Part shown: positions 1 to 50,782 of the stretch, one piece after another
Numbering within the stretch: the first letter of the stretch is position 1
How the letters are laid out: every line of letters begins with the position of its first letter
Assembly (NCBI GenBank): GCA_004298115.1
Contig: SCRJ01000007.1
Location: 1 to 50,782 of the forward strand
Length of the DNA stretch: 50,782 nt
From: Acidobacteriota bacterium
GTDB taxonomy: Bacteria > Acidobacteriota > Thermoanaerobaculia > Thermoanaerobaculales > Thermoanaerobaculaceae
Direction: 5' to 3'
The notes under the pieces: model-generated
Databases searched by the model: none
The model's input: only the letters and a program-made list of their open reading frames with translations
Told to the model about the DNA's origin: nothing
Position numbers and translations under genes: made by a program

Positions 1-38
1 AGCGCGCCGCGTGGCCCGGGGCGGAGAGCGGCGCTCCA

Positions 39-57
39 GCTCCCGAACAACGGGAGC
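39..57. terminator. GC-rich hairpin, possible terminator
   Basis: A 7-bp perfect inverted repeat (GCTCCCG / CGGGAGC) encloses the loop AACAA. No T-tract follows, so it is at best a weak or Rho-assisted terminator of a gene left of the window. It could instead be a simple stem upstream of the repeat arrays. Confidence 0.3.
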
Positions 58-70
58 CGGCTCCGTCCTC

Positions 71-98
71 GGACCACGGACCACGGACCACGGACCAC
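71..98. repeat. Heptanucleotide tandem repeat (GGACCAC)4
   Basis: Four exact GGACCAC units are followed by GG. On the opposite strand the units read GTGGTCC and run into GAGGACGGAG, resembling the GTGGTCCGAGAGA flank of arrays near 12.3 and 28.7 kb. This is the first of six such arrays in the window. Confidence 0.9.
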
Positions 99-154
99 GG
101 TACTTCTGAGGAACGGGGTCCGGGTCGGCCCTCGACCGATGAGCCTCGGGCTTC

Positions 155-182
155 GGACCACGGACCACGGACCACGGACCAC
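155..182. repeat. Heptanucleotide tandem repeat (GGACCAC)4 upstream of rsmI
   Basis: A second set of four exact GGACCAC units ends 24 bp before the GTG start used for rsmI. It is separated from the first array by 56 bp. The unit is not a multiple of three, so a change in copy number would change which upstream start codon is in frame with rsmI. Confidence 0.9.
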
Positions 183-206
183 GTCACTCCTGGCGGTCGC
201 CTCTGG

Positions 207-1034
207 GTGGTGGCCACGCCGATCGGCAACCTCTCCGACCTCTCGCCGCGCGCCCGCGAGGTCCTCGCGGGCGTCCGACTGGTCCTCGCGGAGGATACCC
301 GCCACGTCCGCAAGCTCCTGAACCACTTCGGCATCACGACGGCGGCGGGGGCGCTGCACGAGCACAACGAGACGCGCGAGGTGCCCCGCCTTCTCGCCGG
401 GTTGCGGGACGGCGCGGAGTTCGCTCTGGTGTCGGACGCCGGCACACCGCTCCTGGCCGATCCCGGCTACCGTCTGGTGCGCGCCTGCCGCGAGGCCGGG
501 ATCGAGGTGGTGGCCGTGCCGGGCCCGAGCGCCGTCGCCGCGGCGCTCTCGGTTGCGGGCCTGCCGCCGGTCCCGTTCACGTTCGCGGGGTTCCTGCCGC
601 CCCGCTCGGGCGCGCGCGCCGCGGCGCTCGCGACGCTTGCCGCGCTGCCGCACACGCTCGTGCTGTTCCTCTCGCCGCACCGCCTGCGGGCGGAGCTCGA
701 GGCGTGTGCCGCCACCCTCGGCGAGCAGCGCGAGGGAGCGCTCCTGGCCGAGCTGACCAAGGTCCACGAGCGCTGCGAGCGCGGCTCTCTCGAGACACTC
801 GCGGCGTGGGCGGCGGCGGCCGTTCCGAGGGGCGAGTACACGCTCGTCGTCGGACCACCCGCCGTCGCGCCGGCGGCGCGGGGGGCGGCGACGCCAGAGG
901 ACGCACGCGCGGCGGTGGCGGCGGCGCTCGCCCGCGGCCTCGATCTGGCTGCGGCGCGCCGTGAGGCCGCGCGCGAGATCGGCGTTACGCGGCGGGAGCT
1001 GTACGCCTTGACGGTGCGGCCGGACGCCCGATGA
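207..1034 (+). CDS. rsmI: 16S rRNA 2'-O-ribose C1402 methyltransferase RsmI
   Basis: SAM-dependent enzyme of the tetrapyrrole-methylase fold that 2'-O-methylates C1402 of 16S rRNA. The N-terminal VATPIGNLSDLS is the family signature. AEDTRHVRKLL, SDAGTPLLADPG and PGPSAVAAALS follow in the expected order, and about 275 residues is normal. The C-terminal part carries the usual family extension (ITRREL-like GVTRREL). The start is uncertain: the family usually has a few residues before VATPIGN, and here the in-frame sequence upstream reads GGRLWV, which looks homologous. The only standard start codons nearby are the GTG pair at 207/210; the frame stays open through the repeat array to position 1. 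Its 3' end overlaps the convergent holA by 50 bp. Confidence 0.93.
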   Translation: MVATPIGNLSDLSPRAREVLAGVRLVLAEDTRHVRKLLNHFGITTAAGALHEHNETREVPRLLAGLRDGAEFALVSDAGTPLLADPGYRLVRACREAGIEVVAVPGPSAVAAALSVAGLPPVPFTFAGFLPPRSGARAAALATLAALPHTLVLFLSPHRLRAELEACAATLGEQREGALLAELTKVHERCERGSLETLAAWAAAAVPRGEYTLVVGPPAVAPAARGAATPEDARAAVAAALARGLDLAAARREAAREIGVTRRELYALTVRPDAR

Positions 1035-2142
1035 GGGCGAGCACGAGGGCGCTGATCGCGGCGAGGGCGGCCGGGCCCCGGGCGCGCTCGGCCCGGCTCT
1101 CGGCCAGGCGCGCGAGCGCCGCGATCAGCTCACCGTCCTCGTAGGCCGCGGCGAGCCGGAACGCCCGGTGCAGCTGCCACGGCGTCATGCCGGCGATCGG
1201 GGAGTCGGGCGTGGCCTCGATCTCCTTGGCCAGGCGGGGAAACAGGCGCGGTTTGAACGCGCGCTGGTACCAGTCCTTGCCGGCGCAGCGCCTGGGGTCG
1301 AGCTCTGCGGCCAGCGCCGCGCGCGCCGCGTACCCGCGCACCGCGAGCGCCTGCCGCAACAACCGGCCCACCGTACCGGTGAGGATCGGGCCGAGACGGT
1401 CGGGACCGACCGCGTCGCCGCGCCAATCGAGGAGGACCGCGCCGGCGGCGATCGCCCCGGTAAAGCGGGCGAAGCGGCCCCCGTCACGGCGCTGCAGTGC
1501 GTCCTCGATCTCGCGCAGCTGCCTCTCGCCGGCTCCCGCCTGCGCCCGGACCGCGGCGGCGTCCGCCTCGCCCGCGAGCGCCAGGCGTTCGGCGGCTTTG
1601 GCCAGTTCGCGCGGACGGAAGCCGTACGCTTCGCACAGAGCGTCGACAACCTCGTGGTTGGCCTGGAGGGCGGGGGCGACGCGGGCGATCAGCCCCACGA
1701 GCGCCTGCCGCTGCTCGCGCGAGACCCGCGCCTCGTCCCACGGTTTAGGCGCGTCCGGCAAGCCGATGAAGCGGACCTCGCCGCGCCGACCGACGGCATC
1801 CGCCAGCGCGCCGGTCGGGGCGGCGGCGGCCACGGCGCTCATCACCAGCGCCACGCCCGCGAGGGGCAGCGCCTCGAGGCTGGCGGCGAGGGGGTCGGCG
1901 GCCGCGCGGCGGCCCACGGACAGGTAGGGACGGGCGTCCGCCACCACCAGCAGGCGTTCCGCAACGAAGAGCGACGGGCTGGCCAGCTCCTGCACGAGGC
2001 GCGTGGCGGGCGGCGCCTCGCCGAACGGCACGACCTCGCCGTCCGGGTGGGCCTGCTGCCACGCCGCCACGGCATCCTGGCGCGCGAGCTCGAGGAGGAA
2101 ATCGTCGGGACTGGCGAGAAGGAGGATCTGGGGTGAGCTCAC
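985..2142 (-). CDS. holA: DNA polymerase III delta subunit HolA
   Basis: Clamp-loader delta subunit, which opens the beta clamp during replication. The N-terminus (QILLLASPDDFLLELARQDAV) and the ensuing LFVAERLLVVADARPYL match the HolA N-terminal domain, where the partner protein is loaded; the helical C-terminal region follows (WQLHRAFRLAAAYEDGEL near residues 320-340). At 385 residues it is somewhat longer than usual, because of a hydrophobic, Ala/Arg-rich tail of about 35 residues. The start is GTG at 2142. It is the last gene of the minus-strand series and its end overlaps rsmI. Overall similarity is moderate, as is usual for this fast-evolving subunit. Confidence 0.85.
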   Translation of the reverse strand: MSSPQILLLASPDDFLLELARQDAVAAWQQAHPDGEVVPFGEAPPATRLVQELASPSLFVAERLLVVADARPYLSVGRRAAADPLAASLEALPLAGVALVMSAVAAAAPTGALADAVGRRGEVRFIGLPDAPKPWDEARVSREQRQALVGLIARVAPALQANHEVVDALCEAYGFRPRELAKAAERLALAGEADAAAVRAQAGAGERQLREIEDALQRRDGGRFARFTGAIAAGAVLLDWRGDAVGPDRLGPILTGTVGRLLRQALAVRGYAARAALAAELDPRRCAGKDWYQRAFKPRLFPRLAKEIEATPDSPIAGMTPWQLHRAFRLAAAYEDGELIAALARLAESRAERARGPAALAAISALVLALIGRPAAPSRRTAPAA

Positions 2143-2233
2143 GGGCGGGGCTTCGGCCTCCTCACCGGCCGGGGAACCGTCGCCGGCCCCGCGTCAGAGA
2201 GGGGGCGAGGCCGGGTCATCCCCGCGACCGACG

Positions 2234-2590
2234 TCAGATCTCGCCGCGGTCGTGCAGCTCCTGGCACGCGATGCAGTACCGCGCCCACGGAACGGCCTGC
2301 AGTCGCTGCTTTTCGATCGCCTGTTCGCAATGGATGCACATCCCGAACCGCCCGCTGTCGAGGCGCGCGAGCGCCTCGTCGATCATCCGCAGCATCTTGC
2401 CCTCGTTCTCCGAGAGCGAGAAGGAGAACTCCCTCTGGAACGCGCTGGTCGCCCGGTCGGCGATGTCAGGGGCGCCCGATTCGGTTTCCACCGAGCCCAT
2501 CTCCCGGGCGCGCGACACCCCCTCCATGACTTCCTTGCGCTTGGCCTGCAAGTGCTTCTTCATGGTCTTGAGATCAATCGCGTGAGCCAA
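2234..2590 (-). CDS. dksA: DksA/TraR-family C4 zinc-finger transcription factor
   Basis: Small RNA-polymerase secondary-channel factor of the DksA/TraR family (118 residues). The coiled-coil tip has PDIADRA (residues 41-47), equivalent to the acidic DxxDxA tip that makes DksA work with ppGpp. The zinc finger is Cys85-x2-Cys88-x17-Cys106-x2-Cys109. The start is TTG at 2590; GGAGG lies 7 nt upstream and a perfect TATAAT a little further. It is shorter than E. coli DksA (151 aa), lacking part of the N-terminal helix. It lies downstream of rlmH in the ribosome-assembly neighbourhood, consistent with growth-rate control, but the target genes cannot be read from the sequence. Confidence 0.88.
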   Translation of the reverse strand: MAHAIDLKTMKKHLQAKRKEVMEGVSRAREMGSVETESGAPDIADRATSAFQREFSFSLSENEGKMLRMIDEALARLDSGRFGMCIHCEQAIEKQRLQAVPWARYCIACQELHDRGEI

Positions 2591-2609
2591 TCCAGCCTCC
2601 AGACAAGGG

Positions 2610-2615
2610 ATTATA
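2610..2615 (-). promoter_or_regulatory. Perfect -10 box of the dksA promoter
   Basis: On the minus strand the gap between rlmH and dksA reads TGCGGTATAATCCC: a perfect TATAAT. No good -35 is seen. Start of transcription would be near 2603, giving a leader of about 12 nt that carries the GGAGG ribosome-binding site. This suggests dksA has its own promoter in addition to read-through. Confidence 0.6.
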
Positions 2616-2632
2616 CCGCAACGCCCAACCCT

Positions 2633-3124
2633 CTAACCCAGCGTGGCCCGGTGATATTGCCCCCCGGCGAGCAGGTCGCACGCGCGGTAGAGCTGTTCGA
2701 GCAGAACGACGCGTGCGAGGGCGTGCGGCAGGGTCAGCCGCGAGAGGGCCAGGAGTTCGTGCGCATCCGCCTTCAAGCCGCTGTCCAGCCCGAGATCCGA
2801 CCCGATGACGAACACCGTCCGCCCGCCTCGCCGCCGCGCCCCGAGCCACGCGGCCAGCTCCTCGGTGCTCCGCTCGCGTCCGGCCTCGTCGAGCGCCACC
2901 ACGGTGTCCCCGGACGCGAGGTGGTTGCGGACCGCGGCGGCCTCCTCGGCGAGCGCCCGCTTCGGGTCGCCCCGCCTCCCGGACGCCGGCCGCACCCGCA
3001 CCGCGGCGAACGGCAGGTGGCGGGCCAGCCTGGCCCCGAACTCGTCGGCGAGCGCCTCGAACGGATCGGGGGCGCGCCGGCCGACCCACAGCAGCAGCAC
3101 GCCGCTCAGTCGCCCCGTCGCCAT
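2633..3124 (-). CDS. rlmH: 23S rRNA pseudouridine1915 N3-methyltransferase RlmH
   Basis: SPOUT-class methyltransferase acting on pseudouridine 1915 of 23S rRNA in assembled ribosomes. The C-terminal knot region has FVIGSDLGLD and LSRLTLPHALARVVLLEQLYRA, then GGQYHR at the end, all hallmark RlmH features. At 163 residues from the ATG at 3124 (MATGRLSGVLLLWVGR) it fits the family (about 155-160). A longer open frame to 3202 is ignored because it adds non-homologous residues within the upstream gene. The start overlaps the end of the sigma54-activator-like gene by 19 bp, so the two are probably translated together. Confidence 0.92.
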   Translation of the reverse strand: MATGRLSGVLLLWVGRRAPDPFEALADEFGARLARHLPFAAVRVRPASGRRGDPKRALAEEAAAVRNHLASGDTVVALDEAGRERSTEELAAWLGARRRGGRTVFVIGSDLGLDSGLKADAHELLALSRLTLPHALARVVLLEQLYRACDLLAGGQYHRATLG

Positions 3125-4023
3125 CGGATCAGCGTCCGCCGCGAGATGCCGAGCACCGCGGCCGCGCGCGACACGTTGCCGCGCTCGGCAGCCAGGACGC
3201 ACAGGGCGTACAGCCGTTCGACCTCGGCCAACGGCGCCATGCGCTGGGCCGCCAGCGCGGCGACCGCGGGCCAGCCGCCGCCCGGCAGCCCGAGGTCGGC
3301 CGGGCCGATCGCGCCACTATCGCCTTGCATCCGCGCCCGCGTGAGCGTCGCCTCGAGCTCGCGGAAGTTGCCGGGCCACGGGTATGCGGCGAGCAGCCGG
3401 CCGGCCTCGGCGCTCAAGGTCGCTCGCTCCCGGGCCGGCCGCCGCCCCCGGCGGAGAACGGCGCGGGCGAACGGCAGGATGTCCTCGGGGCGGTGCCGCA
3501 ACGCCGGCAGGTGCGCGTGAAAACCCGCAAGGCGGTGGTAGAGGTCGGGCCGGAACGACCCGTCCTCGACCCTCTGCTGCAGCCCGGAGTCGGCCAGGGC
3601 GATGACGCGCGCGCGAAACGACCGGAAGACCGCGGTCCCCACCGGTGCGAAGCTGTGCTCCTCCAGGACCCGCAGCAGCGCGGTCTGCCCCTCGGAGGGG
3701 AGGGCGTCCACGCGGTCGAGCACGAGCGTGCCGTCCGCCGCCCGTTCGAGGAACCCGCGGTGGGGACGGGTCGCGTCGGTGAACGCGCCGGCGCGGTGGC
3801 CGAACAGCGCCGAGGCCAGCAACGTCGCCGGGACCGCGCCGCAATCCACGACCACGAACGGACGTCCGCGCCGCCCGGCCCGGTGTGCGCGCGCAGCCAC
3901 GAAGCTCTTGCCCACGCCGGTCTCGCCCTCGATCAGGAGCGTCAGATCGGTGGGGGCGAACCGCCACAGGGTGCGGGCCAGCTCCGCGGCGCGGCGGTTG
4001 CGGGTGGCGAAGAGCGCGTTCAC
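3106..4023 (-). CDS. Sigma54-activator-like AAA+ protein with Fis-type HTH, degenerate key motifs
   Basis: A protein of 305 residues resembling the central and DNA-binding domains of NtrC-type activators, without any N-terminal sensory domain. Walker A is GETGVGKS, the arginine-finger region FRPDLYHRL is present, and the C-terminus is a Fis-like HTH (NVSRAAAVLGISRRTLIRW). Two motifs are altered: the sigma54-contact loop GAFTGA reads GAFTDA, and Walker B is LVLDRVD rather than LDE. It may therefore not activate sigma54 in the ordinary way; it could act as a plain DNA-binding regulator. The GTG start at 4023 overlaps the rsfS stop (GTGA), so it is translationally coupled to the ribosome-assembly genes, an unusual place for such a regulator. 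Confidence 0.8.
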   Translation of the reverse strand: MNALFATRNRRAAELARTLWRFAPTDLTLLIEGETGVGKSFVAARAHRAGRRGRPFVVVDCGAVPATLLASALFGHRAGAFTDATRPHRGFLERAADGTLVLDRVDALPSEGQTALLRVLEEHSFAPVGTAVFRSFRARVIALADSGLQQRVEDGSFRPDLYHRLAGFHAHLPALRHRPEDILPFARAVLRRGRRPARERATLSAEAGRLLAAYPWPGNFRELEATLTRARMQGDSGAIGPADLGLPGGGWPAVAALAAQRMAPLAEVERLYALCVLAAERGNVSRAAAVLGISRRTLIRWRRGD

Positions 4024-4374
4024 GGGCCGGACGCCCGCATCGCTGCGGTGACCTCCGGGGCGTCCCCCCAGAGGCGTTCGAGCGCGTAGAACTCGCGGCG
4101 CTCCTCGAGGAAGATGTGCACGATGAAGTCCCCGTAGTCGAGCAGGATCCATCCGGCCTGGCCGTAACCCTCGACGGCCAACGCGCGCACGCCGTGCGCC
4201 GCGAGGGCGCGGTCCACCTCGTCCGCGATCGCCTGTGCCTGGCGCTGCGAACCGGCCGAGCAGATCACGAACGCCTCGGCGATCGAGGTCCGCTCCGAGA
4301 CGTCCAGCGCCAGCAGGTGGTAGGCCTTCTTCTCTTCGAGCGCCGAGGCGACCAGCCGCAGGCGGGCCAGTACG

Positions 4375-4397
<23 letters not shown>
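4020..4397 (-). CDS. rsfS: Ribosome silencing factor RsfS
   Basis: RsfS (YbeB/Iojap) binds ribosomal protein L14 and blocks subunit joining when nutrients are scarce. The protein (125 residues) has the family core: ALDVSERTSIAEAFVICSAGSQRQAQAIADEV, then EGYGQAGWILLDYGDFIVHIFLEERREFYALERLW. The upstream end overlaps nadD; two possible starts exist (4397, or ATG at 4385 reading MGSDVLARL). The stop is shared with the next gene in a GTGA overlap. The order nadD-rsfS-rlmH is widely conserved; here one extra gene separates rsfS from rlmH. Confidence 0.93.
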
Positions 4398-6324
<1,927 letters not shown>

Positions 6325-6333
6325 CTCCCCTCC

Positions 6334-6651
6334 CTACGCCTCGATGGCGTCGATGCGGACCTCGAGGAGGTCCTGCCGGTGGCCCGTCGTCTTGCGGTAA
6401 CCCTTGCGCTTCTTCTTCTTGAAGATGATCACCTTGTCGGCGCGCAGCTCGCGCAGCAGCGTGCCCTTGACCGACGCCCCCGCCACCAGGGGTTTGCCCA
6501 CCGCGACGTTCGTGTCGTCGCGAACGAGGAGAACGCGATCGAACACGACCTCGGCGCCGACCTGCGCGCCGGGCCACACACGCTCCACCGCGATCCGCTG
6601 CCCGATCTCCACGCGATGTTGCTTTCCGCCAGCTTCCACGATTGCGTACAT
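6334..6651 (-). CDS. rplU: 50S ribosomal protein L21
   Basis: L21 of 105 residues beginning MYAIVEAGGKQHRVEIGQRI, with the basic run KKKKRKGYRKTTGHRQ at the C-terminal end that contacts 23S rRNA. A longer open frame upstream is not used, because the family start fits ATG 6651 exactly. It is the first gene of the L21-L27-Obg operon. Confidence 0.97.
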   Translation of the reverse strand: MYAIVEAGGKQHRVEIGQRIAVERVWPGAQVGAEVVFDRVLLVRDDTNVAVGKPLVAGASVKGTLLRELRADKVIIFKKKKRKGYRKTTGHRQDLLEVRIDAIEA

Positions 6652-6683
6652 GCCGACTCCAACCCGACCAGTCGGGGAACGAG

Positions 6684-6715
6684 GTTTGTACCACACCCCC
6701 GGGCGGGTGTCAAAC
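6684..6715. promoter_or_regulatory. Imperfect hairpin between a GT-C-like gene and rplU
   Basis: ACACCC / GGGTGT (6693-6698 and 6705-6710) is extended by GTTTG / CAAAC (6684-6688 and 6711-6715), with a TACC bulge on one side. It covers the stop codon of the upstream minus-strand gene and lies 33-64 nt before the rplU start. It could be a terminator without a U-run or part of an L21 leader; I cannot decide which. Confidence 0.4.
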
Positions 6716-8467
6716 CGGCGGGCCGGCCGGAGACAGGGCAAAGACCTGCACCGAAGCCACGTCGACGACCGGCGGGCCGAGTCGCGTGACGAACGCGCGC
6801 CACCGCCGCCACCCTTGCACGTCCCGCCACGGCGCCACCGGGTAGCCGACCGCGAGGCGGTCGAGTTCGCCCCAGTTGACCAGGATGTGGGTGAAGCCAC
6901 GGCGGCGCAGGCGCGCGCACGCCTCGCCCGGGTCCGCGCTGGTTTCCAGCACCGAGCGCAACGGTGAGACGTCGAACTGCGACGGGGCGACGAAACGGCG
7001 CGGAAAGCCGAAACCCCGCGGCTCGCCGACGAACAGCACCCTGGCGCGCGCGGGTAGACCGCGCGCCGCGGCGAACGCCGGAAACGGATCGTTCGGCAGC
7101 CAACCGGAGGAAACGGAGCGGGTCGGGTTGAGCAGCCACGCGGGCCCGAAGCGGCGCAGCCCCGTCACTCCGAACGTCACGCCGACCGCGGCGGTGACCG
7201 CCAGCGCCAGTCCCGCCGCCCACGCGCCCGGACGCCCCCGGCGCGCCGCCGATCCGGCGACCGCCAGCACGACGCCGAGGGCGGGCGCCAGGAACCTGGG
7301 CACGATGCCGGTGAGGCCCCAGGCGGCAAGAGCCGCAAGCGCCGCCACGGCGGCGAGCCGGGGCCGGTTCCCCCCCGGCGGCAGCGACGCCAACACCGCC
7401 GCGAGCGCCAGCGGCGCCAGGTACGCGGCGTGAGGCACGACCGCAACCGTCAGCTGGCGAACCATCTCCAGGGGCGACAGGCCGAGGTTCATGAGCACGC
7501 CGCCTTCGCGCCACAGGATGCCCGCCCCCTCTCCCCGCCACCCGATCGGCGCCAGCGGCGCCCCGAGCAGGACGAGGTTCTTGACCCACCACGGGGCGCT
7601 CCCCGCCAACCAACCTCCGGCCGCGGCCAGCCCGGCCCGCCACCGCTCGCGGGAGCGTACGACGATCAACACGATCACGATGAGGGCCCAGGGCACGCCC
7701 TGGACCCTCGCGGCCGTGGCCGCCCCCACCAGGAGGCCCGCGAGCGACGCGGCGCCCACGCCTGGGGCGCGGCCGAGCGCCACGGTCACGGCCGTGACGA
7801 TCCCGACCAGCGCCAGGCCCTCGGCCGCCGGCAAACCGGCGACGAGGGCGTCGCCCGGCAGCAACGGAACGCACGCCGCGGCGAGCAGCGCCGCCCAGCG
7901 CGGCGCACCCAGCGTCCGCGACAGCGCCCCTACGGCCGCGCCGGCGAGGACGAAGCTCCACCAGTTGACGAGCGCGGGGACGCGGACCAGTCCGACCGCA
8001 AGCGGCATCGCGGCCAGCAGTTGGGCGAGCGGAGGAAAGGCCGAGAACAGGTCCTCGGGGTGGGCGTGGAGGCCGCCCTCCAGCAGCGCCTGCCACGGCA
8101 GGCCGAGGTGGTAGACGAGCGCGTCGTAGAAGAACGGCGGCGCCACGGCCAGCGGCAACGCGACGGCGGCGCCGAGCAGCGGACCGAGCAGTTGAGCCGA
8201 TCGCCAGCCGTTGCCCCGCCACTTGGCCACGACGGCGAGAACCAGCGGAACGCAGGCGACCAGCCACGGCCGCCAGGCGTGCAGCAACCCGAGGAGCAGG
8301 AGAACGGCGGCGAGAACCCAGCCGCCGACGACGAAATCCACGGCGAGACGCAGCCCGGGTTGCAGAGGCACGCGGAGGAGACGTCGCACGCGCGCCCCGA
8401 GGGCCGCGGCGATGCCGGCGAGCGCCGCGGCGGCGAGCACCTCGACGGGGAGGGGCAGGTCCGGCAC
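6710..8467 (-). CDS. Multi-pass membrane protein, GT-C (ArnT/PMT-like) glycosyltransferase candidate (copy A)
   Basis: A protein of 585 residues, almost wholly hydrophobic until about residue 450, with many predicted membrane segments. Then comes a soluble C-terminal region. An extracytoplasmic loop near residue 110 has APPFFYDALVYHLGLPW; in GT-C enzymes an acidic residue in the first such loop is catalytic, and Asp in YDALVYH is the candidate. The C-terminus has GFTHILVNWGELDRL. Copy B (8529-10298) has the same loop and the same C-terminal motif, so the two are tandem paralogues. The likely role is transfer of a lipid-linked sugar to an envelope acceptor, but donor and acceptor are unknown. 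GTG start at 8467. Confidence 0.6.
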   Translation of the reverse strand: MPDLPLPVEVLAAAALAGIAAALGARVRRLLRVPLQPGLRLAVDFVVGGWVLAAVLLLLGLLHAWRPWLVACVPLVLAVVAKWRGNGWRSAQLLGPLLGAAVALPLAVAPPFFYDALVYHLGLPWQALLEGGLHAHPEDLFSAFPPLAQLLAAMPLAVGLVRVPALVNWWSFVLAGAAVGALSRTLGAPRWAALLAAACVPLLPGDALVAGLPAAEGLALVGIVTAVTVALGRAPGVGAASLAGLLVGAATAARVQGVPWALIVIVLIVVRSRERWRAGLAAAGGWLAGSAPWWVKNLVLLGAPLAPIGWRGEGAGILWREGGVLMNLGLSPLEMVRQLTVAVVPHAAYLAPLALAAVLASLPPGGNRPRLAAVAALAALAAWGLTGIVPRFLAPALGVVLAVAGSAARRGRPGAWAAGLALAVTAAVGVTFGVTGLRRFGPAWLLNPTRSVSSGWLPNDPFPAFAAARGLPARARVLFVGEPRGFGFPRRFVAPSQFDVSPLRSVLETSADPGEACARLRRRGFTHILVNWGELDRLAVGYPVAPWRDVQGWRRWRAFVTRLGPPVVDVASVQVFALSPAGPPV

Positions 8468-8484
8468 CGGCCCAGTCTAGCCGC

Positions 8485-8506
8485 TCCCCGGCGGGCCGGC
8501 CGGGGA
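8485..8506. terminator. GC hairpin between the two GT-C-like paralogues
   Basis: TCCCCGGC and GCCGGGGA form a perfect 8-bp stem around a 6-nt loop, in the gap between the two paralogues. No T-run follows on the minus strand, so it may be an mRNA-stabilising stem rather than a terminator. Confidence 0.35.
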
Positions 8507-8528
8507 TGCCGGAGCGCCGCTCCCGGTC

Positions 8529-10298
8529 TCACGCCCCGCCGGGCGCGGTCGGGTCGAGGACGCGAACCTCGACGTCGCCCTCCCGGACGACCGGCCGCGT
8601 GAAGCGGGCCAGGAGCGTTCGCCACCGCGCCTCGGCGTCAGGGCTGCGCCAGCGCAGGACGCGGTAGCCGGGGCCCCCGAGGCGGGCGACCTCGCCCCAG
8701 TTGATCAGGAGGTGGGTGAACCCGGCCGCGTGCAGACGCTGCGCCGCCGCGGCGGCCGTCGGAGAGGACTCGACGACGGTTTGCACGAGCTGCCCGTCGT
8801 ACGGCGAGCTGACCTGATGCGGCCGCGGGCACCCCCACGACCGGCCCTCGCCCACCACCAGGATGCGCGCGTTCTGCGGTAGGAGGGCGTCGCACCGGCG
8901 GTAGGCGGGAACCGGGTCGTTGACGGTCACCGCGTGCCGCCACGCCTCGGCGCTTTGCGCGCCGCTCCACAACCGGTGGAACCCGAGCACGCCGAACACG
9001 AACGCCGCAAGGTTGACGGCGCCGAGGGCGACGGTGACCCCGAGCAGCGCGCGGACCAGCCGGGCCGGCCGGCGGCCGAACTGCCCCAGGCCGGCCGCCG
9101 CGAGGGCGGCGAGCAGCGCCGCGAGCGGCAAGGCGTAGCGGGTGGTCTGCGAGGTCACCAGCCAGCCGGCGAGGGCGAGGGCCAGGGCGAGCGCGACGAG
9201 ACGCCGCTCGCGGCGGGCGCCGTTGTCGCCGAACAGCGCGAGCAGCGCCAGCGGCAGCGCGGCCGCCGCCCACCACCCCAGCCCGTCGGGAGGCGCCACC
9301 AGGTGGACGAGGCCGGCCGGCACGCTGGCGAGCCCGCCGACCCCCTCCCGGACGAGCGCGAGGTAGCGCTCGTCGTCCGCCGCGGACCAACCGCGGCCCC
9401 CGACAAGCGCCCACAGGAGCGGAAAGAACGGGTTGCCGGTGGTCAGGAGGTTGCGCACCCACCAGAAGGACGAGGCCGCGACCCCGATCCCGGCAGCCGC
9501 CCAGGCCAGCGACGCCGATCCCAGCCAGCCGACCGCGAGCACGGCCGCGGCCGGGACGGCGGCCGTGTACTTGGCGGCGATCGCCAGGCCGAAGGCGAGG
9601 CCGGCGCCGAGGATCCGCTCGCGGGCGGGCTCGGCGCGGGCGACCAGGTGATCCGCCATGAGCACGACGCCCAACACCACGAGCTGGTCGGCGGCGGCGA
9701 CGCTGGCGATCCAGGTGCCGTGCCAGCACGCCAGCAGGAGCGCCGGCGCCACCCAGCGATCGCGCCCCGCGCCGAGCCGCCCCGCCAGGCGCGCCAACGC
9801 CACCAGGGCGATGACGAACGTGGCCCAGTGCAGACCCGCGGCCGCCTCGGGAACGCCGAGGGCGACCGGCAGCAGGTACACGGTTGCCGCCGCCATCGGA
9901 AAGTGGCTGAACAGGTTGTGCGGCACGGTCGCGAAGCTGCCGTTGGCGAGCCATGTCCACGGCAGCCCGAGGTGGTAGACGAGGGCGTCGTAGAAGTAGG
10001 GCGGCGCCAGCCACAGCGGTGCCCCGGCCGCGAGCGCCGCGCCGAACAGCAGGGCGGCCCGCGGCCGTTGCCGGGCCACGCCCCACGCCCTCCAGAGCCC
10101 GCCCGCAAGGATCAGGAGACCCGCCCAGACCGCGGGGCGAGGGCCCGCGAGCTGCGCGATCAGCGCGACCGACCACCACAACGCCGTCCAGCCGCGGACC
10201 CACCGATCGCCGGCGGACCGGCCGCCGAGCCCCTCGCCGAGCCCGAGCAGGCCGGCGGCCGCGAGCGCGGTCAGGGCCAGGGCGGCGAGGGCGTGCAC
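8529..10298 (-). CDS. Multi-pass membrane protein, GT-C (ArnT/PMT-like) glycosyltransferase candidate (copy B)
   Basis: A protein of 589 residues, paralogous to its neighbour at 6710-8467. The shared signature APPYFYDALVYHLGLPW lies near residue 120, followed by repeated hydrophobic segments to about residue 430. A soluble tail follows with GFTHLLINWGEVARL and VVREGDVEVRVLDP. The two copies differ strongly elsewhere, so the duplication is old or divergence was fast. The conserved Asp of YDALVYH suits a GT-C active site. The start is GTG at 10298. It lies 36 bp downstream of mqnC on the same strand, but no functional link with menaquinone synthesis is evident. Confidence 0.6.
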   Translation of the reverse strand: MHALAALALTALAAAGLLGLGEGLGGRSAGDRWVRGWTALWWSVALIAQLAGPRPAVWAGLLILAGGLWRAWGVARQRPRAALLFGAALAAGAPLWLAPPYFYDALVYHLGLPWTWLANGSFATVPHNLFSHFPMAAATVYLLPVALGVPEAAAGLHWATFVIALVALARLAGRLGAGRDRWVAPALLLACWHGTWIASVAAADQLVVLGVVLMADHLVARAEPARERILGAGLAFGLAIAAKYTAAVPAAAVLAVGWLGSASLAWAAAGIGVAASSFWWVRNLLTTGNPFFPLLWALVGGRGWSAADDERYLALVREGVGGLASVPAGLVHLVAPPDGLGWWAAAALPLALLALFGDNGARRERRLVALALALALAGWLVTSQTTRYALPLAALLAALAAAGLGQFGRRPARLVRALLGVTVALGAVNLAAFVFGVLGFHRLWSGAQSAEAWRHAVTVNDPVPAYRRCDALLPQNARILVVGEGRSWGCPRPHQVSSPYDGQLVQTVVESSPTAAAAAQRLHAAGFTHLLINWGEVARLGGPGYRVLRWRSPDAEARWRTLLARFTRPVVREGDVEVRVLDPTAPGGA

Positions 10299-10334
10299 GG
10301 CCGTATTGTGCGCTGTTCGCGAGGAAATCGGCCG

Positions 10335-11477
10335 CTACAGCGGCTCGTACAGGGTGCGGCGTTGCCGGGGCGTGAAGCCCGCGTCGGCGATCACGCGCTC
10401 CATCTCCGCCCGCGACATCCGGTGGTGCGCCCCGGCGGCGGCCACGACGTTCTCCTCGAGCATGATCGAGCCGAGGTCGTCGGCGCCGAAGAAGAGGGAG
10501 AGCTGGCCGATCTTGGATCCCTGCGTCACCCAGGAGCCCTGGACGTGGCGGACGTTGTCGAGCGCCAGGCGCGAGATCGCCAGCGTGCGCAGGTAGTCGA
10601 AACCGCCGGAGACCGGCACCTCGCCGTCGAGCGCCGTGTTCTCCTCCTGGAACGTCCACGGGATGAACGCGGTGAAGCCGCCGGTCGCGTCCTGCAACTC
10701 GCGCACCCGCAGGAAGTGCTCGACGCGGGCGGCGGTCGGCTCGCCGACGCCGAACATCATCGTGGCGGTGGTGCGCATGCCCTGGAGGTGCGCCTCGCGG
10801 TGCACCGCAAGCCACTGCGCGGTCGAGGCCTTCGCCCGCGACCAGATGCGCTTGCGCGTCTCGTCCTCGAGCACCTCCGCGCCGCCGCCCGGGATCGACG
10901 CGAGGCCGGCCGCTCGCAAGCGGGCGATGACATCGGCCAGGGGCAGCCTCTCGACCTTGGCGATGTACCACACCTCGGGGGCCGAGAACGCGTGCAGGTG
11001 GACGGCCGGGAACGCGGCCTTGAGCTGTCGCAGCAGTCCCTCGTAGAAGTCGATCCGCAGGGCGGGGTGGACCCCCCCCTGGAGCAGGATCCCGGTCCCC
11101 CCGGCGGCGACGGTCTCCTCGACCTTGCGCGCGATCGCCTCGAACGGCAGCACGTAGGCGTCGGCGTCGTCCGGCGCCCGGTAGAACGCGCAGAACTTGC
11201 AGCGGTAGACGCAGACGTTGGTGTAGTTGATGTTGCGGTCGATGATGTAGGTCGCCTCGGCGACGGCGTTGAGGCGACAGCGGACGGCGTGGGCCGCCGC
11301 GCCGAGCGCGTGCAGGCTCGCCTGATCGAACAGCCGCTGGAGTTCCACCCCGGTCAGCCGCCGCCCCCCCACCGCGTCTTCGAGCAACTCCCGCACACCG
11401 CCTCTGGGGTCGAAGGGCGTCTCGTCGTTCCGGACCCCGGACCCCGGACCCCGGTCCCCGGTCGTGTCAGTCGTCAC
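10335..11477 (-). CDS. mqnC: Cyclic dehypoxanthinyl futalosine synthase MqnC
   Basis: Radical-SAM enzyme of the futalosine menaquinone pathway, closing dehypoxanthine futalosine into its cyclic form. RNINYTNVCVYRCKFCAFYR carries the CxxxCxxC cluster motif. QGGVHPALRIDFYEGLL, AGLASIPGGGAEVL, TGGFTAFIPWTFQ and SWVTQGSKIGQLSLFFGADDLGS are characteristic of MqnC rather than MqnE. The GTG start at 11477 overlaps mqnA by 11 bp and would place heptamer-repeat-encoded residues (GDRGPGSGVR) at the N-terminus. A GTG at 11396 (VRELLEDAV) gives 353 residues and avoids the repeat, so the start is uncertain. The mqnA-mqnC order makes menaquinone the likely respiratory quinone. Confidence 0.9.
   Translation of the reverse strand: MTTDTTGDRGPGSGVRNDETPFDPRGGVRELLEDAVGGRRLTGVELQRLFDQASLHALGAAAHAVRCRLNAVAEATYIIDRNINYTNVCVYRCKFCAFYRAPDDADAYVLPFEAIARKVEETVAAGGTGILLQGGVHPALRIDFYEGLLRQLKAAFPAVHLHAFSAPEVWYIAKVERLPLADVIARLRAAGLASIPGGGAEVLEDETRKRIWSRAKASTAQWLAVHREAHLQGMRTTATMMFGVGEPTAARVEHFLRVRELQDATGGFTAFIPWTFQEENTALDGEVPVSGGFDYLRTLAISRLALDNVRHVQGSWVTQGSKIGQLSLFFGADDLGSIMLEENVVAAAGAHHRMSRAEMERVIADAGFTPRQRRTLYEPL
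11432..11459. repeat. Heptanucleotide tandem repeat (GGACCCC)3 + GGTCCCC
   Basis: Three GGACCCC units and one GGTCCCC variant run in exact 7-bp register, within the annotated 5' end of mqnC and just after the mqnA stop codon. The unit is a variant of the GGACCAC arrays elsewhere in the window. Confidence 0.85.
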
Positions 11478-12279
11478 GCCACACCTCGTCGCGGCGGGGG
11501 AGCAACCCCGCGTCCGCGGCGCGGCGCAGGAACTCCTGCGCTCCCGTCCGTTCGCCGTCTCCCAAGCGGTAGGTCAACGTGTCCTCCAGGTACACCCGGG
11601 TACCCTCGAGCCCCACCCCGTGCTCCCGCGCCCACCGCGGCAGGAACTCTCCCCAGTGCTCGCGAGCGAACTCAAACGAACGTTCGAGCACCGGGCCGAT
11701 CCCCGTGGGCGCCGCCGGCGCCACCCCCCACAAGGCAAAGACGAACGGCAGCCCCGTCCATTCCACCCACGCGCCCGCCAGGTCGACCTCGACGAGCCCG
11801 GTGCGGCCGCAGACGGCGAGCGCCGGGTCGCCGATGATCACCGCCGCGTCCGCGCCCGCCAGCATCGCGTCGAGCGGCGGGCGCGACGGGACGATTCGGG
11901 GGCGGACCCCCCAGCGTTCCGCGAGGAGGAGGCGGGCGAGAGCGACCGAGGTGCGCGAGGCGGTGTGCGCCGCCAGCACCGTCACCTCGGCGAGCGGCAC
12001 CTTGGCGACGAGGAGCACCGAGCGCACCTCGTGGCGCGCCGCCACTCCGACCGCGCCGAGGGCGCGTACCCCGGGCATGCCGGCCAGCGCCGCAACCGGC
12101 ACCAGGCCGGCCACGGCCTCGCCGGCGGCCAACCGGTCGGCGCACGCCGACGGCTCCGCCGTCTCGAACCGGTACGGAAACGGGGCGGTGATGCCGGATT
12201 CCAGACCGGCCAGCAGCGGTCGAGCGTTGAGGAACTGCACCCCCACGATCCGGGCCGGAGGTGTGGCCGCAGCGGTCAT
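11467..12279 (-). CDS. mqnA: Chorismate dehydratase MqnA
   Basis: First step of the futalosine menaquinone pathway: chorismate to 3-enolpyruvyl-benzoate. It is a periplasmic-binding-protein-like fold of 270 residues, with [15 protein letters not shown] at the start, [22 protein letters not shown] and [19 protein letters not shown]. The last block is very typical of MqnA. ATG at 12279; the stop overlaps the mqnC start. MqnB and MqnD are not in the window. Confidence 0.93.
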
Positions 12280-12309
12280 GTCCGAGCGTGCAAGGGAGCA
12301 GCGTGAGCC

Positions 12310-12330
12310 GTGGTCCGTGGTCCGTGGTCC
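12310..12330. repeat. Heptanucleotide tandem repeat (GTGGTCC)3
   Basis: Three GTGGTCC units (reverse complement GGACCAC) run into GAGAGACAGA. The array at 28698-28725, read on the opposite strand, continues from GTGGTCC into GAGAGAGACAG. The two copies therefore share more than the heptamer. This array lies 30 bp upstream of mqnA. Confidence 0.85.
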
Positions 12331-12368
12331 GAGAGACAGAACCCACGATCCGACTCGATCGGGACGCG

Positions 12369-12403
12369 GTCCCCGGTCAACGGTCCCCGGTCAACGGTCC
12401 TCA
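12369..12403. repeat. Heptamer array, 14-bp repeat of GGTCCCC-GGTCAAC
   Basis: Five heptamers in register: GGTCCCC, GGTCAAC, GGTCCCC, GGTCAAC, GGTCCTC. The last unit runs into the complement of the rho stop codon. It lies 38 bp from the GTGGTCC array, so the short rho-mqnA gap contains two arrays. Confidence 0.85.
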
Positions 12404-13783
12404 TGCCTGGCTCATCGAGTCCAGGAAGTCCTTGTTCGTGCGGGTCTTCTCGAGCTGGCCGAGGAGCAGCTCCATCGACTCCACCGTCGAGAGCGGGTTC
12501 AAGACCTTGCGCAGCACCCAGACGCGCTTGAGCTCCCACTCGTCGAGCAGCAGCTCCTCCTTGCGCGTCCCCGACTTGTTGATGTCGATCGAGGGGAAGA
12601 CGCGCTTCTCGGTGAGCTTGCGGTCGAGGTGGACCTCCATGTTGCCGGTGCCCTTGAACTCCTCGAAGATCACGTCGTCCATCCGCGAGCCGGTGTCGAT
12701 CAGCGCGGTGCCCATGACGGTCAGCGAGCCGCCCTCCTCGATGTTGCGCGCCGCCCCGAAGAAGCGCTTCGGCTTCTGCAGCGCGTTGGAGTCGACGCCG
12801 CCCGAGAGCACCTTGCCCGACGGCGGCACGACCGTGTTGTAGGCGCGGGCGAGGCGGGTGATCGAGTCGAGGAGGATGACCACGTCGCGGCGGTGCTCGA
12901 CCAGGCGCTTGGCCTTCTCGAGCACCATCTCGGCGACCTGGACGTGGCGGTACGCCGGCTCGTCGAACGTCGACGAGATCACCTCGCCCTTGACCGAGCG
13001 CTGCATGTCGGTGACCTCCTCCGGCCGCTCGTCGATGAGCAGGACGATGAGGATGATCTCCGGGTGGTTGGCCGTGATCGAGTTGGCGATCGCCTGCAGC
13101 ATCATGGTCTTGCCGGTTCGCGGCGGCGCCACGATCAAGCCGCGCTGCCCCTTGCCGATGGGGGTGAGCAGGTTCATCACCCGCGAGGTCATGTTCCCTT
13201 CGACCTCGAGGTTAATGCGCTCCATCGGGTAGAGCGGCGTCAGGTTGTCGAACAGGATCTTCTCCGCCATCTGGTCCGGCGGCTCGAAGTTGACGGCCTC
13301 GACCTTGATGAGGGCGAAGTAGCGCTCGCCCTCCCGCGGCGGCCGGATCTGCCCCGAAACGGTGTCGCCGGTGCGCAGGTTGAAGCGGCGGATCTGCGAC
13401 GGCGACACGTAGATGTCGTCCGGCCCGGGGAGGTAGTTGTACTCCGGCGCGCGCAGGAAGCCGTACCCGTCGGGGAGGATCTCGAGGACCCCCTCGCCGA
13501 AGATGAGCCCCTCGCGCTCGGTTTGCACCTGCAGGATCTTGAAGATGAGGTCCTGCTTGCGCATTCCGGCGGGGTTCTCGACCTCGAGCTCGCGGGCGAC
13601 GTGCGTCAGCTCCGAGATCGACATGTCCTTGAGCGTCCGGATGTCCAGGCGCTGCTTGCCCTCGGTCTCGGCGGCCTCGGCCTCCAGGGCCTCCTCCTCG
13701 AGCACCACGGGCAACCCCTCCGGATTGGCGTCGGCGCTGCGGCGCCCCTTACCACGACCGCGTTGAACCTTGGTTTCTGCCAT
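12401..13783 (-). CDS. rho: Transcription termination factor Rho
   Basis: Hexameric RNA-dependent ATPase ending transcription. The protein has 460 residues. The N-terminal Rho helix-bundle follows a 45-residue charged tail, then an OB-fold RNA-binding domain ([23 protein letters not shown]). The ATPase core has Walker [24 protein letters not shown], the Q-loop region [21 protein letters not shown] and [19 protein letters not shown]. No large insertion domain is present. The stop codon abuts a heptamer array. Confidence 0.98.
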
Positions 13784-13810
13784 GACGGGACTCCCTTGTC
13801 TGAACCGAAT

Positions 13811-14389
13811 TCACGGCGCCAACGCGTCGGCGATGGCGGCGAGGATCTCCTTGTGACCGGCGCCGGTGCTGGCCGAGAACGCGAGCGGCGGCGCGCCGCC
13901 CCCGAGCTCGCGCGCGACGCGCACCCCCGCCTGGGCGAGCGCACCCCGGCTCAGCCGGTCGGCCTTCGTCATCACGAGCAGGAGCCGCTTGCCCGCCTGG
14001 CGGACGAAGCCGACGAGGTCGATGTCGAGCGGGGAGGTGGGGATGCGCGGGTCCACGAGCCCGACCACGAGCCGCAGCCTCTCCTCCTCGAGGAGGTACG
14101 AGCTGATGTTGCGGCCCCAACTCTGGCGCTGCTCGCGTCCGGTGCGCGCGAAGCCGTAGCCGGGCAGGTCGACGAAGTAGCACTGGTTGTCGACCAGGTA
14201 GTAGTTGAGCGTCCGGGTCTTCCCCGGGGTCTTCGAGACCAGCGCCAGGCGCTGCCCGAAGAGGCTGTTCAGCAGGCTCGACTTGCCGACGTTGGACCGG
14301 CCGGCGAACGCCACCTGCGGGAGGGCGTCGTTCGGCCCCTTCCCGTGTTCGGCCACCGTGGCGCGCAGCGTGACGTTCCCGATCCGCAT
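13811..14389 (-). CDS. engB: GTPase EngB (YsxC/YihA)
   Basis: GTPase needed for late assembly of the large ribosomal subunit and normal septation. The protein is 192 residues from the ATG at 14389. It has P-loop [12 protein letters not shown], switch region [21 protein letters not shown] (G3) and MTKADRLS (G4), and SASTGAG as a likely G5. It lies 5 bp downstream of lon, in the same direction. A much longer open frame running upstream through lon in a different phase is a high-GC artefact. Confidence 0.96.
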
Positions 14390-14394
14390 CGGAC

Positions 14395-16794
<2,400 letters not shown>

Positions 16795-16862
16795 GGCGAC
16801 CTCTCAAGAACCCTGGGAAGAACGACGGAAAACCGGCGCAGGGCGCGCCGCCCGAGGCGGCT

Positions 16863-18107
<1,245 letters not shown>

Positions 18108-18164
18108 GCTCTAGGCTCCATGGGTCATTTTACACCCTACGGCCGTAACCCGCCCGCGCAACTC

Positions 18165-18803
18165 CTATTCCCTGTGTTCGATGACCTTGTCGACCAGGCC
18201 GTAGGCCTGGGCGTCGGCCGCCTCGAGGATGAAGTCGCGCTCGGTGTCGGCGAAGATCCGCTCGAGCGGCTGGCCGGTGTGCAGCTGCAGGATCTCGTTG
18301 AGGCGCTGGCGCAACCGGAGGATGTCCTTGGCGTGGATGTCGATGTCGGTCGCCTGGCCGCCCAGCCCGAAGAGCAGCGGTTGGTGCAGCAGCACGCGGG
18401 CGTGCGGGAGCGCGAAGCGCTTCCCCTTGGCGCCGCCGGCGAGCAGGACCGCCGCCATCGAGGCCGCCTGCCCCATGCAGATCGTCGCGACGTCGGGCTT
18501 GACGTACTGCATCGTGTCGTAGATCGCAAGTCCGGCGGTCACCGACCCGCCCGGCGAGTTGACGTACAGGTAGATGTCCTTCTCGGGGTTCTCGGCCTCG
18601 AGGAAAAGCATCTGGGCGATCACGACCGACGCTTCGTGGTCGTCGATCGTCTCGCCGAGGAAGATCACGTTGTCCTTGAGCAGGCGGGAGAAGATGTCGT
18701 ACGCCCGCTCGCCCCGGCTGGTCTGCTCGACAACCATCGGTATCAACACGCCGTCACCCCCCTTGGGCGTCGCCCCCGCGCCGTCGCCGCCGCGTCCCGC
18801 CAT
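18165..18803 (-). CDS. clpP: ClpP protease proteolytic subunit
   Basis: Serine peptidase forming the tetradecameric chamber of ClpXP. The 212-residue protein from ATG 18803 includes about 20 extra N-terminal Gly-rich residues before [23 protein letters not shown], where mature ClpP begins. The catalytic triad is Ser115 (GQAASMAA), His140 (RVLLHQP) and Asp190 (DTERD). Upstream in-frame sequence reaching 19031 lies inside tig and is not used. The start lies one base after the tig stop codon, so coupling is likely. Confidence 0.96.
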
Positions 18804-18804
18804 C

Positions 18805-20082
18805 TCACGCCTTCGCGTCCGTGGCGTTGGCGAGAGCCTGGTCGACCGCGCGCTCGCGCCGCAACAGCGCACCCACGCGCTCGAGGCCGCCTCCCTTGGC
18901 GAGGTTGCCGCGCAACTCCGCGAACGGCACGCCGAGACGCCGCGCCTGGTGCTCCACCTCGTGGTCGACATCGGCGGCGGAGACGGTGATCCCGAACGAT
19001 TCCGCGAGCGCGTCGAGCAGAACCTCGGCACGCAGCCGCTGCTCGACCCGGCCCCGCATCTCGCCCTCGAGCTTCTCCCAGTCCACCTTGGCCTGATCGG
19101 GGTCGATCCCCCGCTGCGCCAGCGCCTGGGCGAACTCGACCAGCTCCTTGCGGGTGTCGTCGCGCACCACCCCTTCCGGCAGGTCGAGCGTGCGGCCGTC
19201 GGCCAGGTGGGTCACCAACGCTTCGCGCCAGACGTCGCGGCGGCGCTCGGCCAGGCTGATGCGCAGGCGCTCGCGAACGCGCTCGCGCAGCGCCTCGACG
19301 CCGCCCGTGATCCCCACCGACGTGGCGAACGCGTCGTCCACCTCGGGCAGGCGCTTGCGCCGCAGGCTCTTGATCCGCACCTTGTAGACCACGCGTTTGG
19401 CCGGGTGTTCCTCGTTCCCCGCCTCGCCGACCGTGCGCTCGGCGCTGACGGCGTCCCCGACGGTCCGTCCGGTCACCGCGGCTTCGATCTCGGGGTAGAT
19501 CTCGTCGTGCCCGATCTGGAACAGGGAGCGGTCCTCGTGGAACGGCTCGCCGTCGCCATCCGGAAACTCGCCGTCGACCTCCGCCTCGACCAGCATCCCC
19601 TCGGCCGCCGGCTCGCCTTCCACCGGCTCCCACGCCGCCTGGCGGTCGCGGAGCTGCTCGATCGCGCCCGTCAGATCGTCGTCGGCGGGTTCGATCGCGA
19701 CCGCCGGCGGAGTGAACCCGTCCAGCGACGGCAGCGCCACGGTGGGGTAGACGTCGAACTCCCCCTTGAACCGGTACTCGCCGGTGTCGAGCCAGCCCGA
19801 CTCCTTGATGCCGAGCGGCGAGGCCGGCCGCAACTTCTCCTCGCGCCTCACCTGGTCCCACGTGCGGCGCGTCAGGTGCTCCTCGAGGTCGTCGCGGATC
19901 TCGCCGGCGAAGCGGCGCTCCACCAGGGTGCGGGGCGCCTTGCCCTTGCGGAAGCCGTCGATGCGGGCGCCGCGCAGCCAGTCGCCGAGGACATGCTCGC
20001 GTTCGGAGCTCACCTCCTCCGGGCCGATGGTGGCCGTCACGACGACCCGGCACGGGGTGGTGCGTTCGATCTCGTAGCTCAT
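18805..20082 (-). CDS. tig: Trigger factor
   Basis: Ribosome-bound chaperone and peptidyl-prolyl isomerase, 425 residues from ATG 20082 ([19 protein letters not shown]). The ribosome-docking signature is [18 protein letters not shown] (near residues 40-57). A central FKBP-like domain is marked by the [14 protein letters not shown] region, which is poorly conserved relative to E. coli; the helical C-terminal domain follows. First gene of tig-clpP-clpX-lon, just downstream of two tRNA genes. Confidence 0.92.
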
Positions 20083-20094
20083 GCTTGCTCCAGA

Positions 20095-20180
20095 TGGTGC
20101 GAAAGGGGGGACTCGAACCCCCATGGGCAGCGCCCACGAGATCCTAAGTCTCGCGCGTCTACCAGTTCCGCCACTTTCGC
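20095..20180 (-). tRNA. tRNA-Leu (UAG anticodon)
   Basis: The minus strand starts GCGAAAGTGGCGGAACTGG, and the acceptor 5' GCGAAAG pairs with 3' CTTTCGC. The anticodon stem CGAGA/TCTCG holds loop CTTAGGA with anticodon TAG, decoding CUA (and CUN by wobble). A long variable arm (TGGGCGCTGCCCA) is typical of class II tRNA-Leu. The T-arm GGGGGTTCGAGTCCCCC is intact, and CCA is encoded. Confidence 0.96.
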
Positions 20181-20191
20181 GGGACGGGACT

Positions 20192-20267
20192 TGGTGAGCC
20201 GCGTAGGAGTCGAACCTACAACCTAGGGATTAAGAGTCCCTTGCTCTGCCAGTTGAGCTAGCGGCCC
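20192..20267 (-). tRNA. tRNA-Lys (CUU anticodon)
   Basis: The minus strand starts GGGCCGCTAGCTCAACTGG. The acceptor pairs with GCGGCTC (one G-U pair), and the anticodon loop CTCTTAA gives anticodon CTT for AAG. The T-arm GTAGGTTCGACTCCTAC is intact. CCA is encoded. It lies 11 bp upstream of tRNA-Leu. Confidence 0.96.
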
Positions 20268-20281
20268 ACCCGCTGAAGTCA

Positions 20282-21286
20282 TCATACCGTTGCCCGGCCT
20301 TCGGCGCAACCCCCGGTCCCGTCCGCCGCTCGCGGCGCCAGGACGGCGCGCACCGCCCCCAGCACGGCGGCCGGGCCGAGGCCCGCGAAACCGTCGCGCA
20401 CCGCCGCCCCCGACCCGGGGGCGCGCAGCACCAGCGCCCCTCCGACCGGCGCCGTCCGCGCCGGCGCGGTGGGGCCGAACAGCGCGACCGTGGGGCAGCC
20501 GACCGCGGCCGCGAGGTGGGTGAGCCCGGAGTCGTTGCCGACCGCCGCGTCGCACGCGGCCAGCAGCGCCGCGATCTCGTCCAGCGCCCAGGCGGTCGGG
20601 GCGACCCGGGCGCGGGCGTTGGCCACGAGCGGCGCCGCCACGTGCTCCTCGCCCGGCCCCACGACCACCACGAGCGCGACGCCTTCGGCGTCAAGCGCCT
20701 GCGCCACCGCGACGAAACGGTCGATCGGGTAGCGCTTGGCGTCCACGCCGCGGGTCGCCGGCAACAGGGCGACCATGCCGGGCATGTCGCCGAGCAGCGC
20801 CCGCTGGCGCAACCCCTGGCGGCGCAGGTGGTCGGGCAGCGGGAGGCGAAACGGCGCCGCCGCCGCGCCCGGCAGGCCGAGCCGCGCCAGCGCCAGGTCG
20901 AGGTCGTGGCGCTGATGGCGCGCGCGCACGACCTCGAACGTCGTCAGGCCGAGCGCCGCGGCGCCGCGCCCGCGACTCGCCAGCCGCACCGGCGCCCCCG
21001 CCCCGGCCAACAGCAGCTTGGCGCGGGTGCTGTGGCGCGCCGTGAGCGCCACGTCGAAGCGGTGCCGCAGGCGCCGCCGCGCCCACGAGAACCCCACCCC
21101 GGTCGGGCGGGTGATCACGTTCACGCCGAGGAGGCTGGCGAGCGGCGCGTGCGCGGCCGGCAGCAGCGCCGCGGTCTCGCCGCCGCGGTTGGCGGCGCGC
21201 AGCGCGGCGAGCGCCGGCAACGAGTGCACGAAGTCGCCGAGCCAGTTGGGCAGGTCCACGAGCACGCGGGCAGGGAGGGGGCCCAT
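20282..21286 (-). CDS. Glycosyltransferase family 9 (LPS heptosyltransferase-like)
   Basis: GT-B fold protein of 334 residues similar to ADP-heptose:LPS heptosyltransferase II. The N-terminus VLVDLPNWLGDFVHSLPAL carries the conserved acidic residue in the NWLGD motif. The C-terminal sugar-nucleotide site has AVGNDSGLTHLAAAVGCPTVALFGPTAP. It probably adds heptose or a similar sugar to lipid A core on the cytoplasmic face of the inner membrane. Next to a WaaE-like family 2 glycosyltransferase (7 bp gap), it suggests a small LPS-core gene group and thus a true outer membrane. Confidence 0.85.
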   Translation of the reverse strand: MGPLPARVLVDLPNWLGDFVHSLPALAALRAANRGGETAALLPAAHAPLASLLGVNVITRPTGVGFSWARRRLRHRFDVALTARHSTRAKLLLAGAGAPVRLASRGRGAAALGLTTFEVVRARHQRHDLDLALARLGLPGAAAAPFRLPLPDHLRRQGLRQRALLGDMPGMVALLPATRGVDAKRYPIDRFVAVAQALDAEGVALVVVVGPGEEHVAAPLVANARARVAPTAWALDEIAALLAACDAAVGNDSGLTHLAAAVGCPTVALFGPTAPARTAPVGGALVLRAPGSGAAVRDGFAGLGPAAVLGAVRAVLAPRAADGTGGCAEGRATV

Positions 21287-21293
21287 GGCTGGT

Positions 21294-22058
21294 TTACGGG
21301 AGCGCGCGGCGGCGCGTCGTGGTGTCCCATACCGCGGCCCACTTGAGAAACGTCCCGTACGCTCCGAGCACCGCGACGACGAACCCGGCGCCGCCGTCGA
21401 GGAAACCGAGGCGGACGACGAACGACCGCACGAAACGCCATTCGGCGCGCGCCGCCGCGCCCAGCAGCGTGGTGCGGCGGTTGCCCGCGACGAGCTCGGC
21501 CGCCGCCCGCGAGGCGTAGTCGTGGAGCTTCGGCACGTACTGCGGGAGCGACCTCAGCGTGTCGTGCTCGAGGGTTCCGGCCAGGCGCCCGACCGACGGC
21601 GCGGCCACGGCGCCGTGCACCGCCCGCGCCGAGAAACGGGCCCGCCGCCGGTCGAACAGCCGGACGACCCGGTCGGCCCCCCAGTCGCCGAACCGCAGCC
21701 GGCGGCCGAACGCGAGATTGCTGCGCCTGACCGAATAGGCGGGGTGCGCCGGCGCGGCGAGCGCCCGGCCGATCGCGTCCCGCAACGCCGGGCTGACGCG
21801 CTCGTCGGCGTCGAGCACGAGCACCCAGTCGTTGCGGCAGTGCTCGGCCCCCCAGTTGCACTGGGCGGCGCTCGACGCGAACGCATGCTCGACCACGGTG
21901 GCGCCGGCCTCGCTCGCGACCTCCCGGGTGCGGTCGCGGGTCCGCGGGTCGACCACCACGACCACCTCCGCGGCCCACCCGGCGACGCTGCCGAGCGCCC
22001 CGGGGAGCTGCTCCTCCTCGTCGCGCGCCGTCACGAGCACGGACAGCGGCGCGCTCAC
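21294..22058 (-). CDS. Glycosyltransferase family 2 (WaaE/KdtX-like)
   Basis: GT-A fold transferase of 254 residues. SVLVTARDEEEQLPGALGSV is the N-terminal nucleotide-binding strand. DWVLVLDADERVSPAL contains the metal-binding DxD (DAD). GDWGADRVVRLFDRRRARFS and HDTLRSLPQYVPKLHDYA resemble the WaaE/KdtX group of LPS inner-core glucosyltransferases. Two hydrophobic stretches near the C-terminus may bind the membrane. The start is GTG at 22058, overlapping the upstream gene's stop as GTGA. Confidence 0.82.
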   Translation of the reverse strand: MSAPLSVLVTARDEEEQLPGALGSVAGWAAEVVVVVDPRTRDRTREVASEAGATVVEHAFASSAAQCNWGAEHCRNDWVLVLDADERVSPALRDAIGRALAAPAHPAYSVRRSNLAFGRRLRFGDWGADRVVRLFDRRRARFSARAVHGAVAAPSVGRLAGTLEHDTLRSLPQYVPKLHDYASRAAAELVAGNRRTTLLGAAARAEWRFVRSFVVRLGFLDGGAGFVVAVLGAYGTFLKWAAVWDTTTRRRALP

Positions 22059-22849
22059 CCGCGCTCGCCCTCCTCGACGCGGACCCTGCGAACCGCGAGC
22101 GCCTTGCCGGTCGCCTCGTCGACCTCGACCACCGCGCCGCACAGCGCCCCGCCCCGGGTTGCCGGCTCGAGGGCGCGCGGGGTCGCGAGGAGAAACCTCT
22201 CGAGCACGGCCTGGGGCTTGAACCCGATGACGCCCTCGTACGGCCCGGTCATGCCGACGTCGGTGATCGCGGCCGTCCCGTGCGGCAGGATGCGCTCGTC
22301 GGCGGTCGGCACGTGCGTGTGGGTCCCCAGCACCGCGCTGACCCTGCCCTCGAGGTGCCAGGCCAGGGCCTGCTTCTCCGACGTCGCCTCGGCGTGGAAA
22401 TCGACGAGGCGCACGACCGCCTGGGCGCCGATCTCGTCGAGGATGCGGTCCGCCGTCCGAAACGGGCTTTCCATCGGGGTCATGAAGGTGAGGCCCTGCA
22501 GGTTGAGCACCGCCACCGGGATGCCGCCGCGGGACGTGACGACGCACCAGCCCCGGCCCGGGTTCCCCGCCGGGTAGTTGGCCGGCCGCAGCAGACGCGG
22601 CTCGGCGTCGAGCAGCGCCCCGGTCTCCTTCTTGTCCCAGATGTGGTTCCCCGACGTGAACACGTCGACCGGCAGGCGCCGGAGCTCGTCCCACACCGAG
22701 CCGGTGAGCCCGAACCCGCCGGCGGCGTTCTCGACGTTGACGACCGTGAAGTGAGCCCCTACCTCGGTCTGGAGGCGGCGCAGCCGCTCCGTCACCAGGC
22801 GGCGTCCCACCTTGCCAACCACATCACCGACAAAAAGAATGCGCACCAT
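22055..22849 (-). CDS. YmdB-family metallophosphoesterase
   Basis: Calcineurin-like phosphoesterase of the YmdB group (264 residues), a family that hydrolyses 2',3'-cyclic nucleotides. Metal ligands are visible in order: Asp9 (VGDVVG), NVENAAGG around residue 40, GNHIWD near residue 68, DFHAEATSEK near 152 and GTHTHVPTADE near 177-179. Often found near ricT or rny elsewhere; here it is first in a series with two envelope glycosyltransferases. The ATG start is at 22849. The cellular role is unknown. Confidence 0.88.
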   Translation of the reverse strand: MVRILFVGDVVGKVGRRLVTERLRRLQTEVGAHFTVVNVENAAGGFGLTGSVWDELRRLPVDVFTSGNHIWDKKETGALLDAEPRLLRPANYPAGNPGRGWCVVTSRGGIPVAVLNLQGLTFMTPMESPFRTADRILDEIGAQAVVRLVDFHAEATSEKQALAWHLEGRVSAVLGTHTHVPTADERILPHGTAAITDVGMTGPYEGVIGFKPQAVLERFLLATPRALEPATRGGALCGAVVEVDEATGKALAVRRVRVEEGERG

Positions 22850-22920
22850 CGCCAGACCCCCGCATCTGCCCTCCGGGCAAGCATACACGCGGCACCGCCA
22901 TTCCCCGGGACCGGCCCTCC

Positions 22921-23646
22921 TCACGCCCCCGGCGCGCGGCCGCCCCGCCCGGCGGACACGAGCGCGACCAGCGCCGCGGGATCCAGCAGCGTGGCCACCG
23001 GGCCGGTGACCCTGACGACGCCGTCCTCGGCGAGGCGGCGGAAAGTGCGCGAGAGCACCTCGGGCCCCGTCCCGCACACCGCGGCGATCAGCCGCTTGGG
23101 CTCCGCGAGGCGGATCTGGGCGCCGCGGGCGAGCGCTGGGCCGGCGCGCGAGAACGCCGACAGGAGGTATCCGGCCACCCGCTCCTCGACGGTGTGGAGC
23201 GTGAGCCCCTCGACCAGATCCGCGAGCCGCCGCAACCACACCGACATCGAGGCGAGCAGCGCGAGCGCGACGTCGGGCCGGCGGCGGAGCAGGTCCAGCA
23301 GCGCCGGGCGCGGCACCACGGCCAGCTCCCCGCCCTCGATCACCTCGGCGGTGGCGGGGAAGACGCCGGGACCGAACACGGCGGCCTCCGCGAAGGAGGC
23401 CGGGGCGCGGACGAGGTGGAGGACCTGCTCGCGGCCGTCCGGACCGCCGCGGCTCAGCTTCACCCGGCCGGCGAGGAGCAGCGGCAGGAACTCCGCCGCG
23501 TCCCCCTCCGAGAACAGCAGGTCGCCGGCGCGCACCCGGCGCGACCCGCACAGGCGCGCGACGTCCGCGAGCAGCGCCGGCGGCAGCGCCGCGAACAGCG
23601 GGATTCGGCGCAGCCCCGCCGGGAGGTCGGTCGCCACGCACGTCAT
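22921..23646 (-). CDS. Crp/Fnr-family transcription regulator
   Basis: Regulator of 241 residues from ATG 23646. It has a cyclic-nucleotide-binding-like beta-roll (about 20-130), dimer helix, and winged HTH with GTGPEVLSRTFRRL. The recognition helix E-x2-SR pattern is that of FNR/FixK/DNR proteins, which bind TTGAN6TCAA-type sites, rather than CRP. It lacks the four FNR-type cysteines (only Cys3 and Cys33 in the N-terminal part), so it is not an obvious iron-sulfur oxygen sensor. It is divergent from the Rieske-cytochrome b operon 76 bp away and is a candidate regulator of it. Confidence 0.85.
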   Translation of the reverse strand: MTCVATDLPAGLRRIPLFAALPPALLADVARLCGSRRVRAGDLLFSEGDAAEFLPLLLAGRVKLSRGGPDGREQVLHLVRAPASFAEAAVFGPGVFPATAEVIEGGELAVVPRPALLDLLRRRPDVALALLASMSVWLRRLADLVEGLTLHTVEERVAGYLLSAFSRAGPALARGAQIRLAEPKRLIAAVCGTGPEVLSRTFRRLAEDGVVRVTGPVATLLDPAALVALVSAGRGGRAPGA

Positions 23647-23663
23647 TGTGCCAGATGCGACGC

Positions 23664-23692
23664 TTGACGCCTGCCCCCCGACCTCGGACAAT
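23664..23692 (+). promoter_or_regulatory. Candidate sigma70 promoter of the Rieske-cyt b operon
   Basis: TTGACG (23664-23669), a 17-bp spacer and GACAAT (23687-23692) stand 30 bp before the Rieske ATG. The -35 lies 18 bp from the divergent Crp/Fnr start. Confidence 0.6.
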
Positions 23693-23721
23693 GGCGCCCA
23701 CGATCACGCCGGGGGGGCTGA

Positions 23722-24174
23722 ATGCGTGCTGCCAACGAAACACCAGCGGTTTCCCGCCGCACCGCCTTGAACTGGTTGCTCGGGACGTCTCTGGGCGCGA
23801 CCCTGGTGGCCGCGCTGTACCCCGTCTTCCGCTTCGTCATCCCTCCCCGGGTCGCCGAGGCGCCGGTCAACCGCGTGCTTGCCGGCAAGCTCTCCCAGCT
23901 ACCGGACAACTCGGGGAAGATCTTCCGCTTCGGGTCGAAGCCCGCGATTCTGATCCGGACGCCGACCGGCGAGGTGCGCGCGTTCTCGGCGGTGTGCACG
24001 CACCTGAACTGCACCGTGCAGTACCGGCCCGACTTCCAGCACATCTGGTGCGCCTGCCACAACGGCCAGTACGACCTGCAGGGGAAGAACATCTCGGGCC
24101 CGCCGCCGAAGCCGCTGGAGGCGTACAAGGTGGACATCGCCGGGGACGACGTGTACGTCACCAGGGGGGCATGA
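23722..24174 (+). CDS. Rieske [2Fe-2S] protein of a bc-type complex
   Basis: Protein of 150 residues with an N-terminal SRRTALNWLL segment, twin-arginine-like, and one membrane anchor (about residues 15-40). The soluble cluster domain follows. Cluster box 1 is CTHLNC (92-97) and box 2 is CACHNG (110-115), giving two Cys and two His ligands plus the disulfide cysteines. It transfers electrons from menaquinol at the Qo site to a cytochrome c. It is followed after 3 bp by cytochrome b and then a nonahaem cytochrome, so it is part of one complex. Confidence 0.93.
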   Translation: MRAANETPAVSRRTALNWLLGTSLGATLVAALYPVFRFVIPPRVAEAPVNRVLAGKLSQLPDNSGKIFRFGSKPAILIRTPTGEVRAFSAVCTHLNCTVQYRPDFQHIWCACHNGQYDLQGKNISGPPPKPLEAYKVDIAGDDVYVTRGA

Positions 24175-24177
24175 ACG

Positions 24178-25260
24178 ATGCGCGCGCTCGACAAGCTCTG
24201 GCACGCCCTCGACGAGCGCCTCGAGCTCGACCCGATCGTCGAGTTCGTCGCGCACAAGGTGGTGCCGCGCCACCGCCACTCCTGGGCCTACTACTTCGGC
24301 GGCCTCACGATGTTCTTCCTCTTCGTCCAGATCGCGACCGGGATCCTGCTGCTGCTCTACTACCGCCCGACCGCCGAGGCGGCGTTCGAGAGCGTCCAGT
24401 TCATCGTGACCCGGGTCCCGTTCGGCTGGCTCGTGCGCTCCGTCCACTCGTGGTCGGCCAACCTCATGATCCTGTCCGCGTTCGCCCACATGTTCTCGGT
24501 CTACTTCATGGGCTCGTACGCGAAGCCGCGGGAGCTGACGTGGTGGAGCGGGTTCGCGCTGCTCGGCCTCGCCATGGGGTTCGGGTTCTCCGGCTACCTG
24601 CTCCCCTGGAACACCCTTTCGTACTTCGCCACCCAGGTGGGGACCGACATGGTGAGCAAGGTGCCGTTCGCCGGGGCGTGGCTGCTCAAGTTCCTGCGCG
24701 GCGGCAGCGAGGTGACGGGCGCGACGCTCACGAGGTTCTTCGGCTTCCACGTCGCGGTGCTGCCGATGCTCACCGCCGTCCTGCTCGCCGGTCACCTCGC
24801 GTTCATCCAGCGCCAGGGGATGCACGTACCGTCGTCGCTCGAAGAGGAGGCGAAGAGGCGCAAGCCGATCCGCTTCGTGCCCAACTTCATGCTCCGCGAG
24901 GGGGTCGTCTGGCTCCTCGGCCTGGCGGCGCTCGCGGCGCTCGCCGCGTTCTTCCCGTGGGAGCTCGGCACCAAGGCCGACCCGTTCGCCAGCGCACCGG
25001 CGGGGATCAAACCCGAGTGGTACTTCCTGTTCATGTTCGAGACCCTCAAGCTCCTGCCCGCACACCTGTTCGGCATCGAAGGGGAGCTCCTCGGACTCGG
25101 CGCCTTCGCGGCGGGCGGTCTGGTCTGGTTCCTCGTGCCGGTCCTCGACCGCGGCCGTCCCGGAGGCGGCCGCGGCCGCGCCTTCTTCGTGCTGGGCTGG
25201 CTCGTCCTCGCCTACATCGTCGGCTTCACGTTCGCCTCGTTCGCGGGGGTGTTCAAATGA
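24178..25260 (+). CDS. Cytochrome b (fused N- and C-terminal domains)
   Basis: Membrane diheme cytochrome b of 360 residues. The four haem-b ligands are His90 and His104 in one helix and His191 and His206 in another. The Qo-site PEWY motif is at 279-282 ([15 protein letters not shown]). Both the four-helix N-terminal part and the three-to-four helix C-terminal part are in one chain, unlike the split b6/IV form. It oxidises menaquinol. Its stop overlaps the next ATG (ATGA), coupling it to the multihaem gene, which probably replaces cytochrome c1. Confidence 0.94.
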
Positions 25261-26525
25261 CACGCCAGCTCGCCAACGCCACCCTCGCGATCCTGCTCGC
25301 CGCCGGCGCGCGCGCCGCGGCGCCGCCGGCCGCGGCCGCACCGGTTCGCGCCGTCAAGGATGCCTGCCTCACCTGCCACGCCAAGCTCAGCGACGAACGC
25401 CTGCGCAAACCGGCCGAGCTGGCGAGCGCCGACATCCACCAAACCCAGGGGATCTCGTGCGCCGGGTGCCACGGCGGCAACCCCGCGGCCGACGACCCGA
25501 CGGTCGCGATGGATCCGCGCAAGGGGTTCGTCGGCAAGTTCACGCCGCAGGCGATCCCCGAGATGTGCGGCTCGTGCCACTCCAACGCCGCCTACATGCT
25601 GCGCTACGCGCCCAACATCCCCACCGACCAGCTCTCGCAGTACCGCACCTCCAAGCACGGCCTCGCCCTCGCCAAGGGCGCCACCGACGTCGCGGTCTGC
25701 TCCTCGTGCCACGGCGCCCACGGCGTCCGGCCGCCCTCCGACGCCCGCTCGCCCGTGTACCCGACGCGGATCGTGGACACGTGCGCGCGCTGCCACGCTG
25801 ACGTGGCGCTGATGAGCCGCTACGGCATCAAGGGCAACGAGGTCGCGGAGTACAAGAAGTCCGTTCACTACGCCGCGCTGGTCGAGAAGAACGACCTCTC
25901 CGCGCCGACCTGCAAGTCGTGCCACGGCGCGCACGGCGCCACCCCGCCCGGCGTCTCCTCAGTCGCCAACGTCTGCGGGACGTGCCACGTCTCGCAGCTC
26001 GAGCGCTTCGACCAGTCGCCGCACAAGGACGCGTTCGCCGCCCTGGAGCAGCCCGCGTGCGAGGCCTGCCACAGCAACCACGCGATCGGGCACCCGCAGG
26101 ACTCCTGGATCGGCGTCGCCGACAAGCAGGTGTGCGGCGCCTGCCACAGCGCGGGCGACGCCGGCGCGGTCGCGGCGGGGGCCATCTCCGGCGCGCTCGC
26201 CAAGGCCACCGCGGCCGAGACCGCCGCCCGCGCCCGCGTCGGCAAGGTCAAGCGGGCGGGGATGCTCATGGACGCCGCCGACGTCAAGCTCGAGGACGCC
26301 CATCAGGCGTACATCATGGCGACGGTCGAGATCCACACCGTTGCCGTCGCCCGGGTGGAGAAGCAGACCGAGGTCGCGCTCGCCGCCACGGCGGCCGCCG
26401 ACAAGGACGCCGCCGCCGCCGAGGCCGAGATCCGCTACCGCCGCACCGGCCTGTTCGTGTCGCTCATCGTCATCGCGGTCGCGATGGTCACGCTCGCCCT
26501 CAAGGTCAGGAGCATGGAGCGCTGA
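25257..26525 (+). CDS. Membrane-anchored nonahaem c-type cytochrome
   Basis: 422-residue cytochrome with an N-terminal signal sequence (about 1-29) and nine CxxCH motifs: CLTCH, CAGCH, CGSCH, CSSCH, CARCH, CKSCH, CGTCH, CEACH, CGACH. The last haem is followed by about 90 Ala-rich helical residues. A C-terminal membrane segment ([19 protein letters not shown]) then anchors it facing the periplasm. Its place after Rieske and cytochrome b suggests that it is the electron exit of the complex, handing electrons to periplasmic carriers or to the MtrA-like decahaem proteins. This type of bc complex resembles the Cbc complexes of metal-reducing Geobacter; the exact family is not certain. Confidence 0.9.
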
Positions 26526-26543
26526 GCGGCGGCCCCGGCGGCG

Positions 26544-27632
26544 TCACCTGGCGCCGTGCGACGCGGCCGGCGGCGCCGGCCGGGGTGATGGGTCCGCCGC
26601 GGCCAGGCCGCCGGCGTGGGTGTACAGCGGCGAGTCGATCTCGGGCAGTCGGCGCGCGTACTCCGCCCGGCCGACCGCGCCGCGCCAGTGCCCGTCCAAC
26701 CGAAACGCCGTCACGGCCGCGAGATAGACGGCCACGACCAGGACGACGACGAGCGCCGGGCGCAACCGCCAGCGTCCAGGCTCGACGCGCGGCGGGCGGA
26801 CGGCGAGGCAACCCTTGACCGGGCACGCGGCGACGCAGTCCTGGCACGACGTGCACTCGACCGAGGCGACGCGGGTCATCGCGTGCACGCGCAGGCGCGC
26901 CGGGCAGACCTTCGTGCACTTGCCGCAATCGGTGCAGGTCGCCGCGTCGCGGGTCACCTTGAACGGGGCGAGCCGGCCGACGACGCCGAGCAGCGCGCCG
27001 TACGGGCACAGGTAGCGGCACCACAGGTCGCGCACGAGGACGGAGCCCACCGCCAGCACCCCGAGCACGGCCACGGTCAGGTGCGACGGGTGCGCGAAGA
27101 AGAGCAGCATCTTGGCGTCCGCCACCCGGTTGTAGGGGCTGTCGAGGAAGGTGCGGACGCCGGGGAGGTCGAGCGCCACCCAGGTGACCCAGAGAAACAG
27201 CGCGAGCAGGACGTACTTGAGCGATCGCAGCGGGAGATCGAGCCAGCGCGGCGGCGCCCAGGTGCGGCCGAGAAGTCGCACGCCCAGCCGCCCGAGCGCT
27301 TCCGACGCCGTGCCCACCGGACAGATGTGCGAGCAGAACGACTTCGCCACGAGCGCGCTCATCGCCAGCACACCCACGAGGATCGCGAGACCGGCCGGGT
27401 GGACGGGATGAACCCCCTCCCCGGCGAGCCAGAGCCGCAGCGACATCAGCGCGGAGATCGGCAGGAACCCCTCGACGCCCGGCGGGCGCGCCGCGTCCGG
27501 AGCGCGCCCGGCGGTCTGGGGGAGCGCCCAGAGCGCGAACTGAACGCCGATCACCGCCACCAGCACCAGCCACGCCGCCTGGCTCAGGCGGCGGGCCGGA
27601 ATCACCGCGGAGGTCTTGCGTCGGCGCACCAT
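26544..27632 (-). CDS. NapH/NosR-like membrane polyferredoxin
   Basis: 362 residues with several membrane helices. Two CxxxCP motifs (SFCSHICPVG and LWCRYLCPYG) at membrane borders are shared with NapH, NosR and CcoG. Two [4Fe-4S] ferredoxin motifs (CTDCGKCTKVCP, CTSCQDCVAACP) follow, then a further helix and a Pro/Ala-rich tail. Such proteins move electrons between quinols and periplasmic or cytoplasmic acceptors. It converges with the nonahaem cytochrome gene (18 bp gap). The partner is not identifiable here; a link to the bc complex is inference. Confidence 0.8.
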   Translation of the reverse strand: MVRRRKTSAVIPARRLSQAAWLVLVAVIGVQFALWALPQTAGRAPDAARPPGVEGFLPISALMSLRLWLAGEGVHPVHPAGLAILVGVLAMSALVAKSFCSHICPVGTASEALGRLGVRLLGRTWAPPRWLDLPLRSLKYVLLALFLWVTWVALDLPGVRTFLDSPYNRVADAKMLLFFAHPSHLTVAVLGVLAVGSVLVRDLWCRYLCPYGALLGVVGRLAPFKVTRDAATCTDCGKCTKVCPARLRVHAMTRVASVECTSCQDCVAACPVKGCLAVRPPRVEPGRWRLRPALVVVLVVAVYLAAVTAFRLDGHWRGAVGRAEYARRLPEIDSPLYTHAGGLAAADPSPRPAPPAASHGAR

Positions 27633-27684
27633 CGCTCCCGCCGTCCAAGCTAGACGCCCCGCCCGGGCCCGGCCTTGACCGCGG

Positions 27685-28617
27685 TCAAGACCTGACGGTG
27701 TCGTGACGTTCGGCCGGAGGCGCCGGGGCGGAGGCCCGGCTGTGGGCGATCATGACGATGGCGACGCCCGCCAGGATCACCGGCATCGCCGCCCATTCCG
27801 ACGCGGTGATCGTCTCGCCTCCCAGCCCGACGCCGAGGAACATCGCGATCACCGGGTTCACGTAGGCGTAGCTGGTGGCCGCCGCCGGGCGAACCCGGCG
27901 CAGCAGGAACAGGTACGCCGAGAAACCGACCCACGAGCCGAAGACGATCAGGTAGGCGAGCGCGAGCAGCGGGCGGGGGGCCACTGCGTGCGGAACCTCC
28001 TCGCGCGCCGCGATGCCGGCGACGATCAGCATGGCCCCGCCGGCCAGCATCTCCGCGGCCGACGCCATCAACCCGCTCGGCAGGTCGAGGCGCCGGCTCC
28101 ACATCGAGCCGAGCGCCCAGCTCACCGTGCCGACGAGGAGCGCCGCGGCGCCGGCGGGGCTGGCCCGCAGGCCGCCCTCGAGGTTGAGCATCACCACCCC
28201 GGCGAACCCGACGGCGAGGCCGACCCACTCCATCCGGTGCGGCCACTGCCCCCAGAGCCCGGCGAAGAGCGCCGACCACAACGCCACCGCCGCGACGCCG
28301 AGCGCCGCCAGGCCCGACGCGACCCACTGCTCGGCGACGACCACGCCGCCGTTGCCACCCAGGAGCAGCAGCCCTCCCACCAGCGCGGCGGCTCGCCACT
28401 GCCGGGCGCTTGGCGCCGGGGCGCCGCGCAGCCAGAGCACGGCGAAGAGCACGCCCCCCGCCACCAGGAACCGGATGCCGGCCATCAGCAACGGCGGAAA
28501 CCCCTCGAGGGCGATCCGGATCGCGAGGTAGGTCGAGCCCCAGACGACGTACACGGCGCCCATCGCCGCGACGATCGGAAGCCAGCCACCCACAGGGGCG
28601 AAGGAGCCTTTCTTCAC
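27685..28617 (-). CDS. EamA/DMT-family transporter (YedA-like)
   Basis: 310 residues with about ten membrane helices in two homologous halves. MGAVYVVWGSTYLAIRIALEGFPPLLMAGIRFL at the start and GSWVGFSAYLFLLRRVRPAAATSYAYVNPVIAMFLG in the second half are typical of the drug/metabolite superfamily EamA proteins. Substrate unknown; amino-acid or metabolite export is typical of the group. Stands alone between two differently organised operons. Confidence 0.85.
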   Translation of the reverse strand: MKKGSFAPVGGWLPIVAAMGAVYVVWGSTYLAIRIALEGFPPLLMAGIRFLVAGGVLFAVLWLRGAPAPSARQWRAAALVGGLLLLGGNGGVVVAEQWVASGLAALGVAAVALWSALFAGLWGQWPHRMEWVGLAVGFAGVVMLNLEGGLRASPAGAAALLVGTVSWALGSMWSRRLDLPSGLMASAAEMLAGGAMLIVAGIAAREEVPHAVAPRPLLALAYLIVFGSWVGFSAYLFLLRRVRPAAATSYAYVNPVIAMFLGVGLGGETITASEWAAMPVILAGVAIVMIAHSRASAPAPPAERHDTVRS

Positions 28618-28697
28618 CGCGGGATCTTACGCCGGCGTGCGTCGCTGCCGAGCGGTCGCACCCTGCTGCGCCCCGTGCCCCACGCGCTGTCTCTCTC

Positions 28698-28725
28698 GGA
28701 CCACGGACCACGGACCACTGACCAC
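28698..28725. repeat. Heptanucleotide tandem repeat (GGACCAC)3 + TGACCAC
   Basis: Three exact units plus one variant follow CTGTCTCTCTC. The reverse complement (GTGGTCC)n-GAGAGAGACAG matches the array near 12.3 kb, which reads (GTGGTCC)3-GAGAGACAG. It lies in the 134-bp gap after the isocitrate-dehydrogenase-like gene. Confidence 0.9.
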
Positions 28726-28751
28726 GCTCTTCCCCGGCCGGCGCCCCGCCT

Positions 28752-29870
28752 CTACAACTTCGCGGCGATCGCCCGCGCCATGTCGAGCGTCGAGGACGCG
28801 CCGCCCATGTCGTACGTCCGGACCTTCCCCTCGGCGATGACCGCGGCCACCGCCCGCTCGATCCTCGCGGCCATCGCCGTCTCCCCCAGCCACTCGACCA
28901 TCATCTTGGCCGCGAGGATCGTGGCGATCGGGTTGACCTTGTACTGGCCCGCGTACTTCGGGGCGGAGCCGTGCGTCGGTTCGAACACCGCCAGCTTCTC
29001 GCCGATGTTGCCGGAGCAGCCGAAGCCGAGGCCGCCCACCATCTGGGCGCAGAGGTCGGAGATGATGTCGCCGAACAGGTTGGTCGCGACCAGGACGCCG
29101 TACTTCTCGGGGTCCTTGAGCAGCCACATGCAGATCGCGTCCACGTTCGCGTCGTCCATCGCGACGCCGGGGAACCCCTTCGCGACCTCCTTCGCGGTCT
29201 CGAGGAACAACCCTTCCGTCGCCCGCACCACGTTGGCCTTGTGGATCACGGTGACCTTCGGGTAGCCGTGCGCCTTCGCGTACTCGAACGCCGCCCTGAT
29301 GATGCGCTCGGAGCCCTGCCTCGTGTTGATCTTGCAGGTGATGGCGTATTCCTCGGGGGCGACCGCGGCGAAGTGCGCGAACGGCTTCGAGAGCCGCGCG
29401 AGGACGTCGCTGAGCGCGGCCGGCACCGGCGCGAACTCGACCCCGGAGTAGAGCCCCTCGGTGTTCTCGCGGAACATCACGAGGTCGATCGTCTCCTTGA
29501 AGTTGAGGGGGTTGCCGGCGTACGCCTTGCACGGCCGCAGGCACGTGTACAGGTCGAACATCTGGCGCATGCGCACGATCGGCGAACGGTAGACGAGGCC
29601 GGTCCCGCGCAGCGCGGGCCCCAGCTCGGCCTCGGCGGCCTTCACCGGCTTCGAGGTGATGGCGCCGAACAGGGCGGCGTCGACGCGGCCGAGCAGGTCG
29701 ACCGTGCGCTCGGGGAACGCGTCGCCCTCGGAGCACCAGAACTCCCAGCCGATGTCGCCGTGGATGTACTCGGCGTCGAGCGCGACGGCGTCGAGCACGA
29801 GGCGCGTCGCTTCCATGACGTCGTTGCCGATGCCGTCTCCGGGCAGCCAGGCGATGCGGTACGTGGCCAT
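28752..29870 (-). CDS. Isocitrate/isopropylmalate dehydrogenase family (probable isocitrate dehydrogenase)
   Basis: Beta-decarboxylating dehydrogenase of 372 residues. WLPGDGIGNDVM, YRSPIVRMRQMFDLYTCLRPCK (substrate loop), MFRENTEGLYSGVEF, the catalytic Lys/Tyr region, NLFGDIISDLCAQMVGGLG and FEPTHGSAPKYAGQ are the family blocks. The set fits NAD-type isocitrate dehydrogenase best, but isopropylmalate or homoisocitrate dehydrogenase cannot be excluded from sequence alone. Gene context with a citrate-synthase-fold protein and CoA ligase favours isocitrate. A strong ribosome-binding site (GGAGGAGG) precedes the ATG at 29870. Confidence 0.82.
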   Translation of the reverse strand: MATYRIAWLPGDGIGNDVMEATRLVLDAVALDAEYIHGDIGWEFWCSEGDAFPERTVDLLGRVDAALFGAITSKPVKAAEAELGPALRGTGLVYRSPIVRMRQMFDLYTCLRPCKAYAGNPLNFKETIDLVMFRENTEGLYSGVEFAPVPAALSDVLARLSKPFAHFAAVAPEEYAITCKINTRQGSERIIRAAFEYAKAHGYPKVTVIHKANVVRATEGLFLETAKEVAKGFPGVAMDDANVDAICMWLLKDPEKYGVLVATNLFGDIISDLCAQMVGGLGFGCSGNIGEKLAVFEPTHGSAPKYAGQYKVNPIATILAAKMMVEWLGETAMAARIERAVAAVIAEGKVRTYDMGGASSTLDMARAIAAKL

Positions 29871-29956
29871 TGTCGAACCTCCTCCAGGGTCGTGGTGCGT
29901 TCCGGCGGCCCGGCCGGCCGCTCGCGTGCGGGGCGCCGCCCCGCCCGATACCGTCC

Positions 29957-30745
29957 TCAGCGGGTCTGCGGCAGCTCCCTCGGCGCGGCGCCGTCGTAGG
30001 CGGCCGCGCTCTGGTCGATCCGGCGCATCGGCTTCTCGCGCTGGCGCTCCTCGAGCACCTGCGCCATCCACCCGGCGGTCCGCGCCAGGATGAAGAAGCC
30101 GTTGGCGAGGTCGGGGTGGAAGCCGAGGTCGGCGAGGAGCGCGGCGATGGCGCCGTCGACGTTGAGCGGCAGCGGCTTGCCGGCCGCCGCGAGCTCCCGC
30201 ACGATCGCCTCGGCGACGGCGACGTGCGGCCCCGCCGCGCCGGCCTCGCCGGCCAGCTGCAGCAGGCGGTGGGAACGGGGGTCGTCGCTGTGGACGCGGT
30301 GCCCGAACCCCGGCAACCGCCGGCCGGCCGCCTTCTCCCCGGCGATCAGCGCCCGCGCGGCCGCCGCCGGGCTCTCCCCCGCCTGCACCTGCGCCGCGCC
30401 GCGGGCGAGCACGTGCATGCAGTCCTCGACCGCCCCGCCGTGGTGCTTGTTGACCGCGAGCGCCCCGGCCGCGATGCAGGCGTTGAGCGGCGCGCCGGTG
30501 GTCGCGGCGTTGCGCACCGCCAGCGTCGAGGGCGGCGTCACGCCGTGGTCGATCGACGCCACCAGCATCGCTTCCACGAGCCGCCCGACAGCGGCGCCCG
30601 GCAGCTCGCCGCGCAGCACCAGGTAGACCGCCTCCCCGAACGAGACGCGGCCCATCAGGTCGTCGAGGCGGTAGCCGCGCACCCTGATCTCGTTCGGCCG
30701 GATCGAGGTGACGGCCGTTGCCCACGTGGTGTCAGCCATGCTCAT
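29957..30745 (-). CDS. Short citrate-synthase-fold protein, probable citryl-CoA lyase
   Basis: 262 residues, far shorter than citrate synthases (about 370-430) but about the size of the stand-alone citryl-CoA lyase of Hydrogenobacter-type cycles. It starts TTWATAVTSIRPNEIRVRGY and has NKHHGGAVEDCM and LPGFGHRVHSDDPR (His149 with Asp154/155), then NVDGAIAALLADLG. The overlap with the upstream alpha subunit (ATGA) shows tight coupling to a CoA ligase. Reaction inferred: citryl-CoA to acetyl-CoA plus oxaloacetate. The alternative is a short citrate or methylcitrate synthase running in the condensing direction. Confidence 0.72.
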   Translation of the reverse strand: MSMADTTWATAVTSIRPNEIRVRGYRLDDLMGRVSFGEAVYLVLRGELPGAAVGRLVEAMLVASIDHGVTPPSTLAVRNAATTGAPLNACIAAGALAVNKHHGGAVEDCMHVLARGAAQVQAGESPAAAARALIAGEKAAGRRLPGFGHRVHSDDPRSHRLLQLAGEAGAAGPHVAVAEAIVRELAAAGKPLPLNVDGAIAALLADLGFHPDLANGFFILARTAGWMAQVLEERQREKPMRRIDQSAAAYDGAAPRELPQTR

Positions 30746-31638
30746 CCCTCCAGGACCTTCGCCACCGCGCCCGGCAGGTCGTCGAACGCGTCCACGACCG
30801 TCGCCCCGGCCTCCCGCAAGGCCGCGACCTTCCCCGCATGCGTGCCGCGGCCGCCCTCGACGATCGCGCCGGCGTGCGAGAAGCGCACGCCCTGGGTCGC
30901 GGCGCGGCCGCCGATGAACGCCACCACGGGCTTCGTCACCTCGCCGCTCGCCATCATCTCGGCGATGCGCTCCTCCTGCGAGCCCCCGATCTCGCCGAAG
31001 ATGGCGATGCACCGGGTATCCGGATCGGCCTCGAAGAGGCGCACGACCGCGGGCAGCGGCAGGCCCACGATCCCGTCGCCGCCGACGTGCACCAGGGTGG
31101 ACAGCCCGATCCCGGAGCGGCTCAGGTAGTAGCCGGTCGAGGAGGTCATCCCGCCGGAGCGCGACGCGACGCCCACCCCGCCGGCCTTGAACCAGGAGCG
31201 AGCCGACTCGGCGCGGCCGCCGATCATGCCCAGCACCCCGCGGCCGACCGACAGCACCCCCAGGGTGTTGGGACCCAGGAAGTCCACCCCGGCGCGCTCG
31301 GCCGCGCGGGCGGTCTCGAGGACGTCCCACACCGGCACCCGGTCGCCGACCAGGACCGTGAGGGCGATCCCGGCCGCGATCGACTCCAGCGCCGCGTCCT
31401 TGACCAGAGGCGCCGGCACGAAGATCACGCTCGCGTCGATGCCGCCGCTCGCCTCGACCGCCTCGAGGACCGTGTCGTAGACCGGCGTCCCGTCGACGGT
31501 CTCGCCGCCGCGCCCGGGCGTGCAGCCGGCGACGACCTTGGTGCCGTACTCGCGCATCAACCTGGCGCGCGCGCGGCCCTCCCGTCCGGTGATCCCCTGC
31601 ACCAGGACCCGCGTGCGCTCGTCGACGAGGATCGCCAT
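30742..31638 (-). CDS. Succinyl-CoA-synthetase-type ligase alpha subunit (citryl-CoA or succinyl-CoA synthetase)
   Basis: 298 residues. Rossmann CoA-binding N-terminal half (LVQGITGREGRARARLMREYGTKVVAG) and flavodoxin-like C-terminal half. The active-site phosphohistidine is His255 in RFSHAGAIVEGG (SucD reads MGHAGAI). SRSGGMTSSTGYYLSRSGIG is well conserved. It forms the pair with the beta subunit just upstream. Because the next gene codes for a citryl-CoA-lyase-like protein, citrate is a likely substrate, but succinate fits the family equally. Confidence 0.85.
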   Translation of the reverse strand: MAILVDERTRVLVQGITGREGRARARLMREYGTKVVAGCTPGRGGETVDGTPVYDTVLEAVEASGGIDASVIFVPAPLVKDAALESIAAGIALTVLVGDRVPVWDVLETARAAERAGVDFLGPNTLGVLSVGRGVLGMIGGRAESARSWFKAGGVGVASRSGGMTSSTGYYLSRSGIGLSTLVHVGGDGIVGLPLPAVVRLFEADPDTRCIAIFGEIGGSQEERIAEMMASGEVTKPVVAFIGGRAATQGVRFSHAGAIVEGGRGTHAGKVAALREAGATVVDAFDDLPGAVAKVLEG

Positions 31639-31641
31639 GGC

Positions 31642-33195
31642 TTACCCAAGCCCCCGTTCCCGGCGGTACTCGGGAAGCCCCGCGATCGCGAGCGCGACGT
31701 GCCCGCCCCCCGCCCCCAGCGCCCGGCAGTCCACCTCGCACGCGAGGCACTCGGTGCAGCGGCCGCGCGCCGCCTCCTCGCCCGTCACCTTGAGGACCGG
31801 AACGCCGTCCCCGGAGAGCTCGAGGATCTGCGGTACGCACGCCGCGACGCACGCCTTGCTCTCACAGCGGGCGCAGACGGCGTGGTCGTACGTGATCGCG
31901 CCGGTGGGGCTCGCGAACGTGTACGGCCGCTCGGCCGGAGCGGGCTCCCGGCGCGGGGGGCGCGGGGCCGGCGGCGCGGCCGCGGCGACCAGCGCGGCCA
32001 ACCGCGCGGCACAGGCGTCGACCGGCGTGTCCTTGCCGTAGCACTCCACCGGTACCCCGAGCGCCTTGGTGTAACCGGTGAGTATCTCGATCGCTTTCTC
32101 CTCGCCGTTGCCGCCCAGGCGCACGACCGCGGGCACGGCCAGCGGCTCCTCGAGGAACGCCTTCACCAGCCCGCGCGCCGAGTGGAACTGCTCCTGCGAC
32201 GCGACGCCGGAGCCGGTGCCGAAATAGCCGTCCACGCCGGGCTGCGACAGCAGGATGCGCGCCGCCCGGTAAACCTTGGAGGCCGGCGGGTTCCCCGAGG
32301 TGTCGCAGAAGTTGGCGACGGCGAAGCCGTGGCGGGCGAGGGCGTCCATCCCCATCATCGAGCCGCCGCCGCCTGCGCCGTGGAACGCGACCACCCGCGT
32401 CCCGCGCTCGCAGGCGTCACGCATCTGGAGGAAGTAGAACGTCCCGCGGTAGTCGTCCTTCTCGACCTCCCACGCGATGCGCTCGAGCGGCGTGGGCGGG
32501 TGCCCGAGCTCGCGCGCCACGTCGATCCCGAGCTCCGGGTGGCGGAACACGGCGGCGTCGTCGACCGTAATCCGGCAGTCGAGGGCGACGGCGCGCCCGT
32601 CGGCCGTGAACACCAAAGGGTTGACCTCGGCGGCCCGCGCCTCGACGGCGCGAGCCACCGCGGCGAGGCGTACGCACGCCTCGGCGAGGTGGCGCTGCTC
32701 CTCGCCGTGCACACCGACCCGCCGCCACAGCTCGCGGGCGGCGTGGCGGGCGAGTCCCTCGACGGCGTCGAGGGGGAGCTCGGCGACGGACTCCGGGTGC
32801 TCCCGCGCGGTCTCCTCGATGCCGGAACCGCCGCGCGCCGAGACCAGCAGCACCGGGCGGCGGCGGCGGTCGTCGATGATGATCCCGGCGTAGCGCTCGG
32901 TGGCGATCGCCACGCGCTCCTCGACCAGGACCTCCGCCACGGGAAACCCGCCGGCCCGCGCCGCGAGGATCGCGGCGGCCGCCTCGCTCGCGGCCGCGGC
33001 GGAGTCGGCGAAGCGGACCAGACCTTGGGCCTTGCGGCTGGTCGTCCACGCCTGCGCCTTGATCACCACCGTGTCGCCGAGGCGGCCGGCGACGGCGGCG
33101 GCCGCTTCGGCGCTGCGGGCCAGCTCGCCGCGGGGAACCGCGATCCCCGCGCCCCGCAACACCTGTTTTCCCTGGAACTCGGCAAGACGTGCCAC
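31642..33195 (-). CDS. ATP-grasp CoA-ligase beta subunit fused to a di-cluster ferredoxin domain
   Basis: 517 residues from the GTG at 33195 (ARLAEFQGKQVLRGAGI). The ATP-grasp domain (about 1-235, with EVNPLVFTADG and DCRITVDDAAV) and the CoA-ligase domain (about 240-400) match SucC. After a Pro/Ala linker, residues 425-517 form an added domain with Cys441-x2-Cys444-x4-Cys449-x3-Cys453 and Cys480-x2-Cys483-x2-Cys486-x3-Cys490, suited to two [4Fe-4S] clusters. SucC itself has about 390 residues and no such domain. A redox-linked control of the ligase or a ferredoxin partner function is possible. The alpha subunit gene follows after 3 bp. Confidence 0.85.
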   Translation of the reverse strand: MARLAEFQGKQVLRGAGIAVPRGELARSAEAAAAVAGRLGDTVVIKAQAWTTSRKAQGLVRFADSAAAASEAAAAILAARAGGFPVAEVLVEERVAIATERYAGIIIDDRRRRPVLLVSARGGSGIEETAREHPESVAELPLDAVEGLARHAARELWRRVGVHGEEQRHLAEACVRLAAVARAVEARAAEVNPLVFTADGRAVALDCRITVDDAAVFRHPELGIDVARELGHPPTPLERIAWEVEKDDYRGTFYFLQMRDACERGTRVVAFHGAGGGGSMMGMDALARHGFAVANFCDTSGNPPASKVYRAARILLSQPGVDGYFGTGSGVASQEQFHSARGLVKAFLEEPLAVPAVVRLGGNGEEKAIEILTGYTKALGVPVECYGKDTPVDACAARLAALVAAAAPPAPRPPRREPAPAERPYTFASPTGAITYDHAVCARCESKACVAACVPQILELSGDGVPVLKVTGEEAARGRCTECLACEVDCRALGAGGGHVALAIAGLPEYRRERGLG

Positions 33196-33312
33196 GACTG
33201 GTCTCCGCCCTCGCAAGGGCCGAGGCACGCTACGCGAAGCTCCGGGCAAGTGTCAAGACCGCGCGATGACGCGCGAAAACCCAGCCGGACGGGCCTTCCC
33301 ACGCGTCCGGGG

Positions 33313-33318
33313 TATGAT
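33313..33318 (+). promoter_or_regulatory. Candidate extended -10 of the flavin reductase gene
   Basis: GGTATGAT with TATGAT at 33313-33318, 24 bp before the ATG; GGGAGGAG at 33331-33338 is a clear ribosome-binding site. No strong -35 is seen. The same GGTATGAT octamer precedes the uridine kinase gene. Confidence 0.5.
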
Positions 33319-33341
33319 TGGCCGGACGCCGGGAGGAGCTC

Positions 33342-33917
33342 ATGGTGCGCGTGTCCTCGGATCCGGGTTCGTGCTACTTCTACTACCCTCGGCTGGTCTG
33401 CGTCGTCGGCGTCCGTGACGACGCCAAGGGCACCACGAACTTCGCGCCGGTCACCTGGGCCACGCCTTTGTCTTCGGACCCGCCGCTGTTCGGGATCTGT
33501 CTGTCTCCGGCCACGCACACGCACCAGCTCGTCCTCAAGACCGGCGAGTTCACGATCAACTTTCTCACCGAGGAGCACGCCGGGCTCGCGAGCACGCTCG
33601 GGAAACTCTCGGGGCGCCAGGCCGACAAGGTCAAGGAGTTGGCGCTCGAGCTCGAGGCGGGCGAGACCATCGCGACGCCGAGCCTGGCCGCCGCCTACGT
33701 GGCGGCGGAGTGCCTCCTCGTCGAGCGCCACCACCTCGGCGACCAGACGCTCGTCGTCGGCGAGGTGCAGCGCCTGCACGCCGACGCCGGGGCGTTCGAC
33801 GCCGACGGCGTGCTCCGCGTCGAGGCCACGAGCCCTCTGCTGTACCTCGGCAGCAACCGCTACGCCACCACGACGAAGACCACGATCCGGCCCGCCGACC
33901 CCGGCGCGGCCCGCTGA
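33342..33917 (+). CDS. Flavin reductase-like FMN-binding protein
   Basis: 191 residues from the ATG at 33342 (GGGAGGAG upstream). It has the FMN-binding split-barrel of the flavin reductase family: YYPRLVCVVGVRD, TNFAPVTWATPLSSDPPLFGICLSPATHTH, KTGEFTINFLTEE, AYVAAECLLVERHHLGDQTLVVGEV. Members reduce flavins or act as flavoproteins of unknown role (often annotated with DIM6/NTAB). It stands as a single gene in front of udk. Its physiological role here is not known. Confidence 0.82.
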   Translation: MVRVSSDPGSCYFYYPRLVCVVGVRDDAKGTTNFAPVTWATPLSSDPPLFGICLSPATHTHQLVLKTGEFTINFLTEEHAGLASTLGKLSGRQADKVKELALELEAGETIATPSLAAAYVAAECLLVERHHLGDQTLVVGEVQRLHADAGAFDADGVLRVEATSPLLYLGSNRYATTTKTTIRPADPGAAR

Positions 33918-33972
33918 CCGCAGCCGCGGCGGGGTCTGGCCGCCTCCGTTTCGGGGGTGCGGCGCGCCAGGG

Positions 33973-33978
33973 TATGAT
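33973..33978 (+). promoter_or_regulatory. Candidate extended -10 of the uridine kinase gene
   Basis: GGTATGAT, identical to the octamer before the flavin reductase gene; TATGAT is at 33973-33978, 55 bp before the udk ATG. The remaining gap is GC-rich with no other feature I can support. Confidence 0.45.
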
Positions 33979-34033
33979 GACGCCGGCCCGGCGGGTTGCA
34001 GCGCGGCGCCGTCGTGGGGACCGGGGTGGCGAC

Positions 34034-34663
34034 ATGAGCGACGTGGTGGTGATCGGGGTGGCCGGCGGCACCGGCTCGGGCAAGACCACGGTCGCGGAAG
34101 CGATCGTCACCCGCATCGGCGCGAACCGCATCGCCTACCTCCAGCACGACAGCTACTACCGCGACCTCTCCGGCGCCGACCGTGCGGCGCTCGTGCACCA
34201 CAACTTCGACCACCCCGACGCGCTCGAGACCGAACTCCTGGCCGAGCACGTGCGCATCCTCAAGGACCACCGCCCCGTGGCGGTGCCGGTCTACGACTTC
34301 ACCCGTCACGTGCGCACCGGCGAGACCCGCACGGTGGAGCCGCGCGGCGTCGTGCTGGTCGAGGGGATCCTGATCTTCGTCGAGCCCGAGCTGCGGCGGC
34401 TGTTCGACGTCAAGATCTTCGTCGACACCGACGCGGACCTGCGCTTCATCCGGCGGTTGCGCCGGGACCTCATCGAGCGCGGGCGCACGGTCGAGACCGT
34501 GATCACCCAGTACCTCGAAACCGTCCGCCCGATGCACCTCGACTTCGTCGAGGCGTCCAAGCGCTGGGCCGACCTGATCATCCCGGAAGGGGGCTTCAAC
34601 TCCGTCGCCCTCGACGTCGTCTGTTCCCGGGTGGAAGCCCTCCTCCAACCCGAGCCGGCGTGA
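34034..34663 (+). CDS. udk: Uridine/cytidine kinase
   Basis: 209 residues. P-loop GVAGGTGSGKTTVAEAI, HDSYYRDLS, NFDHPDALETELLAEHV, PVYDFTRHVR and VLVEGILIFVEPELRRLFDVKIFVDTDADLRFIRRLRRD are the standard Udk blocks. It phosphorylates uridine and cytidine in pyrimidine salvage. The start ATG at 34034 was preferred because the P-loop follows in the usual place; the frame remains open further upstream without homology. Converges with hfq, 6 bp apart. Confidence 0.96.
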   Translation: MSDVVVIGVAGGTGSGKTTVAEAIVTRIGANRIAYLQHDSYYRDLSGADRAALVHHNFDHPDALETELLAEHVRILKDHRPVAVPVYDFTRHVRTGETRTVEPRGVVLVEGILIFVEPELRRLFDVKIFVDTDADLRFIRRLRRDLIERGRTVETVITQYLETVRPMHLDFVEASKRWADLIIPEGGFNSVALDVVCSRVEALLQPEPA

Positions 34664-34669
34664 CGCCGG

Positions 34670-35029
34670 TCACTCCCGCGGCCGGCGCCGGCGCTGGCGG
34701 AGCTCCTCTTCCTTGAACATGTACCGGATCGCGTGCTTGTAGATCATCAGGTTGGGCCCCTCGGTCCGGTTGAGCTTGATGCAGTTGCGGTCGTACCACT
34801 CCACCCAGCCGTGCAGTTCGGTGCCGTCGTCGAGCATCACGACCATCGCCGTCTTGTTCTGCATCTGCTTGATGAAATAGTAGTTCTCGGCGTTGGTCTG
34901 ATCCGGAGGCGCCTGTTTGCGGTGGACCATGCCCCGCATCGGCGTACGGTCACCCACCTCCGAAATGGATGGCCTGATGAGCCGACGGCTGGTGAGGGGC
35001 TCGTCCCCCGTGCGCTCGAATTCCTTCAT
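34670..35029 (-). CDS. hfq: Hfq-like RNA chaperone with N-terminal extension
   Basis: 119 residues; the Sm/Hfq core is residues 47-112. Core blocks: AENYYFIKQMQNKTAMVVMLDDG (Sm1), HGWVEWYDRNCIKLNR and the Hfq signature LMIYKHAIRYMF (Tyr97-Lys98-His99). About 47 residues precede the core, unlike E. coli Hfq, whose extra residues are C-terminal; the tail here is short and Arg-rich (RQRRRRPRE). Alternative internal ATG codons exist (Met31, Met34), so the extension may be shorter. ATG at 35029 has GGGGATGA upstream. It probably helps small RNAs pair with mRNA. Confidence 0.86.
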   Translation of the reverse strand: MKEFERTGDEPLTSRRLIRPSISEVGDRTPMRGMVHRKQAPPDQTNAENYYFIKQMQNKTAMVVMLDDGTELHGWVEWYDRNCIKLNRTEGPNLMIYKHAIRYMFKEEELRQRRRRPRE

Positions 35030-35057
35030 TTCATCCCCGTCGTTCTGACTGATACGC

Positions 35058-35063
35058 AGTATA
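35058..35063 (-). promoter_or_regulatory. Extended -10 of the hfq promoter
   Basis: Minus strand TGCTATACT: TG-n-TATACT extended -10 about 30 bp before the hfq ATG. A -35 is not clear. Confidence 0.55.
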
Positions 35064-35112
35064 GCACCCAGCGGGCCTGCTGGAAAGGATACGAACCGCC
35101 GGGTTGCAAGGT

Positions 35113-35820
35113 TTAGGACGTGGGCCCGGTTCGCTTCCCCGGCCCCGCCTCGCCCGCCTCGTGGGCGAGGCAACACATCAGACGTCCGCACATCCCCGAG
35201 ATGCGACTGGGGTTGAGGGACAGGCGTTGCGCCTTGGCCATGCGGATGGTCACCGAGTTGAAGCGAGCCATGAACGTCGTGCAGCACAGCGTGCGCCCGC
35301 ACGGCCCCCACCCACCGCTCGACTTGGCCTGGTCGCGCACCCCGATCTGGCGCAGCTCGACCCGGCGCCGGGTGCGCCGGCCGAGGTCGCGCAGCAGCTC
35401 CCGAAAGTCCACCCGCTCCTCGGCGGCAAAGGTGATCACGGCGGTGTCGCGGTCGAGAGGCACGACCGCGATCACCGGGCGCATCGGCAGCTTGAGCTCA
35501 CGCGCCCGTTCGCGACAGAACCGGAGCGCGTCGCGCGCGACCAGCGCCAGCTCCTCGGCGCGCGCGATCTCCCCGGAGGTCGCCTTGCGGACGATACTGC
35601 CCGCGATCCTCTCGCCGCACGGGCGCAGCACCGGGATCTCGTGCGCGACGAAGCGGCCAACCCGCTCGCCGTCCGCGCTCGCGATCACGTACCACGCGCC
35701 GAGCTCGAGCTCGACGCCATCCTTGAACGTGCACGCCTGGCCCGGAAGGTCGGGCGAAAAAGTGATGCGAACGAACTCCGGCCGCGGACGGACGTCGCCG
35801 CAGCACTCCGAGCAGCTCAT
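35113..35820 (-). CDS. ricT: PSP1-domain protein, RicT (YaaT)-like
   Basis: 235 residues, PSP1 C-terminal domain family. It is rich in Cys: SCSECCGD at the N-terminus, then GGWGPCGRTLCCTTF and SGMCGRLMCCLAHE, the cysteine pattern that binds [4Fe-4S] clusters in RicT. In Bacillus, RicT acts with RicA and RicF on RNase Y-dependent RNA processing; those partners are not in the window. ATG at 35820 overlaps the purE stop (ATGA), so it is co-translated with purine genes. Confidence 0.88.
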   Translation of the reverse strand: MSCSECCGDVRPRPEFVRITFSPDLPGQACTFKDGVELELGAWYVIASADGERVGRFVAHEIPVLRPCGERIAGSIVRKATSGEIARAEELALVARDALRFCRERARELKLPMRPVIAVVPLDRDTAVITFAAEERVDFRELLRDLGRRTRRRVELRQIGVRDQAKSSGGWGPCGRTLCCTTFMARFNSVTIRMAKAQRLSLNPSRISGMCGRLMCCLAHEAGEAGPGKRTGPTS

Positions 35821-36323
35821 CGTTGACTCCCTCCACCGGCCAGCTCCGCGTCGGCCGCGGCGACCGCCGCGGCCTGATCGGCCTTGCCTTGCCGCACGCG
35901 GGCCTCGAGCTCCGGGTCGGACAGCGCCAGGATCTGGGCCGCGAGCACCGCCGCGTTGCGGGCGCCCGCCTTCCCCACCGCCACGGTGGCGACCGGAACG
36001 CCGCCCGGCATCTGGACGGTGGCCAGCAGCGCATCGAGACCGCCCGCGACGCCGCCGGGCAGCGGCACGCCGATCACCGGCCGTATCGTCGCGCCCGCGG
36101 TCACGCCCGCCAGATGGGCCGCCATGCCGGCGCCGCAGATGAAGACCCGCACCCCTTCGGCCTCGCCCCTGCCCACCAGCTCGAGCGTGCGGGCGAGGGA
36201 GCGGTGGGCCGATGCCACGTGGGCGCGCCAGCGCACGCCGAGGCGGTCGAGCTCGGCCCCGGCCTCGCGCAGCACGTCCCAGTCGTTCTTGGACCCCAGC
36301 AGGATCATCACCGGTTCGGTCAC
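35817..36323 (-). CDS. purE: N5-carboxyaminoimidazole ribonucleotide mutase PurE
   Basis: 168 residues. LLGSKNDWDVLREAGAELDRLGV, VASAHRSLART (with the catalytic His of SAHR) and CGAGMAAHLAGVTAGATIRPVIGVPL, then TVQMPGGVPVATVAVGKAGARNAA, are standard PurE blocks (class I). It rearranges N5-CAIR to CAIR in purine synthesis. GTG start at 36323 overlaps the purD stop; the stop overlaps ricT. Confidence 0.95.
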   Translation of the reverse strand: MTEPVMILLGSKNDWDVLREAGAELDRLGVRWRAHVASAHRSLARTLELVGRGEAEGVRVFICGAGMAAHLAGVTAGATIRPVIGVPLPGGVAGGLDALLATVQMPGGVPVATVAVGKAGARNAAVLAAQILALSDPELEARVRQGKADQAAAVAAADAELAGGGSQR

Positions 36324-37585
36324 GCGAGCCCCCTGCCGATGTCGCGGCGGTACTGCACATCCTCGAACCGCACCGTCGCCGCGGCCTCGTAGGCGGCGGC
36401 CACCGCCGCGGACACCGTCGCGCCGCGGCCGACGACCGAAAGCACCCGGCCTCCTGCGGTGACGAGGCGCCCGTCCTCGAGCGCCGTGGCGCCGTTGAAG
36501 ACGAGCACCCCGGGCCGCGCCAGGGCGTCGCCCAACCCGGTGATCGGGTCGCCGCGCCGGGACGCCCCGGGGTACCCGGCCGCCGCCAGCACCACGCACG
36601 CCGCGGCTTCCCGCTTCCACGCCGCCCGCTGCGCGCCGAGCTCGCCCGCCGCCACGGCACGCAACAGCGGCGCCAGGTCGTCCTCCAGCCGCGGGATCAC
36701 GGCCTGGGTCTCGGGGTCGCCAAGCCGGCAGTTGAACTCGAGCAGTTGCGGGCCCGCCGCCGTCACCATCACGCCCGCGTACAGGACCCCCCGGTACGGG
36801 CGGCCCTCGGCCGCCATGCCCGCCACCGTTGGGTAGACGATCTCGCGCAGGATCGCGGTCGCGAGGGCCGGCTCGAGGGGAACCGGCGAGACCGCACCCA
36901 TGCCGCCGGTGTTCGGTCCCTCATCGCCGTCCCCGACCCGCTTGTAGTCGCGTGCCGACGCCAGCGGCAGCACGCTCGCGCCGTCGGCGAGCACCATGAA
37001 GGACACTTCCTCGCCGCCGACGCACTCCTCGACGAGGACGCGCTCGCCGGCGGCGCCGAACGACCGCTCCTCGAAGTATCGGACCATGGCATCGTCGACC
37101 TCGGCCCCGGAGCGGCACACCTGCACACCCTTGCCGGCGGCCAGCCCGTCGGCCTTGAACACGACCGGGGTCCCGATCGCCTTCACCGCCGCCGCGGCCT
37201 GGTCGCGGTCGGAGACGACGCGCGCCCTCGGGGTCGGGATCCCCTGCCGGAGGCAGAACTCCTTGGTGAACACCTTGCTGCCCTCGAGCTCGGCCGCGGC
37301 GCGCGACGGGCCGACGAGAACCAGGCCGCGGCGGGCGAACTCGTCGGCGATGCCGAGGACCAGCGGCAGCTCCGGACCGACGACGGTGAGGTCGACCTTG
37401 AGCGACGATGCGAACTCCGCCAGCTCGACCGTGGCGTCGGCCGCGATCGGGACGCAGGTGGCGATCCCCGCCATCCCCGGGTTCCCGGGGGCCGCGTAGA
37501 TCTCGTCGACGCCACCGCCTTGCGACAGCTTCCACGCGAGCGCGTGCTCGCGGGCGCCGCCGCCGACGACGAGTGCCCTCAACAC
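36320..37585 (-). CDS. purD: Phosphoribosylamine-glycine ligase PurD
   Basis: 421 residues using the GTG at 37585 (then [19 protein letters not shown]); a TTG at 37582 is the other choice. It has an ATP-grasp fold: [34 protein letters not shown]-type region [13 protein letters not shown], and [14 protein letters not shown]. It joins phosphoribosylamine and glycine in purine synthesis. It overlaps pta at the 5' end and purE at the 3' end. Confidence 0.95.
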
Positions 37586-38586
37586 CGGCTCCCGGTCACG
37601 AGTGCGGCCTGCAGGAGCGACAGGCAGGCGGTCTCGACCACGTCGCGCGCCGAACAGCCGCGGGAGAGGTCGTTGGCGGGACGGGCGAGGCCCTGCAGCA
37701 GCGGCCCGACCGCCCGGGCGCCGCCCAGGCGCTCGGTGAGCTTGTAGCCGATGTTCCCGGCGTTGAGATCGGGGAACACGAGGACGTTGGCGCGGCCGGC
37801 GACGCGCGAGCCGGGCGCCTTGCGCGAGCCGACCGACGCGAGCAACGCCGCGTCGAGCTGCAGCTCGAAGTCGAACTCGAACCCCACGCCGCGGGCCGCC
37901 AGCGCGGCGCCGGCGGCGCGCACCTTGTCCACCAGCGGGTGCTCGGCGGACCCCTTGGTCGAGAACGACAGCAGCGCCACACGCGGTTCGCCGCCCACGA
38001 TCGCGCGGAAGGTGTCGGCGGCGCCGACCGCGATGTCGGCGAGCTGGTCGGGGTCGGGGTCCGGGAGCACGGCGCAGTCGGCGAACACCATCAGGCCGTC
38101 GCTCCCCCAGCGCGGATCGGGGTGCACCATCACGAACGCCGAGGACACCGTCTTGATCCCCGGCGCGGCGCCGATCGCGTGCAGCGCCGCGCGCACCGTG
38201 TCGGCCGTCGTGCGGACCGCGCCGCCGACCGAAGCGTCGCACTCGCCGGCCGCGACGAGCAGGGAGCCGAAATAGAGCGGGTCGGCGAGCGCCGCCTCGG
38301 TCTGCTCCCGCGTCCAGCCCCTGGGGGCCCGGCGGGCGTGCAGGAGATCGAACATCCGTCCGCGCCGCGGATCGGTCGCCGGGTCCGTGACGGTCGCGCC
38401 GGACGCGCGCAAGCGCTCGTGCGCCGTCCCTTGCGCCGCCGTCGGACACAGAACTGTGACGCGCGCGATCCGCTCGCGGCAAAGATCGCCCGCGGCTTCC
38501 ACGATGCGGGGATCATCCCCCTCGACCAGCACGACATGCCCAGCCACCGCGCGGGCACGCCCCGGCAGCTCCTCGAGAAAGCTCAT
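37579..38586 (-). CDS. pta: Phosphate acetyltransferase
   Basis: 335 residues from the ATG at 38586 (GGAGG just upstream); an ATG 18 bp further upstream is less likely. PTA/PTB family blocks: [70 protein letters not shown] and [20 protein letters not shown]. It interconverts acetyl-CoA and acetyl-phosphate. Acetate kinase is not in the window. It is the first gene of pta-purD-purE-ricT and is divergent from the extracellular-electron-transfer cluster. Confidence 0.92.
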
Positions 38587-38670
38587 GCCGACCTCCGCAG
38601 TCATTGTAGCCGTCTTTCACGAGGTCTCGCGCCGGCGGCGGCCCCGGAAACGAGGCCGGGGCGCGACCTG

Positions 38671-38755
38671 GTGACATTTCATGTTCGTTGTTGTCAAATG
38701 GTCATATCTTGACAAATGTCACGAAATCGTCTTTCATCTGTGACCAGGCTTCACA
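38671..38755. promoter_or_regulatory. AT-richer regulatory region with nested inverted repeats before the first porin-cytochrome module
   Basis: Outer arms GTGACATTT (38671-38679) and AAATGTCAC (38714-38722) are perfect complements; inner arms TTGTCAA (38691-38697) and TTGACAA (38709-38715) likewise. TTGAC-AAAT-GTCAC (38709-38722) has the same half-sites and spacing as a site upstream of the second module (43631-43644). TGTGA-N7-TCACA lies at 38739-38755. TTGACA at 38709 with TTTCAT 17 bp on is one possible promoter. Binding by a Crp/Fnr protein is inference. Confidence 0.6.
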
Positions 38756-38809
38756 AAAGTGAGCCTCGTCGATTCACGGTGAGCTTCGTCGTCTCGCTCG
38801 GGAGGGTTC

Positions 38810-40714
38810 ATGAAGGGCACGGTTCGGTGGCTGACCTGCTTCTGCTTCTGCTTCTGCTTCGGCGTCGCGGCGCTGGGGTACGGCGAGGAGTACGGAAGCA
38901 TCGGCGTCGGCTACGCATGGCTGCACCAGAGCGGCAACAGGAACGCCTTCGCCAGCCAGTACGATCTGTCACAGGGTCTCTTCCTCGAGAACCTCCAGCT
39001 CGACCTGCGGCGCGCGCTGGCGGGGTTCGACCGCTTCGAGGTCAAAGCCTCCGGGTTCGGCGGCGACCCGTTCCAGCACGCCTCGCTCAGGGTCGTGGAC
39101 TGGGACCGCGAGTGGACGCTGAACCTCGACTACACCCGCCGCGAGGCCGTCCTGCCGTCGCCCTCGCTCGACCTGGCGCTCGCCGGCGGCGCCGCGCCGG
39201 GCACCCCCGGGCTCGACGACGGCGGCCGGTTCAGCATCAGCCGCTGGACCGGCTCCCTCACCTGGGACGGCTGGAAGGCGGCCCGCCTCCGCCTCGACCT
39301 GCGCGACGTGCAGCGCAGCGGGTCGCGCCTGGTCCCGTTCTACGGCCTCGGTGGGCCGTACGTGGCGCGCACCTCGCTCGACGAGCGCGTCCAGGAGGCC
39401 GGGATCTCGCTCGAGACCCGCTCCTGGCCAGTCAAGCTGCTCATCGAGCAGGACGTCACCAAGTACACGCGCGAGCCGCGCGGGGGGGTCGGGAACAACG
39501 GCCAGCCGCTGACCGGCGCCGACCCCGACCTGCTGGCGACGTACACGATCGGCCGCGATTCCAATACCGTTCCAACCACCCGGCTGTCGGCGGTCTACAC
39601 CAGCGGACGCTTCGAGTTCCTGGGCCAGGGGCTCTACCGTCGCGACCGCCTCGACGCCAACCACGACCACGACCTTACCTCGTTCGCAATCGGCGGGGGC
39701 GCGGTGGGTCAGATCAGCTACCTCGACGCGCTCATGGGCTCCGCCGACACCGACACCAAGCTCGCCGACCTCCGCCTCGGCTTCGCCGCGACCCCCTGGC
39801 TGACGCTGCGCGCCCGCGGCCACTGGGCCGACGTCGCGACCGACAGCACGCTCGTCGGCCTCAACGCGCTGCAGCTGACCGGGCCGGGCGGGACTCTGGA
39901 TTTCTCGGTCCCCGTCGACGACCGCGGCTACCTCGACCGCACCGACAAGGACGTCGCCGGTGAGGCCGACCTCCACAGCGGGCCGTTCGGTCTCGTCGTC
40001 GCCTACCACGACGGCTCGCGCGAGATCGCCTGGCGGCACGGCGGCGACTACGCGCCCGCAGGCGTGACCCGCGACGCCAGCGGTTGGAGCGCCACGGCGT
40101 CGCTGGCGCTCGGCCGGACGCTCACCGCCAAGGTCGGGTACGACGACTCGAGCTTCGAGCGGTACGTGTTCCGCACCGACCCGGAGACGGTCACGCGGCT
40201 GTGGGCGAAGCTCTCGGCACGCCCGGCCGCCGGCTGGGAGATCGACGCGCATGGGTCGCGCGAGCGTATGGACAACCCCTCGCAGGTGGCGGCGCTCAAC
40301 CGCCCCACCGACGCGCTCGGGGTCGCGGCGACGTACACGGCGGCCGGCGGCGCTTTCGCCAGCCTGAGCGTCGATTCGCTCACGCTCACCAGCGACGTCG
40401 CGATCTCGTACTGGGCGCCGCTGCTGACCGCGGCGGTCTCGCACTACGAGACGGACCTGCTGACCACGAGCCTGCGCGCGGCGTTGCCGATCGGCAAGGC
40501 GCTGCGCCTGAGCGGCGGCGGCGTCTACCTCAAGGACCGCGGCGACACGCTGCCGTTCACCTCCAGGGCGTACGACCTCGAGGTCGAGACGTCCGGGCCG
40601 TTCGCCACCAGGCTCGCGATCTTCGGCAACCGCTGGACGTACGACCTCAAGAGCTTGCCCGACCAGAACTACGACGTCACCCGCTACGGGATCTCCGTGC
40701 GGCGGAGGTTCTAA
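38810..40714 (+). CDS. MtrB/PioB-like outer-membrane beta-barrel, module 1
   Basis: 634 residues with a signal peptide of unusual make-up (TCFCFCFCFGV, coded by four CTGCTT hexamers). Then come many alternating hydrophobic/polar strands, and a C-terminal Phe (YGISVRRRF) as expected for a beta-barrel inserted by Bam. FDRFEVKASGFGGDPFQHASLRV near residue 75 is shared in pattern with the second barrel (LFDRLRIDAAGIGADPQASFRL). Such barrels hold a decahaem cytochrome to carry electrons across the outer membrane. It is followed after 4 bp by a decahaem gene, which supports this role. Substantial sequence divergence from Shewanella MtrB is expected. Confidence 0.8.
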   Translation: MKGTVRWLTCFCFCFCFGVAALGYGEEYGSIGVGYAWLHQSGNRNAFASQYDLSQGLFLENLQLDLRRALAGFDRFEVKASGFGGDPFQHASLRVVDWDREWTLNLDYTRREAVLPSPSLDLALAGGAAPGTPGLDDGGRFSISRWTGSLTWDGWKAARLRLDLRDVQRSGSRLVPFYGLGGPYVARTSLDERVQEAGISLETRSWPVKLLIEQDVTKYTREPRGGVGNNGQPLTGADPDLLATYTIGRDSNTVPTTRLSAVYTSGRFEFLGQGLYRRDRLDANHDHDLTSFAIGGGAVGQISYLDALMGSADTDTKLADLRLGFAATPWLTLRARGHWADVATDSTLVGLNALQLTGPGGTLDFSVPVDDRGYLDRTDKDVAGEADLHSGPFGLVVAYHDGSREIAWRHGGDYAPAGVTRDASGWSATASLALGRTLTAKVGYDDSSFERYVFRTDPETVTRLWAKLSARPAAGWEIDAHGSRERMDNPSQVAALNRPTDALGVAATYTAAGGAFASLSVDSLTLTSDVAISYWAPLLTAAVSHYETDLLTTSLRAALPIGKALRLSGGGVYLKDRGDTLPFTSRAYDLEVETSGPFATRLAIFGNRWTYDLKSLPDQNYDVTRYGISVRRRF

Positions 40715-40718
40715 CACC

Positions 40719-41597
40719 ATGCGCAAGAGCCTGCTCGCATCGATCGCTCTCCTCGCCGCAACGCCGTTGCTGGCGGCGCTGCCCAAGGGCTGGGTCGGCC
40801 GGGAGACCTGTACCACCTGTCACGAGGACACCGCCAAGGCGTTCGTCGCCGGCCCGCACGGGCGCGCGATGGCCGACCGCGCCCCGGCCAACCTCCTCAA
40901 ACTCGAGGGGAGCACGCTCGACCTTTCGTGCGAGTCGTGCCACGGACCCGGCGAGGCGCACGCCAACGACCCGAGCACAACGAACATCCGCACGCTCAAA
41001 GAGGTGAGCACCCGCGAAGCCTCGGCCGGGTGCGTCCTCTGCCACACGGCTCAGAAGGAAGGCCTGGCGACGCGCACCCCGGCGCACGCGCGCGCGGGGA
41101 TCGCCTGCCTCGATTGCCACGTGTCGGGGCACGGCGCCCCGGCCGCCGAGCCGCTGCTGGCGCGCCCCCGCGCCACGCTGTGCACCCCCTGCCACGCGAC
41201 CGAGGCGGCGCAGTTCGCACTGCCCTACGCGCACCGCGAGGGCACCAGGCCGTTCGAGTGCACGTCGTGCCACAGCGCCCACGGCGGCACCACCGTCCGC
41301 GGCCGCATCGAGGAGGATGGGCGGCAGCGCTGCGTGACGTGCCACACCGAGAAGGCGGGCCCGCACGTCTACCCGCACCCGCCGCTGGCCGTCGACGGCT
41401 GCGCCGCGTGCCACCGCCCGCACGGCTCGCCGAACCCGTACCTGCTCACCCGGCCCTCGACGACGCAACTCTGCCTCGAGTGCCACACCGACACGCCGTC
41501 GTTCCACGACCTCTCCAAACCAACGTACCGCGACTGCGTGAGCTGTCACGCCGCGGTCCACGGTTCGCAGCGGGACCCGAAGCTTTTCCAGGAGTAG
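40719..41597 (+). CDS. Decahaem c-type cytochrome, DmsE/MtrA-like, module 1
   Basis: 292 residues, signal peptide ending near LLAALPKG, ten CxxCH motifs: CTTCH, CESCH, CVLCH, CLDCH, CTPCH, CTSCH, CVTCH, CAACH, CLECH, CVSCH. Spacing and length match the MtrA/DmsE family, in which the haem wire lies within the MtrB-type barrel. It ends HAAVHGSQRDPKLFQE, similar to the second decahaem (HVAVHGSNSSPMLLK), showing the two are paralogues. Coupled to the barrel gene (4-bp gap). Confidence 0.92.
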   Translation: MRKSLLASIALLAATPLLAALPKGWVGRETCTTCHEDTAKAFVAGPHGRAMADRAPANLLKLEGSTLDLSCESCHGPGEAHANDPSTTNIRTLKEVSTREASAGCVLCHTAQKEGLATRTPAHARAGIACLDCHVSGHGAPAAEPLLARPRATLCTPCHATEAAQFALPYAHREGTRPFECTSCHSAHGGTTVRGRIEEDGRQRCVTCHTEKAGPHVYPHPPLAVDGCAACHRPHGSPNPYLLTRPSTTQLCLECHTDTPSFHDLSKPTYRDCVSCHAAVHGSQRDPKLFQE

Positions 41598-41630
41598 CAG
41601 TGGGCAAGACCCAGAAAGGAGAAATGGAAC

Positions 41631-43409
41631 ATGCGTAAGGCAACAGTCGTTCTCGCCGCCATGCTGATCGCGAGCACAGCGATGGCGGGGAGCACCATGG
41701 TTCGCTCGCACCTGCCCGCGGGGGTGACGACGGCCGTGAACGTCGACATCGCCGGCCTCTCGGCGAGGCTCACGGCCATGTACGGCAGCCCCCAGGCCGC
41801 CTCGTACCTCGGCGCCGACGTCTGCCTGGCCTGCCACGGCGACGATAAGGCCACTTGGAGGCACACGCGTCACGCGCAGGCGCTGCGCCGGCCGATGGGC
41901 CAGTGGACGCTCGTGGACGGCAAGGGCGTCATCGCCAACCAGGCGCACGGCACGAAGGACGACTTCATGATGGGGGTCGACCTCTCCACCGTGGGCTCGT
42001 TCTCCGCCTACGGCGCCAACGCGCCGAAGCTGTCGTACGACGCCGCGACCGACACGTACTACATGACGATCGGCGCCTTGAAGTGCCAGCTGGTCGCCAC
42101 GTGGACCGGCAGCGCCGACCAGGACGGCCAGCGCTTCATCCTCCGCGTCCCGGTCACCGACACCGACACCAAGTTCTCCAAGGCGCTGTACTTCGCTCCG
42201 GCGACGTACTCGCGGAGCCAGGGCTGGATGCCGGCGTCGGGGTGGTACGACTCCAGTTACAACCCGAAGTTCGGCGCGAGCACGACCACCTCGCAGCTCG
42301 TCGCCGCCGGCGGCCCCTCGAGCCACACCAAGAACTGCGTCGGCTGCCACGTGACCGGCGTCCGCTCGATCACGATCAACGCGGCCGGCGAGGCCGTGTT
42401 CCAGGGGTACTACGCGACCTTGTACAATGCCAACGACCCGGACTACGTGGACTACAACGGCGACGGCAACCTGCTGCTCACCGGCATCGAGTGTGAGGCC
42501 TGCCACGGCCCGGGTGCGCAGCACGTCCTCGGCGGGGGCGACATCAGCAAGATCGTCAACCCGGCCAAGCTGACCGGCGCGCAGTCCGCCGAGATCTGCG
42601 GCCAGTGTCACATCCGCGGCAAGTCCGTTCCAGCCGGGACGTACGCGTGGCCGTACCACGACGACACCGGCACGATGTGGCAGCCCCAGCCGGTCAACAC
42701 GGCATGGATCCCGCTCGCGAGCTTCCAGGGCACCGGCGCCCTCACCTACTGGGGCGACGGCGTGCTCCCCTCCAACTCGCGCCCGTGGGACCAGTACATG
42801 CTTTCGGCGCACGGGCAGACCCACTACGGTCAGAACGGCTCCTCCGAGCCGTGCTCGGCGTGCCACGACCCGCACGACAAACAGCAGGTGGCGCAGCTGA
42901 ACACCTCGATCACCGATGCCCGCAGTGGGCTCGTCATCCCAACCTCGCCCGAGAACGATACCCTCTGCCTCGCCTGCCACGCGACGCACGGGCCGTTCGC
43001 CAACATCACCAAGGCGCAGGTCGCCGACTTCGCCACCAACGAGGAGGCGATCGGCGCGGTGGTTTCGGCCCACACCCACCACCCGTTCGCGCCCGAGCGC
43101 ATGATGGGGCTGTCGCGCTGCACGACCTGCCACATGTCGTCGACCGGCGGCCACACGTGGTTCGCCACCAAGCCCCAGGACACCCTCACGTACCTCAACG
43201 CGGGCGTGAAGGACGCGAAGGGGAACTACGTCGGCTACCCGAACGCCTGCGCCGACTCGTGCCACAACTCCCAGGTCAACCTCTTCGGCCTCGGCCTCGA
43301 TCCGGCGCCGACGACCTGGACCAAGGACTACGACAAGAACCTCGCGACCATCCTCGTCACCTACTACGGCCCCGGCGGGACCTGGTGGAACACCACGCCG
43401 ACGCCGTAA
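41631..43409 (+). CDS. Large multihaem cytochrome with seven CxxCH and one CxxxCH, module 1
   Basis: 592 residues with a signal peptide (cleavage near STAMAGST). Haem motifs CLACH, CVGCH, CEACH, CGQCH, CSACH, CLACH and CTTCH, plus CADSCH at residues 540-545, which has three residues between the cysteines. The long stretch between the first and second motif (residues about 70-240) is beta-rich and haem-free. The place after the MtrB-MtrA pair is where MtrC-like extracellular terminals occur, but it is not of OmcA/MtrC type; I do not recognise the family with confidence. RBS AAAGGAGA at 41614. A strong terminator follows at 43440. Confidence 0.8.
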   Translation: MRKATVVLAAMLIASTAMAGSTMVRSHLPAGVTTAVNVDIAGLSARLTAMYGSPQAASYLGADVCLACHGDDKATWRHTRHAQALRRPMGQWTLVDGKGVIANQAHGTKDDFMMGVDLSTVGSFSAYGANAPKLSYDAATDTYYMTIGALKCQLVATWTGSADQDGQRFILRVPVTDTDTKFSKALYFAPATYSRSQGWMPASGWYDSSYNPKFGASTTTSQLVAAGGPSSHTKNCVGCHVTGVRSITINAAGEAVFQGYYATLYNANDPDYVDYNGDGNLLLTGIECEACHGPGAQHVLGGGDISKIVNPAKLTGAQSAEICGQCHIRGKSVPAGTYAWPYHDDTGTMWQPQPVNTAWIPLASFQGTGALTYWGDGVLPSNSRPWDQYMLSAHGQTHYGQNGSSEPCSACHDPHDKQQVAQLNTSITDARSGLVIPTSPENDTLCLACHATHGPFANITKAQVADFATNEEAIGAVVSAHTHHPFAPERMMGLSRCTTCHMSSTGGHTWFATKPQDTLTYLNAGVKDAKGNYVGYPNACADSCHNSQVNLFGLGLDPAPTTWTKDYDKNLATILVTYYGPGGTWWNTTPTP

Positions 43410-43439
43410 CCGCTCGTTGATCGCGGCACCGATTCCTTC

Positions 43440-43468
43440 GCGGGGGGCGCACGCCCCCCGCATTTTTG
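43440..43468 (+). terminator. Rho-independent terminator after module 1
   Basis: A 10-bp perfect stem (GCGGGGGGCG / CGCCCCCCGC) with a CA loop is followed by ATTTTTG. This is a classic intrinsic terminator, 30 bp after the stop codon. Confidence 0.9.
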
Positions 43469-43533
43469 TCCTCTGAACTCCGGCATCACGCCCACCAAGC
43501 GCCCGTTGCGACTCGCTGGCCCTGTCGCCAAAC

Positions 43534-43644
43534 TTGGACACCTCTCAGATTGTCTCGGTATAGTTGAGATATGTTGTTTCGTAAGAGGTTTCATTACAAA
43601 CCCTTGACAAGCCTTGTCAATGGCATTAACTTGACGATCGTCAC
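43534..43644 (+). promoter_or_regulatory. Promoter/operator region of module 2
   Basis: An AT-richer 110 bp. It holds TGGACA (43535) with TATAGT 18 bp on (43559-43564), a fair sigma70 promoter. TTGACAAG-C-CTTGTCAA (43604-43620) is a perfect palindrome. TGACGATCGTCA (43632-43643) is another, also readable as TTGAC-GATC-GTCAC (43631-43644), the same arrangement as at 38709-38722. The rest of the 289-bp gap after the terminator contains no gene I can support. Confidence 0.65.
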
Positions 43645-43698
43645 CGTAGCGGAACGGCAGTCGCTCGCCGGACCGGACGCGGAAGGGGGACGAGGCAA

Positions 43699-45789
43699 AT
43701 GATGCTACTTCATCTTGGCATGGCGCTGCTGGCGGCCAACAACGTGCTCGTATCGTCACACATCACCGGCAACGTGACACGACGGGTGCACACGCCGGCG
43801 ACCGCGGCGGTCTACACCTCGGCGCAGGCCGAGCACTACCTCACCGCCGAACAGATCGCCTACATCCGGCCCGGCCTGAACATCACGGTCGGCAGCGTGG
43901 TGATCGGCGCCGACAACAAGCCGGTCGTCGACGTCACCTTCACCGACGACGGCGGCCAGCCCCTCGACCGCGCCGGGGTGCTCACGCCGGGGGCGGTCTC
44001 GATGTCGTTCATCCTCGACTGGTACGACCCGGCGACCCGTCACTACACCGACTACTACACCAACACGGTGACGAGCCCGATCACGAACAACACCGCGCAG
44101 CAGGCGACAACCGCGGCCGGCACATGGGAAGATCTCGGCGTCGGCCACGCCCGTTTCCACTTCACGAAGGCGCTGCCGACCGGGTACGACGTGACCAAGA
44201 CGCACACGCTCGGCATCTACGCCACGCGCGTCATCGCCCTCACCGACCCGATCGTCATCAGCAAGACGTACGTCAAGGACGTCGAGTACGACTTCCGGCC
44301 CGACGGCCAGGCGGTCACCAACACCTGGAACAAGATGACCGACGCGACGTGCAACCAGTGCCACGACCCGCTCTCGGCCCACGGCGAGACCGGCCGCCGG
44401 GACATCAAGCTCTGCGTCCTCTGCCACAACCCCCAGACGGTTGACCCCGACACCGGCAACTCCGTGGACGCCAAGGTGATGATCCACAAGATCCACATGG
44501 GCAGCAGCCTGCCGTCGGTCAAGGCCGGCCACCCGTATCAGATCATCGGCTACCGGCAGTCGGTGAACGACTTCTCCGACGTCGTCTTCCCGCAGGACAT
44601 CCGCAACTGCACCACCTGCCACCAACCGAGCTCGCCGCAGGGGTTCGTCTGGTACAGCTACCCGTCAATGGCGGCGTGCGGCTCCTGCCACGACGCGATC
44701 GACTGGACCACGGGGGCCAACCACAAGGGCGGCCCGCAGGCCGACGACTCGGCGTGCGCCTCCTGCCACCAGCCGCAGGGCGAGAACGAGTTCGACGCCG
44801 GAATCGTCACCGCGCACACGATCCCGACCCGGTCGGCCCAGCTCAAGGGCCTCAACATCCAGATCATCGGCATGACGAACGTGGCGCCGGGGAGCAAGCC
44901 GACGGTGACGTTCGCCGTGACCAACAACGACGGCTCGTTCGTCGACCCGTCCACGCTCGCCAGCTTCAGCTTCATCTTCGGCGGCCCGACGACCGAGTAC
45001 GCCGGCTACCTCTCCGAGCGCGTCGGCAAGAACGCGGTCTCGACCGCCACCAGCTCGACGTTCACGTTCCCGGATGCGATCCCGGCGGACGCGAGCGGCA
45101 CCTGGACGCTCTCGGCCGACCTCTACCGCACCGTCACCCTCAACCCGGCGCCCGAGACCGCGAGCGAGGCGACGGTCCGCGAGGCGGCGCAGAACCCGAT
45201 CTACAACGTCGCCATCACCGACGCCCAGCCGGTGGCGCGCCGCGACGTGGTCGACATCAACAAGTGCAACGTCTGCCACAACCAGCTCGCCCTCCACGGC
45301 GGCCAGCGCTTCAAGGTGCAGGAGTGCGTGATCTGCCACAACCCCAACAACAACGACAGCACCTACCGGCCCGCCGACCAGGCCCCGCCGGAGACGATCC
45401 ACTTCAAGTACCTCATCCACCGCATCCACACCGGCGAGAACATGACGATCCCGTACACGATCTACGGCTACCACGGCAGCGTCAACAACTTCAACGACGT
45501 CGTCTTCCCCGGCGACCGGCGCGACTGTCTGAAGTGCCACGCGACCGTTCCGGCCGGCCAGCAGCAGACGTTCGAGGTGCCGCTGCCCGACGGCGTGCTG
45601 CCCACCCCGACGCTGCGCAACCCGTACGTCCAGCTGATGCAGCCCACCGCGGCGGCGTGCCTCTCCTGCCACGACGAGCGGCAGGCGGCGGCGCACGCGG
45701 TCACGATGACGGCCTCGTTCGGCGAGGCCTGCGAGGTCTGCCACGGCACCGACGCCGACTTCGCGGTCGCCAAGGTTCACGCGCGGTAG
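43699..45789 (+). CDS. OmcA/MtrC-family decahaem c-type cytochrome
   Basis: 696 residues. Ten CxxCH motifs in two pentahaem groups: CNQCH, CVLCH, CTTCH, CGSCH, CASCH, then CNVCH, CVICH, CLKCH, CLSCH, CEVCH. Beta-rich domains precede each group (about 40-200 and 385-500), as in OmcA/MtrC cytochromes with alternating Greek-key and haem domains. DATCNQCHDPLSAHG and NKCNVCHNQLALHGGQRFK are family-typical. The N-terminus (MMLLHLGMALLAANN) is short and has no lipobox Cys, so it is not obviously a surface lipoprotein like Shewanella MtrC. It is the likely extracellular terminal of module 2. Confidence 0.9.
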   Translation: MMLLHLGMALLAANNVLVSSHITGNVTRRVHTPATAAVYTSAQAEHYLTAEQIAYIRPGLNITVGSVVIGADNKPVVDVTFTDDGGQPLDRAGVLTPGAVSMSFILDWYDPATRHYTDYYTNTVTSPITNNTAQQATTAAGTWEDLGVGHARFHFTKALPTGYDVTKTHTLGIYATRVIALTDPIVISKTYVKDVEYDFRPDGQAVTNTWNKMTDATCNQCHDPLSAHGETGRRDIKLCVLCHNPQTVDPDTGNSVDAKVMIHKIHMGSSLPSVKAGHPYQIIGYRQSVNDFSDVVFPQDIRNCTTCHQPSSPQGFVWYSYPSMAACGSCHDAIDWTTGANHKGGPQADDSACASCHQPQGENEFDAGIVTAHTIPTRSAQLKGLNIQIIGMTNVAPGSKPTVTFAVTNNDGSFVDPSTLASFSFIFGGPTTEYAGYLSERVGKNAVSTATSSTFTFPDAIPADASGTWTLSADLYRTVTLNPAPETASEATVREAAQNPIYNVAITDAQPVARRDVVDINKCNVCHNQLALHGGQRFKVQECVICHNPNNNDSTYRPADQAPPETIHFKYLIHRIHTGENMTIPYTIYGYHGSVNNFNDVVFPGDRRDCLKCHATVPAGQQQTFEVPLPDGVLPTPTLRNPYVQLMQPTAAACLSCHDERQAAAHAVTMTASFGEACEVCHGTDADFAVAKVHAR

Positions 45790-45801
45790 CAACGGATCAC
45801 G

Positions 45802-45830
45802 TCCCGGGCGGCCGCAGCGGCCGCCCGGGA
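45802..45830. promoter_or_regulatory. Very stable intercistronic hairpin between the MtrC-like and MtrA-like genes
   Basis: TCCCGGGCGGCCGC and GCGGCCGCCCGGGA are exact reverse complements about a central A, forming in practice a 13-14 bp stem. No T-run follows. It lies 12 bp after the upstream stop codon and 23 bp before the next ATG, so it may protect the upstream mRNA or cut expression of the downstream genes. Confidence 0.75.
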
Positions 45831-45853
45831 TCGTCCGATGAAAGGTGGATGGG

Positions 45854-46738
45854 ATGCGCACATGGCATCGACTGTTTAGCGCCCTCAGCGTGTCGGCTCT
45901 GGTCGCTCTGGGGACGGGCCAGGCCGCCGGGCAGCCTGCGAAAGGCCACGACGTCGCCGCCTTTGCTCCGTGCTCTGACTGCCACGACACCGTGGCGGCA
46001 CACTTCCCGAACAACCCGCACGCGCGCCTCGGCGACAGCAAGGCCGTGTGCGAGAGCTGTCACGGCGACACCGCGAAGCACCTCGCCAACCCCGACGCGA
46101 GTACGATCGCGGTACCCAAGGGCGCCGCGGGCGCCAAGATCTGTCTGGGCTGCCACCAGAAGTCGCCCGAGTTCGACCGCGCGGGCCACGGCTTCCATGC
46201 GGCCGCGGCGGTCAACTGCACCGACTGCCACTCGGTCCACGGCAGCCCGGCCACGGCGCCGGCGCTGCTGCGGACGACGCCGTCGACGCAGCTGTGCGAG
46301 AGCTGCCACCCGGCGCAGAAGAACCTCTTCGCCAAGCCGTACGCCCACCACCTCGCGCGCGGCGGCATGGAGTGCGTCTCCTGCCACAACCCGCACGGCG
46401 GACGTGGCGAGCACAACCTCAAGACCACCTCCGCGGGCGAGCTGCCCTGCCTGTCCTGCCACACCGAGAAGCAGGGGCCGTTCGTCTTCTCGCACGTGTC
46501 CGGGTTCGAGGGCAACTGCCTCACGTGCCACGAGCCGCACGGCTCCAACAACCCCAAGATGCTCATCCGCGCCCGCGTGGACCAGGTCTGCCTCGAGTGC
46601 CACACGACGCTTCCGGCGGGGACGCTCGGAGCGCAGCCGCCGTCGTTCCACGACCTGCGCAGCGCGCGTTACCAGAACTGCACCGTCTGCCACGTCGCGG
46701 TCCACGGTTCCAACAGCTCCCCGATGCTCTTGAAATAG
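45854..46738 (+). CDS. Decahaem c-type cytochrome, DmsE/MtrA-like, module 2
   Basis: 294 residues from the ATG at 45854 (AAGGTGG upstream). Signal peptide ending near GQAAGQPA. Ten CxxCH motifs: CSDCH, CESCH, CLGCH, CTDCH, CESCH, CVSCH, CLSCH, CLTCH, CLECH, CTVCH. Size and layout match MtrA/DmsE and its paralogue at 40719-41597. It would sit in the barrel encoded next (10 bp downstream) and link periplasmic donors with the OmcA/MtrC-like protein. Confidence 0.92.
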   Translation: MRTWHRLFSALSVSALVALGTGQAAGQPAKGHDVAAFAPCSDCHDTVAAHFPNNPHARLGDSKAVCESCHGDTAKHLANPDASTIAVPKGAAGAKICLGCHQKSPEFDRAGHGFHAAAAVNCTDCHSVHGSPATAPALLRTTPSTQLCESCHPAQKNLFAKPYAHHLARGGMECVSCHNPHGGRGEHNLKTTSAGELPCLSCHTEKQGPFVFSHVSGFEGNCLTCHEPHGSNNPKMLIRARVDQVCLECHTTLPAGTLGAQPPSFHDLRSARYQNCTVCHVAVHGSNSSPMLLK

Positions 46739-46748
46739 GAGACGAGCG

Positions 46749-48689
46749 ATGGCCAAGCGTTTCGCGTACTTCGTGGGTCTGCTCGTGGTCGCGTCCTGGG
46801 GCGCCACCGCAGGCGCGCAGTCGACCCAGTTCTCCCTCGATCTCGGCCACCAGTGGACGGACGTGAGCGGCAACAACGACGTCTACCGCAGCCAGATCAA
46901 CGAGGGCCAGGGGCTGCTGCTCCGCTCGTTCTCCCTGACCACCGTGGACAACTCCCAAGGTCCCAAGCTCTTCGACCGTCTGCGCATCGACGCGGCGGGG
47001 ATCGGCGCCGACCCGCAGGCGAGCTTCCGCCTCACCGCCGGCCTCGCGCACGTCTACGATCTGCGCTTCTCGTATCGCCATTCGGAGTTCTACAACGCGC
47101 TCCCCGAGGTCGCCAACCCGCTCCTCGCCTCGGGGCTGATCCCCGGCGAGCACACGATCAACCGGGCGCTCGACACGATCAACCTCGACGTCGCTGTCCT
47201 TCCCGACGGCGCCGTGACGCCGCTGTTCGGCTACCAGTGGACCCGCTACTCGGGGCTGGCGCGCTCCTCCGCGGCGGTCGGCCAGGACGAGTTCCGGCTT
47301 CTCTCCGACCTCGGCGAGACCACCCAGGAGGTTCGGGGCGGGGTCGGCTTCAAGGTCGGCAGCTTCTCGGGCCGGATCCTCCAGGGCTGGAGGTTCTTCG
47401 ACTCCACCCAGCTCGACCGGCTCCTCCCCGGCGCCGGGGCCGGCAACAATGCCCAACCGGTGCTCGGCCAGCCGATCACGCTCACCGGCTACACGGGGCG
47501 CGACGACACCAGCGGCTCCACCCCCGTCACCACCGGCTACCTGACCGGAAACCTGGCGGACGGCGTCCGCCTCGTGGCGTCGTTCGCCCGCGCCGACTTC
47601 TCCTCCGGCACGGACGAGTACGAGGTCGCGTCCGGCTCGCTCGCCTCGTTCAAGCTCGCCCGCTTCTACTCCGGCCTCTCCGAGTCGGTGCAGGCGCACG
47701 CCCAGAGTCTGGACTGGCAGGGCAACGCCCGCGTCGAGGCGGAGATCATCGACGGTCTCGACCTCAGCGTCGGCTACACCAAGCGGCACCGCGAACTCGA
47801 CGGCCTCGCGACGATCGCCGACCTGTACGCCAACACCGTCAACTTCAGCGGCGCCGATCCCAAGAGCGTCTCGACCCTGATCAACGCCCAGACCGCGATG
47901 GAGCGCAACGAGAACACCGTCGAGGCGCGGCTGTCGTCGAGCAACCTCGGGCCGCTGCGCCTGTGGGCCGGGTACGCGAGGGCCGATGAGAGCCTGAACG
48001 TCTCCCCGGCGGCGGCCGAGATCGTCGTTCCCGGCGGGCAGGGCGGCCGCTTCGATCGCGTCGTCAAGCGCACCTCGGCCGGCGCGACGCTCGCTCTTTC
48101 CGACGTCAAGCTCGCGGTCGACTGGAAGAAGGACGACGCCGACAACGCGGTGGTCCGCACCGACTTCCTCAACCTCGAGCGCTGGCGCGGGCGCGCCAGC
48201 TGGCGCGCGGGCAGCTTCCTCCAGCTCGTCGGCACCGCCGAACGCATCAAGGCGGAGAACCCCACGCCGGGGATCGACCAGGCCTCCACCACCAAGCACT
48301 GGGAGGGGAACGTCGTCCTCACCCCGGTCACCGCGCTCTCGGTCAGCCTCGGCTACGGCGTGTACAAGGTGGACAGCGCGATCACGATCCGGGTGCCGCA
48401 GGACTTCAGCCTCGAGCCGTCGCTGTACACGGAGGACGGCACCTCCAAGGATGCCTCACTCACGTACAAGGTCGGGCGCTTCGGCTTCGACGCCGGCTAC
48501 TCGCGCTTCGAGAACAGCGGCGACCTCGCCCTCAAGCTCGACCGCACCACGCTCGGATGCGACTTCGACATCACCCCGAAGGTGGGCGCGTCACTGCGCT
48601 TCGACAAGCACATGTACCGGGAGATCGCGCTGCCGATCGACAACTTCGACGCCAAGATCTACGGCGTCTTCCTGCGCTGGCACAACTAG
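46749..48689 (+). CDS. MtrB/PioB-like outer-membrane beta-barrel, module 2
   Basis: 646 residues; signal peptide (MAKRFAYFVGLLVVASWGATAGAQ) and then a mature start STQFSLDLGHQWTDVSG. Alternating beta strands fill the protein. LFDRLRIDAAGIGADPQASFRL near residue 75 parallels the first barrel. The C-terminus FLRWHN does not end in Phe but has an aromatic terminal strand. It probably houses the preceding decahaem and forms the outer-membrane conduit. A strong terminator follows at 48716. Confidence 0.82.
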   Translation: MAKRFAYFVGLLVVASWGATAGAQSTQFSLDLGHQWTDVSGNNDVYRSQINEGQGLLLRSFSLTTVDNSQGPKLFDRLRIDAAGIGADPQASFRLTAGLAHVYDLRFSYRHSEFYNALPEVANPLLASGLIPGEHTINRALDTINLDVAVLPDGAVTPLFGYQWTRYSGLARSSAAVGQDEFRLLSDLGETTQEVRGGVGFKVGSFSGRILQGWRFFDSTQLDRLLPGAGAGNNAQPVLGQPITLTGYTGRDDTSGSTPVTTGYLTGNLADGVRLVASFARADFSSGTDEYEVASGSLASFKLARFYSGLSESVQAHAQSLDWQGNARVEAEIIDGLDLSVGYTKRHRELDGLATIADLYANTVNFSGADPKSVSTLINAQTAMERNENTVEARLSSSNLGPLRLWAGYARADESLNVSPAAAEIVVPGGQGGRFDRVVKRTSAGATLALSDVKLAVDWKKDDADNAVVRTDFLNLERWRGRASWRAGSFLQLVGTAERIKAENPTPGIDQASTTKHWEGNVVLTPVTALSVSLGYGVYKVDSAITIRVPQDFSLEPSLYTEDGTSKDASLTYKVGRFGFDAGYSRFENSGDLALKLDRTTLGCDFDITPKVGASLRFDKHMYREIALPIDNFDAKIYGVFLRWHN

Positions 48690-48715
48690 ACCGCCGGCCT
48701 CGTTCCGCCTTGCCG

Positions 48716-48750
48716 ACCTGGGCTCCCGCCGTTGGGAGCCCAGGTTGTTT
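48716..48750 (+). terminator. Rho-independent terminator after module 2
   Basis: A 12-bp stem (ACCTGGGCTCCC / GGGAGCCCAGGT) with loop GCCGTT, followed by TGTTTTC. It lies 26 bp after the barrel gene. Confidence 0.88.
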
Positions 48751-48759
48751 TCAGCCCTC

Positions 48760-48797
48760 TTGACAACTATTACGATATAAACCATCATTAATATCGT
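48760..48797 (+). promoter_or_regulatory. Promoter and operator of the Rrf2-cysK pair
   Basis: TTGACA at 48760-48765 is a consensus -35. ACGATAT (48772-48778) and ATATCGT (48791-48797) are a 7-bp inverted repeat 12 bp apart, and the right arm includes the first two bases of the GTG start. The -10 is not obvious at 17 bp. The layout suits autoregulation by the Rrf2 protein; no ribosome-binding site is visible. Confidence 0.6.
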
Positions 48798-49182
48798 GAA
48801 TGAGACCGAAGCCTACCGGCTGGATGCGCTCCTCGAGTTGGGCCGGGCCTGGCCGCAGTCGTTGACCGTCGCCGAGATCGCCCGCCGCCGGGCGATCCCG
48901 GTCAAGTTCCTCGCTCGTTTGCTCGGGGAGTTGGCGCGGGAGGAGCTGGTGGTGACGGCCAGGGGGGCGCGCGGCGGCGTCCGCCTCGCCGCCGCACCGG
49001 ACGACGTCGCCGTGGCCCGGCTGATGCGCGTCCAGCCGCAACCGGAAGCCGGGGGACCGGCGGTGCGCTTCCTGTGGGCCCGCACCGCCGAGGCGCAGGT
49101 GCGCGCGCTCGCCGGGCTCACCCTCGCGGCGCTGCTCGCCGTCGAGGACGAGGCCAACGCCACCGCCGACTTCGCCATCTAG
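48796..49182 (+). CDS. Rrf2-family transcription regulator
   Basis: 128 residues; winged-HTH of the Rrf2 family: [57 protein letters not shown]. It has no cysteine at all, so it cannot bind an iron-sulfur cluster as IscR or NsrR do. In this it resembles CymR, which controls cysteine metabolism and works with CysK in Firmicutes. The next gene is cysK (13 bp gap). The start GTG at 48796 has no clear ribosome-binding site and overlaps the inverted repeat, so the mRNA may be leaderless. Confidence 0.85.
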
Positions 49183-49195
49183 GAATGGGGGGACC

Positions 49196-50128
49196 ATGCG
49201 AATCGCGTCGGACATCACGAGGCTCATCGGCAACACGCCGCTGGTGCGGCTCAACCGTGTCACCTCGGGGTGCGTCGCCACCGTGGCGGCCAAGCTCGAG
49301 TTCTTCAACCCAGCCCACTCGGTCAAGGACCGGATCGGCATCGCGATGGTGGAGGCGATGGAGCGCGCGGGCACGCTCGTGCCCGGCACCTCGGTGATCG
49401 TGGAGCCGACCTCGGGCAACACCGGGATCGCGCTCGCGATGGTCGCCGCCGCCCGCGGGTACCGCTGCGTCATCGCGATGCCGGAAAGCGTCTCGCTGGA
49501 GCGCCGTAAGGTGCTCAAGCTGCTCGGCGCCGAGTTGATCCTCACGCCGGCGTCCGAGGGGATGAAGGGCGCCATCCGCAAGGCGCTCGAGCTGCTCGAG
49601 GAGATCCCCGGCGCCGCGATGCCGCAGCAGTTCGAGAACCCCGCCAACCCCCAGATCCATGCGACCACGACCGCCGAGGAGCTGTGGCGCGACACCGACG
49701 GCGGCATGGATATCTTCGTCGCCGGGGTCGGGACCGGCGGCACCATCACCGGCGTCGGCCGGGTCTGGAAGCAGCGCAAGCCCGCCGTCCGCATCGTCGC
49801 CGTGGAGCCGGCCGGCTCGCCGGTCCTCTCCGGCGGCCAGCCGGGCTCGCACAAGATCCAGGGTCTCGGCGCCGGCTTCGTTCCCGCCAACCTCGACACC
49901 GGGGTCGTCGACGAGGTGATCAAGGTCGGCAACGACGAGTCGTTCGCGATGTCGCGCCGACTCGCCCGCGAGGAGGGGATCCTCGCCGGTATCTCGTCCG
50001 GCGCGGCCGCGTACGCGGCGCTCGAGGTCGCGCGCCGGCCGGAGAACGCCGGCAAGCTCGTCGTCTTCGTCGTGCCATCGACCTCCGAGCGCTACATCTC
50101 CACCGAGCTGTTCGCCGGGCTCGACTGA
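49196..50128 (+). CDS. cysK: Cysteine synthase A (O-acetylserine sulfhydrylase)
   Basis: 310 residues, PLP fold-type [13 protein letters not shown] near residue 11, [13 protein letters not shown] with the PLP Lys at about 44, [20 protein letters not shown], and [13 protein letters not shown] (phosphate-binding loop). It makes cysteine from O-acetylserine and sulfide. [18 protein letters not shown] and [12 protein letters not shown] are also standard. The Rrf2 gene precedes it on the same strand, so control by that regulator is likely. Confidence 0.96.
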
Positions 50129-50129
50129 C

Positions 50130-50154
50130 CCGGTCCGCGCCGCGGCCGGACCGG
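50130..50154. terminator. Hairpin between convergent cysK and PHP-domain genes
   Basis: CCGGTCCG / CGGACCGG, an 8-bp perfect stem with a 9-nt GC loop, fills the gap between convergent stops. It would serve both directions though it has no T-run. It contains the GGTCC/GGACC core also seen in the heptamer arrays. Confidence 0.5.
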
Positions 50155-50155
50155 C

Positions 50156-50782
50156 TCACGGCAGGTCGAGGTCCGGCCGCTCCGCGGCGAGGTGGTCGAG
50201 CGGCTCGAAGTTGACGATCGCCGCCTCGGCGGCGCCGCCGCGGGCGGCGAGCGCGACCGCGGTGGCGTCGAACGCGAGGTGGCGCGGGTGGTGCGCGTCG
50301 GACGCCAGCACGAACCGGCAGCCGGCGGCGCGCGCGAGGCCGACCAGCGTCGGGTCGAGGTCCTGGCGGCGGGGGAACCCGTTGATCTCGACGAGCACCC
50401 CCGCGGCGGCGGCCGCGGCGAACACGACCTCCCAGTTGGCGCGGATCCCCGGGCGACGCGCGAACAGGCGTCCCTGCGGGTGGGCCAGGGCCCACACGCC
50501 GGGCTCCTCGAGCGCGCGCACGAGCCGGCCGGTCTGGTCGCGGCGCTCGGCCAACCCCGTGTGGATCGCCGCGAGGACCAGCACACCGCTCCGGCCGGAG
50601 CGCGGAAGGTCGAGGCGCCCGTCGTCGAGGATCTCCGCCTCGAGCCCCTGCACCAGCCGGAGCTCGTCGCCGTGACGCCGGTTCCAGGCCGCCACGGCGC
50701 CGCGCTGCAACGCGATCCCCTCGGTGTCGAGACCGTTCACGCAGGCGAGGCCGCGCGTGTGGTCGGCGACCACCGCCCAGGC
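50156..50782 (-). CDS. PHP-domain phosphoesterase, 5' end beyond window (PolX-like)
   Basis: The frame runs off the right edge, so the N-terminal part is missing. The visible ~208 residues are the second part of a PHP domain: AVVADHTRGLACVNGLD, LVQGLEAEILDDGRLD, LAAIHTGLAERRDQTGRLVRAL, VWALAHPQGRLFARRPG, VLVEINGFPRRQDLDPTLV and FVLASDAHHPRHLAFD. The His and Asp metal ligands of these blocks are kept. The ends fit the C-terminal PHP domain of family X DNA polymerases, but a stand-alone PHP phosphatase cannot be excluded. Confidence 0.8.
   Translation of the reverse strand, partial: AWAVVADHTRGLACVNGLDTEGIALQRGAVAAWNRRHGDELRLVQGLEAEILDDGRLDLPRSGRSGVLVLAAIHTGLAERRDQTGRLVRALEEPGVWALAHPQGRLFARRPGIRANWEVVFAAAAAAGVLVEINGFPRRQDLDPTLVGLARAAGCRFVLASDAHHPRHLAFDATAVALAARGGAAEAAIVNFEPLDHLAAERPDLDLP

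Follow-up and report, generated by a model that had tools for sequence, protein, structure and literature searches.

Two adjoining porin-cytochrome modules in an Acidobacteriota genome raise the question of what their unlike terminal cytochromes are for, and whether the first module is a conduit in its own right. The window, by which we mean the whole stretch of 50,782 nucleotides that was analysed, comes from an assembly of 3.97 Mb that is 96% complete. Six open reading frames between 38810 and 48689 form the locus (Table 1). All are intact, lie on the + strand and have a coding-type third-position GC of 0.92-0.97. They make up two operons in tandem, head to tail; an earlier note on this DNA had called the modules back-to-back. 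The opposite internal gene order reported there is confirmed, as module 1 runs barrel B1, decahaem A1, octahaem C1, and module 2 runs OmcA/MtrC decahaem C2, decahaem A2, barrel B2. The note had also proposed that both barrels and both decahaem proteins are paralogous and that the terminal cytochromes are unrelated, and this holds: A1 and A2 share 38% identity, B1 and B2 share 28% over 249 aa with family profiles that align over 607 columns (E 1.4e-50), and C1 resembles C2 in the haem motifs alone. The two modules themselves are borne out by the six intact genes and by orthologous operons of the same order in many other genomes. Because such operons recur so often, the arrangement is far beyond chance. 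Two details of the reading frames are worth recording. A2 starts with GTG, or with ATG at 45854, and the signal peptide of B1 contains the run CFCFCFCF (38837-38857), in which four cysteines alternate with phenylalanine.

Table 1. Features of the two-module locus, in positions of the window.
Feature	Position	Strand	Description
Palindrome-like element upstream of module 1	38709..38722	+	TTGACAAATGTCAC; counterpart upstream of module 2
B1, outer-membrane barrel of module 1	38810..40714	+	634 aa; MtrB-like position; C-terminal end RYGISVRRRF
A1, DmsE/MtrA-type decahaem cytochrome of module 1	40719..41597	+	292 aa; 10 CxxCH
C1, OcwA-type octahaem cytochrome	41631..43409	+	592 aa; 7 CxxCH and 1 CxxxCH (CADSCH)
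Intrinsic terminator of module 1	43440..43461	+	Hairpin and T run after C1; hairpin also in same-genus loci
Palindromic element upstream of module 2	43631..43644	+	TTGACGATCGTCAC; TTGAC-NNN-YGTCAC pattern
C2, OmcA/MtrC-family decahaem cytochrome	43699..45789	+	696 aa; 10 CxxCH; TIGR03507
Hairpin between C2 and A2	45801..45831	+	No T run; -40.2 kcal/mol, z -5.8
A2, DmsE/MtrA-type decahaem cytochrome of module 2	45845..46738	+	297 aa; 10 CxxCH; TIGR03508
B2, outer-membrane barrel of module 2	46749..48689	+	646 aa; profile homology to B1
Terminator-like hairpin after module 2	about 48714..48755	+	14-bp stem, then T-rich stretch; -30.9 kcal/mol, z -4.1

Adjoining modules of opposite order are already known from the Shewanella mtrDEF-omcA-mtrCAB cluster, in which two decahaem-barrel modules with paralogous A and B proteins also have their terminal cytochromes on opposite sides (PMC8805035). 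MtrF and MtrC of Shewanella are, however, sister proteins of one family, whereas C1 and C2 are unrelated. The present locus further differs in the barrel-decahaem-C1 order of module 1 and in having no OmcA gene between the modules.

C2 belongs to the OmcA/MtrC family (455.3 bits against TIGR03507, cut-off 209.3). The earlier view that the Mtr/Pio family explains the MtrA-MtrB pairs holds only in part: A2 passes the DmsE/MtrA-type model TIGR03508 (197.8 bits, cut-off 192.2), A1 falls just short of the same cut-off (183.9 bits, E 3.7e-54), and neither B1 nor B2 passes any curated MtrB/PioB model. Among the relatives of B2, 5 of 17 match OMP_b-brl, 5 of 17 match Porin_4 and 1 of 17 matches MtrB_PioB (PF11854) at 7.9e-5, while a single one of the 20 relatives of B1 reaches TIGR03509, at E 0.047. 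A PDB search with the barrel profiles gave no MtrB match. The identification of B1 and B2 as barrels rests on their mutual homology, their position and these weak model matches. The Geobacter GSU2203 family (NF041028) matches A1 and A2 moderately and the GSU2204 family (NF041027) matches B1 weakly, all far under the curated cut-offs, and CxxCH motifs are absent from B1. In protein kinds and in the C-A-B order, module 2 agrees with the MtrCAB of Acidobacteriia designated group 5 by Baker et al. (PMC8805035); B2 is too divergent for the curated MtrB models. Among the OmcA/MtrC loci retrieved from this class, nearly all show the C-A-B order. We regard module 2 as an ordinary mtrCAB gene cluster whose barrel is divergent.

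The terminal cytochrome of module 1, described earlier as of no recognised type, can be assigned to the OcwA-type multihaem cytochromes of the NrfA/c554 superfamily. A profile built from 27 homologues of C1 was searched against the PDB and matched best the entry 6i5b (E 1.5e-23), which we take to be OcwA from Thermincola potens, followed by 6qvm, presumably OmhA (E 4.3e-9), and cytochrome c554 (1bvb, E 3.7e-8). The single C1 sequence reaches OcwA at E 7e-11. In 6i5b, haems and His-His pairs lie where the published description of OcwA places them (PMC6703420). OcwA (TherJR_2595) and OmhA of Carboxydothermus ferrireducens are the best relatives of C1 with solved structures. Other candidates were rejected. 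C1 is not a member of the MtrC family (16 bits against TIGR03507, cut-off 209), it is not an NrfA nitrite reductase as it contains no CxxCK active-site haem motif, and a UshA-like identity (NF041198) was dismissed. C1 also has a partial PF22113 match of 37 bits, which spans a segment with three haem motifs (residues 228-329).

In total, C1 carries eight haem motifs, compared with nine haems (all CxxCH) in OcwA and eleven in OmhA, and its seven CxxCH motifs followed by a final CxxxCH are kept in all 46 full-length homologues found in Acidobacteriota; the last motif of OcwA is CxxCH. The two proteins have in common the c554-like first four haems and an insertion between haems 1 and 2 of about 165 residues in C1, a gap of 162-182 residues in the alignment, at which OcwA and MccA carry an extra beta domain (PMC6703420). 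Their profile alignment is strong at haems 3-8 and weak at haems 1 and 2. Relative to OcwA, C1 is without one haem of the second half; in alignments by three MAFFT modes it is haem 7 of OcwA that has no counterpart, and the haem spacings (37 and 51 vs 25 and 46) would also fit the loss of haem 5. OcwA has a long C-terminal three-helix bundle; in C1 the sequence after the last haem is short, at about 47 residues. The stretch that matches His-His 380/381 of OcwA, at open haem 5, reads H-x-(H/N)-H in nearly all C1 homologues, and the one that matches His-His 281/282, at open haem 2, has HH in about one third of the family and no HH in the C1 of the window. AlphaFold predictions of C1, alone or with three close relatives, gave a mean pLDDT of 30 and no usable fold. 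Larger relatives of C1 also exist: G024 and G019 encode 15-haem proteins of 933-973 aa with a C1-like N-terminal half (L060:6771-9569 and L061:6735-9653).

This assignment bears on where C1 works. OcwA serves as a terminal reductase at the cell surface, and its architecture is that of a c554 fused to a pentahaem cytochrome of the NrfA type; structurally it is a member of the NrfA/HAO/MccA superfamily, and it reduces hydroxylamine and, slowly, nitrite (PMC6703420). Among the relatives of OcwA are enzymes that act on nitrogen and sulfur compounds. The earlier note had held that its reading would be refuted if C1 matched a well-described periplasmic enzyme, for instance a nitrite or hydroxylamine oxidoreductase. 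Our result goes half way towards this: C1 matches that superfamily through OcwA, but OcwA acts at the cell surface, and C1 itself travels with an MtrAB-like pair. One could still propose that C1 works in the periplasm as a respiratory or detoxifying enzyme of the nitrite, hydroxylamine or sulfite type, for which A1 and B1 are a mere electron partner (for example in uptake from outside) or are just co-transcribed. The activities of OcwA would suit such an enzyme, and so would the signal peptide of C1, a plain Sec-type one as judged by eye, with no lipobox. The lipobox is, however, also absent from C2 and its relatives, the MtrC-type proteins of the same class, and the nearest relatives with solved structures are surface Fe(III) reductases, while the missing CxxCK motif is a further point against this proposal. 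As C1 has no lipobox, its anchoring at the surface is putative.

The distribution of C1 is informative on both sides of this issue. C1 is present in 31 of 396 Acidobacteriota genomes from many families (E 1e-30, with a few partial matches). A barrel and a decahaem gene adjoin C1 in 31 of the 46 full-length cases, with the order B-A-C1 in 28 and with C1 in front in 3; in one of these 3, the C1 gene is an additional copy ahead of a complete module. In the remaining 15 of 46, no barrel-decahaem pair lies in the fetched stretch, some of these genes standing alone and some lying near contig ends; no common partner was evident among the reading frames beside the genes that stand alone, which were viewed by eye. 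C1 can therefore act apart from the barrel-decahaem pair, a point in favour of the periplasmic proposal. The strict co-inheritance of C1 with a dedicated barrel-decahaem pair throughout the phylum argues the other way. In a tree of 53 decahaem proteins, those linked to C1 are split from those linked to C2 by one branch (support 100/99), and the linkage needs 1 change vs 16.8 in shuffles. A tree of 37 barrels has the same split between C1-linked and MtrC-linked proteins (support 100/100). These trees separate the two kinds fully, which shows that terminal cytochrome, wire and sheath are inherited jointly. Taking all this into account, we regard a periplasmic C1 as unlikely.

The gene orders of module 1 and module 2 each recur in many other genomes, and we saw the two modules side by side only in the window and in the same-genus assemblies G005, G002 and G007. 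Among the 60 nearest genomes, the sets with C1 and with OmcA/MtrC overlap only partly, and in seven genomes of 93-99% completeness C1 is present while OmcA/MtrC gave no match (G001, G008, G017, G019, G023, G024 and G050). If the module exports electrons, C1 rather than MtrC must therefore serve it in these genomes. Given the conserved operon, the separate branches and the near-complete genomes with module 1 but without OmcA/MtrC, module 1 looks like an autonomous MtrAB-type conduit with an octahaem cytochrome of the OcwA type in place of MtrC. The earlier suggestion of a conduit type distinct from MtrCAB is thus supported. In G002, the second C1 copy that precedes the complete module (L036:12603-14351) is 93% identical to the C1 of the window, and the own C1 of that module is only 74% identical to it, a pattern of similarity that suggests exchange or duplication of modules.

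Each module ends with a terminator of its own, as had been proposed, although the two were detected differently: the hairpin after module 2 was found by its folding energy and was not listed by the terminator pattern scan. The very stable hairpin between C2 and A2 has equally stable counterparts in the G005, G002 and G003 loci, one of them quite different in sequence. This suggests a kept role for the C2-A2 hairpin, for example in the control of transcript levels. Each module has a TTGAC-NNN-YGTCAC element upstream of it, and same-genus loci carry similar sequences in the corresponding positions. This pattern, which was derived from the same two upstream sites, has 11 matches in the genome vs 1 for the reversed pattern, and most of the other matches lie inside genes. 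Joint control of both modules through this element is possible, and the matches are suggestive at most. Downstream of module 2, at 48760-50128, there are genes for an Rrf2-family regulator and a cysteine synthase-like protein, preceded by an ACGATAT...ATATCGT inverted repeat.

Shared control would suit the idea that the two modules are redundant and serve the same acceptor. Against this stand the deep separation of the two kinds of decahaems and barrels, the lack of relationship between C1 and C2, and the occurrence of the modules independently of each other across genomes, and redundancy seems to us rather improbable. The two modules may instead serve different acceptors.

We propose that the locus encodes two independent trans-outer-membrane conduits, and that in module 1 an MtrAB-like pair feeds C1, which fills the extracellular position of MtrC; we put the probability of this reading at roughly 70%. 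By homology with MtrAB, decahaem A1 would sit inside barrel B1 and so span the outer membrane. A1 would then pass electrons to C1 at its predicted extracellular site, and C1 would hand them to an acceptor outside the cell, such as a mineral or a humic one. Open-coordinate haem sites in C1 might also reduce small molecules. The same parts could in principle run inward, with module 1 oxidising Fe(II) or a cathode in the manner of PioAB/MtoAB and C1 as the electron acceptor at the surface. Homologues of MtrAB do run both ways, and the direction cannot be read from sequence (PMC8805035), but OcwA and OmhA, the relatives of C1, are reductases, and an inward module 1 appears very unlikely. Elsewhere in the window, 23722-26522 encodes a Rieske protein and a cytochrome b together with a nonahaem cytochrome that has a membrane segment at its C-terminus, a set that resembles a bc-type quinol-oxidising complex, with a divergent gene for a Crp-type regulator at 22921-23691. 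This complex may be an electron source for the conduits.

Beyond the two-conduit reading, one may ask whether Acidobacteriota have a distinct, jointly inherited class of outer-membrane conduit in which the MtrAB-like wire ends in a catalytic octahaem enzyme of the OcwA/NrfA superfamily, so that respiratory catalysis takes place extracellularly, both on minerals and on small molecules. We offer this as a tentative idea that is possible but for now doubtful.

Much of what the locus contains has precedents. Adjoining modules of opposite order, MtrAB cores with other partners and OcwA-like proteins of monoderms are already known. DmsEF(AB), PioAB and MtoAB have MtrAB-type cores with a terminal partner other than MtrC, or with none. 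To our knowledge, none of them has an OcwA-type octahaem partner. The published OmhA tree also contains 'various multihemes from Acidobacteria' (PMC7829351). What appears to be new in module 1 is the combination of an MtrAB-like pair with an OcwA-type octahaem cytochrome in one conserved operon, for which we found no published description in the open literature searched; the reports on GSU2203/2204 and on Acidobacteriota conduits among it do not describe such a module either.

Module 1 joins two lines of extracellular respiration that have been held separate, the MtrAB wire of diderm bacteria and the OcwA-type reductases of monoderm bacteria. OcwA and OmhA come from monoderm cells without a porin conduit, whereas C1 is encoded beside a barrel-decahaem pair, and the literature describes the cell type of the ancestor of these reductases as unclear (PMC7829351). 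With its final CxxxCH, C1 also provides a sequence marker for conduits that are missed by MtrC-based surveys. One such survey listed only five matches in Acidobacteriia (PMC8805035); module 1, by contrast, is present in genomes without any MtrC. The finding supports the concept of MtrAB as a core onto which various terminal cytochromes are set.
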